From assembly GCA_017480245.1 (NCBI GenBank), contig JAFVBA010000005.1, forward strand, positions 19,875 through 83,874: 64,000 bases of DNA, in the 5' to 3' direction. The stretch is from Bacteroidales bacterium (GTDB lineage Bacteria; Bacteroidota; Bacteroidia; Bacteroidales; P3). The stretch's first letter is position 1; each line of letters begins with the position of its first letter. Below, piece by piece: positions 1 to 64,000 of the stretch. Under the pieces are notes generated by a model. That model saw only the letters and a program-made list of their open reading frames with translations. It was not told the origin of the DNA and did not search any database. A program made the translations under genes and the position numbers.

Positions 1-1
1 T

Positions 2-715
2 GCAATCGATGTTCAGTATGCCGAAAGCAAGAATATAAAATGTCTTAACTCTCCTGAAGGCAACAGGGACGCAGTCGGGGAGCATACTTTGGGACTTCTG
101 CTTACTCTTTTCAACAAAATAAACTTTGCAGATAAGGAAGTAAGACAAGGATTGTGGCAAAGAGAAGAAAACCGCGGCACAGAAATAAAAGGAAAAACCG
201 TCGGAATAATAGGTTACGGCAATATGGGGCATTCTTTTGCCCAAAGACTTTCGGGATTTGAATGTAGGGTGATTGCATACGACAAATACAAACACGGATT
301 TGCGGATTCCTTTGCCCAAGAGGTAACATTGGAGGAATTGTTTTCACAAACCGATATACTGAGTCTGCATGTTCCGCTGACAAATGAAACAAACAAAATG
401 GTAAATACTCAATTTATCAACAGTTTTTCCAAACCTTTCTATCTTTTGAACACTTCCCGCGGTAAGGTTGTGTCTGTTCATGACCTTGTTATCGCAATGC
501 AGGACGGTAAAATCAAAGGTTGCGGATTGGATGTTATGGAAACGGAGAATTATAACCAACAAATAAATATTGATAATTCACTTAAAGAAGATATAGAGAC
601 ATTATACAATATGCAAAACACGGTTTTTACTCCTCATGTGGCAGGTTGGACTAAAGAATCTTATTTTAAACTTGCCGATTACTTAGCTGACAAAATTATT
701 TCCGTACTCGGTTGA
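2..715 (+). CDS. D-2-hydroxyacid dehydrogenase, NAD-binding part (5' end outside window)
   Basis: The gene runs off the left edge: the frame is open from base 2 without a stop, so the amino-terminal catalytic domain is missing. What remains shows the family order: a GEHTLGLLL helix, the Rossmann dinucleotide motif GYGNMGHSFA, the LHVPLTNET segment, LNTSRG with its substrate/NAD-contacting Arg, the GLDVME turn, and TPHVAGWT with the catalytic His. This places it in the D-isomer-specific 2-hydroxyacid dehydrogenases (3-phosphoglycerate, glycerate or lactate dehydrogenase type), cytoplasmic NAD(P)H oxidoreductases. The substrate cannot be told from this half. It is convergent with ribE and ends at a strong shared hairpin terminator. 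Confidence 0.85.
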   Translation, partial: AIDVQYAESKNIKCLNSPEGNRDAVGEHTLGLLLTLFNKINFADKEVRQGLWQREENRGTEIKGKTVGIIGYGNMGHSFAQRLSGFECRVIAYDKYKHGFADSFAQEVTLEELFSQTDILSLHVPLTNETNKMVNTQFINSFSKPFYLLNTSRGKVVSVHDLVIAMQDGKIKGCGLDVMETENYNQQINIDNSLKEDIETLYNMQNTVFTPHVAGWTKESYFKLADYLADKIISVLG

Positions 716-750
716 TTTTTACGGCGGAAAATTATAACATAATGACACAA

Positions 751-805
751 AACGCTCGGAGATTTTGAATTTACAATAATAAATCTAAATTCTCCGAGCG
801 TTTTT
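751..805. terminator. Bidirectional intrinsic terminator
   Basis: A long hairpin (arms AACGCTCGGAGA and TCTCCGAGCGTT, extended by an AT-rich inner stem) followed by T-runs on either strand. It lies between two convergent genes, the dehydrogenase (+) and ribE (-), and can end both transcripts. Confidence 0.8.
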
Positions 806-880
806 CTTTGTTTTGGTTTATCAAACTGAGATAAACGCTTTGCAAACTGTTATTTGCTTATCTTGAATGTTGATTTCCTT

Positions 881-1489
881 TTATTTATTTGGCATATACT
901 GCTGCAACATCTTCTCAATATATTTGCCAATCACGTCAAACTCAATATTAACTACCGTTCCGATTTTGAAATTGTGGAAATTGGTATGCTCTTGCGTGTA
1001 AGGAATGATTGAAACTGAGAAATCGCTTTCATTACTATCCACAACAGTCAATGAAACTCCATTAACGCAAATACTTCCCTTCTCAACGGTTGCGTGAATA
1101 TGCTCTTTGTCGTTAAAAGTAAAGTAATAACGCCATGAACCTTTCTCATCAACAACCTTAGTGCAAGTTGCAGTGTTATCAACGTGCCCTTGAACGATAT
1201 GACCATCGAATCTTCCGTCCTGAAGCATACTTCTTTCAACATTAACTTCCGTTCCGACTTGCCAATGTCCCAAATTCGTTCTGTCCATTGTTTCTTTCAT
1301 TGCCGTAACTACGTATTGTTTCTTTTCTTTGTCTAATTTGACAACCGTAAGGCAACAACCATCATGCGCAAAACTTTGGTCTATATGCAGTTCGTCAGCA
1401 ACGGCGCATTCCAACGTGAAATGGAAGTTAGTTCCTTCCTGTTCTATTTTTACAACTTTCGCAGTCTGTTCTATTATTCCTGTAAACAT
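881..1489 (-). CDS. ribE: Riboflavin synthase, alpha subunit
   Basis: 202 aa, the usual length. It converts two molecules of 6,7-dimethyl-8-ribityllumazine to riboflavin plus a pyrimidinedione, the last step of riboflavin synthesis, in the cytoplasm. The protein starts with the diagnostic MFTGIIE and has two lumazine-binding barrel repeats: the first with HDGCCLTV (about residue 45), the second with NGVSLTVV (about residue 140), followed by the family helix with IPYTQEHTNF. It is the last gene of a minus-strand run (S9 peptidase, micro-protein, ribE); the 78-bp gap upstream may hold its own start signals. No FMN riboswitch is visible before it. Confidence 0.95.
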   Translation of the reverse strand: MFTGIIEQTAKVVKIEQEGTNFHFTLECAVADELHIDQSFAHDGCCLTVVKLDKEKKQYVVTAMKETMDRTNLGHWQVGTEVNVERSMLQDGRFDGHIVQGHVDNTATCTKVVDEKGSWRYYFTFNDKEHIHATVEKGSICVNGVSLTVVDSNESDFSVSIIPYTQEHTNFHNFKIGTVVNIEFDVIGKYIEKMLQQYMPNK

Positions 1490-1567
1490 GGCCTTTATAT
1501 TTTATTTAATCTATTCAATATATAAACTTATGTTATTATAAACGGTAAAAAATATTTTCTTCGGCTG

Positions 1568-1732
1568 TTATTTTTTGTTGTTTTTTTGTTTGAATGAATT
1601 AAACAACAACTCTACGATACCACCGCCTGCAATACCGCACATAATAGCCGATACCGTAGCGTTTTTAACGAGCAAGCCGATGGTAAAACATACAATAATG
1701 ATGACTATTGTTATTATTCTTACCGTTTTCAT
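1568..1732 (-). CDS. Predicted 54-aa membrane micro-protein
   Basis: A short ATG-to-TAA frame of 54 codons lying 13 bp after the stop of the S9 peptidase on the same strand. It begins MKTVRIITIVIIIVCF, a strongly hydrophobic membrane helix (about residues 4-21), then has a second glycine-rich hydrophobic stretch (ICGIAGGG-like, about residues 30-45) and a basic Lys/Asn-rich tail. Spacing, strand, and a coding-like hydrophobic pattern with charged ends suggest a real two-helix inner-membrane peptide co-transcribed with the peptidase. I do not recognise a family. Its function is unknown; it could also be spurious translation of AT-rich DNA. Confidence 0.55.
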   Translation of the reverse strand: MKTVRIITIVIIIVCFTIGLLVKNATVSAIMCGIAGGGIVELLFNSFKQKNNKK

Positions 1733-1745
1733 TTACTTGATTGTT

Positions 1746-3773
1746 TTATTTCTTCAAAAAGTCTTCGTAGTAGCGGAAAATTTTTTTGTAAAGTTCCACT
1801 CTGTCTTTACCTCTTACGTTATGCTCGTGATTAGTGTACATAAAATAATCCACAGGTTTCTTTTTCTCAACGCAAAGACGGATAAACTCCAATGAATGTT
1901 GCGGAAGTACGGTATTATCCTGGTATCCCTGCATTATAAGTATGCGGACGCTGTCAGGAATATTGTCAATATAATTCAGAAGTGAGGCCTTTTCATACCC
2001 TTCTGGGTTATCCTCAGGCGTGCCCATATAACGCTCGCCGTACATTACCTCATACCATTTCCAATCTATGACAGGCCCGCCGGCAGTTGCCACCTTAAAC
2101 ACACCAGGATTCCTTAGAGTAAGTCCCAATGTCATAAATCCGCCGTAAGACCATCCATCAACGCCTATTCTGTTAGCATCAACGTAAGGAAGTGTCTTTA
2201 AATAATTGATACCTGTTATTTGGTCGTCTATTTCTTGCGTTCCACAATTATGCCATATAGCACTCTCAAATTCATATCCACGGTTAGCACTTCCTCTTGA
2301 GTCCATAGTCCATACGATGTAGTCTTGAGTAGCAAGAAACGGTAAGAAATTACCTGCACCTGCCGTCCAATAATCCGTAATCAACTGCGCATGAGGACCG
2401 CCATAGACATAAACAATCACAGGGTACTTTTTATTAGGATTAAAGTCCTTCGGCTTAATCATACGTGTGTAAAGAACCGTTCCGTCCTTTGCAATAAGAG
2501 AATCAATTGTGATGATAGGTTTGTTACTCAACTCGTCAAACGGGTCTTTTACAAAATCCAACTCCTTAATTACCTTTCCCTTTTCGTCTCTTATAACCGT
2601 ACGGTATGCAACCTCGGTAGAAGAATAAGAATCTATAAAACGCGTGCCTTTAGGATTGAAGGCAACAGTATGGGTTCCGTGGTCAAGAGTTATTCTTGTG
2701 ATTTTACCGTCCTTAATATTGACTGCATAAAAATTACGTTCCAACGGAGAATCCTTAGTTGCGTAAATATAAACGACAGTTCCCTTATCATTGAAACCTG
2801 CTATGTCATTAACCATCCAATTACCCTTGGTAAGTTGTTTAATCTCCTTACCCAAGGTATCATATATGTAAAGATGTTGCCAACCGTCCTTTTCGGAAAA
2901 GTAAAGAAACTTTCCGTTGTCGTTAGGTATGAATGTAAGCGGATGTTCAGGCTCTACATATTTATTAGATACCTCTTCAAACAACACTCTTTTCAAAAGA
3001 CCGCTTTCTGATGAGTATGCCTCCAACCACATGTGGTTTTGCTTACGGTTAAGTTTCTGAATATAGACTGTTTTGCCGTCCGCAGAGAAACAAACATTGG
3101 TAAGATAGTTTTCTCTTTGCTCAACGCTGTTGTCTTTGCGGGTTTTAAGGCAGACTTTCCTATCCTTTGCGAAATCATATACCCAAACTTCAACTTCATG
3201 GGACTTCATACCAGCCATAGGGTACTTGATAGGGGTATGTTTTGCCTCACGGGTCATAGTATTTACCAACGGATAATCACCAACCATGGATTGGTCCATA
3301 CGGTAATACGCTAAATAGTTGCCGTCTTGTGAAAAATAAAGTCCTTTTTCGATTCCGAACTCGTTTCTATGCACACTCTGACCGATAATTATATCAAGAC
3401 TGTCGCCGTCAAAGGTTATCTGCTTTTCATTGCCGTTTTTATTTACAAAAAGGTTGTTGTCTTTGATGTACGCTTTGTTCTTACCTACTTGTTCTAAGAA
3501 TTGAGCACCCTCTATCTGTTCTTCCTGCGTGCGTTCTACAATTTTATCGTTACCTTTCTTATCAACAATATGTTTTTGCCACTCGTTGTCGTAATAAGAA
3601 TAGGTGTCGTTGTCCTCAAATCGCGGTTGATAGACATTGATTTTCAAACGGTAAGTACCGTCCATCAAATGCTCAATATCAAGTTTGTTTTGTGCAAAAC
3701 TTATTGAAACTACAAACAAAAACGATGCGATAACTACCGCATACGTTCCACATTTTACAATTAATCTTTTCAT
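1746..3773 (-). CDS. Secreted prolyl oligopeptidase family serine peptidase (S9, dipeptidyl-peptidase IV type)
   Basis: 675 aa with a signal peptide (MKRLIVKC... SFAQ, about 28 residues), so exported to the periplasm or surface. Residues about 90-440 form the DPPIV-type beta-propeller; about 470-675 are the alpha/beta-hydrolase peptidase. The nucleophile elbow GWSYGG gives Ser542, MQGYQDN gives Asp619, and NHEHNVRG the catalytic His (about 651). The family removes X-Pro dipeptides from peptide amino-termini and serves protein/peptide feeding in Bacteroidetes. The exact P1 preference is inferred. It is slightly shorter than typical DPP IV (about 720 aa). A TATCTTTG box lies 40 bp upstream of the start. 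Confidence 0.9.
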   Translation of the reverse strand: MKRLIVKCGTYAVVIASFLFVVSISFAQNKLDIEHLMDGTYRLKINVYQPRFEDNDTYSYYDNEWQKHIVDKKGNDKIVERTQEEQIEGAQFLEQVGKNKAYIKDNNLFVNKNGNEKQITFDGDSLDIIIGQSVHRNEFGIEKGLYFSQDGNYLAYYRMDQSMVGDYPLVNTMTREAKHTPIKYPMAGMKSHEVEVWVYDFAKDRKVCLKTRKDNSVEQRENYLTNVCFSADGKTVYIQKLNRKQNHMWLEAYSSESGLLKRVLFEEVSNKYVEPEHPLTFIPNDNGKFLYFSEKDGWQHLYIYDTLGKEIKQLTKGNWMVNDIAGFNDKGTVVYIYATKDSPLERNFYAVNIKDGKITRITLDHGTHTVAFNPKGTRFIDSYSSTEVAYRTVIRDEKGKVIKELDFVKDPFDELSNKPIITIDSLIAKDGTVLYTRMIKPKDFNPNKKYPVIVYVYGGPHAQLITDYWTAGAGNFLPFLATQDYIVWTMDSRGSANRGYEFESAIWHNCGTQEIDDQITGINYLKTLPYVDANRIGVDGWSYGGFMTLGLTLRNPGVFKVATAGGPVIDWKWYEVMYGERYMGTPEDNPEGYEKASLLNYIDNIPDSVRILIMQGYQDNTVLPQHSLEFIRLCVEKKKPVDYFMYTNHEHNVRGKDRVELYKKIFRYYEDFLKK

Positions 3774-3814
3774 TTTATTGTTATATTTTTACTATTTATT
3801 ACATAATTGAGGTG

Positions 3815-3847
3815 CAAAGATACAAAAAAAAAATCACTTACTACAAT
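3815..3847 (-). promoter_or_regulatory. Promoter of the S9 peptidase operon
   Basis: On the minus strand a -7 box TATCTTTG is preceded by ATTG with a 21-bp spacer, close to the Bacteroidetes sigma-ABfr consensus TTTG-N19-21-TAnnTTTG. It reads into the peptidase gene. Confidence 0.6.
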
Positions 3848-3991
3848 TTATAAGTGCATATATAATTTGTAATACTGTTGTATGTTGTTTTTGTGAGTAA
3901 CGTATATAATAACATGCCTGTATAAACATATAATGTCTAAAAAATAGACAACCATTTCAACAAAGCATATCAGGGATAATGAATAAATTTC

Positions 3992-4022
3992 TTTGTCATA
4001 AATAAAAATTGTTATATTTTTG
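3992..4022 (+). promoter_or_regulatory. Promoter of the cobalamin-riboswitch transcript
   Basis: TTTG, 19-bp spacer, TATTTTTG: an exact match to the Bacteroidetes promoter consensus. The predicted transcript start is a few bases before the first paired bases of the riboswitch. Confidence 0.75.
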
Positions 4023-4028
4023 CACCGT

Positions 4029-4202
4029 CAAATTACGGTTCTTTGATTAGATAGATTAATAGGGAAATAGGTGCAAATCCTATGCTATACCCGTAGCTGT
4101 AATCTCCGCCTGAGATTTTTGAATTATAAAAACCACTGCTTTTTATAATGTGGGAAGGTATCAAAAATCGGAGAAAGTCAGAAGACCTGCCGTTAATTTG
4201 AT
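4029..4202 (+). promoter_or_regulatory. Cobalamin (B12) riboswitch
   Basis: The core is recognisable by eye: a closing stem (AAATTACGG near the 5' end, CCGTTAATTT at the 3' end), the GGTGCAAATCC segment, the CCCGTAGCTGTAA segment, a variable internal hairpin, and the B12 box AAGTCAGAAGACCTGCC near 4175-4193. These elements occur in this order only in cobalamin riboswitches. In this family, adenosyl- or methylcobalamin binding usually lowers expression of the downstream gene. About 190 nt separate it from the start codon and probably hold the expression platform; I could not assign that structure. Confidence 0.93.
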
Positions 4203-4391
4203 TTATATCGTAACTTTCGGGAGTTAGAGTTATTGATAAGCGTCGTTATATATTATGTGCAAATACTTATGCAATGCATGGGTATTGTGTATGCGGAATG
4301 TAGCACAATATAATTTCGTATAAAATCAATCCTCTCTCTGAATATTGCGAACAGTTAAATAATTTATTAATAAAATTTAAAAGTTTAAAGG

Positions 4392-7300
4392 ATGAAAAAA
4401 CTTTTTTGCAGCCTATTGTTGGCTCTGACAACAATGATTTTAGGATTTGACACATCGCTTTTTGCACAAGGCGACTGTGCAACGCCTACTGACGTTCAGG
4501 CAATGTGGATTGAAGACGATCATGCCTATGCTATGTGGAACGGAAGTGCATCAGATTATATTATTTACTTCAAAAAAGTAGGTGATGCTACTTATGAAGA
4601 AATAGAAGTATCAGGAGTCTTTTTCAAGTCTTTGGATAATCTGTCAAAAGGTACTCAATATGAGTTCTATATTGTTGCTAAATGCAGCGAAGACAACCTT
4701 TCTTCTCCTTCCGTAATTGTACAATTTACTACTACGGGAACTCCTGACTGCGAGGACATAACCTATCTTCCTTACGCTGAAGATTTTGAATCTTACGGCA
4801 TAAGCAGCAGTCCTAATTTCACTTTCCCTACTTGTTGGAGTAAAGTTTCAAACAGCAACACTCCTAATATTTCTTCTACTCACCACAGTGGTAGTGGCGG
4901 GTTGTATATGCTTTCCGGTACGGAGGATTATGTGGCAGCCGTTATGCCGAAACTTGCCGACAACATCAACATTCAAAATACCGAAATGACGTTTTGGGCT
5001 AAGGTTAATTCACTTGGGCACAAAATCTATGTAGGTGTGGCATCTGAATCCGATAATATGTATTATTTTGATACCATTGCTTCATTTGTTCCTACGGTTA
5101 AAACTTGGCAGGAATATACTGTAAGTTTTAAAGACTACAAAGGTTCAAACAGATACATTACTTTCCTTTCCAAAAAGAAAGATGACGGTTACGGCAATAA
5201 TTATTACATTGATGACATCACACTTTATGAAGCGGAAAACAACGACGAGCCTAATTTTACGGGACTTATCCACTATACTTCCGAACTTATCTCCGACTAT
5301 GCTTATGGTATGGAGCTACAACGCCCTTCTACCAATACAATCGGTACATACATGGATGTTATAGGGGAAATTGACCCGACTAAATATGCAGACATGTATA
5401 AAGGTATCGCTTTGGCAACATTTTCCGCTCCTATTATAGATCAAGATGGGGAAGATTTTGCAGTATTTTCAAACAATTATTACTTAGGTTCTGCTCACAT
5501 AGAAGTATCTTCTAACGGTACTGACTTTTTCCGCTTCAACAACAAAGCGACTACGCAATTCAACGATTACGGGCAGTTATTTGATTTATCCGAGTTGGAA
5601 GATAGCGACAATTTGGACAAACAAAATATACGCTTTATCAAGATTATAGACGATACCACCAACGGTTATTGTCTTGAAGGCATTGCTGTAATAAACAAAG
5701 GGGAAAATTATTCTTTTGCTTCTTTAGATGATATTGATTTTGAGGAAAACAGCGTTGAACTTACTTCACATGACAGCTATGATTACATTGCTTTTGACGG
5801 TTCTTACCACAAAGATTTCACAAGTGGCGGACTTGTCTTCCATGGAGTTGCAACCTATTTTGCTGAATGGAATTTTGAGATGTCTTTTTCCTGGTTTTTG
5901 ACAAATATAACTGAAAATAGTTCCGCTAATGTCATAGGAGGAACATCTTTGGACAATACTTATTTTGCTTCTGCCTCACAACAGGGTATGAATTCCGCAA
6001 ATTATTTGAGCGGTTATTATTCCAGTATGAATACGGAAGAACAGTTGGCAGTTATGACTGAAAACGGTAAATATTTTACACCTAACGGAGTTTATGTTGC
6101 TTCTTCTTTGGCTGCTTATCAGTATTCTCTTTCTAAATATAACTTGAATTTCAAAGTTATTGCTACGGGGTATGATGAAAACGGGGAAATTCTTTCAAGT
6201 AAAGAATATATTTTGATAGACAAAGAATCTAACCCAATATTCAATCCTACTCATTGGCGTTTTATGGATTTAAGTTCTTTGGGTGCAGTTGCAAAAGTGG
6301 TATTCACATTGACAACCACCGACCCTACTCAATATATTCCTTTCTATTTCTGTATAGATGAATTTTCTTACACGTTGGGAGAGGATATTCCTGTCAATAT
6401 TATAAATCAAGAAATCTGTGAAGGCGAATCCTTTATGAATAAAACAGAAAGCGGAACATATACAGAAGGATTTACTGTATTGAATCTGATAGTTAATCCT
6501 TTGAATAAAATTAATTTGGACACAACTATTTGTGCTAACGCTTTATTTGAATTCAATAACAAATCTTACACTGCTTCCCAAGTCATTATTGATACAATTG
6601 CCGCTGCACAAGGTTGCGACACTATCTATACTATTAACCTTACAGTTGCAGATCCTATCGTCACTGATACAAATATAACAATTGAATATGCTCAAATGCC
6701 ATTTGTTTTTGGCAATCAAACTTTATATGCCGGAGGTAATTATTCGCAAACCTTCATTGCCCAAAACGGTTGCGACTCTACTGTTAATCTTCACTTAACT
6801 ATCAAGGACAAACTTATAATTAATGTTGCTTTTGATACAACTATTTGTGCCAACTCTTCATTTGAATTTTACGGCAAGACTTATTCAGAACCGCAAACCA
6901 TTATTGACACCATTTTTACCTCAACCGAAGCAGATACTGCCTATACTATCAATCTTACGTTTGCTGCTCCTATTGTCAATAGCGTAAATGAAACTATTGA
7001 ATATGCACAAAAGCCTTATCTGTTCGGAGAATTGTCCATAGAAGAGAGCGGCGATTATTCGCAAATCTTTATTGCTCAAAACGGTTGCGACTCTACCGTT
7101 AATCTTCACTTAACTATCAACGACAAACCTATAATTGACGTTGCTTTTGACACAACTATTTGTGCCAACTCTTCATTTGAATTCAATGGCAAGACTTATT
7201 CGGAAACGCAAACTATAATTGACACTATTTTTACCTCAATTGAAGCGGATACAGCCTATACAATCAATCTTACTGTCGCTCAAGAAATTGTTGTTTCTGT

Positions 7301-7691
7301 GAGTTTGGAAGTATTGCAGGAGGATTTACCTTTGCAATTCGGCGATTTGTCTTTGACTGAAAGTGGAGAATACTCTCAAACTTTCACTGCACAAAATGGT
7401 TGTGACTCTATCGTGAATTTACAACTGACGGTATTGTCTGCAATAGAAGATTTGGAACAGACAACGGAGATAACCATTTATCCAAATCCTGCAAAAGATT
7501 TTATTGTTGTGGATTTTGGCGGTATGATTACGGATAACAATCTACAAATAAGCGTTACGAATAATATCGGTCAAACAATCGGTCAATACAATCTGCAAAA
7601 CGACAGAATCAATATCAATATCAGCCGTTGGCAAAGCGGAATGTATTACGTAAAATACGGCAACACAGTAAAGAAATTTGTAATTGAATAG
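4392..7691 (+). CDS. T9SS-secreted surface protein with DUF4465 domain, under B12 riboswitch control
   Basis: 1099 aa. Domains in order: signal peptide (to about residue 25, LFAQG); fibronectin III (about 30-115); a jelly-roll/choice-of-anchor J type module starting YAEDFESYG (about 120-285); a module with DFAVFSNNYY and IEVSSNGTDFFRF (about 290-440) as seen in Bacteroidetes cell-surface proteins; DUF4465 (about 445-670), recognised by GTSLDNTYFA, NGVYVASS and WRFMDLSSLG...FCID; three repeats built on DTTICANSSFEF and AQNGCDSTVNLHLTI (about 690-1015); and a T9SS type A sorting domain (IYPNPAKDF... to the end). The B12 riboswitch directly upstream suggests a role in cobamide capture at the cell surface. 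From memory, DUF4465-type proteins are linked to B12 loci in gut Bacteroidetes. Binding is inferred, not shown. Confidence 0.85.
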   Translation: MKKLFCSLLLALTTMILGFDTSLFAQGDCATPTDVQAMWIEDDHAYAMWNGSASDYIIYFKKVGDATYEEIEVSGVFFKSLDNLSKGTQYEFYIVAKCSEDNLSSPSVIVQFTTTGTPDCEDITYLPYAEDFESYGISSSPNFTFPTCWSKVSNSNTPNISSTHHSGSGGLYMLSGTEDYVAAVMPKLADNINIQNTEMTFWAKVNSLGHKIYVGVASESDNMYYFDTIASFVPTVKTWQEYTVSFKDYKGSNRYITFLSKKKDDGYGNNYYIDDITLYEAENNDEPNFTGLIHYTSELISDYAYGMELQRPSTNTIGTYMDVIGEIDPTKYADMYKGIALATFSAPIIDQDGEDFAVFSNNYYLGSAHIEVSSNGTDFFRFNNKATTQFNDYGQLFDLSELEDSDNLDKQNIRFIKIIDDTTNGYCLEGIAVINKGENYSFASLDDIDFEENSVELTSHDSYDYIAFDGSYHKDFTSGGLVFHGVATYFAEWNFEMSFSWFLTNITENSSANVIGGTSLDNTYFASASQQGMNSANYLSGYYSSMNTEEQLAVMTENGKYFTPNGVYVASSLAAYQYSLSKYNLNFKVIATGYDENGEILSSKEYILIDKESNPIFNPTHWRFMDLSSLGAVAKVVFTLTTTDPTQYIPFYFCIDEFSYTLGEDIPVNIINQEICEGESFMNKTESGTYTEGFTVLNLIVNPLNKINLDTTICANALFEFNNKSYTASQVIIDTIAAAQGCDTIYTINLTVADPIVTDTNITIEYAQMPFVFGNQTLYAGGNYSQTFIAQNGCDSTVNLHLTIKDKLIINVAFDTTICANSSFEFYGKTYSEPQTIIDTIFTSTEADTAYTINLTFAAPIVNSVNETIEYAQKPYLFGELSIEESGDYSQIFIAQNGCDSTVNLHLTINDKPIIDVAFDTTICANSSFEFNGKTYSETQTIIDTIFTSIEADTAYTINLTVAQEIVVSVSLEVLQEDLPLQFGDLSLTESGEYSQTFTAQNGCDSIVNLQLTVLSAIEDLEQTTEITIYPNPAKDFIVVDFGGMITDNNLQISVTNNIGQTIGQYNLQNDRININISRWQSGMYYVKYGNTVKKFVIE

Positions 7692-7710
7692 GCGTATTAA
7701 CAAATTAACT

Positions 7711-7751
7711 TATCGGACGGAGGATATATTTTCACTCTGTCCGATATTTTT
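7711..7751 (+). terminator. Intrinsic terminator of the DUF4465 gene
   Basis: Hairpin with arms TATCGGAC and GTCCGATA followed by TTTTTTG, 20 bp after the stop codon. Confidence 0.8.
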
Positions 7752-7786
7752 TGCATAAACTGTGAAAAATATTGCCATTATTCAAA

Positions 7787-7942
7787 AAGAATTTTACAAT
7801 ATCAGAAAACATTTCATTCTTTTCAGAAAACATTTTACTCTTTTCAGAAAAGAATTTATTAATTCGGCACTTTATTTTGATACTGTTAAATAAGTAGTTA
7901 GCAAATCTAAATTACCTGTGCGGTTCGCACCACTTTATTTTG
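7787..7942 (+). repeat. Dispersed palindromic repeat, family A, copy 1
   Basis: Contains the family core (TCAGAAAACATTTTACTC, AGAAAAGAATTTATTAATTC, GGCACTTTATTTT) and the outer tail GTGCGGTTCGCACC-ACTTTATTTT. The left arm of the core hairpin is degenerate here. This element with the terminator at 7711-7751 fills most of the 329-bp gap between the two genes. Confidence 0.75.
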
Positions 7943-8020
7943 AAAATTTAAAATCTTATTTTTGATTTGTAAGATTTTAGTAATCTTAAATGTCTTTTTA
8001 GAATTCAATCTTCCTTATTT

Positions 8021-10855
8021 CTATAAGTCAATAGAGAATAGGAAAGAGGCAAAAGTATCGTCATTAACTGGACAATAGCCTATGCGCAGGCCGATATTGA
8101 CAGGAATTGTTATTCTGAATAAATGAACTTTGGCTTCTATATCACTGCCGTAAGAATAATAGTGTTGTTTGTCATACCATCCGTGATTGATAAAAGGTTT
8201 TGCCACGATACGTTTCAGATATAATATTCCGCTTATACCATTATCGGGATAAAGAAGCGGAAAACAGTATTGTGCCAAAATACCTGCGAAATATTCAGGA
8301 TATTTGTTATATACACCTCTTACAAAATTGACTTCGTTTTGGAAATAATAGACATCCGGACTGTTTTTCTGGAAACTGCCTGTCAAAACAAACGAATGAT
8401 TCCTTGCAAGTCCGGGAGCGAATACCTGCGATTGAAAAGAAAAAATATTAGCAAACGTACTTGTCAGCGTATGAGTGTATTTTATGTTGGTAATATGCCC
8501 TGTGCGCGGGTATAAATCATTATTTGCCATTGCGCAATAGTTACTTACTTGGGCATAATAACCTATTGAGTTGAAAACATTTAATCTTACATCATTGTCA
8601 GGGTCGGATATGCTGTTGAGCGAATAATGCAGGGTTAGATTTATGTTGTTTCTGTAATTTCTGTTCGTCCAAGAAAACGGTAAAGTTATATCATAGCCCA
8701 GTGTTATTTCGTCCCAATCTATGTATTTAACCAAATTGGAATCCAAATCCTGACGCAAACTTCTCGGTCGGTAAGATGTAGTCATTGTCATTATAGGGTA
8801 CAATCCCGAATAGGTATAACGCATAAACAATTCCTCTTTATCATGGAAATTATGCTTATATCCGAATTCTAAAACTGAAGAAGACAATAGGTTTTGCGAA
8901 AAAGCACTGACCCCAACTCCCAATTCCTTAGACTGAATATTGATAAAAAGCGGCGCCCATGAGTGAAATTTGAACAGATGTTTTACTTTCTTGTATTCTC
9001 TGCTGTTATAAGTTTTGTTTTTATTGATTATACTGTCGCAAAGTATGAAATTCTCCTGTTCTCTGTTCAATTTGGTAAAATACATTTCGGTATTTTTGCG
9101 GTTAATGTCGTATTTGTCGGCTTTATATTTCATACTGACAAGACGGAATCCGTCCGCAGTATAATCACTTACTAAAATTGTAGAGTCATACAAAAAGAAA
9201 TTATCTATTCCGTACCTGCTGTCAGTATGAATCTGTACATCGTTATAATCATTCAATGCAATACTCAACATTTGATACTTATTATTAACGTCTTTTGTGA
9301 AGTACAGACGGTCATTGTGGATTTTAAGATATTTAATATTGTCAAAAGAATAATCGGTTACCGTTTTACGCTCGGCAGAGGTAACATCATAACATATAAT
9401 CCGCTTTCCGTATGCCGAAGTTTCAATAAAATAAACGTTAGATGTTGAATCCTGCCAAATAGGATAGGAATATGACATATTATTTTCACCGTTTATCACC
9501 CTGACATACGAAGAATTGTTTTTCTTAAGTATATTCTTGTTTTTGAAATAAGCAGTGTCGGGAGCAATGAACGCTAAATTTTGATTGTCCAGCGAATCCG
9601 TATAAACGGCTGCAATAAGTGAATCGTTTGGATAGTAAATAGGAGTGAAGAATGTAGTTTTGGAGGTAACGCTTACGAATTTATTTCTGTTTAAATCGTA
9701 ATCTATTATATCCGAAGCGGCTTCTTGTTGCCACCGAATGTTAGGTGAATATTGCGAATAGAGGATATGTCCGTCCCTGTACTGAAAATAAGAATGTAAA
9801 AGGAAAGGTAATGACAACAAATGTTCTTCTCTGTTGTTGATTATCTTGACTAATGACTGCGTTTGGTAAGAAGAAGTTTTCAAAGCCAAAACCGTAGAAT
9901 CGTTTATCTGAACCGGGTTTTTGTAATTGACATAATCCTGTTTGTTATCCTCACCCCAATATTTTACTATTTGATTTCCTTCCTGTTTTGTATAATGAAT
10001 ATCGTTGTCAATCCACACTTTTTCCAGCGAATCCAACGCTTCGTTGTACATGGTTTTGAAATCCAAGTTCTCTTGTCCTCTGTTAGTTTTTCCCCATGAG
10101 GTAAGTTTCCACCAAGAAGTCCCTACATGGTGAAGACAATCCCCCCAAATGTCCCGTCCGTACTTCTGACGGCCGTAAGAAACCAAAAAATAACCCAAAT
10201 TGTACTCATCAACGACAAAATCTTTCATACTGCCCAAAAGCATCTTATCAACAGAATAACGTCCTTTGTCAATAACCTGTGCTTTTAAGAACATATTATA
10301 ATCAGGTTCCTGACCTCTGCCCGCAGGTGCCAACGCTGTTTCGGCAACTACGGCATCACCTTCGAAAAACCAGTCGGGAACCAACAGACCTGCCACTCCG
10401 CCCAAGATATGTTCGCCGAAAAGAGTACTGAATACTTTGGTTATGCCTACATTTACCGACTGCATCTGAGCCGTGTGCCTATACTCGTGAATAGCAAGTT
10501 GCCACGTGTAAGGGAATGCGTAAGAGGTAGGCGGCGGAGTAGTCCAAAATTCCATACGTTTAGGAGCCCAAACGCTCAATCCGTTACTTATGGAACTCTT
10601 TGTGTGAATTAATATAGGAACATTAGGCGCCGAGGTTTTCAAACTGTTACCTATGACAGGTACAACGGTATCCAATACAGAGGCAAGCAATTGTGCGTTG
10701 TTTTCGTAATAATCGGGATAGACGATGTGGAATTTCTCCGTTTTGATTTGACGGTATTTGATACGCGAATCATTATTCCCGCTTACATGATATTGACAGT
10801 AAGCAGTAATAACCGACAGTAACAAAACCGTAATTAAAAAAAATCTCTTAACCAT
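8021..10855 (-). CDS. Exported gluzincin-type metallopeptidase fused to a beta-propeller and a C-terminal outer-membrane beta-barrel
   Basis: 944 aa with a signal peptide (MVKRFFLITV... AYCQ). Residues 123-127 are HEYRH, a canonical HEXXH zinc site, and WFFEGDA at 163-169 provides a Glu 38 residues after the second His, the gluzincin pattern. The middle (about 300-600) reads as a WD40/TolB-like propeller with repeated Ser-Asp-Tyr strand motifs. The last ~300 residues alternate aromatic and polar residues in short strands and end SFLFSIDL, as outer-membrane barrels do. I infer an outer-membrane-anchored protease or peptidase-like protein. The substrate is unknown. It stands alone on the minus strand, 100 bp before pepD's end. 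Confidence 0.7.
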   Translation of the reverse strand: MVKRFFLITVLLLSVITAYCQYHVSGNNDSRIKYRQIKTEKFHIVYPDYYENNAQLLASVLDTVVPVIGNSLKTSAPNVPILIHTKSSISNGLSVWAPKRMEFWTTPPPTSYAFPYTWQLAIHEYRHTAQMQSVNVGITKVFSTLFGEHILGGVAGLLVPDWFFEGDAVVAETALAPAGRGQEPDYNMFLKAQVIDKGRYSVDKMLLGSMKDFVVDEYNLGYFLVSYGRQKYGRDIWGDCLHHVGTSWWKLTSWGKTNRGQENLDFKTMYNEALDSLEKVWIDNDIHYTKQEGNQIVKYWGEDNKQDYVNYKNPVQINDSTVLALKTSSYQTQSLVKIINNREEHLLSLPFLLHSYFQYRDGHILYSQYSPNIRWQQEAASDIIDYDLNRNKFVSVTSKTTFFTPIYYPNDSLIAAVYTDSLDNQNLAFIAPDTAYFKNKNILKKNNSSYVRVINGENNMSYSYPIWQDSTSNVYFIETSAYGKRIICYDVTSAERKTVTDYSFDNIKYLKIHNDRLYFTKDVNNKYQMLSIALNDYNDVQIHTDSRYGIDNFFLYDSTILVSDYTADGFRLVSMKYKADKYDINRKNTEMYFTKLNREQENFILCDSIINKNKTYNSREYKKVKHLFKFHSWAPLFINIQSKELGVGVSAFSQNLLSSSVLEFGYKHNFHDKEELFMRYTYSGLYPIMTMTTSYRPRSLRQDLDSNLVKYIDWDEITLGYDITLPFSWTNRNYRNNINLTLHYSLNSISDPDNDVRLNVFNSIGYYAQVSNYCAMANNDLYPRTGHITNIKYTHTLTSTFANIFSFQSQVFAPGLARNHSFVLTGSFQKNSPDVYYFQNEVNFVRGVYNKYPEYFAGILAQYCFPLLYPDNGISGILYLKRIVAKPFINHGWYDKQHYYSYGSDIEAKVHLFRITIPVNIGLRIGYCPVNDDTFASFLFSIDL

Positions 10856-10862
10856 TCGTTTT

Positions 10863-10905
10863 ATTATAAGGCCTATAGGACATATAAGCCCTATAGGTCT
10901 TATAA
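10863..10905. repeat. Palindrome with CCTATAGG arms
   Basis: Arms TTATAAGGCCTATAGG and CCTATAGGTCTTATAA pair at 15 of 16 positions around a 10-base loop, just upstream of the metallopeptidase gene. A half-size relative (TTATAAG-TCTATAGG-TCTTATAA) lies at 13298-13319 before ispE. Confidence 0.6.
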
Positions 10906-10954
10906 CCTTTGTCAGTAGTGCTATTGCTCTGCCGACAAGGCAAATTATTTTCTT

Positions 10955-12409
10955 TTATTTAACAGGTACGTTCTTAAGTGTAGCAATTAAGAATTTCCAG
11001 AACTTATCTACCGAAGCGATATTCACTCTTTCGTCCGGAGAGTGCGGATGCTCTATCGTAGGTCCGAAACTTATCATATCCAAGTTTGGATATATTCCGC
11101 CCAATATACCACATTCCAAACCAGCGTGAATAGCCATTACTTTGGCTTCAGTTCCGAACATTTCTTTGTATTGATCCTTCATTTCCTTTAGGATTGGTGA
11201 AGCCATATTTGGCGCCCAGCCTGAATACGCTCCTGAAAATTCTATCTTACCTTCTGCAAGTTCTACAACTGATTGCATCATCATTGCGAAATCCAGCTTT
11301 TGCGTATCAACACTTGAACGAATTAAACAGCAGATTTGAACATTGGCTCCGTCAGATTTAACAATCGCAAGATTAGATGAAGTTTCTACCAAGCCCTTCA
11401 TAGAATCGCTCATTCTGTAGATTGCATTCGGTAATCCATATATGCAATTGATAATTCTCTTTGAGCAACATTCTTTCATCATGTCCGTTACATTGGCAGT
11501 AGGATTGATTTCTATTGAAAATTCTTGTTCAACTGCTGCAAGTTCTTTTGCAATCGTTGCCATCAATTCCTCAACCTTTGCCTTAACTGCCGCAACCTTA
11601 TCCGTAGGAACTGCAATTATTGCATGGGCTTCCCTCGGTATTGCATTACGCATATTACCGCCTTCAACGGAACATAATCTTATACCGCTTTCTTCCAAAT
11701 TCTTCAAAATACGGAACAATATCTTGTTAGCGTTTGCGCGTTGCAAAATGATATCCATACCACTGTGTCCGCCTTTGAACCCTTTTACTTCAAGTTTATG
11801 GGTTGTGTAACCTGCAGTAAGAGGTTCCGTACCATAGTTAAGAGTAATCGTTGCATCAACTCCGCCTGCGCAACCAACGTAAAGTTCTCCTTCTGTCTCG
11901 GAATCAAGATTCAAAAGAATATCTCCTTTCAATACGTTAGGTTTTAGGTTAAACGCTCCCGTCATTCCCGTTTCCTCGTCAATGGTAAGCAAAGCCTCTA
12001 TCGGACCATGCTCAATCGTATCATCGGCAAGTACAGCCAATGCAGCCGATGCACCTATGCCGTTGTCAGCACCTAAAGTTGTTCCTTTGGCTCTTACCCA
12101 CTCGCCGTCAATCCACGGTTGTATCGGGTCATTAACGAAATCGTGCTGAACGTCATTATTCTTCTGCGGCACCATATCAATATGCGCTTGAAGGATTATG
12201 CCCTTACGGTTTTCCATTCCTTTAGTTGCAGGTTTGGATAGGATAACGTTGCCGATTTCATCGGTTTTGCAGTCAATATTGTGTTGTTTTGCAAACTCCA
12301 CTATTGCTGCACGGATTTTTTCTTCGTGTTTAGAAGGACGTGGATTAGCACAAAACATATCAAAGTTTTGCCACAATCCCTTAGGTTCCAAATTTGATAT
12401 TTCAGTCAT
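10955..12409 (-). CDS. pepD: Aminoacyl-histidine dipeptidase (Xaa-His dipeptidase, M20)
   Basis: 484 aa, the family length. A cytoplasmic two-zinc dipeptidase that cleaves Xaa-His and some other dipeptides. Visible zinc/catalytic motifs: LQAHIDMVPQ (His and the following catalytic Asp, about residue 90), LGADNGIGA (bridging Asp), IDEETGMTGA (catalytic Glu and Glu ligand), NLDSETEGEL, and EHPHSPDERV near the end with the last His ligand. The lid domain lies between about residues 200 and 390. Single gene, no signal peptide. Confidence 0.93.
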   Translation of the reverse strand: MTEISNLEPKGLWQNFDMFCANPRPSKHEEKIRAAIVEFAKQHNIDCKTDEIGNVILSKPATKGMENRKGIILQAHIDMVPQKNNDVQHDFVNDPIQPWIDGEWVRAKGTTLGADNGIGASAALAVLADDTIEHGPIEALLTIDEETGMTGAFNLKPNVLKGDILLNLDSETEGELYVGCAGGVDATITLNYGTEPLTAGYTTHKLEVKGFKGGHSGMDIILQRANANKILFRILKNLEESGIRLCSVEGGNMRNAIPREAHAIIAVPTDKVAAVKAKVEELMATIAKELAAVEQEFSIEINPTANVTDMMKECCSKRIINCIYGLPNAIYRMSDSMKGLVETSSNLAIVKSDGANVQICCLIRSSVDTQKLDFAMMMQSVVELAEGKIEFSGAYSGWAPNMASPILKEMKDQYKEMFGTEAKVMAIHAGLECGILGGIYPNLDMISFGPTIEHPHSPDERVNIASVDKFWKFLIATLKNVPVK

Positions 12410-12445
12410 TGTATTTATTGTTTTTTAATTTGTATTTATTATTTT

Positions 12446-13279
12446 CTACTGCAATTTCTCTTGATAAACAAACGAATCTGCAGGAACGTTAAGCGAATTG
12501 AAATCAATTTCTTCGCTGAATATTCCGTAGATTGTGCTTCCCGAACCGCTCATCTGTGAATATAACGCACCGTTATTATATAACATCTTTTTGATTTCTG
12601 ACAACAATGGATATTTTTCAAACAAACGCATTTCAAAATCATTTCTCACGTAATCTTTCCAATGTTTTATGTCTTTAACATCCAAAGAACGCAAATCAAA
12701 CGGTTGTTTTGTTATATTTACTTCCCTGTAAGCCTCTTTTGTTGATATGTTTAAATTCGGTTTTATCAAAACTAAATAATATCCGCTGAGATTTAACGGT
12801 GTTGAAATCATTTTTTCACCCCGTGAATAGACAAATTGGGGAGTGTTTTGTATGAAAAAAGGGCAATCACTTCCAATTTGTGAAGCGTAAAAGTGCAATT
12901 GTTCTAGCGAAAGACCTAATTCAAACATATAATCCGTAAGTTTAAGCATATAAGTTGCATCACTGCTTCCTCCGCCAAGCCCTGCCAAAACGGGAATGCG
13001 CTTATCCAAACAAATATTTGCGTTTGTGATTTTAAGAAAATCTTTTTTCAGAATATTGAATGCACGAAGTACTGTGTTGTTTTCGTCATTTGTTACCGTA
13101 TTTTCTATATTCTCACCGCTGATATACAATTTGGTTTCATCATTTTGCGAAATCCTCATTTCCAATGCGTCATTCAATCCGATAGGATAAAAAACCGATT
13201 CAATATTATGAAATCCGTCATCTCTTTTACCAGTAACGAACAACCCGATATTTATTTTAGCATTCGGAAAGTATATCAT
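12446..13279 (-). CDS. ispE: 4-diphosphocytidyl-2-C-methyl-D-erythritol kinase
   Basis: 277 aa from the chosen start. It phosphorylates CDP-ME in the non-mevalonate isoprenoid pathway and works with IspH, encoded at 38.5 kb. The amino end MIYFPNAKINIGL and the GHMP-kinase loop VLAGLGGGSSDATY identify it; SQMSGSGSTIYG is the C-terminal GHMP motif. A longer frame starts at 13339, but that extension lies over the promoter TAATTTTG (13344-13337), so translation must begin downstream, at 13279, exactly where the family starts. The gene ends 36 bp before the pepD start region, on the same strand. Confidence 0.95.
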   Translation of the reverse strand: MIYFPNAKINIGLFVTGKRDDGFHNIESVFYPIGLNDALEMRISQNDETKLYISGENIENTVTNDENNTVLRAFNILKKDFLKITNANICLDKRIPVLAGLGGGSSDATYMLKLTDYMFELGLSLEQLHFYASQIGSDCPFFIQNTPQFVYSRGEKMISTPLNLSGYYLVLIKPNLNISTKEAYREVNITKQPFDLRSLDVKDIKHWKDYVRNDFEMRLFEKYPLLSEIKKMLYNNGALYSQMSGSGSTIYGIFSEEIDFNSLNVPADSFVYQEKLQ

Positions 13280-13332
13280 TGTTTTTTTGTTATTTGTTAT
13301 AAGTCTATAGGTCTTATAAAAAATGTTAATTT

Positions 13333-13369
13333 TTTGCAAAATTAAGGATTTTTTTCATAATTTTGCAAA
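13333..13369. promoter_or_regulatory. Overlapping divergent promoters for ispE (-) and the outer-membrane protein (+)
   Basis: Plus strand: TTTG at 13333-13336, 21-bp spacer, TAATTTTG at 13358-13365. Minus strand: TTTG at 13369-13366, 21-bp spacer, TAATTTTG at 13344-13337. Both fit the Bacteroidetes consensus and they interlock face to face, so only one polymerase could bind at a time. Confidence 0.7.
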
Positions 13370-13406
13370 ATTATTATGAATTATAACAATAAAAATATCA
13401 AAAGTA

Positions 13407-14291
13407 ATGAAAAGAAGTGCTTTAACGCTGTTGTTAGTCTTGCTAATTACATTTGGTTCTAAGGCTTTTGCTGGAATAGATATTCGTTTAGGTGTATCGG
13501 CAGGAACAAATTTTTCAGTAAATGGGGATGTTAAATTTATGTTTTTTGACATAATGAACGCAAATCTACCAAAATTGACAACAGAAAACCTAAAATATAA
13601 TTCAATCAATCCAAATATTGGCGTAACTGTAGGATTGGAGTTTATGCTTTCACAGAATTTTTCCATCGGATTCAATAATTATTTAGGCTATCAGCAAGAA
13701 GGATTTACTGTTGATATGAAAGGTCAGGACTTTGATGCAATAGGTAAATCTAAAATGCACGGTCTTAGCGAGTTTCTGTCTTTTTATGTAGCTTACTATC
13801 CAATTAATCGTTTTTCTTTGAATTTAGGCGCCGGTGTTTTCTATGAAGGAGCATTTTCTGACTCACCTGAAACGGAAATGATTAAAGGTCAGTCGGCAAA
13901 AAACGATATTGAAGGCGATTTTTCTTTTGCTTATGCGGCAGGAGTGCAAGGTAATTTCGGATTTACTTATCATCTGACAAATCACTGCTTTATTAATCTT
14001 ACGGGATACTATAATGCTGTCAAAATAATGGACTCTAACGAAGATATGGAGAAAATTTTTGCCGACATTAGCAATCCCGGAGGGAACCCAGGCGGAAATC
14101 CAGGCGGCGGAAGCAACCCAGGTGGAGGTGGATTTAATCCAGGCGGCGGAGGCTTTAATCCTGGTGGATTGGGAAAGGCTCTTACTGTCGGAGAAAATAT
14201 AAATGTAAACTATATCTCTAACGGAATTTGGTACGAAAAGCAGATTCCTAATCGTCTTACCGTATTATTTACTATCGGATACAGATTTTAA
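13407..14291 (+). CDS. Outer-membrane beta-barrel protein with a Gly/Asn/Pro-rich loop
   Basis: 294 aa. Signal peptide MKRSALTLLL... KAFA. The mature part has repeated amphipathic strands (LGVSAGTNFSV, IGVTVGLEFML, FSIGFNNYLGY, FSLNLGAGVFY, ending FTIGYRF with a terminal Phe), the pattern of OmpW/PorT-like small barrels and a classic outer-membrane insertion signal. Between about residues 220 and 250 is a low-complexity loop built from NPGG units, encoded by a short GC-richer tandem repeat, probably a surface or periplasmic loop of variable length. Function unknown; no neighbours on the same strand. Confidence 0.75.
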   Translation: MKRSALTLLLVLLITFGSKAFAGIDIRLGVSAGTNFSVNGDVKFMFFDIMNANLPKLTTENLKYNSINPNIGVTVGLEFMLSQNFSIGFNNYLGYQQEGFTVDMKGQDFDAIGKSKMHGLSEFLSFYVAYYPINRFSLNLGAGVFYEGAFSDSPETEMIKGQSAKNDIEGDFSFAYAAGVQGNFGFTYHLTNHCFINLTGYYNAVKIMDSNEDMEKIFADISNPGGNPGGNPGGGSNPGGGGFNPGGGGFNPGGLGKALTVGENINVNYISNGIWYEKQIPNRLTVLFTIGYRF

Positions 14292-14337
14292 AACATAGAT
14301 AAACGGTAAAGTTCAGGTTTTTTCAAGATTAAAAATA

Positions 14338-14526
14338 ATAAAACGGAGCGAACCGCAAAGGTAATTTAAAGTCTGTAAATGTCTGTCTAACACTACTGAA
14401 ATAAAGTGCCGAATCACGAAATTGTTTTCAGAAAACATTTTACTCTTTTCAGAAAAGAATTTAATGATTCGACACTTTATTTTAATAAATTTTTATTGCC
14501 TGTGCGGCTCGTACTACTTTATTTTA
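14338..14526. repeat. Dispersed palindromic repeat, family A, copy 2 (full form)
   Basis: Core hairpin 14399-14483 (ATAAAGTGCCGAATCACG ... GATTCGACACTTTAT) with inner segments TTTTCAGAAAACATTTTAC and TTTTCAGAAAAGAATTTAA. Outer arms: CGGAGCGAACCGCA on the left and TGTGCGGCTCGTAC on the right, so the whole 190 bp is a nested palindrome. It fills the gap between two convergent genes. Confidence 0.8.
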
Positions 14527-14547
14527 ATTAAATCTTGTTGGATAGTT

Positions 14548-15645
14548 TTAGAGTTCAGAACGGTTAGGACTTTTCTGTGATTTCTCTTGTTTTTTACGTT
14601 TTGCAACTCTTTGTGTAAAGACAGGTAAAACGATTAATCCCACTATAATATAAGGATAATAGGTAAATAACCGCCAAAGCAATGCCAAAACTCCTTCAAA
14701 TCCCTCTTTCAAAAATCCATTCAAGAACAACGGAAATGCAAACTCGGCAACACCACTTGAACCAGGAGTAGGTGAGACGCAAAGTACAATCCACATAACC
14801 AATTGACGCACATAAATAACAGCATGATTGGTTATTTCAGGACTGAAAGCTGCTAAAATACAGTTAAGTACCAAAAATCTGCAAGACCATGAAGCAACGG
14901 TAACCAAATATACCTTTATCCAATAAAAAATTGATTTGTGTTTAAACTCTTGTGAAGAAGTAAGAACATCATCACCCATTTTAAAGAATTTATGACTCCA
15001 TCGTTTGAATGTTTTTTTGTTACCCAAACGGTATATAAAGTTTTTAAACCCTTGAGGATAAAAGAAAATAGCGGTAAGAATGATAAGAGTTAAAAGAACC
15101 ATAAAACTATACCCGATAATAAAGACATGGGTTTCGGAAATACGCAAACCAAAAACTGAGAATTTGAATTTGGTAGCAAAAGACATTGAATACCCGCAGA
15201 CAAGTACCATTATCGGAGTAACGATTATGTAAAACAATTCGTCCAAAAGCGTTGCTATCATAACCATCGCCGTACTTCTTCCCGCACCTAACCCCTCTAA
15301 TGGTAGGATAAACAATGCCACTGCCGAACCTCCGACACTTGTCGGGGTAACTGTTGAAGAAAATTCCCAAAGCATAATAATATGAAAAGCCTGTTTCCAA
15401 GATAACCGTCCGTCTGACAACATCCTTATTCTAATCATATAAGTTATTTCTCTGCCGCATTCAAACATCACGGCAAGAATCAAACACATAACGGTATAAG
15501 AAGAAAACATATTTGCAAGGTCTGAAAACAATGCCGAGTTTTTAGAATATTCCCTTGCAATCATATAAAAACCGACACCCAATCCTATAAGGACGGGTAC
15601 GATTACTTTATTAAACTTAAATATTCCTAAAGGATTTTCCTTCAT
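14548..15645 (-). CDS. Flippase-like integral membrane protein (lysylphosphatidylglycerol synthase TM region family, UPF0104)
   Basis: 365 aa with about eight membrane helices, no signal peptide. The family motif TPTSVGGSAVALF (about residue 100) and CVSPTPGSSGVAEF (about residue 290) are typical of the AglD/YbhN/MprF-membrane-domain superfamily. The C-terminal tail is short and very basic (RVAKRKKQEKSQKS). No soluble synthase domain is attached, so the role is probably lipid or polyprenyl-glycan translocation, inferred. Stands upstream of MscS's end on the same strand, separated by a family C repeat. Confidence 0.8.
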   Translation of the reverse strand: MKENPLGIFKFNKVIVPVLIGLGVGFYMIAREYSKNSALFSDLANMFSSYTVMCLILAVMFECGREITYMIRIRMLSDGRLSWKQAFHIIMLWEFSSTVTPTSVGGSAVALFILPLEGLGAGRSTAMVMIATLLDELFYIIVTPIMVLVCGYSMSFATKFKFSVFGLRISETHVFIIGYSFMVLLTLIILTAIFFYPQGFKNFIYRLGNKKTFKRWSHKFFKMGDDVLTSSQEFKHKSIFYWIKVYLVTVASWSCRFLVLNCILAAFSPEITNHAVIYVRQLVMWIVLCVSPTPGSSGVAEFAFPLFLNGFLKEGFEGVLALLWRLFTYYPYIIVGLIVLPVFTQRVAKRKKQEKSQKSPNRSEL

Positions 15646-15666
15646 TTTTACTATCGTAAAAATATT

Positions 15667-15736
15667 TAGTATGTAGCATGTAGTATATAGCCTAACGGCA
15701 CCCCGATATATGCTCTATACTACATTCTACATACTA
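15667..15736. repeat. Family C hairpin repeat, copy 1
   Basis: Near-perfect inverted repeat: TAGTATGTAGCATGTAGTA on the left and TACTACATTCTACATACTA on the right, with a central GC-rich part CCTAACGGCACCCCG. A second, partial copy is at 25079-25137. It occupies the gap between MscS and the UPF0104 gene. Confidence 0.7.
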
Positions 15737-15744
15737 TATAAAAT

Positions 15745-16593
15745 TTAGTTTCCGTATTTTCCGATGACGGTATAAGGACACGGCAACTCTTCTTTAACAT
15801 TGTAGTTATAAACTTCACGCTGCAAATAACCCAACAGCGTCCAATAGTCTGCACCTTTGCACCATGCCCTCAAATCGAATGATATTGTTCCAGGGCCTAT
15901 TGTAACCCATACACTCGTTGAAGGGTCTTTAAGCGTCATTTCGTTTCTGTTTGCAATATCAAGTAAATCCTTTTCAATTTTATCAATAACCACTTTCTTA
16001 TCAGCCGCAACCTCCAAGGTAACATTAACTCTTCTTTGCTCCATCGTTGAATAGTTGGTAACGTTTCCGCCCGATAATGTTCCGTTAGGTAGGGTTATCA
16101 ACTTGTTGTCCCAAGTACGTATAACGGTTGAAAAGATTTTCATACTCTCTACGAAACCTTCCATTCCCTGTGTTGCAATGTAATCACCTAATTTGAACGG
16201 ACGGAAAATCAAAATGATAATACCGCCTGCAACATTCTGAATAGTTCCGCTCAATGCCATACCTACTGCCAAACCTGCGGCACCTAACAAAGCAATGAAA
16301 GAGGTGGTCGGAATACCTATGTAATTGACAACCGCCAATATCAACATTACTTTCAAGGCAATGGAAACAATGGACGTGATTACAGGACGCAATGTTGCAT
16401 CAAGGTTTCTCTTCTCAAAGGCTTTCGCTAAACTTTTGCGGATAAACTTAATTATCCTGAAACCTACGTACAAGATAATCAAACCTATTACAATCTTCTT
16501 TACGGCATCCAATCCGTTTTGGGTGAACCAATTGATTACTGCATTAACCATATTGTTTGGGTCGCCCACTGCTGTTGCTTGTAAAAATAACAT
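15745..16593 (-). CDS. Small-conductance mechanosensitive channel (MscS family)
   Basis: 282 aa, the length of E. coli MscS. Opens under membrane tension to release solutes. Three membrane helices lie in the first ~120 residues; the pore helix shows the Gly/Ala pattern ALLGAAGLAVGMALSGTIQN; the following beta domain has FRPFKLGDYIATQGMEG and TLPNGTLSGGNVTNYS, all family signatures. The cytoplasmic cage domain continues to the end. No extra amino-terminal domains. Start chosen at the ATG giving MLFLQATAVGDPNN. Confidence 0.93.
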   Translation of the reverse strand: MLFLQATAVGDPNNMVNAVINWFTQNGLDAVKKIVIGLIILYVGFRIIKFIRKSLAKAFEKRNLDATLRPVITSIVSIALKVMLILAVVNYIGIPTTSFIALLGAAGLAVGMALSGTIQNVAGGIIILIFRPFKLGDYIATQGMEGFVESMKIFSTVIRTWDNKLITLPNGTLSGGNVTNYSTMEQRRVNVTLEVAADKKVVIDKIEKDLLDIANRNEMTLKDPSTSVWVTIGPGTISFDLRAWCKGADYWTLLGYLQREVYNYNVKEELPCPYTVIGKYGN

Positions 16594-16781
16594 ACTTCTT
16601 AGTGTTTTTAATTGTTAATTAATTTTGTTTAAACCGAAATTTTTTGCAAAAATATGAAATTTCTACGATATGTATGTAAAATTCAATGTTTAAAAGTTAA
16701 AATTTTAGGGTTTAATGTTTAAAGAGCGCAAAGCAAGTATAAACCTTAAACCCTAAACTTTAAAATTTAATCCTCTGAACT

Positions 16782-19088
16782 TTAATGAATGATAATCAAT
16801 TTGCGAGAGATAATTTGATTATCGGACAAGATATTTACATAATAAACCCCTTCTGGTAAGGAAGTCGTGTTTATAGTATAGGTTGTTGCCTTTGGTTTTA
16901 TCTCAGATAAGATTAATTTACCTTGAGTATTATAAATATTGATTGTAATATACTCCGTGCTACATTCTATATTCTTTATAACAACGAAGTCTTTTGCAGG
17001 ATTAGGATAGATTATGATTTCATTATTGTTTGTTATATCATCTATACCACTTTTTACAGAAAGAATAAGAGTGATAACGGAATCGCAACCATTACTTGCC
17101 GTTAAGGTGTCGTAATATGTCCCTGCCATTGTATAAGTTTTGTTGTTAAGGGTGTAACTTTCGCCTTGAGTGATTTCTGCCGTGATTTGTTCAGAGTAAG
17201 TCGGCACAATACTTAAGAATAATACTATTGTAGTATCGCAACTCTCACTATTACTAATCAGATGTGTGTAAGTCCCTGCTGCTTTTAAGTCCTCTCCGTA
17301 AAATTCAAAAGAAGAATTATCGCAGATAGTTTGATAAATAGTATCAAATATAGGTTCTGAACAAGGATTAACAGAAATAATAAGAGTAATGACGGAGTCG
17401 CAACCGTTACTTGCCATTAAGGTGTCGTAATATGTCCCAATAGTTGCGTATTCCTTATTATTAAAAATAAGAGTATCGTTATCGTTGAGTTCAAGATAGA
17501 TTGTGCTGTCGAATTTTGGTAGAATATTTAGATGGATTGTAAAATTAGTGTCGCAACCCTCATCGTTAGGTATCGAATAAGTATAATTACCTGTTTGACT
17601 ATACACTGCGTCTTTAAAATAATAGTATTCTCCGTTGCAAAGAGTAATATCTATGGTAGAATCTATATCTTCACACGGTACATAAGGCTCTATGATAATA
17701 TCATCAACCAATGCAGCAGGAGAATAGGACGCTCCGCTGCTTTGTTGCCACATAAAGACAAGTTTCATAGTCTTGTTTGAGACATTATTTATTACTTTGT
17801 TGTAATTTTCCCAATAGAAATCTGACAAACTATTGTTGTAACTATTTTTTTGTACCTCGATAGCACCTTCTTGTAATAAGTTAGTGTCTGCATTGACCTC
17901 TATATCTTTATCATCGTCCAAAAGAAAAACTTTAAAGAAGTCCATACCGCCGTTCCATGTCTGTCCAAGACCGCTTATTTTGTATTTATAAGCAATTCTG
18001 AACTCTTCATTGTCGTCAAAATTCACTCTTATAACAGAATACGCCACCGTGGTAGCTGCAGTTGTTGCTGCACTTTGACCGTTATCCATACTAATATACA
18101 GACTGTTCTTATCGTTGTCTGTACCATAGCCGTCTGCACCGCCAATAGTCCATTTATTAACTTCACTCGTAGAATAATAAGCAAATTCAATAAAATCTTC
18201 TTCACCTTCAAAGGTTTGTGAATAAGGAAGAGTAATTATACTTTCGCTTAGAGTGGAAAAGGTAATGTAAAGTGAATAATCGCTTTGTTCGTATCCGCAA
18301 TTTGTTTTGATTCTTGCCTTATAGTTAGTTGCAGGTAATAATCCTGTAAGTTCATACTCACTGCCTATAATATTTGGTATCGATTCAGCATCGTCCCATG
18401 ATGATTGATTTTCATCTAATAACTCAATAGTGTAAGAAAGTCCGCCATCAACTTCGTCCCATTTCAAAACAGCACCGTCAGAAGTTATTTTGCTTACATT
18501 AAACCCTGTTGCAACGGCGCAAACAGGAGTATAAATTTCAGGACCTTGTACATTGGTTAGGTAAGTGTATAAAAGGTCTTCTGTTTCTTTGAAATAAAAA
18601 GCCAAATATATAGTCTGCCCAACATAATCTTCCAATGAAACGGCATATCTTACGAAATCTTCGTTGTCTTCAAACGTAATATGCAACAAAGGATTGTCTT
18701 TGTCAAACGAAGTTGTTTGGTTATTGTCTGTAGATACCAAAATATCTAAGAAGAAGTCCATGTTTTCGCAATAAACTTCTGTTTGTTTAAACCAAAACAC
18801 CAATGAGTCGTCGATTTGTGTTACATTAAGCTGAGGAGTTATCAACCAAGAGGGTTCCTCCGTGAAATAAAATTGACTTTCCATGCAAGTATAAGCCTTA
18901 GTCTGCCCGTCAATAGTTCCTTGTTCTGTAACTCCGAAATCTGTTGCCCCGCCATAGTTAGCTCCTTCCGTCCAAGACCAACCCTCCGGGGTGTCATTAT
19001 TTTCAAATTTCTCATTTAGTTTGTTTTGAGAGAATCCTCCGAATGCAAATCCCAAAAGGGCTGCAAGTATTAGAAATTTTCTTTTCAT
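16782..19088 (-). CDS. T9SS-secreted surface protein with fibronectin III and choice-of-anchor type modules
   Basis: 768 aa with signal peptide (MKRKFLILAALLGFAFGGFSQ). First module (LNEKFENNDTPEGW..., about 22-180) is a choice-of-anchor J/MAM-like jelly roll; a fibronectin III domain follows (about 185-280, TGFNVSKITSDGAVLKW); a second jelly roll from LPYSQTFEGEE (about 285-470); then three short repeats ending GCDSVITLI or CDTTIVLF (about 475-680); finally a T9SS type A sorting domain (IIIYPNPAKDFVVI to the end). Probable adhesin or glycan-binding protein on the cell surface; ligand unknown. Its last ~135 residues are nearly identical to those of the next gene. Confidence 0.8.
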   Translation of the reverse strand: MKRKFLILAALLGFAFGGFSQNKLNEKFENNDTPEGWSWTEGANYGGATDFGVTEQGTIDGQTKAYTCMESQFYFTEEPSWLITPQLNVTQIDDSLVFWFKQTEVYCENMDFFLDILVSTDNNQTTSFDKDNPLLHITFEDNEDFVRYAVSLEDYVGQTIYLAFYFKETEDLLYTYLTNVQGPEIYTPVCAVATGFNVSKITSDGAVLKWDEVDGGLSYTIELLDENQSSWDDAESIPNIIGSEYELTGLLPATNYKARIKTNCGYEQSDYSLYITFSTLSESIITLPYSQTFEGEEDFIEFAYYSTSEVNKWTIGGADGYGTDNDKNSLYISMDNGQSAATTAATTVAYSVIRVNFDDNEEFRIAYKYKISGLGQTWNGGMDFFKVFLLDDDKDIEVNADTNLLQEGAIEVQKNSYNNSLSDFYWENYNKVINNVSNKTMKLVFMWQQSSGASYSPAALVDDIIIEPYVPCEDIDSTIDITLCNGEYYYFKDAVYSQTGNYTYSIPNDEGCDTNFTIHLNILPKFDSTIYLELNDNDTLIFNNKEYATIGTYYDTLMASNGCDSVITLIISVNPCSEPIFDTIYQTICDNSSFEFYGEDLKAAGTYTHLISNSESCDTTIVLFLSIVPTYSEQITAEITQGESYTLNNKTYTMAGTYYDTLTASNGCDSVITLILSVKSGIDDITNNNEIIIYPNPAKDFVVIKNIECSTEYITINIYNTQGKLILSEIKPKATTYTINTTSLPEGVYYVNILSDNQIISRKLIIIH

Positions 19089-19262
19089 TTTAGTATATTT
19101 ATTTAGTTATTGTTTTATGTTAATTGCTTAAAAAAATAATTTGCAAAGTTAGTATCACTTCTTATTTTGCACAATACCCTAAATTGAGTAATTTATTTTG
19201 AATTTATTTTTGAATTTTGTTGTATTATAAAGATTAGGAGATATTTGTTTTATTTAATTTAA

Positions 19263-19298
19263 TAAAAAAGGAGCCGAATGTCTGAAATTCTGCTCCTT
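19263..19298 (-). terminator. Intrinsic terminator
   Basis: On the minus strand AAGGAGC ... GCTCCTT forms a stem followed by TTTTTATT, about 50 bp after the stop of the 958-aa surface protein gene. Confidence 0.75.
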
Positions 19299-19346
19299 CA
19301 ATGAAAAAACTAATCAACTATTCGCTGTCTTTATGGCAAATTGTTT

Positions 19347-22223
19347 CTATTTAATAATCAATTTGTGAGAGATAGTTTGATTATTGGACAAGATATTTAC
19401 ATAATAAACCCCACTATGTAGCGATGTCGTATTTAGAGTATAGGTTGTAGCCATTGGTTTTATCTCAGATAAGACTAATTTGCCTTGAGTGTCATATATA
19501 TTGATTGTAATATGCTCCGTACTACATTCTATATTCTCTATAGTTATGTAATCTTTTGCAGGATTAGGGTAGATTATGATTCCATTATTGTTATTTATCT
19601 CCTCAATCCCACTTTTAACTGAAAGAATAAGAGTAATGACGGAGTCGCAACCATTACTTGCCGTTAAGGTGTCGTAATATGTCCCTGCCATTGTATAAGA
19701 TTTGTTGTTAAGAGTGTAACTTTCGCCTTGAGTGATTTCTGCCGTGATTTGTTCAGTGTAAGTAGGCAAAACTGTAAGATGAAGCTCTACTATACTGTCG
19801 CAATTTGAAAAAGAAGTAAATTTCTTTGTATAAATACCTGTTTTTGTCAGGATTTCATCTGCAAAAGTATAAGAAGTATTATCACAAATTGTCTCTTCTA
19901 AGATTTCATTTACCACATCATTAACTTTAAGAATCAAAACATTGATTTGTTTGCAGCCGTCATTAGTCAGAACAGTATCTTGGTAAGTACCGCTTTGTGA
20001 AAGATATTTTTCTTTCCATAAATAAGGTGTGTCAGAGCAAATTTCAACTGTTAAAGTGTCGTAAGTATCAACGCAAGTAGTTGAGGTATCATACTCGATA
20101 GTCAATTCATCAATTCCGACAAAAATTCCTGAGTTATCATCATACGGAGTTCCGGCATAAAAAGCAATATAACGCCCTTCACCTGTGTATTGGGAAAAAC
20201 TAATTGATATATCATCCCAAGAATTGTAATTTTCAACAGTCTGAATCAACTCAAAAGTTTCTTTATCTGACGGATTAGTCATCACACCTACGGCAAGCAC
20301 TCCGTTAGAGAAGTAATCGTTATACTTAAATGTAACTTTCATTTGATTAATATCCCCTAAGGATTCGTCTAAACGGGGACACACGGCAACGTTTATCTCA
20401 TCCGTATCTGTCATAAATGCCAACCAATTAGACATATTGTAACCATTGACCAATATTCTCGGATAAGTCATATCTACTAAGAATTGATAATTTATACTTG
20501 CCCAACAAGAAGGTATGGTATCGTAAGAGGAGCTTTCAAAATTCTCATAATACGGTAAGGAATTTATACCATCACAAGCTGTTCTGAAATATAGTAAAGA
20601 CGAAGCGGGGGAGAGTTTATCTTCCGAACAATAAGATTTTACATAAATGTCATATAATGTTGCCGATTCCAGCATTCCTTCTTCAAAAGTATAAGTTGTA
20701 TCATTTACTTCTACGGAATCATACTTTTGAGATGAAGAATTTTTGTAATAAACATACCATGTACCAGAATAATATTCATCTTGCCAACTTACAGTAACTG
20801 AATTGGTGGTTATATCCGATACCATAATATTTTTGGGTGCAAAGGCGCATGGCTCTTGTGCATCAAAACTCTCTAATTTTACGTTGTCAATGTATGATAA
20901 TTGCGACCAAGAATAGTTATAAGGTACTCCGAACCAAAAGGCAATGAATTTACCTTCGCCTTCATAGTTATTAAAATAAACTTCTTTGTCTTCCCAACTG
21001 TTAGTCAAAGATTCTATAGTATCAATTGCAACAAAACTACCCAAATCCGTCTTATCTTCCATAACTCCCACAATAATATTTTGCCCGAATGATGAAGCAT
21101 AATATTTAAATGACAGTTTGACATTTTGAATATTGATTTCATCCGATAAGGCATTCATAACGGCAACGCTTTTAGAAGAATTATCTGCTCGGAATGTCAA
21201 AACGTTGTTAGATGTCGGTGCATTATTTTTGTATTCTACATTCGGAGCGTCATTATCCCAAGAAGAAGTGTATTTTGATGCCGAATACCAGCATTGAGGA
21301 AATGTTCCTTCGCTATAATTGTCAAAATTATCTTCATAAGGTAAGGTTGTAATTGCATTACATAGAGTATTGAATATAACAGTATCGGAACTTAATGGAT
21401 TATAATCCCCGCAATCTGACTTTACAAAGACTTGATAAGCCATAGATTCTTCCAAATTGCCTTCAAAATCATAGTAAGGATTATCCCATACTTGAATTGA
21501 ATCAAATTCTGCGTCAGAAACTTTTTTGTAAAACACCATCCAAGTTTCAACAGGGGTATTTTCTTTCCAAGTAATTACGGCATTATCTGTTGTTATTTGA
21601 CTTACTTTTAGTTTTGTAGGTTTTACACTGCACGGTTCTTCACTTACTGCCAATTCTATAGTGAAATTGTCTATAAAAACACTTGCATATTGATTGGAAG
21701 TGTAAGGTTTTCCTAAGTAAAAGGCAATATAACGCCCCTCACCTTCATAATTTTCAAATGTTACGCTCATTTGTTTCCATACAAGCGAAGAAGTTGCCTT
21801 TACAGTATCAACGGGAATAAATGTTTCCGCTTCGCGTGGGTCAGACATTACACCTACAACGAATTCCATTCCTACTTGGGAGGATTCGTACAAGAAAGAG
21901 ACTTTTATTTTTGTAATATCAATATCTTCGCTCAACTCCGGAGCGGAAATAATATTGGTATCACCGTCATAAGCTAAGAAACAAAGAAAATTTCCTGTAA
22001 CGGACGAGTAGTTAGTTACGCAAGAGGGATATTCCCACATAACAAGATGGGAAGCAGCTCTTGTCCAACAATTAGGAATAGCCTCGGATGACTGGACTCC
22101 GCAAGAATTAAAATCTTCTGTGTAGGGAAGAGTAGTGATTTTTTCACATTCGTTATCTTGCGCATTGCAAAGTTGCAAACCTAAAGAGAAAATTGCAACC
22201 AAAATCGTGATTTTTCTTTTCAT
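19347..22223 (-). CDS. T9SS-secreted surface protein with three choice-of-anchor J-type modules
   Basis: 958 aa with signal peptide (MKRKITILVAIFSLGLQLCNAQ). Three ~170-residue modules begin ITTLPYTEDFNS (about 30), ITTLPYEDNFDN (about 290) and INSLPYYENFES (about 550) and each ends in a strand pair with EGEGRYIAF or GEGKFIAFW; fibronectin III domains sit between them (VSQITTDNAVITW, VSDITTNSVTVSW). Short GCDS/NCDS repeats lead into a T9SS sorting domain (IIIYPNPAKDYITI). Same plan as the neighbouring 768-aa protein and likely a tandem paralogue. The shared tail is discussed in the findings. Probable surface adhesin; ligand unknown. Confidence 0.8.
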   Translation of the reverse strand: MKRKITILVAIFSLGLQLCNAQDNECEKITTLPYTEDFNSCGVQSSEAIPNCWTRAASHLVMWEYPSCVTNYSSVTGNFLCFLAYDGDTNIISAPELSEDIDITKIKVSFLYESSQVGMEFVVGVMSDPREAETFIPVDTVKATSSLVWKQMSVTFENYEGEGRYIAFYLGKPYTSNQYASVFIDNFTIELAVSEEPCSVKPTKLKVSQITTDNAVITWKENTPVETWMVFYKKVSDAEFDSIQVWDNPYYDFEGNLEESMAYQVFVKSDCGDYNPLSSDTVIFNTLCNAITTLPYEDNFDNYSEGTFPQCWYSASKYTSSWDNDAPNVEYKNNAPTSNNVLTFRADNSSKSVAVMNALSDEINIQNVKLSFKYYASSFGQNIIVGVMEDKTDLGSFVAIDTIESLTNSWEDKEVYFNNYEGEGKFIAFWFGVPYNYSWSQLSYIDNVKLESFDAQEPCAFAPKNIMVSDITTNSVTVSWQDEYYSGTWYVYYKNSSSQKYDSVEVNDTTYTFEEGMLESATLYDIYVKSYCSEDKLSPASSLLYFRTACDGINSLPYYENFESSSYDTIPSCWASINYQFLVDMTYPRILVNGYNMSNWLAFMTDTDEINVAVCPRLDESLGDINQMKVTFKYNDYFSNGVLAVGVMTNPSDKETFELIQTVENYNSWDDISISFSQYTGEGRYIAFYAGTPYDDNSGIFVGIDELTIEYDTSTTCVDTYDTLTVEICSDTPYLWKEKYLSQSGTYQDTVLTNDGCKQINVLILKVNDVVNEILEETICDNTSYTFADEILTKTGIYTKKFTSFSNCDSIVELHLTVLPTYTEQITAEITQGESYTLNNKSYTMAGTYYDTLTASNGCDSVITLILSVKSGIEEINNNNGIIIYPNPAKDYITIENIECSTEHITINIYDTQGKLVLSEIKPMATTYTLNTTSLHSGVYYVNILSNNQTISHKLIIK

Positions 22224-22300
22224 TTTTCTTTAATCATTATTTACGGTTGCAAAATTAGTACAGCGCATTCACCTACACAATACCCATAAATAAGTATATT

Positions 22301-23590
22301 TTATTTTAAAGAAAATCCTGCTTGTTCTATTGCTTTTCTTAGTTTGTTTTCGTCGGGATTACCTGTAATGACAAGAGTTTTTGCAGCAACGTCAGCCTCA
22401 GCCGACAACGTTCCTTTGACATTCATTGCTGCTTTTTCCACTGCCGCTTTACAGTGTGAGCAGTTCATACCCTCAACCCTATAAATAACGCTTCCTTCTA
22501 CGGTTTGCGGTTTTTTAAATCTGCTTAAAATATTCATAACTATTGCATTTATTATAAAGATTACTAAAATTACACTACAAATTACATTAAATGTATTATG
22601 TACTATGTTTGATGTACTATTTACTGCGTTTGATGAACAACATCTGTTGCATTGTGTATCGCACGTAGTACATTGTACATCGGACATAGTACGTAAAATA
22701 TTATCGGGAAGGGCATTTGTCAATAAGCCGAATAGTATTGAACCTATAATGATGGTTGCTAAGTATATTGCGGTGAATTTTGCGCCTAAGGATTTTTTGA
22801 CTACAAGTATTGAAGCGAGATTTACCGCAGGTCCTGCCATTAACATAACCAATGCTGCTCCGGGTGAAAGTCCTTTTATTATCAATGCCGCTGCTATGGG
22901 AATACTTCCCGTTGAACAGATGTACATCGGCACTGCTATTATAAGGATTACCAACATTTGCAAGAGAGGTTGCGAGCCGAAATGCAAGAAAAATTCATCG
23001 GGAACAGCCACATTGATTAACGCAGCCAACAACAAACCGACTAACAATCGCAGTCCGATACTCTGAAACATCTCCACAAAAGCATAATGCAATACTTTAT
23101 ATATACTATGTACTATGTTTGATGTACTATGTTCGTTTTTAATGTCAGTACATTGTACATCGTAAGTATCATATTGAACATTATTTGTGTATTTGTTAAT
23201 TAACAAGCCGCCGCAGACACCAGTTACCAATGCCGCAACGGGACGTATTATTGCAAATCCCAATCCCATCAAAGAGAAAGTGGCAAGTATGGAATCAATG
23301 CCTGTTTGAGGAGTTGCGATAAGGAAAGAGGCTACCGCACCGTTGGAGGCTTTTTCGTTCTTCAGCCCTATTGCTGTCGGAATAACTCCGCAGGAACAAA
23401 GCGGTAAAGGTATTCCCAACAATGCCGCCCAAAGTACAGAGAATTTGTTTTCTTTTGATAAGTATTTGCGGTAAAATGTCTTAGGTATGAATACGTGTAA
23501 TATTCCTGCAATCAAAAATCCCAACAACAGATAGGGACTCATTTCGTTTATTATCATCAAAAAAGATTGAAAAAACTCTTTTACTTCCAT
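22301..23590 (-). CDS. Metal-ion permease (SO_0444/ArsP-like, DUF318) with C-terminal heavy-metal-associated domain
   Basis: 429 aa. Eight or more membrane helices; the permease signature GIPLPLCSCGVIPTAIG (about residue 55) and CSTGSIPIAAALI (about residue 220), with LMAGPAVNLASI, identify the family, which exports Cu/Zn or related thiophilic ions. Residues about 360-429 are an HMA domain with the metal-binding MNCSHCKAAVEKA (two Cys). Two hydrophilic loops, about residues 138-165 and 298-330, carry an extra segment sharing DVQCT and STSNIVH; these are encoded by two copies of a palindromic repeat (see findings) and have unusual Cys content. Single gene. Confidence 0.85.
   Translation of the reverse strand: MEVKEFFQSFLMIINEMSPYLLLGFLIAGILHVFIPKTFYRKYLSKENKFSVLWAALLGIPLPLCSCGVIPTAIGLKNEKASNGAVASFLIATPQTGIDSILATFSLMGLGFAIIRPVAALVTGVCGGLLINKYTNNVQYDTYDVQCTDIKNEHSTSNIVHSIYKVLHYAFVEMFQSIGLRLLVGLLLAALINVAVPDEFFLHFGSQPLLQMLVILIIAVPMYICSTGSIPIAAALIIKGLSPGAALVMLMAGPAVNLASILVVKKSLGAKFTAIYLATIIIGSILFGLLTNALPDNILRTMSDVQCTTCDTQCNRCCSSNAVNSTSNIVHNTFNVICSVILVIFIINAIVMNILSRFKKPQTVEGSVIYRVEGMNCSHCKAAVEKAAMNVKGTLSAEADVAAKTLVITGNPDENKLRKAIEQAGFSLK
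22598..22692. repeat. Palindromic repeat inside the permease gene, copy 1
   Basis: TATGTACTATGTTTGATGTACTAT on the left and AGTACATTGTACATCGGACATAGTAC on the right pair imperfectly. It is in frame and encodes the second Cys-rich loop of the permease. Confidence 0.65.
23101..23175. repeat. Palindromic repeat inside the permease gene, copy 2
   Basis: Shares a 24-base left segment (ending GTTTGATGTACTAT) and the 16-base AGTACATTGTACATCG with copy 1 in the same gene, at a different loop, in the same orientation and reading frame. Confidence 0.65.
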
Positions 23591-23648
23591 TTTATTCTCT
23601 GTTTTTAGTAGTTGTTAATCAATTGGTTTTCTGTATATAACATTTTGT

Positions 23649-23736
23649 CAAAATAAAGTGGCGTTTCAGTAAATTCTTTTCAGAAAACATTTTATTCTTT
23701 TCAGAAAACAATTCAGTGATTCGGCACTTTATTTTT
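23649..23736. repeat. Dispersed palindromic repeat, family A, copy 3 (core only)
   Basis: AAATAAAGTGGCGTTTCAGT ... GTGATTCGGCACTTTATTT with the usual two TTTTCAGAAAACA segments inside. No outer arms. It lies in the 305-bp divergent gap between the permease and hflX; the rest of that gap is AT-rich and holds the hflX promoter box TAAATTTG at 23860-23867. Confidence 0.75.
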
Positions 23737-23895
23737 ACGGTTGCAAAATTAGATGTTTTGAATATACGTAAGAATATGTTTTTCTGTAAAAATATTATAA
23801 TTTTTTTGAAAGGCAGTTCCGTATCGGTATATTTTGAGTTTTGTATATAGGAATTTTTGTAAATTTGCACTCTGAATATTTTATACAATATTATT

Positions 23896-25065
23896 ATGAC
23901 AGAGGACAGATGCGTAACGGTTTTTGTACAAACACCTTATGTTAGTGACAAAACACTTGGGGATTACATAAAGGAACTGAATTTTTTGATAACAACACTC
24001 GGTGCGGTAGCGGTTAAGTCATTTTCCCAACGCTTACCGCAAGCCGATTCAAGAACTTATGTCGGCAGCGGAAAATTGCAGGAAATAAAAGATTACATTA
24101 CTGAAAACGAATTGGAATATGTAGTTTTTGATGACGAGTTATCACCTGCCCAACTGAGAAATATTGAAAACGTTTTACACTGTCAAGTCCTTGACAGAAC
24201 GCAGGTTATTCTCAATATCTTCGCTTTGCATGCTTCTACTGCACACAGCAAAATACAGGTTGAATTAGCGCAATACAAATACCTTTTGCCTCGATTGAAA
24301 AGAATGTGGTCTCACCTTGACCGCCAAAAAGGAGGTTTGAATATGAGAGGACCCGGTGAAACTCAGATAGAAACCGACCGCCGTATTGTATTGAGTAAAA
24401 TTTCTCTTTTGAAACAAAAACTCGTTGAGATAGATAAGCAAAAGACTTTGCAGAGAAAGAACCGCCAACAATTAGTCCGTGTTGCCTTGGTAGGTTATAC
24501 TAATGTCGGCAAATCCTCTATACTTAATATGTTGTCCAAATCGGAAGTTTTGGCAGAAAATAAACTCTTTGCAACCCTTGATACCACAATCCGCAAAGTT
24601 GTAATAGAGAATCTGCCGTTCCTTTTGACAGATACGGTAGGATTTATCAGAAAACTGCCCGACACTCTGCTTGAAAGTTTCAAAAGTACATTAGATGAGG
24701 TTAAGGAATCGGATTTGTTGATTCACGTTGTGGATATTTCGCACCCTGACTTTGAAAACCAGATAAACGAAGTTACCAAAACGCTTAACGATATCGGGGC
24801 AGGGGATAAGGATATGATAATTGTCTTTAATAAGATTGACGCCTATACATATATTAAGAAAGAAGAGGACGATTTGACACCTGTTGAGAAATACAATTTC
24901 ACACTTGAGGATTGGAAACGTACATATTTGAATAACGAAAAGAGCGAAGTTGTCTTTATTTCCGCCAAAGAAAAGCAAAATATTGAAGAATTGAAACAAG
25001 TAATGTACAACAGAATAAAAACAATCCACGCAAGAATCTATCCTTACAACAATTTTTTGTGGTAA
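23896..25065 (+). CDS. hflX: Ribosome-associated GTPase HflX
   Basis: 389 aa. A GTPase that binds the 50S subunit and splits or rescues stalled ribosomes under stress. Amino-terminal HflX domain with DSRTYVGSGKLQEI (about residue 52) and the long helical region with GGLNMRGPGETQIETDRR (about 145); G domain from about 195: G1 VGYTNVGKSS, G3 DTVGFIRKLP, G4 NKID, ending with the conserved VFISAKE. Start chosen at ATG 23896, 29 bp after a TAAATTTG -7 box. Transcribed alone. Confidence 0.95.
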   Translation: MTEDRCVTVFVQTPYVSDKTLGDYIKELNFLITTLGAVAVKSFSQRLPQADSRTYVGSGKLQEIKDYITENELEYVVFDDELSPAQLRNIENVLHCQVLDRTQVILNIFALHASTAHSKIQVELAQYKYLLPRLKRMWSHLDRQKGGLNMRGPGETQIETDRRIVLSKISLLKQKLVEIDKQKTLQRKNRQQLVRVALVGYTNVGKSSILNMLSKSEVLAENKLFATLDTTIRKVVIENLPFLLTDTVGFIRKLPDTLLESFKSTLDEVKESDLLIHVVDISHPDFENQINEVTKTLNDIGAGDKDMIIVFNKIDAYTYIKKEEDDLTPVEKYNFTLEDWKRTYLNNEKSEVVFISAKEKQNIEELKQVMYNRIKTIHARIYPYNNFLW

Positions 25066-25078
25066 AAACAAATTTATA

Positions 25079-25137
25079 TAGAATGTAATATGGGTCATAT
25101 AGCATATAGCGGAGTGCCGTTAGGTTATATACTACAT
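25079..25137. repeat. Family C hairpin repeat, copy 2 (partial)
   Basis: Carries GGAGTGCCGTTAGG followed by TTATATACTACATAAA, matching the reverse complement of copy 1 at 15667-15736 with the outer arm shortened. Confidence 0.65.
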
Positions 25138-25247
25138 AAAAATGTAAAACTTTTTAGATGAAAATATAATAATACGTCTTTTTGTTCGTTATTAGCATAA
25201 TTAGAAATAAACAACATAAAATAGAAAATAAAAATTAAAACAAAAAA

Positions 25248-26459
25248 ATGGAAAAGATTAAGATGACCACTCCTCTTGTAGAGATGGATGGCGACGAAAT
25301 GACTCGAATTCTTTGGAAAATGATTAAGGATGAATTAATTAATCCTTTCGTTGAACTAAAGACTGAATATTATGATTTGGGACTTGTAAAAAGAGACGAA
25401 ACTAACGACCAAATCACAAAAGATGCCGCTGAGGCTAACAAGAAATACGGTGTTGCAGTTAAATGTGCTACTATCACTCCTAACGCACAACGTATGACTG
25501 AGTACAAATTGCACGAAATGTGGAAAAGTCCTAACGGTACTATCCGTTCTATACTTGACGGAACGGTATTCCGTACTCCTATCACAATACCTTCAATCAA
25601 ACCTGTTGTAAAGAACTGGGAAAAACCTATCACTATCGCACGTCATGCTTACGGTGATGTATATAAATCAGTTGAAATCCGTGCTGAAGAAGAAGGAACT
25701 GCTAAACTTGTTTTCGAAGGCAAGAGCGGTAAAAGAGAAGAGGTAGTTATTCACGAGTTTAAAGGAAAAGGCGTTATTCAGGGTATGCATAACACTGACA
25801 AATCCATTCGTTCGTTTGCTCACTCTTGTTTCAAATTCGCTATTGACACAAAACAAGACCTTTGGTTCTCAACTAAGGACACTATTTCTAAGAAATATGA
25901 CGCTCAATTCCGTGTTATTTTTGACGAAGTTTATCAAGAATACAAAGCCAAGTTTGAAGAATTGGGTCTTGAATATTTCTACACTTTGATTGACGATGCT
26001 GTTGCACGTGTTATCAGAAGTAAGGGCGGTTATATCTGGGCTTGCAAAAACTATGACGGCGATGTTATGAGCGATATGGTATCTACCGCATTCGGTTCTT
26101 TGGCTATGATGACTTCTGTATTGGTTTCCCCTGACGGAAATTACGAATACGAAGCAGCACACGGCACCGTTACCCGTCATTATTACAAATATTTGAAGGG
26201 AGAAGAAACTTCAACCAACCCAATGGCTACTATCTTTGCATGGAGCGGCGCTTTGAGAAAAAGAGGTGAGTTGGACGGTATTAAAGAGTTGATGAACTTC
26301 GCTGACCAATTGGAAGGCGCTTGCTTTGACACTTTGAACGAGGGTATAGCAACAAAAGACCTTGTTAATTTGATGGAAGGCATAACTCCAAAGGCTGTTA
26401 ATTCCGCAGACTTCATCGGTGCAATCCGCCAAAGATTAGAAAAAAGATTGGCTTGCTAA
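25248..26459 (+). CDS. icd: NADP-dependent isocitrate dehydrogenase, eukaryotic-type homodimer
   Basis: 403 aa. Oxidises isocitrate to 2-oxoglutarate and CO2 with NADP+, in the cytoplasm. The opening TTPLVEMDGDEMTRI is the hallmark of the IDH1/IDH2-like (type II) subfamily; PNGTIRSILDGTVFR contains the isocitrate-binding Ser and Arg residues, DDAVARVIRS and YDGDVMSD the metal-binding Asp residues, and AAHGTVTRHYY the NADP-binding region. Complete. Supplies 2-oxoglutarate for glutamate synthesis; with no other TCA genes nearby the wider pathway cannot be judged from here. Confidence 0.95.
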   Translation: MEKIKMTTPLVEMDGDEMTRILWKMIKDELINPFVELKTEYYDLGLVKRDETNDQITKDAAEANKKYGVAVKCATITPNAQRMTEYKLHEMWKSPNGTIRSILDGTVFRTPITIPSIKPVVKNWEKPITIARHAYGDVYKSVEIRAEEEGTAKLVFEGKSGKREEVVIHEFKGKGVIQGMHNTDKSIRSFAHSCFKFAIDTKQDLWFSTKDTISKKYDAQFRVIFDEVYQEYKAKFEELGLEYFYTLIDDAVARVIRSKGGYIWACKNYDGDVMSDMVSTAFGSLAMMTSVLVSPDGNYEYEAAHGTVTRHYYKYLKGEETSTNPMATIFAWSGALRKRGELDGIKELMNFADQLEGACFDTLNEGIATKDLVNLMEGITPKAVNSADFIGAIRQRLEKRLAC

Positions 26460-26499
26460 TAAATAATGTAAGCAATTTTTAATATAAATCAATAAAAAT

Positions 26500-26538
26500 A
26501 AGCAACTGCAGTAATGAAACTACAGTTGCTTTGTTTTT
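26500..26538 (+). terminator. Intrinsic terminator of icd
   Basis: AAGCAACTG-AGT stem with ACT-CAGTTGCTT and a TTTGTTTTT tail, 40 bp after the icd stop. Confidence 0.85.
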
Positions 26539-26584
26539 GTTGCAATTAGAATATTGCTTTTATTGATTTTAAACAAAATATGAA

Positions 26585-28216
26585 TCAAAATCCTGTCCAG
26601 GTTTGGCGCCAGAATGTACGGGAAAGTTCGTCCCATTTAAGTATTGTTGCACCGAAGAAGTCCGAAACGTAACCGTTAAGCATTTCTTCGGCTTTTTGTT
26701 TGTTTTCGTTTGCAAGTTGTTGATATGTTTTCTCAACAAATTCCAATTCTCTCTGACCTTTTTGCATAAAGTAGTCTCTTGCAGGTTCCAATGTCTTACG
26801 GTAATTGCCCCAACGTACTGTTGCCAATCGGTTTGCCTTACGGTAGTGCCATAATGCCGCATCATCACGGTCTGAGTGCTGTCCGCAGATTTTTAACATC
26901 TGAGGTAATTGTGTCGTTCCGCAAAAAATAGGGAAACGCGGCGACTCTCCCGGGTTGTCAAGTGCAATCCAAGCAACGCCTCCTATCTCGTCAGGCAACC
27001 AATTTCTCAACTGAATAACCGTAGAATAAGCACACCAAGGCACACTTACCGTTCGGATGTTTTGCATTGTTGAATCGCCCATTGTATAGTACATATTGAT
27101 TTCGTCAGGTCGCATCCAAGGATTTGAAAACTGCGAAACAATGCTGTCAGGTTCTGATTCTACTATATTGCCTTCCTTATCTCTTCTTTTAGGATTAGGA
27201 ATCTTATGACGGAAACTTAAATTCCATTGCGTGCCTTCATAATAAGAACCCAGCAATTGCATAACTTGGGTAACGGAAACCTTATTGTCGGGTTTTACAC
27301 TGAGTGGTAATTCCTCAACTGTGTCGCTTAAGTGTAAAGAAGGGGCAAGTGCATTCATTATAAAGTATTCTCTGATTGAGTAATTCTTCTTTTCGCCGAA
27401 GTAATTGCCTCCCGAATAAACTTTCCAAAAACAAAAATCTTCTTTTTCGTCCCAAAGTTTCAGTTTCTTGGCAACATTATAGACGTTATCCGAATATAAG
27501 CAATTGTTTTTGTCTTTTGAAAGTTTTGATATGCGTGATATATTTGCCGAAACGGCTATTTCTCCGTCAGGAATGCGGACTGCAGCCCATACGCCGCCTA
27601 TTTTGTCTTTTCCCTCGCCGAATACTTCAAATATCCACACTTCGTTTTTATCCGCAATAGTAAGACATTCGCCTGCATCACCGTAGCCGTATTTTTTTAT
27701 TAAATCTCCCATCAACAATATTGCTTCTTTTGCTGAAGAACACCTTTCTAAAACAATTCTTTCCAATTCTTCTATTTTGAAAATACCGTTAGAATTTATC
27801 AAAGTATCTCTTCCCGAAATAGTTGTTTCACCTATCCCCAGTTGCTTTTCGTTTAAACAAGGATACGCCGTATCTAAATAGCGGAAAGTGTGTTTTGTTT
27901 GCGGTATCTTGCCTTTTGCATACATTTTTGTGCTGTCGGAAGGCGATTGAGTGTGCATTCTGCCGTCATAAATGGTAACGCTGTCTTTTTCATTCCAATC
28001 TTTAGCGGGTACAATATTCATCCAAGTGCGGTACCATGAGTCGCAGGTGTGCGAAGTTATCACGCTGCCGTCAGCAGATGCGTCTTTGCCGACCATAATA
28101 CTCGTACAGGACAAAGGATTGTGTGTGCCGTCTGCATATTCGGTCATTTGTGCGTTTGTATTAGGTAGATAGCCAATCAAAACAGCCAAACCGATAAAAA
28201 TTTTCTTCTTATTCAT
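26585..28216 (-). CDS. Secreted C69 family dipeptidase
   Basis: 543 aa. Signal peptide (MNKKKIFIGLAVLIGYLPNTNAQ) and then CTSIMVGKDASADGSV, with Cys37 as the probable amino-terminal nucleophile after processing, as in family C69 (Ntn-hydrolase fold). Further family motifs: GIGETTISGRDTL, ILLMGDLIKKYGYGDAGECLTI and VWAAVRIPDGEIAVSANISRI. Such enzymes cleave dipeptides in the periplasm; with the S9 peptidase and PepD it fits an amino-acid-fermenting life style. Convergent with icd across its terminator. A -7 box TAACTTTG lies 35 bp upstream on the minus strand. Confidence 0.88.
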   Translation of the reverse strand: MNKKKIFIGLAVLIGYLPNTNAQMTEYADGTHNPLSCTSIMVGKDASADGSVITSHTCDSWYRTWMNIVPAKDWNEKDSVTIYDGRMHTQSPSDSTKMYAKGKIPQTKHTFRYLDTAYPCLNEKQLGIGETTISGRDTLINSNGIFKIEELERIVLERCSSAKEAILLMGDLIKKYGYGDAGECLTIADKNEVWIFEVFGEGKDKIGGVWAAVRIPDGEIAVSANISRISKLSKDKNNCLYSDNVYNVAKKLKLWDEKEDFCFWKVYSGGNYFGEKKNYSIREYFIMNALAPSLHLSDTVEELPLSVKPDNKVSVTQVMQLLGSYYEGTQWNLSFRHKIPNPKRRDKEGNIVESEPDSIVSQFSNPWMRPDEINMYYTMGDSTMQNIRTVSVPWCAYSTVIQLRNWLPDEIGGVAWIALDNPGESPRFPIFCGTTQLPQMLKICGQHSDRDDAALWHYRKANRLATVRWGNYRKTLEPARDYFMQKGQRELEFVEKTYQQLANENKQKAEEMLNGYVSDFFGATILKWDELSRTFWRQTWTGF

Positions 28217-28411
28217 ATTATATATAATGTATTTAGTTTCTTTTAGTCCGCAAAGTTACGAAATAAATCCGTTATATATTATGAATATCAATAATATTCT
28301 GCCATAATGTCATATTTCATTTTTTGGAATAATGTTTGGATTACGGCGTTTTGTGATTTTATTTCAGTTAAAAAGTAAATTAAGAATATAGTTAATAAAA
28401 AATATACGACA

Positions 28412-30310
28412 ATGAAAGGTAAAATTAATGTACAAACGGAGAATATTTTTCCCGTTATTAAAAAGTTTCTTTATTCCGACCACGAAATTTTCCTAAGAGA
28501 AATAGTTAGTAATGCCGTTGATGCAACTCAAAAACTTAAAACCTTGTCTTCTATGGGTGAAGTCAAAGGTGAGTTGGGTGATTTGACTATTGACGTCAAA
28601 ATAGACAAAGATAAGAAAACCCTTCATGTAATTGACCGCGGTATAGGTATGACCAAAGACGAGGTTGAGAAGTATATAACTCAGATTGCGTTCTCAGGTG
28701 CCGAGGAATTCTTGGAAAAATTCAAAGGTAAGAGCGAAGCGGACGTTAATCAGTTGATTGGTCATTTCGGATTGGGATTTTTCTCTTCTTTTATGGTATC
28801 CGACCAAGTTGAAATCATAACCAAATCTTATAAAGACGCACCTGCCGTTCATTGGACTTGCGATGGTGATACGGAATATTCCATTGAGGAGTGCGACAAA
28901 ACTGAACGCGGAACGGAAATCATAATGCACATAACTGAAGAGTGCAAAGATTTCTTGGAGGAGTACAAAATTCTTGAACTTTTGAAGAAATATTGCAAGT
29001 TTATGCCTGTTCAAATCCGTTTCGGTAAAGAAAAATCTTGGGAAGACTCACCTACCGAAAAGGATAAGGACGGAAATCCTAAGCGTGTGGAAGTTGAACA
29101 AGATAGAATCATAAACAATACCGACCCATTGTGGAAAAAAACTCCGAGTGAGTTAAAAGACGAAGATTATAACAAATTCTTCCACGAGCTTTATCCGATG
29201 AATTTTGACGAACCGTTGTTCCACATTCATCTTAACGTAGATTATCCGTTTAACTTGACAGGAATTTTGTATTTTCCGAAGATTAAAAAGAATATTGACC
29301 CAACGCAAGACAAGATTCAGTTATATTGTAATCAGGTTTTCGTAACAGACAGCGTAGAAGGCGTAGTTCCTCAGTATATGATGTTGCTTCGCGGAGTTTT
29401 GGACTCACCTGACATTCCTTTGAACGTATCGCGTTCTTATCTTCAGTCGGATAGCAACGTTAAAAAGATATCTTCGCATATTTCCAAGAAGGTTGCAGAG
29501 AAACTTGAGGAGATTTCCAAAAACCAACACGAAGATTTCCTTAGCAAATGGGACGATTTGAAAGTCTTTATTGAATACGGTATGCTTTCTGACGAGAAAT
29601 TCTACGACAGAATGAAGAATATCTACGTCTATAAGAATACGGACAAAGAGTTTTTCACATTTGAGAATTACAAAAAGAAGATTTCTGCTCTTCAGACCGA
29701 CAAAGACGGCAACATTATCTTCCTTTATGCACAGAATGTTGAGCATCAGTACGCTTATATTCAGGCTGCAAAAGACAAAGGTTATGATGTATTGTTGTTA
29801 GACGGCGTTTTGGACTCTCATTTTATCAATATGATAGAACAAAAGAATGAGAAAACGAGATTTACACGCATAGACTCTGAAGTTCTTAGCAAATTGATTC
29901 AAAAAGATGAGAAAATACCGTCTAAATTGTCAGAAGACGAGGCAAAGAAAGTACAGGAAATGATGGAGAACTTAGTAGATAAGAAAACATTTACCGTACA
30001 GACCGAGTCTTTGGACGAAACTGCACAACCTGTTACCATAACTCAAAACGAGTTTATGCGAAGAATGAAAGAGATGAGCGAACTTGGCGGTGGCGGAATG
30101 TATGGTTTGTACGGCGATATGCCTGAAAGTTACAACCTTGTGATAAATACCAACCATCCTGTTGTATATAACATCCTTCAAAGCACGGATACGGAAAAGC
30201 AGACCGAAAAACTTTCGCAGTTAAAGGACCTTGCGTTGCTTTCGCAGGGACTTCTGAAAGGACAGACATTAGATGAATTTATCAAACGTTCAACAAAAAT
30301 CATTGAATAA
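28412..30310 (+). CDS. htpG: Molecular chaperone HtpG (Hsp90)
   Basis: 632 aa, typical for bacterial Hsp90. The ATPase domain shows IFLREIVSNAVDA (Glu and Asn for ATP hydrolysis and Mg), VIDRGIGMTKDEV and LIGHFGLGFFSSFMV (the lid glycines). The middle domain follows from about residue 215 with GILYFPKI and VFVTDSVEGVVPQYM, LDSPDIPLNVSRSYLQ, and a carboxy-terminal dimerisation domain to the end. The amino end MKGKINVQTENIFP is that of Bacteroidetes HtpG. Transcribed divergently from the C69 peptidase. Confidence 0.97.
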   Translation: MKGKINVQTENIFPVIKKFLYSDHEIFLREIVSNAVDATQKLKTLSSMGEVKGELGDLTIDVKIDKDKKTLHVIDRGIGMTKDEVEKYITQIAFSGAEEFLEKFKGKSEADVNQLIGHFGLGFFSSFMVSDQVEIITKSYKDAPAVHWTCDGDTEYSIEECDKTERGTEIIMHITEECKDFLEEYKILELLKKYCKFMPVQIRFGKEKSWEDSPTEKDKDGNPKRVEVEQDRIINNTDPLWKKTPSELKDEDYNKFFHELYPMNFDEPLFHIHLNVDYPFNLTGILYFPKIKKNIDPTQDKIQLYCNQVFVTDSVEGVVPQYMMLLRGVLDSPDIPLNVSRSYLQSDSNVKKISSHISKKVAEKLEEISKNQHEDFLSKWDDLKVFIEYGMLSDEKFYDRMKNIYVYKNTDKEFFTFENYKKKISALQTDKDGNIIFLYAQNVEHQYAYIQAAKDKGYDVLLLDGVLDSHFINMIEQKNEKTRFTRIDSEVLSKLIQKDEKIPSKLSEDEAKKVQEMMENLVDKKTFTVQTESLDETAQPVTITQNEFMRRMKEMSELGGGGMYGLYGDMPESYNLVINTNHPVVYNILQSTDTEKQTEKLSQLKDLALLSQGLLKGQTLDEFIKRSTKIIE

Positions 30311-30334
30311 ACATTTGATAAAACCATAATCACT

Positions 30335-30408
30335 CTGCACGAAATTAAAGTGCGATATTAATCAAATAAAGTGCGAAATTATTTTACTAATCTCGCACTT
30401 TATTTTTT
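30335..30408 (+). repeat. Dispersed palindromic repeat, family A, copy 4 (divergent)
   Basis: AAATAAAGTGCGAAAT and ATCTCGCACTTTATTTTTT form a hairpin at 30363-30407; a third AAAGTGCGA precedes it. It shares the family's AATAAAGTGC end but not the inner segments. With its T-rich end it probably also terminates htpG. Confidence 0.55.
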
Positions 30409-30557
30409 GCATATAACGTATTGATAGAGTAAATAAATATGATCTTGATTTATAATTAGTTTTACATTCCCACATTCAAAATTTTAAAATTTTTACACTT
30501 TTGAAAGAGGGTGTAAAATTACAAAAAGATTTTAGGTATCATGATAAAAACCTAAAT

Positions 30558-31190
30558 TTATAATTTATTGAAGACGTCATTCGGGTTACTCTGCATTTTT
30601 AATAACCTTGCAGAAACTTTTTTCCACGAATAATTGCCGTCAAATACTTGTAAAGGTTTGTCAAAATTAATTTCTTCAAAAAAAGTTAAGCACTTTAATG
30701 GCATAAGTGTAGAAGAGCGGTATTTTTCTATATAGAAAGATAACATAGTATTTAGTGAAAACTTGTCAGATAGATAGGCAATGTCAACAAAGTCCTTTAA
30801 CCTTGTTCCATTTGAAGATATTGCATTAAGTTTCATCGCAATTATGTCTTCAATGCTTGCAAACCGTATTCCATTTTCTGTCTTAAACTCCCTAATCCAA
30901 GGATAGTAATGCGTAAGACAATCTATTTGTACATTGTTTATTGTTCCTTTTATTGTATCTTGCGCTTCAAACTCAGCAATAAAACTATATTTCTTTTGCA
31001 AATGTCTTTTTAATGCTTGTGTATCAAAACTTTTTTCTGTAAATAAGTCAATATCTACACTTTTACGGTGTCCTATCTGCAAAGCAAGTGATGTTTCGCC
31101 CACAAGAACGAAATCCTTTAACAATTCTTCGGACATTAATTGTTTTATGAGTTCCAATGTCGCGTGGCTAACGGTTGAGAGGTGTAACAT
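30558..31190 (-). CDS. AbiEii/AbiGii-family nucleotidyltransferase toxin
   Basis: 210 aa. The nucleotidyltransferase core has FVLVGETSLALQIGHR and the catalytic SVDIDLF (two Asp), then the family helix FASIEDIIAMKLNAISSNGTRLKDFVDI. Proteins of this family are the toxin half of type IV or AbiE-like toxin-antitoxin pairs that give abortive phage infection or stabilise mobile DNA. The usual GG(T/S) of the fold is GE(T) here. Its start overlaps the end of the upstream gene by 46 bp, so the pair is translated as a unit. Low similarity of composition to core neighbours is consistent with an acquired module, which is inference. Confidence 0.85.
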   Translation of the reverse strand: MLHLSTVSHATLELIKQLMSEELLKDFVLVGETSLALQIGHRKSVDIDLFTEKSFDTQALKRHLQKKYSFIAEFEAQDTIKGTINNVQIDCLTHYYPWIREFKTENGIRFASIEDIIAMKLNAISSNGTRLKDFVDIAYLSDKFSLNTMLSFYIEKYRSSTLMPLKCLTFFEEINFDKPLQVFDGNYSWKKVSARLLKMQSNPNDVFNKL

Positions 31191-31462
31191 TTCAAATCTT
31201 CTTTTTTCAAATTAAACAATGCACAAACAAAAGACATATCTTTTCTGTTTAGATACGGTATGTTTTTGACGGTATTTACTATATCATCGTAATCATATAA
31301 GTTAAACATCGCATAAAAATCGGAAACAAATCCTCTTTCTATCAAACGCTGAACAACAATAGGTTTCATTTTCTGCCAATCAAACCTATTCATATCGTAT
31401 TCCCAAAAGAGATTTTCCCGTATCGTTGCGTTCTTATGTTGTAAATAATCCTCAAAAAACAT
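31145..31462 (-). CDS. Putative antitoxin partner of the AbiEii toxin (DUF6922-like)
   Basis: 105 aa, mostly helical, starting MFFEDYLQHKNATIRENLFWEYD. The WEYD...FDWQKMKPIVVQRLIERG section resembles the small helical proteins found directly before AbiEii-type toxins in Bacteroidetes (annotated, as far as I recall, as DUF6922). It overlaps the toxin start by 46 bp. I infer an antitoxin or DNA-binding repressor role from position; no helix-turn-helix is obvious. Confidence 0.65.
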   Translation of the reverse strand: MFFEDYLQHKNATIRENLFWEYDMNRFDWQKMKPIVVQRLIERGFVSDFYAMFNLYDYDDIVNTVKNIPYLNRKDMSFVCALFNLKKEDLKCYTSQPLATRHWNS

Positions 31463-31542
31463 AATTCAAGTATTTATATTGCAAAATTACAAAAAGTTTT
31501 TTGTTCGTCAATAATGCGACAAAGTTTATAAATTAAGTAAGA

Positions 31543-32499
31543 TTAAAATAATCTCATCTGCTGTTCTTTGCTACTATTATATATGACTTTTAATAAATCA
31601 TCAACATCATTATCTGTATTTATGATTCTAATATCAAAATCCTTTCTAATTAATTTTCTTGACAAATCAAACATTGGATTATTTATATCTTTTTTTTCAT
31701 CGTAAATAACAACCCTTTTAATTCCATATTCTTTTGCTTTAGCCATAGCGTGTCTTGAACCGCTATCATTTCCTTCGTTATTTTCTGCATAACTTGCAGA
31801 TAGGATTACACAGTCACTATATAACGCCTGTAACCTATCTCGTTCAATATATCTTGCACTTAGTTCATACCTAGAAGATATATTGGTGTGATATTCTGTT
31901 ATAAGTAACCCGTTATTATGTAGTATCTCCCTTGCTAATGGTAAATTTGATTTAGGTAATACATTATTTAATGGACTTGGGAGTATTGCTATGGTATTAC
32001 CATTATTCTCTAAAGTTTCATAATGTGCGACAGAATCACAGCCGAGAGCTAATCCGCTTACAATCGTTACACCTTGTTTAACTAAAGATTTTACAGTGAT
32101 TCTTTCTCTTTCTATGATGTCTTCAGTTGGATTCAATAGACCTATTACAGCAGTATTGTAATTATCTTTTTGTAGTAAATCTAAATTTCCTTTGTAAAAT
32201 AATACAACGGGTTGCTCTGACGCTTTTATATTTCCTCTAAACTCAGGGAAGTCATCATCTCCTATTGCTGAAACTTCAAATCCTTCGGATTGTATATAAA
32301 GGCTATTCAGCATATCTCTTATTTCGTCCTTTTTTTCATTAAAAGAGTATAGAGTAACATCAATGCCTTTTATGTTTAATAATCCAACAATACTCTCTAT
32401 GGGTTGTTTATTTTTTAAGTTATTTGCGACCCACGCCTTACCAATGCCTTTATAGGTCATTGCTGTCAAAATATTTAATGCATTATCTGTCTTTTTCAT
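31543..32499 (-). CDS. DprA/Smf-like Rossmann (SLOG superfamily) protein in accessory operon
   Basis: 318 aa. The central part carries the DprA core: TIVSGLALGCDSVAHYETL matches the SGLAxGxDxxAH motif, and RYIERDRLQALYSDCVIL matches the (R)NRxIAxLSD segment, followed by GSRHAMAKAKEYGIKRVVIYD. The first motif VG(T/S)R is replaced by VIGLLNP. There is no C-terminal winged-helix domain, and the amino part differs from competence DprA, so this is a paralogue rather than the transformation protein. Known DprA loads RecA on ssDNA; SLOG relatives bind nucleotides. Last gene of a tight operon (8 bp after the phosphoribosyltransferase). Role unknown. Confidence 0.8.
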   Translation of the reverse strand: MKKTDNALNILTAMTYKGIGKAWVANNLKNKQPIESIVGLLNIKGIDVTLYSFNEKKDEIRDMLNSLYIQSEGFEVSAIGDDDFPEFRGNIKASEQPVVLFYKGNLDLLQKDNYNTAVIGLLNPTEDIIERERITVKSLVKQGVTIVSGLALGCDSVAHYETLENNGNTIAILPSPLNNVLPKSNLPLAREILHNNGLLITEYHTNISSRYELSARYIERDRLQALYSDCVILSASYAENNEGNDSGSRHAMAKAKEYGIKRVVIYDEKKDINNPMFDLSRKLIRKDFDIRIINTDNDVDDLLKVIYNSSKEQQMRLF

Positions 32500-32507
32500 A
32501 TTTTTAT

Positions 32508-33431
32508 TTATATCTTATTTTTGTTTGTAAAAGCTACTGTATAAAGTATAACGGATTTTGCACCATTATCGTATAATGCTTGTATGCAATCTTCATCAAC
32601 ATTGACGGATTTAGTGTAAATATCGTCTATTAAAAGAATGTTTTTACCACAAACATCTGCTGCGATATTACATGTGTTTCGTGTTATGCCAACGTATGGT
32701 AATGGTAGATTATCTTCTACATCATAATTCTTAGTATGAGTAGTTTTTGTATCAGAGTGTCGCAAAATATAATGAGTACCATCTAGTAATGGCGCATTAT
32801 ATTGTCTATTATACCATGATATCCAATCAGAAATAGCAGATCTAAATAATTTTTGGTTAAATGTATAGAACTCTTCATGCTTTGCTCTAGGAACAACACA
32901 TATAGTAATAGACGAATCAAACTTTGAGAAAATAGTAGGTAAACTATTCGTCAAGACTTGGTTTAATTCTTCTACAGCCATTTGTAATTGAATACTGCTA
33001 GTATAATTATACTTATTTTTTAGAACATTAATGAAGTCTGGATTATTAAGCTCTTTATATCCTAAATAATAAGTAGAAAAGAATGCTATAATGTTTTTTG
33101 AGAGAAATTCATTTGAGGAGAGTAGAAAACTATAAATCCCGTTTTCTTTTAAAGACATAATTTCAAATATAGGGTATTCCTCTCCATTGAATTTATAATT
33201 GGGATTTGTAATTTTTATCTCCGCATTTTTTAATTCAAATTTAAAGTCATTCTTTTTCATATACTCAAATAATTCGGTCTTTAGAAAAGAAATAGCTTTG
33301 ACTTTATTAGCATTATTCATCAACTCCAAAATAAAGTAATTTCTATTAGGTTTTACTCTATATTGTACTATATTTTGAATATTTATCAGTTCTGGTATAG
33401 ACAAAACTTGATATTTTTTAAGAGTTTCCAT
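32508..33431 (-). CDS. Type I phosphoribosyltransferase-domain protein in accessory operon
   Basis: 307 aa. The PRPP loop NILLIDDIYTKSVNVDED (about residues 265-282) is the type I phosphoribosyltransferase motif (hydrophobic strand, DD, then loop), closest in look to ComF-type proteins. The first ~150 residues are unlike any domain I recognise. The usual TG(A/S)T of the loop reads TKSVN, so PRPP binding may be altered. It lies between HAD and DprA-like genes with 11- and 8-bp gaps. Function is unknown; nucleotide or base modification or salvage is plausible. Confidence 0.75.
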   Translation of the reverse strand: METLKKYQVLSIPELINIQNIVQYRVKPNRNYFILELMNNANKVKAISFLKTELFEYMKKNDFKFELKNAEIKITNPNYKFNGEEYPIFEIMSLKENGIYSFLLSSNEFLSKNIIAFFSTYYLGYKELNNPDFINVLKNKYNYTSSIQLQMAVEELNQVLTNSLPTIFSKFDSSITICVVPRAKHEEFYTFNQKLFRSAISDWISWYNRQYNAPLLDGTHYILRHSDTKTTHTKNYDVEDNLPLPYVGITRNTCNIAADVCGKNILLIDDIYTKSVNVDEDCIQALYDNGAKSVILYTVAFTNKNKI

Positions 33432-33442
33432 TTCCTTTATTT

Positions 33443-33913
33443 CTAATTCTCAAAAATTTCGAAATAATATTTTTGTTTACTTCTTAATGAATACAAAAAG
33501 TCATATTTATTTGTTCCGACATAATCTTCATAGAAATACATTTCAGTAAAGTATTTCTCCAAATGATAATATCTTACAATTTCTAATGCTCGTTGTTTGT
33601 GAGAATTGGTTAATAAATATGTTTCCTGTTTCATTTGAGATAAATCTATAAGTCTATCCATTAGTTTTTGATTAGGAATAGTGTCTTTTAGATATGTCTT
33701 AAATTGCCTTTCTTTGATGGTGATTATAGATTGATATTGCTCTTTTGTCATCTCTGGGAACAATTTTAATAATTTATCTCTTGTAAATCTCCCATCGGAT
33801 ATTGCTATGTCAATACCAATAATCTCTTTTATTGCATCCCTATATGCATAAAAATTTGCAATATCAGAATCTACCAAAGTACCATCCAAATCAAAAACAA
33901 AGATAGTCTTCAT
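33443..33913 (-). CDS. Short HAD-superfamily hydrolase in accessory operon
   Basis: 156 aa. Motif I FVFDLDGTLVDS (nucleophile Asp), motif II YLLTNSHK and motif III region GTNKYDFL are present. The chain stops at YYFEIFEN, just where the motif IV strand with its acidic pair should begin, so it is about 50 residues shorter than beta-phosphoglucomutase-like HADs. The stop lies 11 bp before the next start, so this length may be natural rather than a recent truncation. Phosphatase activity, probably on a nucleotide or sugar phosphate, is inferred. Confidence 0.75.
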   Translation of the reverse strand: MKTIFVFDLDGTLVDSDIANFYAYRDAIKEIIGIDIAISDGRFTRDKLLKLFPEMTKEQYQSIITIKERQFKTYLKDTIPNQKLMDRLIDLSQMKQETYLLTNSHKQRALEIVRYYHLEKYFTEMYFYEDYVGTNKYDFLYSLRSKQKYYFEIFEN

Positions 33914-33921
33914 TGGAACTA

Positions 33922-34062
33922 TTACTTAATAGCATTAGCAACTTGTTGTAGAAGTTCTTCCTCTTTGGACAACTTCTCTTGATTCAAAAGTTCTTCTTTG
34001 CTAAGTGCTACTGCTGCTTGCTGTAATAGTCCTTCTGCTTCTTGAACATTCTTTTTTACCAT
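33922..34062 (-). CDS. 46-aa peptide opening the HAD-PRTase-DprA operon
   Basis: ATG-to-TAA frame of 46 codons, 8 bp before the HAD start. Sequence begins MVKKNVQEAEGLLQQAAVAL and ends EEELLQQVANAIK: a highly charged amphipathic helix with an internal near-repeat of LLQQ(A/V)A. No Cys, Pro or Trp. Spacing matches the other junctions of the operon (8-11 bp), which argues it is translated. I do not know a family. Possibilities are an antitoxin-like or regulatory peptide, a leader peptide for the structured RNA upstream, or a substrate peptide. Confidence 0.7.
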   Translation of the reverse strand: MVKKNVQEAEGLLQQAAVALSKEELLNQEKLSKEEELLQQVANAIK

Positions 34063-34166
34063 TTTCTTTTTTGTTTTTAAGGTTAAAGATCTTTTTAAAA
34101 TGGCAAGTAACTGATTAATTTCGGCAGGAAAGAAATAATATAAATAAAAGAGGTGTGAAAACTTCT

Positions 34167-34360
34167 TTTCGCATCTCGGGTAAAAGCATAGGAGAAATAC
34201 CCGTCCTAATTCTTTAATTGACTTTCAGAAGCACACACCAAAAGGTGTATATTCTTAAGCACGAATTAGGTATAACTCCTAAAACTTTTTCCGTTTTACT
34301 AATTATTTCTTAATGAAATCAAATATAAAGGTTCCTATGCTTTTATTTGACGATGCGAAA
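34167..34360 (-). ncRNA. Highly structured leader RNA of the accessory operon
   Basis: Read on the minus strand. Outer stem TTTCGCATC (34360-34352) with GATGCGAAA (34175-34167), 9 bp. Second stem AAAAGCATAGG (34344-34334) with CCTATGCTTTT (34192-34182), 11 bp. Inside is a domain closed by CCTAATTC (34270-34263) and GAATTAGG (34212-34205) holding a hairpin ATACACC-TTTT-GGTGTGT. An alternative hairpin CGGGTA (34203-34198)/TACCCG (34182-34177) encloses the second stem's 3' strand, so it would be a pseudoknot or a competing fold. It is transcribed from a consensus promoter and sits about 105 nt before the micro-peptide start. Confidence 0.7.
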
Positions 34361-34402
34361 TAATAGTCAAATGCCAAAGTTTTATCTGCACAATTGCAAC
34401 TG

Positions 34403-34434
34403 CAAAAGTACAAACAAATTTTAAATCCAACAAA
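34403..34434 (-). promoter_or_regulatory. Promoter of the leader RNA and accessory operon
   Basis: Minus strand TTTG (34434-34431), 20-bp spacer, TACTTTTG (34410-34403): full consensus. Predicted start about 34396, giving a leader of about 330 nt before the first start codon. Confidence 0.75.
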
Positions 34435-34491
34435 TAAAAACAGAAAAAATTAAAACACCGTCTTATTGTATCCTTATCGCAAATCAATTTT

Positions 34492-34579
34492 GAAAAACCA
34501 TGGTATTTTTATCGAAAAACCTATGTTTTTTACACGAAAAACCCTGGTTTTTTAATTCAAAAACATAGGTTTTTCAAAA
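34492..34579. repeat. 22-bp four-unit array, family B, copy 1
   Basis: Four consecutive 22-bp units, each a 16-bp AT-flanked palindrome-like core: AAAAACCATGGT, AAAAACCTATGT, AAAAACCCTGGT and AAAAACATAGGT, separated by 6-bp spacers. The array is bounded by TTTTGAAAAACC and GGTTTTTCAAAATT, so its ends mirror each other. Confidence 0.85.
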
Positions 34580-34701
34580 TTAAAGAGCGAAAATAATTTT
34601 CATTTATCCGATATTGTTATTTTTAATTGCGTTGATAGTTTAGAGTTTAAGGTTTAAAGTTTAGAGATTAGAATGACTCTGAATGTGGCTCTAAATTTTA
34701 G

Positions 34702-34938
34702 ACAAAAAACAATAAAAGTGAGTCTGGTGATGAGACTAATCATGAGACTGATTCTGACACTGATAAGAAACTAATCGCACTTATAAAACGCAATAATCAA
34801 ATTAGTTACGACGATATGGCAATTAGTCTCAACCTATCGCGTTCAACGGTATCAAGAATAGTGAAAAGATTGGTATCAAACGGCAAATTAATCCGCCACG
34901 GCAACACCCGAAGCGGCTATTGGGAAATAAAAAAATAG
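34702..34938 (+). pseudogene. C-terminal winged-helix remnant of an AlbA_2/AAA_4-type ATP-binding protein
   Basis: The frame is open from just after a stop at 34699-34701 to TAG at 34938 and encodes an acidic linker and KKLIALIKRNNQISYDD, then MAISLNLSRSTVSRIVKRL and a wing ending RSGYWEIKK. This is the terminal helix-turn-helix typical of large divergent-AAA (AlbA_2) regulators. There is no plausible ATG before 34816 and no ATPase domain, so I read it as a decayed fragment, left between the accessory operon and the core recF locus. Confidence 0.7.
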
Positions 34939-34951
34939 AAAAGTTCAAACT

Positions 34952-35290
34952 TTATTTGATGATGATGCTTTTCAGGACTTCTTTGCCGAGTTTGCGGTTG
35001 ATGTTATCGCGCATTGCGTCCCTGACCATCATTAATTCGGCTTTGATTGTCGGTAATGACACTTTGACATTAAGAATCATTCCGTTCATTCTTATATCCG
35101 TTATGAATTTTTCAATCATTGTTCCGACCATTTCCTTAAAGAGTGCTATTACTTTGTCTTCGTACGGATTGTAATCAATATGACATTTTTTCAGAAATTG
35201 ATTTAACACATCTGCTATCGGAGATTCGTTGGCTATGGAGCGTCCCCTTCGTTTTTTCTCTAAGAAATAATATTGGTTTATGCCGCTCAT
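34952..35290 (-). CDS. DUF721 domain protein (DciA-like)
   Basis: 112 aa. The DUF721 fold is seen in IADVLNQFLKKC, FKEMVGTMIEKF and the conserved VSLPTIKAELMMVRDAM segment. Family members include DciA, the helicase-loading protein of bacteria that lack DnaC. In Bacteroidetes the gene sits beside recF, as here: its start codon overlaps the recF stop by 4 bp, so the two are translationally coupled. Some DUF721 proteins have an N-terminal KH-like region only, which matches the short length. Confidence 0.85.
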   Translation of the reverse strand: MSGINQYYFLEKKRRGRSIANESPIADVLNQFLKKCHIDYNPYEDKVIALFKEMVGTMIEKFITDIRMNGMILNVKVSLPTIKAELMMVRDAMRDNINRKLGKEVLKSIIIK

Positions 35291-36363
35291 AAGTTTATAA
35301 TTGTGCTTTCGTTAATTCTTTCTTCGGGAATAATCATCTTAGTTCTGTCAGGGTGGGTGTCAGTTATGAAAACCTGGTTGAATTTGTCGGCTTGGGCAAG
35401 TTGAAGTATCTTCTGCACGCGCTGAAAATCGAATTTGTCAAAAATATCGTCCAACAAAAGAATAGGAATAGTGTTTTTATGTTTTTGAATATAGTCAAAT
35501 TGGGCAAGTTTCAAGGCAAGGATAAATGTTTTCTGCTGACCCTGAGATGCAGTGTAGGAAGCGTCGTGGTTATTTATCGTAAAACTTATATCATCTCGGT
35601 GAATACCGCTGAAAGTGTGCAAAAGAATCTTCTCTTTTTCAAGATTGCTTCTCAAAATCTCCAACAGATTGCCTTCGTATGTGATATATTCGGCGTTAAT
35701 ATCCTCCTTACCGCCCGAAATAAACTCGTAGTTTTCACGGAACGGAACAATAAATTCGTTAAAGAAGTTTTTGCGTTTTTCTTGTATCAATTGACCTAAA
35801 GAAGACAGCCTTTCGTTCCAAATATCCAACTGAATATAGTCATAGACTCCCGTCTGGTGAAAATATTTCAAGAGTTTGTTTCTTTGCAACAGGCATTTGT
35901 TGTAATTAATCAACGAATCCATATAGACAACGTCCGTTTGGGAAAGGATAATGTCCATAAACTTACGCCGTTGTTCGCTTCTGCCTGTCAAAATTACGTG
36001 GTCGCCTGGAGAAACTATCACCGAAGGAATTTTTCCTATATGTTCGGAAAATTTTTTGTAGGGTTGCTTGCCGTGTTTCAAAACTTTTTTCTCTCCTCTT
36101 TTCAAACTGACAAGAAAAGTTTCCTCTATATCATCATTTAATTGGTATTCACCTTTCAGAGAAAAGAAATCCGCATTATGATTGATAACCTCACCGTCCG
36201 AACATCCCAAAAAACTTTTGCAAAACGACAGATAATAAATTGCATCCAATATATTGGTCTTACCAACTCCGTTATTGCCGACAATACAATTGATTTTGGA
36301 AAATTCCAACTCCTTCTGCGTAAAATTTTTGAAGTTATTTAATGTCAAATTCTTGATATACAT
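35287..36363 (-). CDS. recF: DNA replication and repair protein RecF
   Basis: 358 aa from the chosen start MYIKNLTLNNFKNF. SMC-like ABC ATPase that helps load RecA at gaps with RecO and RecR (recR is at 58.0 kb). Walker A GNNGVGKTNILDAIYYL; signature SQGQQKTFILALKLAQ; Walker B ILLLDDIFDKFD; D-loop and FITDTHPDR follow. The frame could extend to 36390, but the promoter's predicted start (about 36381) and the family amino end favour 36363. Confidence 0.96.
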   Translation of the reverse strand: MYIKNLTLNNFKNFTQKELEFSKINCIVGNNGVGKTNILDAIYYLSFCKSFLGCSDGEVINHNADFFSLKGEYQLNDDIEETFLVSLKRGEKKVLKHGKQPYKKFSEHIGKIPSVIVSPGDHVILTGRSEQRRKFMDIILSQTDVVYMDSLINYNKCLLQRNKLLKYFHQTGVYDYIQLDIWNERLSSLGQLIQEKRKNFFNEFIVPFRENYEFISGGKEDINAEYITYEGNLLEILRSNLEKEKILLHTFSGIHRDDISFTINNHDASYTASQGQQKTFILALKLAQFDYIQKHKNTIPILLLDDIFDKFDFQRVQKILQLAQADKFNQVFITDTHPDRTKMIIPEERINESTIINL

Positions 36364-36387
36364 AATTTCATATTGCAATTTGAATTG

Positions 36388-36418
36388 CAAAATTACGCAT
36401 TTATTTTAAATAAACAAA
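36388..36418 (-). promoter_or_regulatory. recF promoter
   Basis: Minus strand TTTG (36418-36415), 19-bp spacer, TAATTTTG (36395-36388). Full consensus; places the transcript start about 18 bp before the recF start codon. Confidence 0.75.
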
Positions 36419-36461
36419 AAATTGTAAGTTTTGTGTTTGAAGACAGTCCAACAATTGTCCG

Positions 36462-37454
36462 TTATCTGTCGAGCATAAGGTACATTGTTGCCTGAGAAAA
36501 GAGATTTAATGTAAGTTCTTCAATACTTATTTTTCTAACTTTATAAGAATTGTCAATATCCTGTAGTTTCCCGTCTTTAAGTGCTACGGTTATGTTATTT
36601 TTTTCAATAAATTTGTCCTCAACGTGCAAAGAAAAATTATCGTAAGGGTGAAAGTAGGCATAGATTTGAAGAATTTGTCTTGCGTTAAGTATTCTTATCA
36701 TATTATTTTTTGTACCCATGATTTTTACATCACGTCTGAAACTTTTGGCAATAAAAGATAAGATGGCAAGTTTTGATTCTTTGTCAGTAAATTCCAAATC
36801 CAATAATTCAATAAAGTACTTTGTCTTTCTGCCTATGGCTATCGCTCTTATACTGCCTTGATACATAACACTCAATCGCAGATATTCATTATTGTTATAA
36901 AGCTGTAAAGTATTGTTGTCGTGTTTTATTGCATTGTCTTTAGTATTAAAGAAACGTTTGTACCGAGTGTCTGTAATATCTGCGTCTTTTATGAAAATAT
37001 ATTTATCAAACAGTTTGGTATCTGCGTCAATTCTGCCGAAGATTTGCTCATTTACTTGCGCAAGTTGAACAAAAGAAAATTTCTTGTAATAATTTACCAA
37101 ATTATCATCGGCAGCTATAAGCCCGCAAAGAGAATAATCTTTATCAAAAAGAGAATTTAAGGTATTTTTTATTAGCATTGAGCAAAAGCCTTGTCTTCTG
37201 AATTTATTAGCAGTAAGAATACCGCTCAAATATGCAAAAGATAGTGTTTTTTCATTCCAAAACCATTTGTAATCGCAGGCAATCAAGGCAGTAGCAAGTT
37301 CTTTCGGAGCGTTGATTGCCGCTTTATCTGAATTAAGGTGGTAGAATGTTGAACTGTTAAGGAATGTCTTGAAATATTTTTCAACAAATGCGGCATTGTC
37401 TTTAAATATTTCAATCCACAAGTCCCTGTATTTTCTTACCAAATCTTCATTCAT
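36462..37454 (-). CDS. GNAT-type acetyltransferase, uncharacterised
   Basis: 330 aa. The amino half has a GNAT fold: LSFAYLSGILTANKFRRQGFCSMLI contains the acetyl-CoA pyrophosphate loop (RRQGFCS in place of RxxGxG/A) and CGLIAADDNLVNYYKKFSF the following strand-helix. The carboxy half (from about 200) resembles the sterol-carrier-like tail of Eis-type enzymes: NKYFIELLD..., then VALKDGKL. It lies 32 bp upstream of nothing else on its strand but downstream of the DUF2156 gene, likely one transcript. Substrate unknown. Confidence 0.65.
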   Translation of the reverse strand: MNEDLVRKYRDLWIEIFKDNAAFVEKYFKTFLNSSTFYHLNSDKAAINAPKELATALIACDYKWFWNEKTLSFAYLSGILTANKFRRQGFCSMLIKNTLNSLFDKDYSLCGLIAADDNLVNYYKKFSFVQLAQVNEQIFGRIDADTKLFDKYIFIKDADITDTRYKRFFNTKDNAIKHDNNTLQLYNNNEYLRLSVMYQGSIRAIAIGRKTKYFIELLDLEFTDKESKLAILSFIAKSFRRDVKIMGTKNNMIRILNARQILQIYAYFHPYDNFSLHVEDKFIEKNNITVALKDGKLQDIDNSYKVRKISIEELTLNLFSQATMYLMLDR

Positions 37455-37486
37455 TGTTTTCAGGTTCAGAGTTTAGAGAAGAAACT

Positions 37487-38386
37487 CTAAACTTTTAACG
37501 AACAAATGTATTTTTCTATTAATTTGTAGGGATGATAAGACAGTTTTGCCTGACGAAGTCCCATTATTCCCTTATCTTCCTCTCTGTTTATGTAGATAAA
37601 ATTCTGCGGAATGTGGATTGCCATTTCTTTGTTGATAACCGTATATGCTCCCATGTAATTTCTGTCCGCTTTTTCTATGTGTGTGTCAAATGATTTCTGA
37701 TTTATCGGGCTTCCCAAGGAGAAAGCGACCATTTTATTCTCAACATAGATTGCTCCGCCGTAGATTTGAAGCTCGTCAAACCAATCAAAAAGATACTCAA
37801 TTACGTATTTTTCATCGTCATAATCCCTTTTGTATTCGGGAGATATGTTCATCTCCTGCTCTCTCCACACTTCCAAAAGTTGCAAACACTCTTGTTTGTC
37901 TTGTTTGGTCAATTCCTTATAAGTGTATGTGTATCTGGCATTGAATTGATTGATATGATTGCGTTTAGGTTGGTATTTCTTACCTTTTAGTGCCATCAAA
38001 TCTTCCCGCAGATACAAATAGTCAAACATATTACGGTTTGCAGTAATCTCACACTCCTCGCAAGTGCAGTTTTGCACCACTTCGGGATTGTCTATCACGA
38101 ATGCAATACGGTAATTATTCTCTTTGGAATTTTCAATCAACATCGGATAAACATCATTGAGCGTTTGTTTGCCTAAAGGTAAGTAATAAAGAATATATTT
38201 GCCGTAATCCAAATGGATTCTTGTCAAAAGAGTATCATCGTTTAAGATTAAATATTCTCCGTGATACAAAAAAGAATAGCAACATAAGTTTGCTATGGAA
38301 TTTTCTGCATTGTCAGTATCTTTATCTGCGTAATATTTCCAAAAAATCTCCCTTTGGTCAGGTGTAATAGGTTTAAAATTAAGCAT
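37487..38386 (-). CDS. DUF2156 / phosphatidylglycerol lysyltransferase C-domain-like acyltransferase
   Basis: 299 aa. Family landmarks: LNFKPITPDQREIFWKY at the start, ANLCCYSFLYHGEYLI, GKKYQPKRNHINQF, then the second GNAT lobe with IYGGAIYVENKMVAFSLGSP and FIYINREEDKGIMGLRQAKLSYHP. The MprF C-terminal domain and Fem-like enzymes use aminoacyl-tRNA or acyl donors. It precedes the GNAT gene by 32 bp on the same strand, a pairing that suggests the two modify one product. Substrate unknown. Confidence 0.8.
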   Translation of the reverse strand: MLNFKPITPDQREIFWKYYADKDTDNAENSIANLCCYSFLYHGEYLILNDDTLLTRIHLDYGKYILYYLPLGKQTLNDVYPMLIENSKENNYRIAFVIDNPEVVQNCTCEECEITANRNMFDYLYLREDLMALKGKKYQPKRNHINQFNARYTYTYKELTKQDKQECLQLLEVWREQEMNISPEYKRDYDDEKYVIEYLFDWFDELQIYGGAIYVENKMVAFSLGSPINQKSFDTHIEKADRNYMGAYTVINKEMAIHIPQNFIYINREEDKGIMGLRQAKLSYHPYKLIEKYICSLKV

Positions 38387-38398
38387 AATTCACAATTT

Positions 38399-38431
38399 TT
38401 TGCAAAGATACATCATTTTTTTATATCTTTG
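38399..38431 (+). promoter_or_regulatory. ispH promoter
   Basis: TTTG 38399-38402, 21-bp spacer, TATCTTTG 38424-38431, 20 bp before the ispH start. A minus-strand TATCTTTG (38410-38403) for the DUF2156 gene lies within the spacer. Confidence 0.7.
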
Positions 38432-38450
38432 CACCTAAATACAGAGATAA

Positions 38451-39308
38451 ATGAGGACTATAATAGAACAACAAGCAGGATTTTGTTTCGGAGTGGTAAG
38501 GGCGATAAACTCTTTGGAGGAACAACTGCAACAAAGCGGCAAGTTGTATTGTTTGGGCGACATCGTACATAATTCAATGGAGGTAAAACGTTTGGAAGAT
38601 AAAGGTTTGCAGACGATAACTTTGGAAGAAATGAAAACACTTCGTAATTGCAAGGTAATGATAAGAGCCCACGGCGAACCGCCTTCAACATACGAATTGG
38701 CAAAGACTAACAATATAACACTTATTGACGCAACTTGTCCTATGGTGTTGAAATTGCAGAAAGATGTATTGAAAGGTTATCAGGATATTAAGAAGAAAAA
38801 CGGTCAGATTGTAATATTCGGCAAAAAAGGACACGCAGAAGTTATCGGTCTGTGCGGACAAACGGAAAACAATGCCGTGGTTATATCCAAAGAAGAGGAT
38901 ATTGACAAAATAGATATGACTAAACCTCTGCATATTTTTTCGCAAACAACTAAAAACAAGGAAGATTACCGCAATATTATCTCCGTTATCAAAAGCAGGC
39001 ACCGAACAGGCGACATTCTTGTAACGGACAGCATTTGCAAAAAGGTTTCTTCGCGTGCGGAAAAGATAGAAGAGTTTGCAAAAAGCGTTGATTGTGTCTT
39101 ATTCGTGTCGGGGAAAAACTCTTCCAACGGACTTTATCTTTATAACTTGTGCAAACGTTCCAATCCTAATACTTTTTTTATTACCGATACCGAAGATATT
39201 GACATTGAAAAGGTAAAACAATTCAACCTTGTAGGTATTTCAGGCGCAACTTCTACTCCTATGTGGCTTATGAAGAAGGTTGAACAAACAATATGTGCTG
39301 CTAATTAA
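38451..39308 (+). CDS. ispH: 4-hydroxy-3-methylbut-2-enyl diphosphate reductase
   Basis: 285 aa. Last enzyme of the non-mevalonate pathway, making IPP and DMAPP with a 4Fe-4S cluster. The three cluster Cys lie in QQAGFCFGVVRAI (Cys about 12), IDATCPMVLK (about 98) and DSICKKVSSRA (about 200). RAHGEPPSTYE, GKKGHAEVIGL and ISGATSTPMWL are the substrate-binding motifs. Complete and short-form, with no S1 domains. Works in the same pathway as ispE at 12.4 kb. Confidence 0.96.
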   Translation: MRTIIEQQAGFCFGVVRAINSLEEQLQQSGKLYCLGDIVHNSMEVKRLEDKGLQTITLEEMKTLRNCKVMIRAHGEPPSTYELAKTNNITLIDATCPMVLKLQKDVLKGYQDIKKKNGQIVIFGKKGHAEVIGLCGQTENNAVVISKEEDIDKIDMTKPLHIFSQTTKNKEDYRNIISVIKSRHRTGDILVTDSICKKVSSRAEKIEEFAKSVDCVLFVSGKNSSNGLYLYNLCKRSNPNTFFITDTEDIDIEKVKQFNLVGISGATSTPMWLMKKVEQTICAAN

Positions 39309-39519
39309 AATGAAAGGGTGCAAACCGCACAGGCAATTTAGATAAATTTTTCGCCGTTTTGATTTCACCAAAATAAAGTGCCGAATCAGTAAATTCTTTT
39401 CTGAAAAGAGTAAAATGTTTTCTGAAAACAATTTCGTGATTCGGCACTTTATTTTATCACTGTTACACAATGATTTAATAAACTAATATCGCCCAGTCCT
39501 CTCGCACCACTTTATTTTA
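39305..39519. repeat. Dispersed palindromic repeat, family A, copy 5 (full form)
   Basis: Core hairpin 39370-39454 (AAATAAAGTGCCGAATCAGT ... GTGATTCGGCACTTTATTT). Left outer arm GGGTGCAAACCGCACAGGC; right outer part CCTCTCGCACCACTTTATTTT. Its right half matches the reverse complement of the left half of copy 6 (42698-42760). Beyond it, 39525-39600 is a further palindrome of GTTTAAAG/CTTTAAAC type. Together these fill the 307-bp gap. Confidence 0.85.
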
Positions 39520-39615
39520 GAGTTTCAAGTTTTGGTTTGAGTGTTTAAAGAATGTAAAGCGCTCAAGTCTTTGAACTTTAAACTCAAATCTCTAAAAAAT
39601 ACTGTAATATCGTGA

Positions 39616-40755
39616 TTACTTACGGTTTTTGCCTATCATAACCTCCGTAGCGCCCACACCGTATTTTCGCATTGAAGCAGGGAAGTAATGAAGATAAGAA
39701 TATTTGTTCAATTCTTCCTCTATATTGTGTTTTAATACGCCTTGACCGACCCCGTGTATGAAAACTATCTTGTCTAAATTCAACTCAATTGCTTTATTCA
39801 GACATTTGCGGAAATAATCCAATTGAATGTTTAGCATATCTGCGTTATTCAATCCTTTTTCCGTGTCGGTTAATTCTTCAATGTGCAAATCCACTTCCGC
39901 TTCATGACGGTTGATAAGGTGTTTGTCAAAGAATGATACGGGTTTTGTTTCTTTTACTTCAACAACCACACTTTCCGCTTTCATATCCTGCAATTTCTTT
40001 GCGTCGGCAATACGTTGGGCTGCCGTTTTTTCATATTCGGCTGCAATGTCTTGTGTGCTTATAGTTACGATTGGAACTAACAATGCTTTTTCTGTAAATA
40101 AGCCCGTCTCCTCAAAACAACCCTCTTTGAAGAATTTAGCAGTGCGTATTTTTATTTCATAGTTGGCAGGCATAAGGACGGATTTGCTTTTGTCTTTGTG
40201 AAGCAATATCTGAATAACTCCGTTAGTCCATCTTTCCAATTCTTTATCGGCAATCGTGGCAAGTAAAAAACGCGATTTCGCTTCCACACTTCCGTAATCT
40301 TCGCCCGCAAAACATTCGTTTGTTTCGTCTTTTAAAAATAATGAATAAAGAAGTGTATAGTCGGAATTATTGACTAAATACACGAAATAATCGCCTCCTA
40401 TCAACCATTTCTGGTCGCACGGAACGAAGGCAAGATAAACGCCTTTTTCTTTCTCCTGTCCTTTGCGTGAAAGAAACAAACGCTCTTCCCTTATGTCGTC
40501 CTGACTGTCGGAAAGGTTCAAATCGCCGTCATCTGTCGGCACGTCATCGGCAGAGAATCCCAATCCGTCTTGGGAAACAAACATTTTGCCCGCTTTATCT
40601 TCCACAAAATCCAAAACAATCTCCTTGGTAAGAGTGGGAATCTCAAATCCATCCACTTCAACATTGACTAAAACGGGAGAAATTACCTTGGTAACCACTC
40701 CGCCTCCCTGTTGGTCTAAAAATTTTACTTTATCGCCTACTTTAAATGTTCTCAT
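39616..40755 (-). CDS. DUF2027 and Smr-domain protein
   Basis: 379 aa. The amino part (FKVGDKVKFLDQQGGGVV) is a small barrel followed by DUF2027, a Bacteroidetes family. The last ~85 residues are a Smr domain (VDLHIEELTDTEKG, VFIHGVGQGVLK with the conserved HGxGxG-like motif, YGVGATEVMIG), known in MutS2 as a nuclease or RNA/DNA-binding unit that acts on collided ribosomes or branched DNA. No MutS core. Cytoplasmic. Ends the mpl transcript: its start is 4 bp after the mpl stop, so co-translated. Confidence 0.9.
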   Translation of the reverse strand: MRTFKVGDKVKFLDQQGGGVVTKVISPVLVNVEVDGFEIPTLTKEIVLDFVEDKAGKMFVSQDGLGFSADDVPTDDGDLNLSDSQDDIREERLFLSRKGQEKEKGVYLAFVPCDQKWLIGGDYFVYLVNNSDYTLLYSLFLKDETNECFAGEDYGSVEAKSRFLLATIADKELERWTNGVIQILLHKDKSKSVLMPANYEIKIRTAKFFKEGCFEETGLFTEKALLVPIVTISTQDIAAEYEKTAAQRIADAKKLQDMKAESVVVEVKETKPVSFFDKHLINRHEAEVDLHIEELTDTEKGLNNADMLNIQLDYFRKCLNKAIELNLDKIVFIHGVGQGVLKHNIEEELNKYSYLHYFPASMRKYGVGATEVMIGKNRK

Positions 40756-40759
40756 ATTA

Positions 40760-42118
40760 TTATCTTATTACTTTTTCCGCTAATAAATCCAAATCCAATC
40801 CGTCAAAATTGCCGCTTGAAGACATCAATAGGCAAGTATCGGAGTAGTCTTGTGCCTCAAGAATTTTTACAAGTTCCTCTTTGCTGTCCGTAACCGTCAA
40901 ATCATTTTTGCCAAATGAAGAATAAATTTTTTCTTTCTCCAAATCAGGCAGACGTTTCAACTCAAGGGCATGGTGATTGTAATAAACAACGGCTTTATCT
41001 GCCAATTCCATAGTTCCTTTGTATTGTTTAAGGAAATCCTGTGTTAAAGAAGAATAAGTGTGTAGCTCCATTACGGCAATAAGTCTTCGTTTTGGGAACT
41101 GCTTTTTCACAGCCGAGACAGTCGCTTTTAGTTTTGAAGGCGAATGTGCGAAATCTTTAAACATTATTGCTTGATTTGTTTGTTTTATTATCTCCAAACG
41201 TTTGGCTGCGCCCTCAAATGACTGCATTGAAGTAAGGAATATATCTTCCGAAATGCCCACTTGTTTGCATGCAATCATTGCTGCGTTCATATTCATCAGG
41301 TTATGATTGCCGAAAATCTGCATTTTGTATTCCTTATTATTATATATAATGTATGTAATTCCGTTTTCAACCCTATGAGGCAGCACTCCGTAAGGCAGTT
41401 TCTTTATATCACTTCGGCAACGTGAAGCAACATCAACCACATTTGCGTCTTCTGAGCAGTAAATCAGCGTTCCGTTATCGGAAATCTTAGTTGTAAATGT
41501 CTCAAATTGCTCTTTGTATTTGTCAAATGTAGGAAATACATTGACGTGGTCCCATTCTATGCCAGTGATTATTGCAATATCCGGCATGTAAAGGTGAAAT
41601 TTCGGACGCAAATCAATAGGGGAGGTCAGATATTCATCACCTTCCAAAACCATATAGCGTGCAGATTCGCTCATCTTCACCATTACGTCAAATCCTTTCA
41701 GCATTGCGCCGACCATATAGTCAGTTTCAATTCCTGCGGACTTAAATGCGTGAAGTATCATCGCCGTTGTGGTGGTTTTACCATGAGAACCGCCTACTAC
41801 TATGCGTTTTTTGTCTTTTGACATCTCGTATAAAAACTCCGGATAGGAATATATCTTCAATCCCAACTCTTTTGCTTTCAACAGTTCGGGATTATCTTCC
41901 TTTGCGTGCATACCTAAAATTACGCAATCCAAATCCTGCGAGATTCTTTCCTCATGCCACCCCAATTCCTTGGGAAGAATGCCGTATTGTTCCAATCTTT
42001 CTTTGGCGGGCGAGAAGATTTCGTCGTCAGAACCCGTAACTTCGTATCTTTTTTTCTTCAATGCAATGGCTAAATTGTGCATTGCGCTGCCTGCTATTGC
42101 AATAAAATGTACTTTCAT
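40760..42118 (-). CDS. mpl: UDP-N-acetylmuramate:L-alanyl-gamma-D-glutamyl-meso-diaminopimelate ligase
   Basis: 452 aa from the chosen start MKVHFIAIAGSAMHNLA. Recycles murein tripeptide by joining it to UDP-MurNAc. Mur ligase fold: amino-terminal Rossmann with GSAMHNLAIAL, P-loop VGGSHGKTTTTAMIL (about residue 110), TGIEWDHVNVFP, and the third domain with KDFAHSPSKLKATV, which is specific to Mpl versus MurC. A frame extending to 42172 exists but crosses the -7 box TAATTTTG at 42177-42170, so 42118 is the start. Followed directly by the DUF2027/Smr gene. Confidence 0.94.
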   Translation of the reverse strand: MKVHFIAIAGSAMHNLAIALKKKRYEVTGSDDEIFSPAKERLEQYGILPKELGWHEERISQDLDCVILGMHAKEDNPELLKAKELGLKIYSYPEFLYEMSKDKKRIVVGGSHGKTTTTAMILHAFKSAGIETDYMVGAMLKGFDVMVKMSESARYMVLEGDEYLTSPIDLRPKFHLYMPDIAIITGIEWDHVNVFPTFDKYKEQFETFTTKISDNGTLIYCSEDANVVDVASRCRSDIKKLPYGVLPHRVENGITYIIYNNKEYKMQIFGNHNLMNMNAAMIACKQVGISEDIFLTSMQSFEGAAKRLEIIKQTNQAIMFKDFAHSPSKLKATVSAVKKQFPKRRLIAVMELHTYSSLTQDFLKQYKGTMELADKAVVYYNHHALELKRLPDLEKEKIYSSFGKNDLTVTDSKEELVKILEAQDYSDTCLLMSSSGNFDGLDLDLLAEKVIR

Positions 42119-42233
42119 ATTGTTTGATATCTTTATCTTGCAAAAAATAAACAAATTCTTCTGTTTTTGCAAAATTAATATATTTTAACAAATTTTTACT
42201 ATAACAAGATGAAAAATTAAATTCCTTATTCTC

Positions 42234-42266
42234 TAAAAAAACTCCGTAAGCAGAATGCCTACGGAG
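42234..42266 (-). terminator. Strong intrinsic terminator
   Basis: Minus strand CTCCGTA-GGCATTCTGCT-TACGGAG followed by seven T. No protein gene ends here: the beta-mannosidase stop is almost 700 bp upstream. Confidence 0.85.
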
Positions 42267-42531
42267 CAAAAAAAACGAATGTAAAAATGATTAAACAACT
42301 GCTATATTATAAAAATGATTAAAACAATATAGCCAAAACAAATTATTACTAATTCCTCTTCTTATGAGGAGAAATTTCCTTGTAGTATCTGTTAATGTAA
42401 AGACCTCAACTTTAAATGTTTTTGTCTTTTATTCAATATTCAAATTTTATATACCGAGACCCGCTGATCTGCAAGTCCTTTTAGACTGACTAAAATATAA
42501 CATCACTCTAAAGTTTATTTTGTTTAAAAAG
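42234..42531 (-). ncRNA. Candidate small RNA with own promoter and terminator
   Basis: Bounded by a full-consensus promoter (42568-42538) and a strong intrinsic terminator (42266-42234) on the minus strand, about 295 nt with no protein frame longer than an 18-codon MLYFSQSK peptide. Inner structure visible: GCTATATT/AATATAGC hairpin, CTCCTC-ATAA-GAAGAGG hairpin, and a direct repeat of TTTAATCATTTTTA. It could also be a long leader with attenuation before mpl, whose start is 116 bp beyond the terminator. No known RNA class (RNase P, SRP, tmRNA) fits. Confidence 0.5.
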
Positions 42532-42537
42532 ACGATG

Positions 42538-42568
42538 CAAAATTACAAAAATTCTATGGAACAACAAA
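42538..42568 (-). promoter_or_regulatory. Orphan consensus promoter
   Basis: Minus strand TTTG (42568-42565), 19-bp spacer, TAATTTTG (42545-42538). It points into a region without a protein gene. Confidence 0.7.
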
Positions 42569-42697
42569 GAAAATTGAAAAGAAATATTGATAAAAAATTT
42601 TTAATATTCTATAATTCAATATGTAAAGATATTAAAAAGAATTATATAAACATAATCATTTTTCCGTAATTTATAATTGAATAAAATCAAATTACTA

Positions 42698-42846
42698 AAA
42701 TAAAAAGGTGTGAGCCGCACAGGCAATGTTAGTTTATTAAACCATTGTGTAATAGCAATAAAATAAAGTGCCGAATCCGTAAATTGTTTTCTGAAAACAT
42801 TTTACTCTTTTCAGAAAAGAATTTATTGATTCGGCACTTTATTTCG
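42698..42846. repeat. Dispersed palindromic repeat, family A, copy 6
   Basis: Core 42760-42845 (AAATAAAGTGCCGAATCCGT ... GATTCGGCACTTTATTT) with inner TTTTCTGAAAACATTTTAC and CTTTTCAGAAAAGAATTTA. Left outer arm GGTGTGAGCCGCACAGGC; the right outer arm is absent. Together with the candidate RNA it accounts for most of the 824-bp gap before mpl; 42570-42690 is AT-rich with nothing recognisable. Confidence 0.85.
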
Positions 42847-42942
42847 TTAGTATTAGGAATGCTGCTATTGTATTGAAATTTAGTCTTTTATTTGTGTTAA
42901 TATATTTTCAAATATCCAACAGTTGTTTTGCCGGAATAAGCA

Positions 42943-45240
42943 TTAATCCTCATCATCTGGGAAATAATATTCGTCAATTACTTCCAAATATTTTTCAAAT
43001 TTGATGTAGTCCTTAGGATAACAGAAAAAAGCATAATTGCTTATGAATTCGTTGCCGTAAAATCCCTCAACCCACAAATAATCTTTGTTCGGATTAAAAT
43101 ATCTCATATCCTTATAAGCAATAGTTGCCAACAACTTGGTTTCATTTGCCTTGACAAGAGATTTTTCTCCGATATAAATATAATGAATAGAGTCATTACT
43201 GTTCATTATTCTGATTTTGTAGGAAAGAAGAGTGTCTTTGTTCAAATCACTGCACGCATAAACTTTCACACTGTCCTTATTGTCTTTGTCAATTGTGAAT
43301 ATCATAGGTTGAAATGCCTTTTGTGCAGTGTAATATACGGGTTTAGGGTCGCCAGAATAGTCAATACAACCCCAACCTACGCAAGGATAAGGCTCATTGT
43401 ACTGCCAAAACAACGTACCCATACAATAAGGTTTGTGCTGTCTGTGCGCTTCCATTGCAATCTTCATTCCCTCTTGCTGAGTCATCTGCGAAAACAAAAT
43501 ATATTGCTCATCGTCTTTGTAATCACCGAACCACTCTTTCAATCTGTTGTCAATAAGTTCAAAACCCCTCGGATGTTTTTGATGAATAGCGAATCCTTCG
43601 TTATCTTTTGTGTAAGGAGAAGAGCAATATTTCTCCGCAGTTTCAATATTCATTGCACCCTGAAAACCGTATTCGCTCATAAAACGCGGAATCTTGTGAG
43701 TATAGGTTTCAAAATTGGAATCCGCCCACCAAACTCCGTAATAATGGCTGTCCCCGTGCGTACGGCTTCTTTCACTTCCCCATCCGTGATTGACAGGTGA
43801 GGAATGAATATAAGAAAGTGTAGGAGTATAATCTTTAGCAATAGTACCCAAGACGTCTTTAAACAAATAATCATAATCTTTGACTGCCAGAACGGTATCT
43901 TTTACGATATCCTTCCAACCCCAGTGGTTCCAACCTTCCCAAATCTCGTTATTACCGCAGATAAGTGCCAAAGAAGGATGTCCTGATATACGTTTAAGGT
44001 TTTGAACTGCGTCTTGTTTGACGTTATTTATAAATTCATCATCCACAGGATACAATTCCGTAGAAAAAGGATAGTCCTGCCAAACCATAATTCCGTATCT
44101 GTCGCACAAATCAAAGAATTCGTCAGAACCGTAATCGCTTCCGCCCCAAATACGGAGCATATTCATATTGGCGGCTGCGGCATATATTATATCCTGAAGC
44201 GGATTTGCATAAGTCATTATATAATTCGCTCCCTTGGCAAATACATCTTCGTTATTTACTTTGAAGAAAAAACTCTCTCCTATGGAATCTTGCTGCCGTA
44301 TTAACTCAATTGTGCGTACTCCCGTTTGAGTTCTGTAAAGTATATTATTGATATTGTCTAAACAAATGTCGAATTTATAAATATATTGCGCTCCCATATT
44401 GTTAGGATACCACAAAAGAGCGTTTTTTAATTTGAATTTCAAAGAATAACTGCCCGATTGGTTGGGTTGAAGAGTGAATTCTATCGGCTTTTTTATCTGA
44501 ACGCTGTATTCATCTTCGTCTTCACTGCTGGCAAGTATGAGTTTGTGAGATTTTTTCAACGGACTGCGGAAATAAACATTCAAAACCATCTCACCGTCTT
44601 TGCTACCGTCATCATTATATTGGATTTCACGAGTCTGAATATTCGCATAATCAACGTGAGGTGAGGAATCTTCAAATGTAAGCCATATTGCACCGATACG
44701 CGGAGCCAATGTCTTAGGATACCAATCCCATCCGTAAAGATATTGTGGCGAACGCTGTTTCATACGAACGGAATCCTTAGGCGTAAATCTCAATTCAATG
44801 GTGTTTTTACCCTTTTTGATAAATTTCTTTACGTTGTCGCAATACTCTAAAAACGAATTGTTGTAGTATTTTACGAATTTGTTGTTTATATACAGCGAAC
44901 AATTGCCGTCTAAGTTCTGAATATAAAGATTAATCTGCTCTTGCTTCAACTGTTGTTTGGAAACATTGAACGCACAACTGTAAGTCCAATTTCTGTTATC
45001 AATATCTTCCAACTGTTTTTCGTTAGTGCGGACAAACATTGAGTCAATCACTCCGTTTTTTTGCAGAATCTTGTAAGTATTGATATGAAAATCCAAATCA
45101 AAACCTTTGCACGTTACATCTTTTCCGTCAGTAAGCACGGCGTTTTGGAAAAACAATATATTTTCCTGTGAATTGTCTTCATTTTGTGCGGAAGACAACA
45201 AACAGGAAAGCAAAAACATTGCGAAAAATAAGCGTTTCAT
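42943..45240 (-). CDS. Secreted beta-mannosidase (glycoside hydrolase family 2)
   Basis: 765 aa with signal peptide (MKRLFFAMFLLSCLLSSAQ). GH2 architecture: jelly-roll sugar-binding domain (about 25-200, with GYDWYPKTLAPRIGAIW-like YGWDWYPKTLAPRIG), immunoglobulin-like domain, and TIM barrel with FAKGANYIMTY, NMLRIWGGSDYGSDEFFDLCD, acid/base Glu in CGNNEIWEG, and nucleophile Glu in RFMSEYGFQG. The W(D)WYPK and GGSDYGSDEF motifs favour beta-mannosidase over beta-galactosidase. It is about 80 residues shorter than typical. Releases terminal mannose from N-glycans or mannans. It lies 53 bp before a ROK sugar kinase gene on the same strand. Confidence 0.88.
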   Translation of the reverse strand: MKRLFFAMFLLSCLLSSAQNEDNSQENILFFQNAVLTDGKDVTCKGFDLDFHINTYKILQKNGVIDSMFVRTNEKQLEDIDNRNWTYSCAFNVSKQQLKQEQINLYIQNLDGNCSLYINNKFVKYYNNSFLEYCDNVKKFIKKGKNTIELRFTPKDSVRMKQRSPQYLYGWDWYPKTLAPRIGAIWLTFEDSSPHVDYANIQTREIQYNDDGSKDGEMVLNVYFRSPLKKSHKLILASSEDEDEYSVQIKKPIEFTLQPNQSGSYSLKFKLKNALLWYPNNMGAQYIYKFDICLDNINNILYRTQTGVRTIELIRQQDSIGESFFFKVNNEDVFAKGANYIMTYANPLQDIIYAAAANMNMLRIWGGSDYGSDEFFDLCDRYGIMVWQDYPFSTELYPVDDEFINNVKQDAVQNLKRISGHPSLALICGNNEIWEGWNHWGWKDIVKDTVLAVKDYDYLFKDVLGTIAKDYTPTLSYIHSSPVNHGWGSERSRTHGDSHYYGVWWADSNFETYTHKIPRFMSEYGFQGAMNIETAEKYCSSPYTKDNEGFAIHQKHPRGFELIDNRLKEWFGDYKDDEQYILFSQMTQQEGMKIAMEAHRQHKPYCMGTLFWQYNEPYPCVGWGCIDYSGDPKPVYYTAQKAFQPMIFTIDKDNKDSVKVYACSDLNKDTLLSYKIRIMNSNDSIHYIYIGEKSLVKANETKLLATIAYKDMRYFNPNKDYLWVEGFYGNEFISNYAFFCYPKDYIKFEKYLEVIDEYYFPDDED

Positions 45241-45293
45241 TTTATGTATCTGCGGTATTAATAAGCCCTTATTCCCTCATATAATGCAAACAT

Positions 45294-46250
45294 CTAATAA
45301 CAAAGTGCGGCTGCGCCCAAAACGGCTGCGTCCTCTTCTTTTAATCCCGACAACTCTACATCTATCGTATTTTGAAAGACGTTAAACAAAAATTCATTCA
45401 AATATTTTTTCAAAGGTATCAAAAGAAAATCTCCGCTTTTGGCAAGTCCGCCGAACAGATATACTTTTTCGGGTGAGGTTATCTCACTTGCGTTTGCTAT
45501 ACCCAGTGCTAATTGTTTTGCTGTGTAATCAAAACAATCCAAAGCGAGTTTATCTCCCTTTAAAGCGGCTTCGTATATGTCTTTACTTGTGATTTCGTCT
45601 CTGTCAATTGCTCTCAAAACGGATTCTTCTGCGGATTTGTCCAACATTTCTTTGATTGTAAGAACAATACCTGTCGCAGAAGCGTATCTTTCTACGCAAC
45701 CTTTTCTTCCGCAATTGCATTGTCTGCCGTTAGGTTCTATTATCGTGTGTCCGACTTCGCCAGCAAATCCCGTATGTCCATAAACCAGTTTGCCATCTAC
45801 CACAATTCCGCTACCGACACCCGTTCCCAAGGTAATCATTATGAAATTCTTTACTTTTTTTGCCTTTCCGTAAATCATTTCTCCTATTGCCGCAGCGTTG
45901 GCATCGTTAGTTACGGTAACTTTTAGGTTATATCCGTCTTTAAGAAGCAGAACCTCCAAAATTTCTTTCAATTCTATAATACCCTCAAAGGGTAAATTGG
46001 GAGCATATTCAATAGTTCCGTGATAATAATTGCCGTTAGGTGCGCCGATGCCAACTCCCAAGATAAGATTTTCTTCTTTCACTCTGTCGGCAAGCAATTC
46101 TATTTTGGCAGTTATGGCTTTTAAGTAATCATCTGTCTTTGTAAAATCACGCGTTTTCAGTTTTTCTTTCTCAACAACCGTTCCCGTATTATCCACAAGA
46201 CCGATAACGGTATTCGTTCCGCCTATATCTATTCCGATGCTGTAATCCAT
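45294..46250 (-). CDS. ROK family glucokinase-like sugar kinase
   Basis: 318 aa from MDYSIGIDIGGTNTVIG. The ATP phosphate motif DIGGTNT opens the chain; TNDANAAAIGE and the catalytic GTGVGSGIVVDGKLVYG follow; the zinc motif CNCGRKGCVE with His in GEVGHTII is complete, as in ROK kinases. Phosphorylates glucose or a related hexose in the cytoplasm. The frame extends to 46301, but the family start is at 46250. It precedes the beta-mannosidase in the same direction, consistent with uptake and activation of released sugars. Confidence 0.92.
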   Translation of the reverse strand: MDYSIGIDIGGTNTVIGLVDNTGTVVEKEKLKTRDFTKTDDYLKAITAKIELLADRVKEENLILGVGIGAPNGNYYHGTIEYAPNLPFEGIIELKEILEVLLLKDGYNLKVTVTNDANAAAIGEMIYGKAKKVKNFIMITLGTGVGSGIVVDGKLVYGHTGFAGEVGHTIIEPNGRQCNCGRKGCVERYASATGIVLTIKEMLDKSAEESVLRAIDRDEITSKDIYEAALKGDKLALDCFDYTAKQLALGIANASEITSPEKVYLFGGLAKSGDFLLIPLKKYLNEFLFNVFQNTIDVELSGLKEEDAAVLGAAALCY

Positions 46251-46407
46251 TTTTTTATTTCTTGTTTTTGATATTAAATATTGGATATTTGCTTTATCCA
46301 ATACTGTCTATCATCATTTCTTATTTCTTTATTTTACTCAAAATCTTAATTTTTTATTTCTAAAAAGCCTCTTAACAACAACCGCTCCCAATATCAAAAA
46401 TCCAATA

Positions 46408-47121
46408 TCAAATCTCCCTCATCATATCGTCCATTGTAAAAAATCCTTTCTTGCCATTAAGAAATTCGGCAGCCATAACCGCCCCTAAGGCAAGCCCTTT
46501 ACGATTTTTGGCAGTGTGTTTAATCTCCAATATGTCGCAATCGGAATCGTAAGATATTATGTGAGTGCCGAACTCTTCGCCTTTACGCACGGAATTGACA
46601 GGCATAATCGTTTCATCTCCCGCAATATCCTTGCTCCAAGTCTTTATATGGGAATAAGAAGACAACAAATCCTCGGCAAGTGTGATTGCAGTTCCCGAGG
46701 GAGCGTCTTTTTTATGAATATGATGCACTTCGGTAACGCAAGGTGTGTAAGCAGGATAATTATTCATCATCTTCGCCAAATAAATATTCAACTGACGGAA
46801 AAGATATACCCCGACAGCAAAATTAGACGAGTAAAGAAAAGACTGTTTTTCGCTTTCAACTCTTTGTTTTACGCTTTCCAGATTGTCATACCAACCTGTC
46901 GTGCCGACAACAAGGGGAATATTTCTTTTGAAACATTCATCCATATTGTTCATTACACTTGAAGGTGTTGTAAATTCTATTGCTGCGTCAATATTCTGAG
47001 GATTGATTGTGTCAAAACTGTCATTTATATTAATAATTCCAGCAATTGAATGTCCTCTTTGCAATGCCGTCTGTTCAATCTGCCGACCCATTTTACCGTA
47101 ACCGATAATCAGTATATTCAT
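46408..47121 (-). CDS. dapB: 4-hydroxy-tetrahydrodipicolinate reductase
   Basis: 237 aa from MNILIIGYGKMGRQIE. Reduces dihydrodipicolinate in the lysine/diaminopimelate pathway, which feeds the peptidoglycan recycled by Mpl. The NAD(P) motif GYGKMGRQI, FTTPSSV, the loop VVGTTGWYDNL, and the catalytic EVHHIHKKDAPSGTA (His, Lys) are all present. The frame could begin at 47229, but a -7 box TAATTTTG lies at 47159-47152 and the extra residues are a non-homologous hydrophobic stretch, so 47121 is the start. Confidence 0.95.
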   Translation of the reverse strand: MNILIIGYGKMGRQIEQTALQRGHSIAGIININDSFDTINPQNIDAAIEFTTPSSVMNNMDECFKRNIPLVVGTTGWYDNLESVKQRVESEKQSFLYSSNFAVGVYLFRQLNIYLAKMMNNYPAYTPCVTEVHHIHKKDAPSGTAITLAEDLLSSYSHIKTWSKDIAGDETIMPVNSVRKGEEFGTHIISYDSDCDILEIKHTAKNRKGLALGAVMAAEFLNGKKGFFTMDDMMREI

Positions 47122-47282
47122 ATCAATAATTAGTTTTTTGAAATTGCGTTGCAAAATTAAGAAAATAATAGATAGAAAAATAAGTTCGCAAAAAATGTTA
47201 TTAACAATGATATTAACAACTAAGAGCATAAGAAAACAAACTGTTATTATTCAATTTTTTACTGCCCTTATGGAAGAACTTG

Positions 47283-47433
47283 ACGCCCATTCGTATTTTT
47301 CCGCCGCCCTTTCGCAAGTTATTTTCAAAAAAAGAGTTTTTTTAACCCCAAAAAAGAGTTTTTTTGATATAAAAAAAGAGTTTTTTTCAAATTATTTCCG
47401 CAAAGGGCGGCGAAAAACTCCGAATGGGCGGTA
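47283..47433. repeat. Long inverted repeat with three-unit 22-bp array in its loop (family B variant)
   Basis: Left arm 47284-47325 (CGCCCATTCG..., CCGCCGCCCTTTCGC) and right arm 47392-47432 (GCAAAGGGCGGCG, CGAATGGGCGG) are near reverse complements. The loop is three exact 22-bp units with core AAAAAAGAGTTTTTTT at 47326, 47348 and 47370. It lies between dapB and priA. Confidence 0.75.
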
Positions 47434-47462
47434 GAAAATACCGAAAAGGCATTATAAAATTA

Positions 47463-49958
47463 TCAAACCGGATCTACGTCTATTGATATCCGTATTTGGG
47501 AGTTCGTTCTTTGTGCAAGAAATTCCTCATTATATTGTCTAAGGTGAAGTTTTGCGGCGGAATATGATATATTTTTCTCAATCTTAAGCCAAATCTCCAT
47601 AGAATAAAGGTTTTTTATTCTTGCAATGACAGGTTCTTGCGGACCGAACAGGCGTGTCCCGAAAATTTCTCTGAGATTCAATGCATATTCTCTACTTTTG
47701 GAGGCAATAAATTCTCTGTCCTTGTGTTGTAATGTTAGCTTTATCATCTTGCAATAAGGAGGAAAATTCATCAACTGCCTTTCCTTTAGCTGCATTTTGT
47801 ACATGTGTTCATAATTTCGGTTGATTACGTCCTGCATTATCGGATGTTGGGATTCAAAAGTCTGAATTAAAACTTTTCCTTCCTTATGTTTTCTTCCTGC
47901 TCTGCCGCTTACCTGTGTCAAAATTTGGAATGTACGTTCAAAAGAGCGGAAGTCAGGATAATGAAGCATAGAGTCAGTACCGAGAACTCCCACCAAAGAC
48001 ACGTTTTCAAAGTCAAGACCTTTGGTAATTATCTGAGTGCCGCAAAGAATATCCGTTTTGTGTGCTGCAAAATCTGATATTATTTCCGTGTAAGCGTCTT
48101 TTGTTCTCGTGGAATCCAAATCCATTCTTTTTATTTTAGCACTCGGAAAATATATTTGCAGTTCTTCTTCTATTTTTTGGGTACCTGTGCCGACTAAACG
48201 CATGGAATGGGATTGGCATTGGGGACAATAAGATACTGCATTGGTATGATAACCGCAATAATGGCACTCCAAATCCTGTTTATCCTTGTGAAGAACCAAA
48301 GAAACATCGCAATTAGGACATTTAGGTACGAATCCGCAGACATTACATTCAATATGAGGAGCATAACCTCTCCTGTTTTGGAATATAATCACCTGTTTAT
48401 TGTCGTTAAGTGCAATATTTATTTCCTCAATAAGCCTTTGGGAGAAAATTCCTTGCATAGTTTTTTCACGGATAGCCTGACGCATATCAACAAGTTCAAT
48501 GGTCGGAAGAGGCAAATCAAAATATTGTTTGTTTAATTCCAATAATTGATATTTGCCTTCACTTGCCAATTTGTAAGTTTCAACATTCGGGGTTGCGCTT
48601 CCCAATATAGTTTTGGCGTTGAACAGTTTTGCCAAATACAATGCACAATCCCGTCCGTTGTAGTGGGGGACAGGTTCCGTTTGTTTGAAAGCTGTGTCGT
48701 GTTCTTCGTCAATTATTACAAGTTTAAGGTTGGTAAATGGCAGAAATACGCTGCTTCTTGACCCAAGAATAATCTTAAATTTCTTATTCGGGTCATTTGT
48801 CATTGTACGGTGCCATATCTCAGCCCTTTCTACTGTGGAGAATTTGGAATTGTAAGCAACTACTTCACCGCCGAAGTACTTTTCCAATCTCTTTATTAGC
48901 TGCTCCGTTATAGCAAGCTCAGGTAAAAGATACAATACTTGATTTATTTCCTTTTCTTCGGTATTGTTTTCATTGATTACCTTATCTATTAGTTTGATGT
49001 ATATTTCCGTTTTACCGCTTCCCGTAACTCCGTGAATAAGACTGACAGACGTTTTGTCCCAATCATCAATTATTTTGTCAAATACTGATTGTTGTTGTCC
49101 GTTTAGGCAAATTGACGAAACATTTTCTTTTTTTGTATTGTTTTTCAGTCGGGATATTTCAAAAGACTGCCTTACTAAAATATCTTTTTTCAGTAATGTT
49201 GTTATGGTGTTAGGATTGCAACCGCTTTCTTCCAATTCCGATTTTTTGCATACGCCTCTGCCTTGGGATAATGCAAGATATTTTAATATTACTTCACATT
49301 GCGGTTGAGTGCGTTTTGATTTGTCTAATTCATCAAGGAGAGTTTTCAGCTCGTTTTTATCTTTGAATTTATCGTTTAGTGAGATAAATGTCTCTTTTTT
49401 CGGACTGTATCTGCTAAGTAGCTCTTCGTCGGTAATAAGGACGTCTTTTGTTATAAGTTTATGAATAATCTTTATAACGTCTTTGCTATTCAAATTAGCC
49501 TTTATGTCTTCCAATGAAATTTTTTCCTTACTTACCACAAGGTTAAATATTTTCAGTTCATTTTCGTCAAGATTGGATATATCGGAATTAAAATAAGGCG
49601 ACACAGTTACAATAGTTTCGCTTTTCAATCGAAGAGATGCCGGCATGGCTGCCGATAGTACATCACCGATATAAGCAATATAGTAATCGGCTACCCATTT
49701 AAAAAATTCAATTTGCTTATCTGTTACAACGGGTTGCAAATCCACTATGTCCAAAATGTATTTTAATGCTGTTGTTTTCGGAATTTCATTAGTTAAATTG
49801 ACAACTATACCCGAGTATATTCGGTTTCTGAGTTGTACGGCTACTCTTTGTCCTGTCATTATCTTACTTTGCAATTCTTTCGGGACGCGGTAAGTATAAG
49901 AATAGGGTAGATGTAAAGCTAAAATCACATCGGCAAAAAGTATTTCTTCTGTTTTCAT
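47463..49958 (-). CDS. priA: Primosomal protein N' (replication restart helicase)
   Basis: 831 aa. Amino-terminal DNA-binding domain (MKTEEILFADVILALHLPYSYTYRV...), winged helix, then the helicase with Walker A VTGSGKTEIYI, DEAH-like IIDEEHDTAFKQ, the zinc-binding module (CNVCGFVPKCPNCD and CHYCGYHTNAVSYCPQC, eight Cys), QIITKGLDFENVSLVG and VSGRAGRKHKEG. Restarts stalled replication forks. The frame extends to 50060, but the start at 49958 overlaps the stop of the upstream nuclease-like gene by 4 bp and matches the family. Confidence 0.95.
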   Translation of the reverse strand: MKTEEILFADVILALHLPYSYTYRVPKELQSKIMTGQRVAVQLRNRIYSGIVVNLTNEIPKTTALKYILDIVDLQPVVTDKQIEFFKWVADYYIAYIGDVLSAAMPASLRLKSETIVTVSPYFNSDISNLDENELKIFNLVVSKEKISLEDIKANLNSKDVIKIIHKLITKDVLITDEELLSRYSPKKETFISLNDKFKDKNELKTLLDELDKSKRTQPQCEVILKYLALSQGRGVCKKSELEESGCNPNTITTLLKKDILVRQSFEISRLKNNTKKENVSSICLNGQQQSVFDKIIDDWDKTSVSLIHGVTGSGKTEIYIKLIDKVINENNTEEKEINQVLYLLPELAITEQLIKRLEKYFGGEVVAYNSKFSTVERAEIWHRTMTNDPNKKFKIILGSRSSVFLPFTNLKLVIIDEEHDTAFKQTEPVPHYNGRDCALYLAKLFNAKTILGSATPNVETYKLASEGKYQLLELNKQYFDLPLPTIELVDMRQAIREKTMQGIFSQRLIEEINIALNDNKQVIIFQNRRGYAPHIECNVCGFVPKCPNCDVSLVLHKDKQDLECHYCGYHTNAVSYCPQCQSHSMRLVGTGTQKIEEELQIYFPSAKIKRMDLDSTRTKDAYTEIISDFAAHKTDILCGTQIITKGLDFENVSLVGVLGTDSMLHYPDFRSFERTFQILTQVSGRAGRKHKEGKVLIQTFESQHPIMQDVINRNYEHMYKMQLKERQLMNFPPYCKMIKLTLQHKDREFIASKSREYALNLREIFGTRLFGPQEPVIARIKNLYSMEIWLKIEKNISYSAAKLHLRQYNEEFLAQRTNSQIRISIDVDPV

Positions 49959-50869
49959 AATGTTTTGTTCTCTTTGTCTTGTTGTTTGGTTAATTTGTAA
50001 GGCAAATAAGTCTCTCTGTAATTTTCCTGTCCCCATTGCAATGCTTGTTTTTTGCTCCACTTGGGATAAATAAAGTCTTCGAAAATTTGCAATGCATACA
50101 AATCACAGGCATATATGGATTTGTGGATGTTAATTATAAAATCAAAGCATTCTTGAGTGTGTTTGAAAATCTGTTGTTCGCAAAAACGAATCACAATCCA
50201 GTCATTAAGAGTAAAATATTCGTTTCTGTAATCATCACTTCCTATATAATGTATCGCTTGATGGTTGTTATCGGTCGTATATGGTTCGTCAATTTCAATA
50301 TCTATGAAAATACCGTGCTTATCTTTCAATATAATGTCTGGATAATAGTTTTTATTGTTGTAAAAGCAGATTCTGTGATTTTTAATTATGGAAAAGTTAT
50401 CCATAAAATAGTCTTCACATCCTTTGTGTTGCTTTAAATATTTCAGAAAATAAGTTTCACCGGGTCCTTTCTTAGTTTCCTTATTGGTAGTTTTGACAAG
50501 TCTGCCGCTGGAAAAGACATTATATTCTCCCATTTCCAATTTGAGAAGCGCTTTCCTATATTCGTGTAAATCTTTGTAAGTATTGTACAACTGTTTTTGT
50601 TGTTGATATTTTTTTTCTTCCTTATTATAACGGTTTAATGCGTTTTCGTATTTAACTTTTTGGGCAATGAATTCCTTAGAATAAGACTTTGTGAAAATAT
50701 TATTAAAGATAGAATTGACAAAACCTAATAACCCTTTCTTTTTTACCGGATTCTTTATAAGGATTTCAGGTTTTATCGGTTTAATAGGCGCAGAATCCGC
50801 ATGTAAAATGTCATTTAACTTTTGCGGTATGTAGCATTCGGGATAATATTTCGGAATTTCCTGTATCAA
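49955..50869 (-). CDS. Putative PD-(D/E)XK nuclease, coupled to priA
   Basis: 304 aa. Residues about 45-115 are a charged coiled-coil (KVKYENALNRYNKEEKKYQQ). From about 165 comes a nuclease-like core: YYPDIILKDKHG (PD at 177-178), then IDIEIDEPYT with ExD at 192-194, followed by DYRNEYFTLNDWIVIRFCEQQIF, as in Vsr/DUF559-type endonuclease folds where an acidic pair, a D-x-R and a W-x-(V/I)-R-F-x-E strand recur. Overlaps both neighbours by 4 bp (ATGA), so it is translated with the symporter upstream and priA downstream. A repair or fork-processing role is inferred only from the neighbour. Confidence 0.6.
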   Translation of the reverse strand: MIQEIPKYYPECYIPQKLNDILHADSAPIKPIKPEILIKNPVKKKGLLGFVNSIFNNIFTKSYSKEFIAQKVKYENALNRYNKEEKKYQQQKQLYNTYKDLHEYRKALLKLEMGEYNVFSSGRLVKTTNKETKKGPGETYFLKYLKQHKGCEDYFMDNFSIIKNHRICFYNNKNYYPDIILKDKHGIFIDIEIDEPYTTDNNHQAIHYIGSDDYRNEYFTLNDWIVIRFCEQQIFKHTQECFDFIINIHKSIYACDLYALQIFEDFIYPKWSKKQALQWGQENYRETYLPYKLTKQQDKENKTL

Positions 50870-52338
50870 CTCTTGATATTATTTTCTTTCTTACTGATAA
50901 GCAGCAAACCGATAAAGGTAAGCAGTCCGTTAAGTAACAAAAGTTCAAAGTCAAATGAGTAATTGAACCATTGTTTTGAGTTATTGTTGAGAATAAAACA
51001 AATAATCGGTGCAGCAGTACATACAATCGGCACAAGTTTGTCAGTAACCTGCCTTTTGGTTGCAAGACCGAAGAAGAACAATCCTAACAAAGGTCCGTAG
51101 GTTATGCTTGCTACTTGATATAAAATGTCAATTAAATGGTCGTTTTGGTTATGATAGTAAAATATTATCACACCTGTAAATAGCAAGGCGAAAGAAAGAT
51201 GCACTCTGTGGCGGATTTTGGTTTCTTTTTTCTCCCGTTGGTTGTGTTGCAGCTCGGTTTCCTCTGATTTTGCTCCGAAGTTAAGGAAGTCAATGCAGAA
51301 AGCAGTTGTCAAAGATGTCAATGCACCGTCAGCACTCGGGAACAAAGCGGAAATAAGTCCGATAATAAAGACGATAGACGCAACCGGAGGAAGATGATTT
51401 ATGGCAATCTCAGGGAAAAGTGCGTCCCCCGTTACCTCAATTCCGTTTTGAGCCTTGTAAATATACAACGCACTGCCCAAAAGTAAGAATATAAAATTGA
51501 CAACAAACAAGATAAGCGAAAAAGTTATCATATTCTTCTGCGCACTTTTCAAATCCTTGCAACTAAGGTTCTTTTGCATCATTTCTTGGTCTAATCCCGT
51601 CATTGCAATACAGATAAACGCTCCGCCCAATAGTTGTTTCCACCAACAGTTTCTTGACATTGAGTCGGTTTCTATGAAAGTGAAATATTCGCTGTGCGTA
51701 ATCTTGTCAAACATTCCCGATCCGGAAAAGCCCAATTCGTGCGACACCATAACAAAACACATAACCAGCGCAGCCAACATAAAAGTTGTTTGCAAAGTGT
51801 CCGTCCATACTATAGTTTTTACCCCTCCGCGTATTGTGAATAAGAGAATTAAACCCAAGAACAGCGCAACGGTTAATTCAAACGGCACTCCCCACGATTT
51901 GAAAATGAAGTTATACAATACTATTATCACTATAAACATTCTCAAACTTGCACCTAAACACCGCGAAAGCATAAAAAAGAAACTTCCCGTGCGGTGAGAA
52001 TGTTTGCCGTAGCGGGTTTCCAAATATTTGTAGATGCTTACCAAGTTCAGTTTGTAATAAGTGGGCATCAAAACGAAAGATATAACCAAGTAACCCAAGA
52101 AATACCCCAATACCATCAGCATATAGGTAAACATTCTGTCATTTACCCACCCCGGAACGCTCATAAAGGTAACTCCCGACAGGCTTGCGCCAATCATTCC
52201 GTAGGCAACGACAGCCCAAGGCGATTTTCTGTTACCCTGAAAGAAGGCTTTACTGTCCGCACTGCGCGAAGTGATGTAAGTAACAGCGAATAAAAGCAGC
52301 GTATATGCCACAAACGCAATAAAAATCACAGTTTCCAT
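50866..52338 (-). CDS. Sodium:solute symporter family transporter
   Basis: 490 aa from METVIFIAFVAYTLLLF. About 13 membrane helices. SSS family signs: FFQGNRKSPWAVVAYGMIGASLSGVTFMSVPG (the unwound helix region), TIRGGVKTIVWTDTLQ, GLDQEMMQKNLSCKD and SALFPSADGALTSLTTAF with the sodium-site Ser/Thr. Substrate (sialic acid, proline, iodide and others occur in this family) is not predictable. The start at 52338 is preferred over 52374 because a -7 box TAACTTTG lies at 52379-52372. First gene of the symporter-nuclease-priA operon. Confidence 0.88.
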   Translation of the reverse strand: METVIFIAFVAYTLLLFAVTYITSRSADSKAFFQGNRKSPWAVVAYGMIGASLSGVTFMSVPGWVNDRMFTYMLMVLGYFLGYLVISFVLMPTYYKLNLVSIYKYLETRYGKHSHRTGSFFFMLSRCLGASLRMFIVIIVLYNFIFKSWGVPFELTVALFLGLILLFTIRGGVKTIVWTDTLQTTFMLAALVMCFVMVSHELGFSGSGMFDKITHSEYFTFIETDSMSRNCWWKQLLGGAFICIAMTGLDQEMMQKNLSCKDLKSAQKNMITFSLILFVVNFIFLLLGSALYIYKAQNGIEVTGDALFPEIAINHLPPVASIVFIIGLISALFPSADGALTSLTTAFCIDFLNFGAKSEETELQHNQREKKETKIRHRVHLSFALLFTGVIIFYYHNQNDHLIDILYQVASITYGPLLGLFFFGLATKRQVTDKLVPIVCTAAPIICFILNNNSKQWFNYSFDFELLLLNGLLTFIGLLLISKKENNIKS

Positions 52339-52614
52339 AGTGTAAAATATGTTGTTGTAATGTTGATTGTGCAAAGTTACAATATATTTTCCGATATTTT
52401 TATGATAAAACCTTACTTTATTTCAGAAGTATCGCTAAAATAAGTTGTTGTGCTTAGTGTTGAGACAATATTTTGCTTTTCTGTATTAGAGTAATGACGA
52501 AGTACATAATTCTTTCGTTCTACTTATACAATATATTATAGATATATGACTGTATTTTAATAATATAAAAAATCAATATTTTGTTATTTTAAATTATTTT
52601 GGCACTTTAATTTT

Positions 52615-52702
52615 GAAAAACCTATGTATTTCGTTCAAAAAACCTATGTTTTTGAATTAAAAAACCATGGTTTTTCACTCAAAAAACATAGGTTTTTCAA
52701 AA
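52615..52702. repeat. 22-bp four-unit array, family B, copy 2
   Basis: Four exact 22-bp units with cores CCTATG, CCTATG, CCATGG, CATAGG between A- and T-runs. Its reverse complement has the same core order as copy 3 (61364-61451), so the two are inverted copies. Confidence 0.88.
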
Positions 52703-52788
52703 TTCTTTCTTGAAAACAATTCAAATAGATGTGATTTCAATTTTGTTAATCCATATTTTATTGTCGTGATTTACTAATTAGAAAACAT

Positions 52789-53001
52789 TTTGTAACTTTG
52801 CACCCAATCCAATAACTTTGTCGGAAAAATAACATAACATAAACTATCATGCTGCAGTCAAAATAAAACTATAAATTTACTATTGATTATGCCGTAGTTA
52901 AAATAATAATTATGAAATTCAATATATCTTAAAATAAAATCACGGGTAACAAACTTACTTTGTGATTTTCGTTTGTTTTATAGGGATTTGGATGTAATGA
53001 A
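52789..53001 (+). ncRNA. Candidate plus-strand small RNA (weak)
   Basis: TTTG 52789-52792, 20-bp spacer, TAACTTTG 52813-52820 is a consensus promoter reading into gene-free DNA. A hairpin AAAATCAC/GTGATTTT followed by CGTTTGTTTTA (about 52937-52983) could end the transcript. Inside is an imperfect 35-bp direct repeat (ATGCTGCAGTCAAAATAA / ATGCCGTAGTTAAAATAA). No protein frame. The rest of the 742-bp gap holds the family B array and AT-rich DNA. Confidence 0.35.
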
Positions 53002-53007
53002 TTTATA

Positions 53008-53046
53008 AAAATAAAAAAGAAGACGCCTTTTCATAAAGGCATCTTC
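53008..53046 (-). terminator. Intrinsic terminator of the hydrogenase operon
   Basis: Minus strand GAAGATGCCTTT-ATGA-AAAGGCGTCTTC followed by TTTTTTATTTTT, 35 bp after the last hydrogenase gene. Confidence 0.88.
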
Positions 53047-53080
53047 AGGGAAATAATACTTAAAAATAAAGTTTTAGGGT

Positions 53081-53560
53081 CTAATTTTGATATTCAGCGA
53101 TAATATCCTTCACTTGGTCAGTCGTAATTCTGCCATAAACTTTATCACCTACCAATGCAACAGGTGCAAGTCCGCATGCACCTACGCAACGCAGGCAGTT
53201 GATGGAGAATTTTCCGTCAGGAGTTGTTTCTCCTATGTTAATACCGAGCTGACGTTTGAATTCGTCAAGGATTTTCTCGCTTCCGCGGACATAACATGCC
53301 GTTCCCAAACATACGCTTATAGGATGTTCGCCCTTAGGTAACATCGTAAAGAACGAATAAAAGGTAACGATTCCGTAAATATGTGCTGCGCTGACATGGA
53401 TTTGTTCCGCAATTAATTCTTGTACCTCTGCAGGTAAATAACCGAAGGTATTTTGAACTTCATGTAAGATATTGATGGCTTCTCCTGCCTTATTGCCGTG
53501 AGCAGCACATATATCTTTTATCTTTTGTATCTTATTGTCGTCTAATTTTACTTTTGCCAT
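53081..53560 (-). CDS. hydC: Hydrogenase subunit, NuoE-like thioredoxin-fold [2Fe-2S] protein
   Basis: 159 aa. The amino half is the helical NuoE region (LHEVQNTFGYLPAEV); the [2Fe-2S] cluster ligands are SVCLGTACYVRG (two Cys, about 85-90) and CLRCVGACGLAPV (Cys about 126 and 130). Same fold and spacing as NuoE/HydC, the electron-carrying small subunit of electron-bifurcating [FeFe] hydrogenases. Last gene of the four-gene operon; 30 bp after hydA. Confidence 0.93.
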   Translation of the reverse strand: MAKVKLDDNKIQKIKDICAAHGNKAGEAINILHEVQNTFGYLPAEVQELIAEQIHVSAAHIYGIVTFYSFFTMLPKGEHPISVCLGTACYVRGSEKILDEFKRQLGINIGETTPDGKFSINCLRCVGACGLAPVALVGDKVYGRITTDQVKDIIAEYQN

Positions 53561-53590
53561 TTTTGTAAATGCATTAAAAGTTAAACAAAA

Positions 53591-55369
53591 TTACTCCTTA
53601 ACAAATTCAACTTTGTCAGACTTGTCGAAATAATGCGTGTGAAGCAAATGATGGGACTTCTCTCCGCAAGGTTCTCCCAAGAACTCTTTGTAAAGTTGCT
53701 GTATGTAAGGATTTTCGTGAGATTTTCGCAAAGGTTTTTCCTTATCTTCTTCGTAAATTGCGGAAAAACGTCTTTCAACTTTGGAGAAATCGCCGTGATG
53801 ATAAGGTTGTCCTGCACCGCCTACGCATCCGCCAGGACAAGCCATAACTTCTATTGCGTGGAAGAACTCTTTACCTTCTTTAACCTTGTCAAGAAGTTTG
53901 CGTGCATTGCCTAAACCGTGAGCAATTCCGATATGTATCGGCGTACCGTTGAAATCAACCGTTGCTTCCCTTACTCCGTCCATACCTCTTAGTTCATTGA
54001 AATCAACTTTTTCCAATGTCTTACCTGTAAATAACTCGTAAGCGGTACGTGTTGCGGCTTCGATAACTCCTCCTGTCGCTCCGAAGATAACACCAGCGCC
54101 AGTAGATGCCCCTAACGGATTGTCAAAGTCTTCATCGGGCAAGGAGTTGAAGTCAATATTGAATTGTTTGATAAGTTCTGCCAACTCACGTGTTGTAAGA
54201 GAGTAATCAACATCAGGATTTCCGTCAGTTTTAAACTCATCTCTCTGACATTCGAATTTCTTTGCCACGCAAGGCATAATACTTACCACAACCATATCCT
54301 CGCGTTTGATACCAAGTTTCTCAACCCAGTAACTCTTTGCCACAGCTCCGAACATCTGCATAGGAGATTTAGCAGTGGAAGGAATATCTAACATATCAGG
54401 GTAGTAAGTCTCAAAGAAATTAACCCAACCAGGACAACAAGAAGTCATAATCGGTAACTTCACTGACTTATCACCTTTCAGGAATTTATCTATACGGCCT
54501 AACATTTCAGTACCTTCTTCCATTATGGTAAGGTCTGCTGCAAAGTCTGTATCGAATACGTAATCAAATCCAATTCTTCTCAGTGCTGCCGCCATTTTTC
54601 CTGTAACTCGTGTTCCCGGAGTCAAACCAAACTCTTCTCCGATAGCCACACGGACAGCCGGAGCGGTCTGAACAACGACTGTTTTTTTGGGGTCATTCAA
54701 AGCATTGATGACTTGACGGGTATGATCAACCTCTGCCAATGCACCAACAGGGCAAGCCTGAACGCATTGTCCGCACATAACGCAAGGAGATTTAGCAAGG
54801 TCTTGCTCAAATGCCGTTGCAACCACAGCCATAAAGCCTCTGTTTACGGCAGACAGCGCACCTACTGTCTGTAATTTGTTACATACCGTCTCACAACGGC
54901 GGCACATTATACATTTATTTACATCTCTTATAATAGCAGGGGACAAATCTTTTCTGTATGTTGATTGCTCGCCCTTGAATGTAATATCTCTTATACCTAA
55001 TTCCTGTGCCAATGTCTGCAATTCGCACTTTCCGCTCTTAGCACAAGTTAAGCATGAAGCAGGGTGGTCGCTTAGCATAAGTTCTACGACAGTCCTTCTT
55101 GCATTTACGACTTTCAATGAATGGGTTTTCACAACCATTCCCTCGGATACATTGGTTGCGCAGGCAGGAGCCAAATTGCCTTTGCCCTCTACTTCAACCA
55201 TACAAACACGGCAACATCCCGGTTTATTTTCTATCCCTTGCCCTTTAAGTTCATAATAACATAATGTAGGGATTTTAATTCCTATTGAAGCGGCTGCTTT
55301 TAATATTGTAGTGCCTTTAGCAACCTGTACTTGTTTGTTGTCTATCGTTAAATTTACTAATTGTTCCAT
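53591..55369 (-). CDS. hydA: [FeFe] hydrogenase catalytic subunit
   Basis: 592 aa. From the amino end: [2Fe-2S] ferredoxin domain (GIKIPTLCYYEL, CCRVCMVEV), His-Cys3 4Fe-4S site (HPASCLTCAKSGKCEL), two 4Fe-4S clusters (CIMCRRCETVC; CVMCGQCVQACPVG), then the H-cluster domain with TSCCPGWVNFFE, MPCVAKKFECQRDE and MACPGGCVGGAGQP, and a C-terminal small-subunit-like tail (SHENPYIQQLYKEFLG). Makes or consumes H2. With HydB- and HydC-like partners it fits the group A3 NAD(H)/ferredoxin bifurcating type. Maturation genes hydE, F, G are not in the window. 17 bp after hydB. Confidence 0.96.
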   Translation of the reverse strand: MEQLVNLTIDNKQVQVAKGTTILKAAASIGIKIPTLCYYELKGQGIENKPGCCRVCMVEVEGKGNLAPACATNVSEGMVVKTHSLKVVNARRTVVELMLSDHPASCLTCAKSGKCELQTLAQELGIRDITFKGEQSTYRKDLSPAIIRDVNKCIMCRRCETVCNKLQTVGALSAVNRGFMAVVATAFEQDLAKSPCVMCGQCVQACPVGALAEVDHTRQVINALNDPKKTVVVQTAPAVRVAIGEEFGLTPGTRVTGKMAAALRRIGFDYVFDTDFAADLTIMEEGTEMLGRIDKFLKGDKSVKLPIMTSCCPGWVNFFETYYPDMLDIPSTAKSPMQMFGAVAKSYWVEKLGIKREDMVVVSIMPCVAKKFECQRDEFKTDGNPDVDYSLTTRELAELIKQFNIDFNSLPDEDFDNPLGASTGAGVIFGATGGVIEAATRTAYELFTGKTLEKVDFNELRGMDGVREATVDFNGTPIHIGIAHGLGNARKLLDKVKEGKEFFHAIEVMACPGGCVGGAGQPYHHGDFSKVERRFSAIYEEDKEKPLRKSHENPYIQQLYKEFLGEPCGEKSHHLLHTHYFDKSDKVEFVKE

Positions 55370-55386
55370 TTCAATATCCTCCTACA

Positions 55387-57180
55387 TTATTTTATACTGA
55401 TTGCACCGAATTTACATTTTTCCATACAAGTACCGCATTTTATGCAGGCTTCTTGGTTTATTTGGTGGGCTTGTTTCTTTTCTCCCTTGATTGCATTTAC
55501 AGGACAGTTCCTTGCACAAGCCGTACAGCCGACACAAACCTCCGGATTTATCTCGTATTTCATCAATGCCTTACAAACACCGGCGCGGCATTTGTGTTCT
55601 TTTACGTGTTCTACGTATTCGTCCCAGAAATTGTCCAATGTAGAAAGCACAGGGTTAGGAGAACTTTGTCCAAGTCCGCAAAGGGAAGTATCTTTGATAA
55701 CATGGGAAAGATTTCTTAAGTTATCCAAGTCTTCCATTGTGCCTTTACCTTGGGTAATCTTGTCCAAAAGTTCGTACAAACGCTTATTACCGATACGGCA
55801 AGGCGTACATTTTCCGCAAGATTCCTCAACAGTGAAATCTAAATAGAATTTAGCGATGGAAACCATACAAGAACTTTCGTCCATTATGACCATACCGCCC
55901 GAACCCATCATACTGCCGGCATCAGACAGGCTCTTGTAGTCGATAGGTATGTCAAGGTGTTTTTCAGTCAAGCATCCGCCGGAAGGACCTCCCGTTTGAA
56001 TGGCTTTAAACTTCTTTCCGCCATTCATTCCTCCGCCAATTTCGTAGATAATCTCGCGAAGAGTGATTCCCATAGGAACTTCAATTAAACCTACATTCTT
56101 TATCTGTCCTGCAAGTGCGAAAACCTTAGTACCTTTGGAGTTTTCCGTACCGATAGATGAGAACCAATCTGCACCTTTTAATATAATAGCGGGAACATTG
56201 GCGTAAGTTTCAACATTATTTACGTTGGTAGGCATTCCTAAATAACCTTTATCACTCGTACGCGGCGGTTTCATAGTAGGTTCTCCCCTCAAACCTTCCA
56301 TAGAGTGGATAAGAGCCGTTGCTTCTCCGCAAACAAATGCACCAGCGCCGTAACGCAACTCAATATCAAAGTTAAAACCGGTTGAGAATATGTCTTTACC
56401 TAAAAGACCTCTGTCTCTGGCTTGGTCAAGTGCTATTTGCAGACGGTGGATTGCCAACGGATATTCGGCGCGTATGTAAATAAGTCCTTTATCTGCCCCT
56501 ACGGCATATCCTGCTATTGCCATAGCCTCCAAAACTGAGTGAGGGTCGCCCTCAAGTATGCTTCTGTCCATGAAAGCTCCCGGATCGCCTTCGTCTGCAT
56601 TGCAGACAATGTATTTTTGTTCCGCTTTGGATTTAGCGGTTGCCGCCCATTTTCTTCCTGTAGGGAATCCTGCGCCGCCTCTTCCGCTAAGACCTGATGC
56701 AGAAACAATCTCAATAACTTTTTCAGGTGTATATTCTGTCAAACATGTTGCAAGGGCTTTGTAACCGTCCAATGCAATATATTCTTCTATATTTTCAGGG
56801 TCAATAATTCCGCAGTTACGCAATGCTATACGGACTTGCTTTTTGTAAAAATCTGTATCCGTATCAAGCGGAGTCTTCTTACCGTTGGAAGGCTCAGTAT
56901 AAAGCAAACGCTCTACCATTCTGCCTTTGATAATATGTTCCTGAACAATTTCTTTGGCATCTTCAGGCTGAACTTTTACGTAGAAAACATTATCAGGCAT
57001 TATTTTAATAATCGGACCTGCCTCACAAAAACCGAAACATCCCGTCAAAACTACATTAACTTCCTTCTCTAAACCTTCTTGTTGCAAATGGCTGCGAAGA
57101 TTAGCCGCTATTTGCTCACTTTTTGAGGCGGAACATCCCGGTCCTCCGCAAACAAGGATGTGCATTTTATATTCAGACAT
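55387..57180 (-). CDS. hydB: Hydrogenase subunit, NuoF-like flavoprotein with extra Fe-S domains
   Basis: 597 aa. Amino-terminal thioredoxin-like [2Fe-2S] domain (CGGPGCSASKS, GCFGFCEAGP); FMN/NADH domain with SGLSGRGGAGFPTGRKW and CNADEGDPGAFMDRS, YGAGAYICGE-like YGAGAFVCGE; SLBB; the N3-type 4Fe-4S site ESCGKCTPCRIG with the later CGLGQ; and a C-terminal two-cluster ferredoxin domain (CVGCTACARNCPVNA, CIKCGTCMEKCKFGA). This is the HydB layout of bifurcating hydrogenases. Takes or gives electrons to NAD(H). Between the HndB-like gene and hydA. Confidence 0.95.
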   Translation of the reverse strand: MSEYKMHILVCGGPGCSASKSEQIAANLRSHLQQEGLEKEVNVVLTGCFGFCEAGPIIKIMPDNVFYVKVQPEDAKEIVQEHIIKGRMVERLLYTEPSNGKKTPLDTDTDFYKKQVRIALRNCGIIDPENIEEYIALDGYKALATCLTEYTPEKVIEIVSASGLSGRGGAGFPTGRKWAATAKSKAEQKYIVCNADEGDPGAFMDRSILEGDPHSVLEAMAIAGYAVGADKGLIYIRAEYPLAIHRLQIALDQARDRGLLGKDIFSTGFNFDIELRYGAGAFVCGEATALIHSMEGLRGEPTMKPPRTSDKGYLGMPTNVNNVETYANVPAIILKGADWFSSIGTENSKGTKVFALAGQIKNVGLIEVPMGITLREIIYEIGGGMNGGKKFKAIQTGGPSGGCLTEKHLDIPIDYKSLSDAGSMMGSGGMVIMDESSCMVSIAKFYLDFTVEESCGKCTPCRIGNKRLYELLDKITQGKGTMEDLDNLRNLSHVIKDTSLCGLGQSSPNPVLSTLDNFWDEYVEHVKEHKCRAGVCKALMKYEINPEVCVGCTACARNCPVNAIKGEKKQAHQINQEACIKCGTCMEKCKFGAISIK

Positions 57181-57218
57181 ATAAATATTGTATTTAGATT
57201 AATAACTTGCTGAAAAAT

Positions 57219-57560
57219 TTACGCTTTAAGGGAATCTATAATAGCGTCAGCGGTTTTTTTATCCACGTTTTCATAGATTTTAGATTCTCCGTCAGGCATT
57301 GTTACCTTAACAACCACAGGCTGTTGATTTCCGTCATCAATAACAGATGTCTGCATAACAATTGCCTTGATTTGTTTTGCATCTGTCTGATCGATGAAAT
57401 AATCATAGATTTCCTTTGCTCCGGCTTGTATTCCTATAGTTGCCATTGCAATTCTGATTTGCGGTAAATTCTTGTCAAAACCCTCAACGCGTGTTTTCAT
57501 TGTTGCATATACACGCTCTTTTACTGCCTGCAAATCAGCTAATGTTTTGATTTGTGCCAT
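57219..57560 (-). CDS. HndB-like hydrogenase accessory subunit lacking the cluster cysteines
   Basis: 113 aa, first gene of the hydrogenase operon. It aligns by eye with HndB-type (2Fe-2S ferredoxin-like) proteins: IRIAMATIGIQAGAKEIYDY corresponds to the TCGIAAGA segment, and QPVVVKVTMPDG and YENVDKKTADAIIDS to the end. All four cluster Cys are gone; the protein has no Cys at all (TCGI is TIGI, and the GCxGxC part is SVIDDGN). It probably keeps a structural role in the complex without a cluster. 38 bp before hydB; downstream of a consensus-like promoter. Confidence 0.75.
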   Translation of the reverse strand: MAQIKTLADLQAVKERVYATMKTRVEGFDKNLPQIRIAMATIGIQAGAKEIYDYFIDQTDAKQIKAIVMQTSVIDDGNQQPVVVKVTMPDGESKIYENVDKKTADAIIDSLKA

Positions 57561-57621
57561 ATAAAGTATGTATTAATTTTATTATATTTATGTTCCTTAT
57601 AATTTTGTCTAAAATGAATTG

Positions 57622-57652
57622 CAAATTTAGTAAAATTTTTCCAATTAACAAT
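57622..57652 (-). promoter_or_regulatory. Hydrogenase operon promoter
   Basis: Minus strand ATTG (57652-57649), 19-bp spacer, TAAATTTG (57629-57622), about 60 bp before the first start codon. Confidence 0.6.
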
Positions 57653-57787
57653 AAAAAGACTTTATTTTTATAAGAATTTTATTGCGAGTTTAATAGTCTT
57701 AATAAGATGGATACTGTATTTACGCTTAGTTTTCAGAAAGTTATTTTAATGTGATAACAATAGCAAAATCTACGTTTCAGAAATGTA

Positions 57788-57937
57788 AAAATAAAGTGCC
57801 GAATCAGTAAATTCTTTTCTGAAATTAGTAAAATGTTTTCTGAAAAGAATTTACTGAAACGCCACCTTATTTTAGAGGTATTATAATTGGTAATTTTTAT
57901 TCTAAATTGCCAGGGTGGCTCGCACCACTTTATTTTT
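57788..57937. repeat. Dispersed palindromic repeat, family A, copy 7
   Basis: Core 57788-57873 (AAATAAAGTGCCGAATCAGT ... ACTGAAACGCCACCTTATTTT) and outer right arm GGGTGGCTCGCACCACTTTAT. Note that one core arm is altered to GGCGTTTCAGT in reverse, as in copy 3. It sits in the divergent gap between the hydrogenase operon and recR; the remaining ~220 bp are AT-rich DNA with the hydrogenase promoter. Confidence 0.8.
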
Positions 57938-58038
57938 ACGATTATATATTAAGGTACTATAAACGGAGGTAAAGGGGAGGGGTTAATTGAAAAAATGTAT
58001 TAACTTTGCCGCTTCAAACGAGTAAATAATAATTTAGT

Positions 58039-58656
58039 ATGAACTATCCGTCGATACATTTGGAAAACGTTATAAACGAATTCAGCAAATTACCAGGAGT
58101 GGGCAACCGCACTGCACTTCGTTTTGCTTTGTACTTACTTGATGAAGACGAAAGAACTTCCGAACAACTTGCTGAGTCAATCCGTAAGATGCGCAGCGAG
58201 ATAAAACTCTGCAAACACTGTTTTTCTGTTTCCGATACCGAAGAATGCGAAGTTTGCAGGGACACTCACCGCAACCATTCATTAGTCTGCGTTGTTGAAA
58301 ACATAAGGGACGTTATGGCAATAGAGAATACCAATTCTTATAACGGAGTTTATCATGTTTTGGGAGGAGTTATCTCTCCTGTAGATGGGATTGGTGCGGG
58401 TGATATTAAGATTAAGGAACTTGTAGAAAGGATTGCAAAGGAAGATATTGAGGAAATAATATTGGCACTGCCTACAACGATGGAAGGAGATACCACTTGC
58501 TTTTATATAAATAAGATGGTAAAAGATATGGATGTGAAAGTATCTGCCATAGCCCGCGGAGTATCTATCGGAGACAACATAGAATATACTGACGAAGTAA
58601 CCTTATCCCGTTCAATCCTCAACCGCCTTCCGTTTGACAAGATTTACGGAAGATAA
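58039..58656 (+). CDS. recR: Recombination protein RecR
   Basis: 205 aa. Works with RecO and RecF in gap repair. Helix-hairpin-helix (FSKLPGVGNRTALRFALYL), four-Cys zinc finger (CKHCFSVSDTEECEVC), then the TOPRIM domain (LVCVVENIRDVMAIENT; YHVLGGVISPVDGIG) and the ARGVSIGDNIEYTDE walker-like end. Complete. TAACTTTG at 58001-58008 is a likely -7 box. Confidence 0.96.
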   Translation: MNYPSIHLENVINEFSKLPGVGNRTALRFALYLLDEDERTSEQLAESIRKMRSEIKLCKHCFSVSDTEECEVCRDTHRNHSLVCVVENIRDVMAIENTNSYNGVYHVLGGVISPVDGIGAGDIKIKELVERIAKEDIEEIILALPTTMEGDTTCFYINKMVKDMDVKVSAIARGVSIGDNIEYTDEVTLSRSILNRLPFDKIYGR

Positions 58657-58691
58657 AATGATTAATCAAATTAAATTTTCGCAGTAACATT

Positions 58692-58722
58692 CTTGCAATA
58701 TTTAAAATTCTTTGTACTTTTG
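58692..58722 (+). promoter_or_regulatory. Promoter of the MNT gene
   Basis: CTTG 58692-58695, 19-bp spacer, TACTTTTG 58715-58722, 11 bp before the MNT start region. Confidence 0.6.
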
Positions 58723-58732
58723 CACGTAAGAT

Positions 58733-59059
58733 TTGGATAATATGAACATTGCAGATAGTGAAATATTAAAAAGTATAAAAGAAAAGATGAATGAATTGTC
58801 TCCGAAGGCAAAAGACATTCTTTATGGGTCAAGGGCGAGAGGTGATGCAAGGAAAGATTCAGATTGGGACTTAATTATAATTATTAATAAGGCAACAGCA
58901 GGATTTGAAGAGTTTAAACAGATTGCTTATCCTTTGTATGACTTAGGACTTTCTATGGGGCAGGAAATTAATCCTATCATTTATACCGTCAATCAATGGA
59001 ATTCCAAAACTAACACAATGTTTTATCATAATGTAATTAAAGAAGGGATTGTTCTATGA
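58733..59059 (+). CDS. MNT-domain nucleotidyltransferase antitoxin
   Basis: 108 aa. Minimal nucleotidyltransferase fold: LYGSRARGDARKDSDWDLIII matches GSRARG-(x)nDxDxxV, with the two catalytic Asp. In type VII toxin-antitoxin pairs, MNT enzymes AMPylate and silence HEPN RNase toxins. Its stop codon overlaps the start of a short HEPN-like remnant by 4 bp (ATGA), the standard arrangement. A start at 58742 (MNIADSE) is also possible. Confidence 0.85.
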   Translation: MDNMNIADSEILKSIKEKMNELSPKAKDILYGSRARGDARKDSDWDLIIIINKATAGFEEFKQIAYPLYDLGLSMGQEINPIIYTVNQWNSKTNTMFYHNVIKEGIVL

Positions 59060-59202
59060 GTTTATCAGATGATAATATTCTTTCTTTGCGGCAAGAAAGA
59101 GACTACGAAGACTTTGTAGAGGTAACAAAAGGAGATATAGATGAAGTTTGGCCGAAAGTAAAGGACTTAACAGACAAGATAAAAGTATTAATAAAACAAT
59201 AA
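59056..59202 (+). pseudogene. Truncated HEPN toxin (C-terminal part only)
   Basis: 48-codon frame overlapping the MNT stop. ILSLRQERDYEDFVEVTKGD matches the conserved end of HEPN toxins (LRxxxDYxDF), followed by the last helix. The first ~85 residues of a normal HEPN, including the RxxxxH RNase site, are absent, yet the ATGA overlap is kept, as if an in-frame deletion removed the middle. Probably toxin-dead; might still be translated. Confidence 0.7.
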
Positions 59203-59239
59203 ATTGCCGTAAAATTTCACGAAATATAAGAAAAAGTAT

Positions 59240-59559
59240 TACTTTTGCACGGTGAAAATTAGTAGATAATGAATTAAAATTAATAATATAAAGAAATGTA
59301 GAGATATAAAGACATAATAAGATAAGAAAGCGACATCTTGGGTTCTTTTACTAACACTTTTCCACTTTAGAATGCTTTTGCGTTCTCCTAAAAGAACAAT
59401 TAAGGCGATGTTGCTCACGAGAAATCGTGGGCTTTTAATTGTTTAAGGAGAATTAGGTCGTGGAAAACCGTGTTAGTAAAGCAAGAGAAAGTTTTCACGA
59501 TTGATTTTTATGTCTTATTTGCAGATAAGAAAAAACAAATCACTAACACGGTAAAATTT
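59240..59559 (+). promoter_or_regulatory. Promoter box and long structured leader of the fkbH-like operon
   Basis: TACTTTTG at 59240-59247 is a -7 box (no good TTTG upstream). The following ~300 nt hold a nested hairpin, 59346-59480: TTTTACTAACAC with GTGTTAGTAAAG, TTTTCCAC with GTGGAAAA, TTCTCCT with AGGAGAA, CAATTAA with TTAATTG, and loop stem CACGA/TCGTG. The 3' arm CCGTGTTAGT (59468-59477) can instead pair with ACTAACACGG (59542-59551) just before the start codon, so two exclusive folds exist. Confidence 0.6.
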
Positions 59560-61314
59560 ATGTCAAAAAACAATTTAAGTTTTAAAGACCTGAAAAAACT
59601 ATCTAAGCAAGATTCCACGGCATTGCAACAGATAAAGGTCGCATTATTGGGAGACAGTGCAACGCAACTGCTTGCTACCTCACTGCAAGGTATAGCCGTT
59701 GCACGCAATTACGCCCTTGATTTATTCGAGGCGGAATACAACCAAGTAGAACGTCAAGTACTTGACCCTACAAGTGAATTGCATTCATTCAATGCACAAA
59801 TCACCGTTATTTTTCAATCAACCCACAAATTCTTAACCGCTTTTGAGGCGATGGCTCCGCAAGAAAGGACAATGGCTGCGGAAAAGAGGATAGAATTTCT
59901 CAAAGATGCCGTTTCTTTATTGCAAGGCAAGATAATCATCTATAATTATCCTGAAATAGATGATGCAGTCTTCGGCTCATACGGCAATAAGGTTGAGACG
60001 TCTTTTGTTTATCAAACGCGCAAACTCAATTTCCTTTTGATGCAATTGGCACAGGAGAATCCTAATGTGTTTATCTGCGATTTGGCAACAATACAAAACA
60101 AATTCGGACGTGATTTCTGTTTTGATTCTTCGGTTTATACTTCTACGGAGATGGTTTTGAGTTTGGACGTTTTGCCTATCATTGCTGCAAGGACTATGGA
60201 TATTATAGCGTCATTGCAAGGCAAGTTCAAGAAATGTCTTATAATGGATTTGGATAATACGTTGTGGGGCGGAGTTATCGGAGATGACGGATTGGAAGGC
60301 ATACAGTTAGGACACGGATTGGGAATAGGCAAGGCCTTTACTGAATTGCAACTGTGGATAAAGCAATTGAAAGAAAGGGGAATTATTCTTGCCGTATGCA
60401 GTAAGAATAACGAACAGACAGCAAAAGAACCTTTTGAAAAACATCCCGAAATGGTGTTGAAATTAGATGATATTGCGGTATTCATTGCCAATTGGGAGAC
60501 AAAGGTTTCAAATATTATGCAGATACAATCAATATTGAATATATCTTTTGACTCAATGGTTTTCATTGATGACAATCCTTTTGAACGCAATATCGTAAGA
60601 GAAAATATCCAAGGCATAACCGTACCCGAACTTCCCGAAGATCCTGCCGATTATTTGGAATATCTTTACAGCCTTAACTTATTTGAAACCACTTCCTACT
60701 CTTCTAACGACAAAGACCGCACGAAACAATATCAAGTGGAGGCAAAGCGTGTAAGCGAAAGGCAACATTTTCATAACGAGGACGAATTTTTGCAGAGCCT
60801 TAATATGATTAGCGAAGTTGAGGGCTTTACTAAATTTCTTATTCCGCGAATTGCCCAACTTACGCAGCGAAGCAATCAATTTAATTTGCGAACTATCCGT
60901 TATACCGAGCAGGAAATAACCGACTTGGAGGCAAATAACGAATACAAAAACTTTGCTTTTTCTTTGGAAGACAAATTCGGCGATAACGGAATGATATGCG
61001 TCATTGTTATGAAGAAAACTGACGGCAAGGAGTTCGGATTGGACGCCCCTGCACTGTTTATTGACGAATGGTTGATGTCGTGCCGTGTTTTGAAACGCGG
61101 AATGGAGCATTTTACTTTGAATACTCTTGCGGATTATGCCAAAGAAAACGGTTTTAAATACTTAATCGGCGAACATATCCCTACACAAAAGAACTCTATG
61201 GTCAAAGACCATTACGTCAATCTGGGATTTTCCAAGATGCAAGACTCAGAAAACCGTTTTGTATTGGCAATTGACGGATACGAAAATAAAAAAGTTTTCA
61301 TTCAAAAGGCATAA
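59560..61314 (+). CDS. FkbH-like HAD-IIIC phosphatase (glyceryl-ACP loading enzyme type)
   Basis: 584 aa from MSKNNLSFKDLKKL. Amino part has the SGNH-like GDSATQLLATSL region; the HAD core has CLIMDLDNTLWGGVIGDDG (nucleophile Asp), LAVCSKNNEQTA and FIDDNPFERNIV; the carboxy part is a GNAT-like domain (LTQRSNQFNLRTIRYTE...). FkbH-type enzymes dephosphorylate 1,3-bisphosphoglycerate and load glycerate on an acyl carrier protein for natural product or surface-glycan pathways. The ACP gene follows 203 bp downstream. A GTG start at 59470 would lie within the leader hairpin, so 59560 is preferred. Confidence 0.88.
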   Translation: MSKNNLSFKDLKKLSKQDSTALQQIKVALLGDSATQLLATSLQGIAVARNYALDLFEAEYNQVERQVLDPTSELHSFNAQITVIFQSTHKFLTAFEAMAPQERTMAAEKRIEFLKDAVSLLQGKIIIYNYPEIDDAVFGSYGNKVETSFVYQTRKLNFLLMQLAQENPNVFICDLATIQNKFGRDFCFDSSVYTSTEMVLSLDVLPIIAARTMDIIASLQGKFKKCLIMDLDNTLWGGVIGDDGLEGIQLGHGLGIGKAFTELQLWIKQLKERGIILAVCSKNNEQTAKEPFEKHPEMVLKLDDIAVFIANWETKVSNIMQIQSILNISFDSMVFIDDNPFERNIVRENIQGITVPELPEDPADYLEYLYSLNLFETTSYSSNDKDRTKQYQVEAKRVSERQHFHNEDEFLQSLNMISEVEGFTKFLIPRIAQLTQRSNQFNLRTIRYTEQEITDLEANNEYKNFAFSLEDKFGDNGMICVIVMKKTDGKEFGLDAPALFIDEWLMSCRVLKRGMEHFTLNTLADYAKENGFKYLIGEHIPTQKNSMVKDHYVNLGFSKMQDSENRFVLAIDGYENKKVFIQKA

Positions 61315-61363
61315 AAAATTTGCAAAATCATAAAAAAGTAAATTATTATCGCAAAAGGATTTT

Positions 61364-61451
61364 GAAAAACCTATGTTTTTTATTCCAAAAACCATGGTTT
61401 TTCACTTCAAAAACATAGGTTTTTTAATCAAAAAACATAGGTTTTTCAAAA
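61364..61451. repeat. 22-bp four-unit array, family B, copy 3
   Basis: Four exact 22-bp units with cores CCTATG, CCATGG, CATAGG, CATAGG. Located between fkbH-like and ACP genes, that is, inside what would otherwise be one operon. Confidence 0.9.
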
Positions 61452-61517
61452 ATAAATTGTGATTTTAATTTCAAAAGACGTGATAAAGAAATAATTTAAT
61501 CAAAAAATAACAGAAAA

Positions 61518-61760
61518 ATGGACACAAAAGAAATTTTGAAACAAGTTGAGGTTATCTTTAAAGACGTATTGGATAACGGGGACATAGTATTAACCGAGCA
61601 GACAACGGCAAACGATATTGAGGAGTGGGATTCCCTTTCGCATATCCAACTTATCGTTGAAATAGAAAAATATTTCAAAGTAAAATTCTCTTCAACCGAG
61701 ATTCTTTCTTGGCAAAATGTGGGTGAAATGTTGCTTGCCATTCAATCAAAATTAGGTTAA
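61518..61760 (+). CDS. Acyl carrier protein
   Basis: 80 aa. The phosphopantetheine site is EWDSLSHIQLIVEIEKYF (Ser about 38, DSL motif), with the four-helix ACP pattern around it. It follows the FkbH-like enzyme and precedes a VOC protein by 1 bp, so it is probably a dedicated carrier of the glyceryl unit rather than the fatty-acid ACP. Confidence 0.92.
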   Translation: MDTKEILKQVEVIFKDVLDNGDIVLTEQTTANDIEEWDSLSHIQLIVEIEKYFKVKFSSTEILSWQNVGEMLLAIQSKLG

Positions 61761-61761
61761 G

Positions 61762-62211
61762 ATGACGCAGGATTTGATTTTTCATCATATAGGTGTCGCA
61801 ACATCGGATTTGAACGCTACGGCACAAATCTATGTTGCGGCAGGCTATACAAAAAGTGAAGTGTTTGCAGACACAATTCAAAAGACAAATATATGTTTTC
61901 TGACAAAAGACGGACAACCCCGCATAGAATTGATAGAACCTATGAATGAATTGTCCTCAGTTAATAAACTACTGAAGAAAAACCGCAATATATGTCCGTA
62001 TCATCTGTGTTATGAAACGCAGGATATAGAAAAGTCTTTTGAAATAATGACGACCGAGCAAGGATATATACCTTTGTTCCGACCTGTGCCTGCAACTGCG
62101 TTTGAAAACAGGTTGATATGTTACTTGTTTCATCAAAATGTAGGTTATGTTGAACTATTTATAAATCGCAAAACGAAATGTACAAAAAATCGGTACAATT
62201 TGTCAAGATGA
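61762..62211 (+). CDS. VOC family (glyoxalase/methylmalonyl-CoA epimerase-like) protein
   Basis: 149 aa. VOC metal ligands appear in order: HHIGVATSDL (His), RIELIEP (Glu), YHLCYET (His), GYVELF (Glu). So the catalytic unit is complete up to about residue 134. The last ~15 residues (NRKTKCTKNRYNLSR) are unlike the family and come from DNA with a repeated AAAACGAAATGTACA, so they probably belong to an insertion that cut the original end. Likely acts on an acyl-thioester intermediate on the ACP; starts 1 bp after the ACP stop. Confidence 0.82.
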   Translation: MTQDLIFHHIGVATSDLNATAQIYVAAGYTKSEVFADTIQKTNICFLTKDGQPRIELIEPMNELSSVNKLLKKNRNICPYHLCYETQDIEKSFEIMTTEQGYIPLFRPVPATAFENRLICYLFHQNVGYVELFINRKTKCTKNRYNLSR

Positions 62212-62236
62212 AAAAACGAAATGTACATTTTTGGGG
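62168..62236. mobile_element. Possible insertion-sequence end (IS21-like?)
   Basis: A 15-bp direct repeat AAAACGAAATGTACA at 62170-62184 and 62213-62227, with GGTACAATTTGTC between, ending TTTTTGGGGACAC. Multiple short TGTACA-containing repeats near a TGGGGACA end resemble terminal regions of IS21-type elements. No transposase is present here. It marks the border between the FkbH operon and the phage-like DNA. Confidence 0.4.
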
Positions 62237-62244
62237 ACACACAC

Positions 62245-62278
62245 AAAAGGCGTTGCTTTAAAGTTGCAACGCCTTTTT
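62245..62278. terminator. Bidirectional intrinsic terminator
   Basis: AAAAGGCGTTGC-TTTAAAGTT-GCAACGCCTTTTT; it can end the VOC transcript (+) and the Dam methylase transcript (-). Confidence 0.88.
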
Positions 62279-62297
62279 AATATCATTAAAATTGTAT

Positions 62298-63122
62298 TTA
62301 AGCGGCTTTTACAAGCATAATATCATCGTAATTCAAGCAAGGGCCTTTAACCTGCAGACGATGTGTTTTTGCTCCTTCAAACGGATTGCCGATAGATTGA
62401 TTTCCTCCCATCCAGTCGGCAAGTTCTACGATGGTTGATTTACTGCTTGTGAAATATACGAACTTCGTACCTTGCAGACACTTCAACACATCTAAATAAT
62501 CCGACAACCTCCAATAGTTATCGCTTCGGTAGGTGCTGCAATCCGTTGAAAGATACGGAGGGTCAAGGATAAACACCACTTTTGGCTCATTGCGGAACTG
62601 CTCAAACAACCTGCGATAATCCATAGACACAACCTCCACGCCTTCAAGGTAACCTTCCACGTCATAGTCGTCCTTGCGTAGCCTGTTGTAAAGCGTAAAT
62701 TTGCGGAACTCATCAAAATTATGGGCATAGTTCATCGTAAAAAGCAAGTTACTTGACAATGTAACCCAATCAACATAACCGGATTTGTTCCAACGCTCCA
62801 CTTCATTTATCACCTGCGAGCGTGCAGGCTCGTCAATACGTTGTTTTGTCGTTGCTTCTTTAATTAAAGGACGTAACGATTGGAGCATAGCATTTGTGCG
62901 ATTCACGTTAGACAGACGTTCACAATAATGGTCATAGTCATTATAAACGACACGGCAATCAGGACGTGCTTGCTTTATAGTGTGGCTTATAAGCCCGCTT
63001 CCTCCGAATAAATCAACAAAGACAGTACCTTGTTCCTGTTGTTTTGCCATTTCTTCCAACTGCTTTATAAAGCGGCGTTTCTGCCCCTGAAACGGCAAAG
63101 GGGCATTGATAAATTTCTTCAT
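62298..63122 (-). CDS. Phage-type Dam DNA adenine methyltransferase (D12 class)
   Basis: 274 aa. SAM motif FVDLFGGSGLISHTI (about residue 37) and catalytic motif VFILDPPYLSTD (DPPY, about 185) in the order and spacing of D12-class N6-adenine methylases; amino end LPFQGQKRRFIKQL is the family's first motif (FxGxK). Such orphan methylases occur on phages and conjugative elements. No restriction gene beside it. Upstream (higher coordinates) is a broken thymidylate synthase on the same strand. Confidence 0.9.
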   Translation of the reverse strand: MKKFINAPLPFQGQKRRFIKQLEEMAKQQEQGTVFVDLFGGSGLISHTIKQARPDCRVVYNDYDHYCERLSNVNRTNAMLQSLRPLIKEATTKQRIDEPARSQVINEVERWNKSGYVDWVTLSSNLLFTMNYAHNFDEFRKFTLYNRLRKDDYDVEGYLEGVEVVSMDYRRLFEQFRNEPKVVFILDPPYLSTDCSTYRSDNYWRLSDYLDVLKCLQGTKFVYFTSSKSTIVELADWMGGNQSIGNPFEGAKTHRLQVKGPCLNYDDIMLVKAA

Positions 63123-63140
63123 CGTTTAAGATTTTTGTAG

Positions 63141-63456
63141 TTAGACATTGAGTTCAAAACGAACGCCCTCTTCTCCGTTAAGCAGACAACGAGTGTGTTC
63201 AATATTATTTTCATAAATATGTACATTGCCCAAAAATAGCGTAATGCTGTGCAACGGCAGGTCTATCTGCCTGCTTATAAGATATAGATGATAGATGTCG
63301 GACGGAAGTCCGAGAGAAGCATCACTTGAACGCTGATAAGCCGTCAGCATCAAGACGCATTACTTCATTTGTCAGATAACGTATCTTTCCTTTCTTGTTT
63401 TGTTGCTCTCGTCCGTTATCTAAAACGTTTTGCAACATACTGTAATACTTATTCAT
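63141..63456 (-). pseudogene. Degenerate phage-type thymidylate synthase
   Basis: Two overlapping frames. 63322-63456 encodes 44 aa beginning MNKYYSMLQNVLDNGREQQN, like a ThyA amino end. 63141-63353, in another frame, encodes YQRSSDASLGLPSDIYHLYL and LGNVHIYENNIEHT, the dUMP-binding C-terminal region of ThyA. The whole middle, including the catalytic PCH segment, is missing, and the parts are out of frame. I read it as a deletion plus frameshift, or a much-reduced derivative; it cannot be an active synthase. Confidence 0.6.
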
Positions 63457-63464
63457 ATTCGGTT

Positions 63465-63495
63465 TTTGCTATTTCAAATTTATTTTGTATCTTTG
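63465..63495 (+). promoter_or_regulatory. Promoter of micro-ORF 1
   Basis: TTTG 63465-63468, 19-bp spacer, TATCTTTG 63488-63495: full consensus. Confidence 0.75.
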
Positions 63496-63516
63496 CAAAA
63501 ATTAATACATTATAAA

Positions 63517-63606
63517 ATGACAACATTATTTGCTTTATTCGTATCATTCCTATTCGTTAGATGGGTTACCAAGTTTGTAAATTGGTACGACAACCGCCGT
63601 AAGTAA
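63517..63606 (+). CDS. 29-aa hydrophobic micro-protein 1
   Basis: Begins MTTLFALFVSFLFVRW and ends basic (YDNRRK): one membrane helix plus a positively charged tail. Directly behind a consensus promoter. Looks like a holin-like or type I toxin-like peptide, which is inference. The next gene repeats the same plan 50 bp later. Confidence 0.55.
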   Translation: MTTLFALFVSFLFVRWVTKFVNWYDNRRK

Positions 63607-63638
63607 TTTGTCATATCAAATAAAATTTTGTATCTTTG
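63607..63638 (+). promoter_or_regulatory. Promoter of micro-ORF 2
   Basis: TTTG 63607-63610, 20-bp spacer, TATCTTTG 63631-63638, followed by CAAAAA as in promoter 1. It begins immediately after the stop of micro-ORF 1. Confidence 0.75.
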
Positions 63639-63655
63639 CAAAAACATTTAAGACA

Positions 63656-63745
63656 ATGTTACTGATAATTCTTTTTACTATATTTATTGTAGTTCCTATA
63701 ATCAAGGCTATCTTGAAATGGATAGCGAAGTTAGGTCGTTGGTAA
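63656..63745 (+). CDS. 29-aa hydrophobic micro-protein 2
   Basis: Begins MLLIILFTIFIVVPIIK and ends WIAKLGRW. Same length and membrane-helix-plus-basic-tail plan as micro-protein 1 but different sequence, each with its own promoter. Confidence 0.55.
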   Translation: MLLIILFTIFIVVPIIKAILKWIAKLGRW

Positions 63746-63792
63746 TCTGTTGTTTATAATTTCGAAATACCGTTTATTTACAAATAAAAAAA

Positions 63793-63822
63793 ACAGGGAT
63801 TAATAAATAATCCCCGTCTGCA
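63793..63822 (-). terminator. Intrinsic terminator
   Basis: Minus strand GGGGATTA-TTTA-TTAATCCC followed by TGTTTTTTTT; ends the micro-gene at 63863-63964. Confidence 0.75.
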
Positions 63823-63862
63823 AGTGTTTTGTTGTTACTAATCAAAACAGCCCACCGCCTTT

Positions 63863-63964
63863 TTACACAATCCAGCAGAATGCTGACCCTGTAAGCCAAC
63901 CTGCAACTGCAGTCAAAACGTAAATCAATACGTCTATCACCTTCTTTATTTTCTTTTTATCCAT
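63863..63964 (-). CDS. Smalltalk-like 33-aa protein
   Basis: MDKKKIKKVIDVLIYVLTAV followed by AGWLTGSAFCWIV: basic start, one membrane helix with AxAGxLTG, and a Cys near the end. This is the pattern of the tiny Bacteroidetes proteins annotated as smalltalk protein, which occur next to phage or mobile-element lysis genes. Recognition is from memory of the family; function unknown. Confidence 0.7.
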   Translation of the reverse strand: MDKKKIKKVIDVLIYVLTAVAGWLTGSAFCWIV

Positions 63965-64000
63965 AATCTTACACGTGTTTAACTTTGTTCAAATCTTTGA

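What the first reader, a model, noticed from the sequence alone, without database searches (positions are those of the whole stretch)
31543..34434. Compact peptide-HAD-phosphoribosyltransferase-DprA operon behind a structured RNA
Seen: one consensus promoter, a structured leader of about 330 nt, then four genes with 8-11-bp gaps (46-aa peptide, short HAD, PRTase with a new amino-terminal domain, DprA/SLOG-like protein without the winged helix). Known: PRTase, HAD and SLOG families handle nucleotides, and DprA-like proteins bind ssDNA or nucleotides. It sits beside an AbiEii toxin pair and an AlbA_2 remnant, as defence genes often do. I recall no named defence system with this set plus a leader RNA. 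Defence function is inference.
Basis: partly seen in the sequence, partly recalled or inferred. Interest (0 to 1): 0.8.

Follow-up and report, generated by a model that had tools for sequence, protein, structure and literature searches.

The report
Leader RNA shared by bacterial immunity operons
The four genes are a HAD-containing form of a known toxin-antitoxin phage-defence system, but the folded RNA in front of them belongs to an RNA family absent from the standard RNA library that recurs in related bacteria, mostly in front of DNA restriction-modification genes, where it looks like an on/off switch in the message.

Summary
The protein set is a ShosTA-type toxin-antitoxin module (PRTase = ShosT, DprA = ShosA) with an upstream HAD gene; HAD adjoins the PRTase in 12 of 12 Bacteroidota genomes with a strong PRTase match, and DprA is present in all 12. 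The 46-aa peptide had no relative in the loci searched.

The leader is not tied to this operon: it was found in 1 of those 12. It belongs to a structured RNA family with no Rfam match: 94 places in 57 genomes, 10 of them in the window's own incomplete genome. On 84 aligned members, 32 of 36 pairs show changes on both sides (covariation score 0.608; 0.182 shuffled, at most 0.101 slid). Outside the window's genus the first gene is a DNA methyltransferase in at least 49 of 60 cases; a restriction enzyme follows in the few checked.

One strand pairs either with an upstream arm (P5a) or with a downstream arm followed by a U-rich tract (P6), so the RNA looks like a transcription attenuator for immunity operons. 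The window copy is of a genus-specific subtype without the pre-start hairpin motif; that subtype fronts mostly non-restriction genes. Signal and function are untested.

The parts
34403..34434 (-). promoter: TTTG 34434-34431, 20-nt spacer, TACTTTTG 34410-34403
   Evidence: read from the sequence; motif TAnnTTTG(C/T) upstream of 71 of 94 RNA family members, shuffled mean 5.3, max 11; consensus recalled
34063..34400 (-). structured leader RNA, 338 nt, member of the new family
   Evidence: z -4.5; window copy 168.3 bits with model R2
34167..34360 (-). modelled core of the leader (P1 to P1)
   Evidence: covariance models R1-R3; pair counts
34352..34360 (-). P1 5' strand TTTCGCATC, pairs with 34175-34167
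   Evidence: covariation; permutation z 16.4
34333..34345 (-). long-range helix PK 5' strand, pairs with 34193-34181 (lies largely in the loops of hairpins P2 and P4)
   Evidence: permutation z 26.3
34205..34270 (-). P5 arm: 34270-34263 pairs with 34212-34205
   Evidence: permutation z 34.5
34233..34250 (-). P5a hairpin ATACACC/GGTGTGT, the arm that competes with P6
34152..34239 (-). P6 terminator-like helix: GGTGTG 34239-34234 with CACACC 34157-34152 (plus CTTCT/AGAAG)
   Evidence: over 84 members own pairing score 19.56 against permuted 14.58 (max 16.13), 0 of 300
34141..34151 (-). U-rich tract directly after P6
   Evidence: on average 6.8 U in the 9 nt after P6 over 80 members
33922..34062 (-). 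46-aa ORF (charged, repeat-like); not shown to be part of the system
   Evidence: no family match; no relative among 262 loci held other than copies of this place
33443..33913 (-). short HAD hydrolase; DxDGT, T/S and K motifs present, ends at FEN (motif names recalled)
   Evidence: Pfam HAD_2 3.4e-7; alignment; adjacent to the PRTase in 12 of 12 Bacteroidota loci, once as a 90-aa piece
32508..33431 (-). PRTase, ShosT-like toxin, PRPP-loop-like ILLIDDIYTKSVNVDED, private amino-terminal 105 aa
   Evidence: PADLOC ShosT 7.1e-5; Foldseek 8zvb E 4e-4, TM 0.34; alignment; amino-terminal part matched only copies of this place
31543..32499 (-). DprA-like ShosA antitoxin, no winged helix found
   Evidence: PADLOC ShosA 2.5e-49; DNA_processg_A 4.3e-36

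Best explanation
Two separable things. (1) The operon is a three-gene, HAD-containing subtype of the ShosTA toxin-antitoxin / abortive-infection system. The PRTase is the toxin that disturbs purine nucleotide pools; the DprA-like protein binds DNA and restrains or repairs; the HAD probably removes phosphate from the PRTase product or from nucleotides, limiting toxicity at rest (inferred). (2) The leader is a member of a new family of about 300-nt cis-acting leader RNAs. It is transcribed from a TAnnTTTG promoter. It folds into a conserved core: long-range P1, and two hairpins, P2 and P4, whose loops pair in PK. In the RM-type subtype a further hairpin stands just before the start codon. The switch: the central strand of P5a pairs either with its 5' neighbour (P5a, read-through, genes on) or with a downstream arm followed by a U tract (P6, termination, genes off). 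An unknown signal shifts the balance. Outside the window's genus the family mainly serves restriction-modification operons; in the window's genus it has multiplied and been recruited to other accessory genes, including this HAD-ShosTA operon. Shown: family, covariation, competing helices, U tract, gene context. Inferred: termination, direction of control, signal, recruitment.
For: Proteins: PADLOC and Pfam; a ShosTA entry ranks first in the PDB fold search (model pLDDT 61); HAD adjacency 12 of 12 and on a Synechocystis plasmid. RNA: copies in sister genomes without a PRTase match; 28 distinct members with model R1; 49 of 189 family genomes and 10 of 295 order genomes, own included. A8: 30 of 37 pairs with changes on both sides, 93.1% of cells paired. 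A11: 32 of 36, 89.2% paired; slid controls 28-44%. P6 covaries: in 72 of 84 the 6-nt centre pairs fully with the own tail, permuted mean 36.9, max 48. Helices P2, P2', P3, P4 z 6.1-9.1 on 83 members, control segment pairs -0.5, 2.8 and 2.8. Before a gene: 89 of 89 members with enough sequence have a same-strand ORF of 100 aa or more starting within 260 nt, against 28 of 84 divergent within 400 nt. First genes outside the genus: 38 EcoRI-type, 6 Eco57I/N6 and 5 C5 methylases of 60. Second genes scanned (5): two GmrSD_N+HNH, HaeIII, HinP1I, one N6/N4 methylase.
Against: No expression or biochemical data. P6 encloses about 75 nt including P4, so it is not a compact textbook terminator; the terminator scan found no terminator-like site on this strand in the leader (one site in 30400-35000, on the other strand). 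P2 and two control pairs (z 2.8) show that part of the permutation signal is lineage composition. Alignments A8 and A11 were fitted to the model, and one measure (further pair types) was reached by 29 of 500 shuffles. The window copy is of a genus-specific subtype without the pre-start hairpin motif, whose other members precede lipoproteins, BspA-like proteins, RiPP-like peptides and others, so 'defence leader' fits this copy less well. Strict hits precede only 27 of 70 EcoRI-type methylase matches. The ShosT match is weak by sequence. The HAD role is guesswork, and the window HAD is short.
Confidence: 0.62

Rival explanations
1. The RNA is a trans-acting small RNA or a structural component used by the defence proteins. 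It ends at the U tract as a roughly 250-nt RNA and acts on other targets or binds the enzymes.
For: U tract after P6; long double-stranded rod; 10 copies in one genome.
Against: The downstream proteins are unrelated (three methylase classes, helicases, ShosTA, others), so no common partner is evident; distance to the start codon is 62-74 nt in 45 of 60 cases outside the genus and a conserved hairpin stands before the start codon, which points to action in cis.
Confidence: 0.17
2. The element marks a mobile cassette or recombination hotspot; conservation reflects DNA-level structure used for exchange of cargo behind a promoter.
For: A 93% identical leader in G001 and an 83% one in G013 precede different genes; in G013 the AbiEii pair lies near the leader again, but beside a different chromosomal gene.
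Against: Orientation towards the gene, promoter and pre-start hairpin are conserved; covariation extends to other families of the order together with the gene type. Transposases and conserved ends were not searched for.
Confidence: 0.12
3. One reading: peptide, HAD, PRTase, DprA and RNA form one dedicated, unnamed defence system.
For: Same operon and promoter in the window.
Against: RNA found with 1 of 12 HAD-ShosTA loci; no peptide relative in the loci held; proteins match ShosTA.
Confidence: 0.03
4. HAD-PRTase-DprA is a DNA-uptake or nucleotide-salvage module, not a toxin-antitoxin.
For: ComF- and DprA-type families occur in competence (recalled); weak ComF match (0.018).
Against: Sparse distribution (4 of 150 relatives, own included); DprA scores 166 bits with ShosA but 108 with TIGR00732 (cut-off 191), and the PRTase 15 bits with comF (cut-off 234) against 21 with ShosT.
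Confidence: 0.06

Closest known systems
ShosTA (Rousset 2022 PMC9122126, passages seen, which cites Kimelman 2012; Pu 2025 via the review PMC12593503, passage seen)
   Same: PRTase toxin next to a DprA-like antitoxin; sequence and fold match
   Different: an extra HAD gene upstream and gene order HAD-PRTase-DprA; the two Peduoviridae phage loci examined have the DprA gene first and no annotated HAD in the stretch shown
RqlHI (PMC4670107, passages seen) and PsyrTA (PADLOC PsyrA 1.8e-18 for the DprA-like protein)
   Same: PRTase toxicity restrained by a DprA-like partner (RqlHI)
   Different: in RqlHI the PRTase is fused to a RecQ-like helicase and the partner has an HTH
Riboswitches and attenuator leaders with alternative terminator pairing (general knowledge)
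   Same: 5' leader, conserved fold, mutually exclusive P5a/P6 and U tract
   Different: no Rfam match; fronts mainly restriction-modification operons; signal unknown; long-range P6
Bacteroidetes structured RNA candidates (Bacteroidales-1, Bacteroides-1 and -2, GUCCY-hairpin; PMC2864571, passages seen)
   Same: same phylum, candidates from covariation
   Different: those with Rfam entries gave no match; Bacteroides-2 and GUCCY-hairpin carry no Rfam number in that paper and were not compared; the paper reports Bacteroides-2 from one sequenced organism and not as cis-regulatory; its main text holds no hit for methyltransferase or restriction

Membership tests
ShosTA toxin-antitoxin | DprA/ShosA homologue | tested here: met
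   PADLOC ShosA 2.5e-49 over residues 11-298
ShosTA toxin-antitoxin | PRTase/ShosT homologue next to it | tested here: met
   PADLOC ShosT 7.1e-5; fold rank 1 is 8zvb (ShosTA entry), E 4e-4, TM 0.34, on a low-confidence model; 8-nt gap
ShosTA toxin-antitoxin | PRPP-binding loop conserved | tested here: met
   D269, D270, T273, D279, E280, D281 invariant in 7 sequences; role recalled
ShosTA toxin-antitoxin | two-gene operon only | tested here: not met
   HAD adjacent in 12 of 12 Bacteroidota loci; hence called a subtype
ShosTA toxin-antitoxin | toxicity of the PRTase relieved by DprA; phage protection | not testable with these tools
   needs bench work
Known Rfam RNA family | score above the gathering cut-off | tested here: not met
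   window and 17 member loci: only the cobalamin riboswitch at 4019 and three tRNAs
New leader RNA family | conserved P1/PK/P5/P5a with compensatory change | tested here: met
   window 168.3 bits with R2, of which it is a founding sequence
New leader RNA family | P6 plus U tract | tested here: met
   GGTGTG/CACACC then TCTTTTATTT; family test
New leader RNA family, RM-type subtype | GATTGATAG-type hairpin before the start codon, short offset | tested here: not met
   window copy lacks the motif and the first ORF starts at +104
Riboswitch / attenuator | ligand- or signal-dependent termination or translation | not testable with these tools
   needs transcription assays

The most novel reading that the evidence does not exclude
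The RNA is the first known riboswitch-like class dedicated to immunity genes. It senses a metabolite or a transcription/translation disturbance that changes on phage attack or on entry into a new host, and switches restriction-modification and, here, ShosTA operons together.
Probability: 0.22. Interest if true: 0.93.

Novelty: new variant of a known kind. Interest (0 to 1): 0.82.

Why it matters
How restriction-modification operons are kept in check is usually explained by proteins (controller proteins, methylase repression; recalled). A conserved, covarying leader RNA shared by unrelated methylase classes, restriction helicases and a toxin-antitoxin operon would mean an RNA-level common control of bacterial immunity in a bacterial order. 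It gives defined pairs to mutate, so it is directly testable. The HAD-ShosTA subtype also offers a new component for a system whose toxin chemistry was only recently described.

Tried and rejected
Rejected: the RNA as a known Rfam family (low-threshold matches were chance-like). Leader of the congener's HAD-ShosTA locus (L008): it is in the same position, but blastn gave only short matches and models R1, R2 and R3 gave no hit at E up to 1, 10 and 5. I saw similar-looking helices but do not count it as a member. The peptide as a conserved component: no support. The predicted PRTase amino-terminal domain stayed below usable confidence.

Dropped rows and limits of counts: weak PRTase matches (E above 1e-20) were treated as other PRTases and dropped: 11 of 17 genomes, 26 of 29, 6 of 11. 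G260 (E 0.007) was left out of the RNA members. Two of 94 members have no downstream ORF because the contig ends. The triple-pairing count is circular (helices chosen for pairing) and was replaced. Reverse-strand hits of the near-palindromic rod were excluded by threshold. A11 holds the 84 matches above threshold from the 92 sources given. In one search I scanned 5 of the 51 second ORFs found. Of the 12 HAD-ShosTA loci, L029 has 122 nt and L011 397 nt of upstream sequence, so a leader there could be missed. The pattern search of viral contigs and blastn of phages and plasmids with one RNA copy found nothing. In a phylum-wide sample 0 of 122 other genomes had the RNA. RNA searches over more than 40 genomes use strict filters and undercount.

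Papers: for the RNA I searched the library and saw listings only, plus passages of PMC2864571. A 2017 list of 224 candidate RNAs (recalled) is not held and was not checked; other RNA surveys were not checked either. Subscription papers and preprints are mostly not covered.
Full report
What is in the window. Four ORFs lie head to tail on the minus strand, 34062 to 31543, with gaps of 8, 11 and 8 nt, behind a 338-nt leader that folds at -79.7 kcal/mol (z -4.5, 0 of 100 shuffles as low). A TTTG-20-TACTTTTG promoter is readable at 34434-34403.

The proteins. The DprA-like protein matches PADLOC ShosA (2.5e-49) and the PRTase matches ShosT weakly (7.1e-5). A low-confidence AlphaFold2 model of the PRTase (mean pLDDT 61, core better, amino-terminal domain poor) has a ShosTA entry as its best PDB match (8zvb, E 4e-4, TM-score 0.34; 8zvd and 8zvc, labelled ShosT, at ranks 6 and 11; other PRTases between). 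A review says that ShosT is a phosphoribosyltransferase and pyrophosphatase that disturbs purine metabolism, that ShosA binds DNA and counters it, and that T7 Gp0.7 is a trigger (PMC12593503, passage). Rousset et al. found that a DprA-PRTase pair protects against T7 and lambda (PMC9122126, passage). So the operon is of a known kind.

The HAD gene. In 12 Bacteroidota genomes with a strong PRTase match (E below 1e-20) a HAD match lies directly upstream of the PRTase in 12 of 12, once only as a 90-aa piece near a contig end (L011), and DprA is present in 12 of 12, once on another contig (L014/L026); the PRTase is split in L013 and L014/L026. Of four loci from named genomes, HAD is adjacent in two (Neisseria bergeri; a Ruminococcus MAG with HAD after DprA), absent from the 668 nt available upstream in Thermosyntropha, and not found at a broken Neisseria iguanae copy. 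A Synechocystis plasmid carries HAD-hypothetical-DprA (54% identical DprA). Two Peduoviridae phage loci of this type show no annotated HAD. No listing that I saw names the three-gene form. The HAD keeps the DxDGT, T/S and K positions in alignment; motif roles are recalled.

The peptide and the amino-terminal domain of the PRTase. The peptide had no relative among 262 loci held other than copies of this place, and only chance-level matches in the 18 ShosTA-type loci (best E 0.16). The first 105 residues of the PRTase matched only copies of this place; L059 has a different extension of similar length.

The leader is not part of that module. A DNA search found long copies elsewhere in the window's own genome and in congeners without a PRTase match (G001 93%, G013 83% identical). 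Most of the 45 of 121 genomes matched show only short matches near the promoter end. A covariance model from three copies (R1) found 28 distinct members in the fetched loci (duplicates removed by me). The refined model R2 found it in 49 of 189 genomes of the family, 4 of 12 genera, and in 10 of 295 genomes of the order, own included. R3 found it in 0 of 122 other genomes of a phylum-wide sample. The window's genome (70% complete) holds 10 copies. I counted 94 members in 57 genomes.

Structure. On 26 members 30 of 37 pairs have changes on both sides and 93.1% of cells pair (shuffled 70.4; slid 29-49%). On 84 members it is 32 of 36 and 89.2% (shuffled 67.0; slid 28-44%), covariation score 0.608 against 0.182 shuffled; one measure, further pair types, was reached by 29 of 500 shuffles. 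These alignments were fitted to the model. A further test compares each member's pairing with pairings to other members' strands (83 members): P1 z 16, PK z 26, P5 z 35, P5a z 10, P6 z 11, P2' 8, P3 9, P4 9, P2 6; three control pairs gave -0.5, 2.8 and 2.8. Segments for P1, PK, P5 and P5a come from the fitted columns; the pairs of P6, P2, P2', P3 and P4 were not part of the model. P2 is the weakest.

The switch. The central strand of P5a (GGTGT in 54 of 84, GGCGT in 19) can pair with its 5' arm or with a 3' arm that is followed by a U-rich tract (6.8 U of 9 nt, n = 80). The six-nt centre pairs fully with the member's own tail in 72 of 84, against 36.9 (max 48) with permuted tails. Both arms therefore follow the centre, which is what a terminator/antiterminator pair would do. 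P6 encloses P4 and is long-range, and the simple terminator scan did not flag it, so termination is inferred, not shown.

Gene context. Every member with enough sequence, 89 of 89, has a same-strand ORF of at least 100 aa starting within 260 nt; the divergent control is 28 of 84 within 400 nt. The promoter motif occurs upstream in 71 of 94 (shuffled 5.3; downstream control 4 of 93). A hairpin of at least 7 bp stands before the start codon in 66 of 75 examined, with a GATTGATAG-type motif in 61. Outside the window's genus the first gene is an EcoRI-type methylase in 38 of 60, an Eco57I/N6 methylase in 6, a C5 methylase in 5, a ResIII/DEAD helicase in 3 and a Tsp45I enzyme in 1; two S8 peptidases, one sulfatase and a few unassigned or weakly assigned make up the rest. 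Of five second genes scanned (of 51 second ORFs found), two are GmrSD_N+HNH, one HaeIII, one HinP1I and one an N6/N4 methylase. Inside the genus 9 of 32 first genes are restriction or methylase genes; others include acyltransferases (4), BspA-like proteins (2), lipoproteins and RiPP-like peptides followed by radical-SAM-like proteins (the last labels are by eye). In the genus the 9 restriction-type members carry the pre-start motif (assigned); the window copy belongs to the 18 of 32 that do not. In reverse, 27 of 70 amino-terminal EcoRI-type methylase matches have a strict RNA hit upstream (a lower bound); a more sensitive search of the 30 loci finds 14 at E up to 2.5e-4.

Interpretation. The best-supported reading is a cis-acting, probably attenuating leader RNA that is tied to restriction-modification operons in this order, multiplied in the window's genus and was recruited to the HAD-ShosTA operon. 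The window copy is therefore evidence of recruitment rather than of a dedicated ShosTA RNA. The order and genus are unnamed in the data; that the host is a Bacteroidota, probably Bacteroidales, is my inference from promoter type and gene content.

Limits. No expression data; no named culturable host identified; the HAD role and the signal are guesses; RNA surveys published outside the held library were not checked.

Noticed in passing
window 4019-4209 (+): Cobalamin riboswitch, 100.2 bits, upstream of a large ORF 4392-7691.
   Followed up: no
window 30558-31462 (-); L077 1-861: AbiEii/DUF6922 pair downstream of the operon. In G013 an 88% identical pair again lies downstream of an 83% identical leader copy, but with different cargo between them and beside a different chromosomal gene (BipA-like GTPase by eye): a possible leader-cargo-AbiEii cassette.
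   Followed up: partly
window 34434-34520, 52558-52744, 61346-61392: AT-rich sequence just upstream of the promoter has relatives elsewhere in the window in both orientations, with chance-like Rfam microRNA matches over 34471-34596.
   Followed up: no
L155, L197, L215, L226 and others: Recurrent operon behind the RNA: EcoRI-type methylase followed by a second gene that is GmrSD_N-HNH in the two scanned (L197, L215) and looks alike by eye in others.
   Followed up: partly
L081, L086: RNA copies in front of Cys-rich leader-like peptides followed by radical-SAM-like proteins (by eye), resembling RiPP clusters.
   Followed up: no
L008 2678-2990 (-): The congener's HAD-ShosTA operon also has a roughly 300-nt leader that can fold (-66.2 kcal/mol for 312 nt, no shuffle control), yet is not a member by R1-R3; it may be a different or very diverged RNA.
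   Followed up: partly
window 33443-33470 (-): The HAD ends directly at FEN, where three aligned relatives continue; it may be shortened.
   Followed up: no
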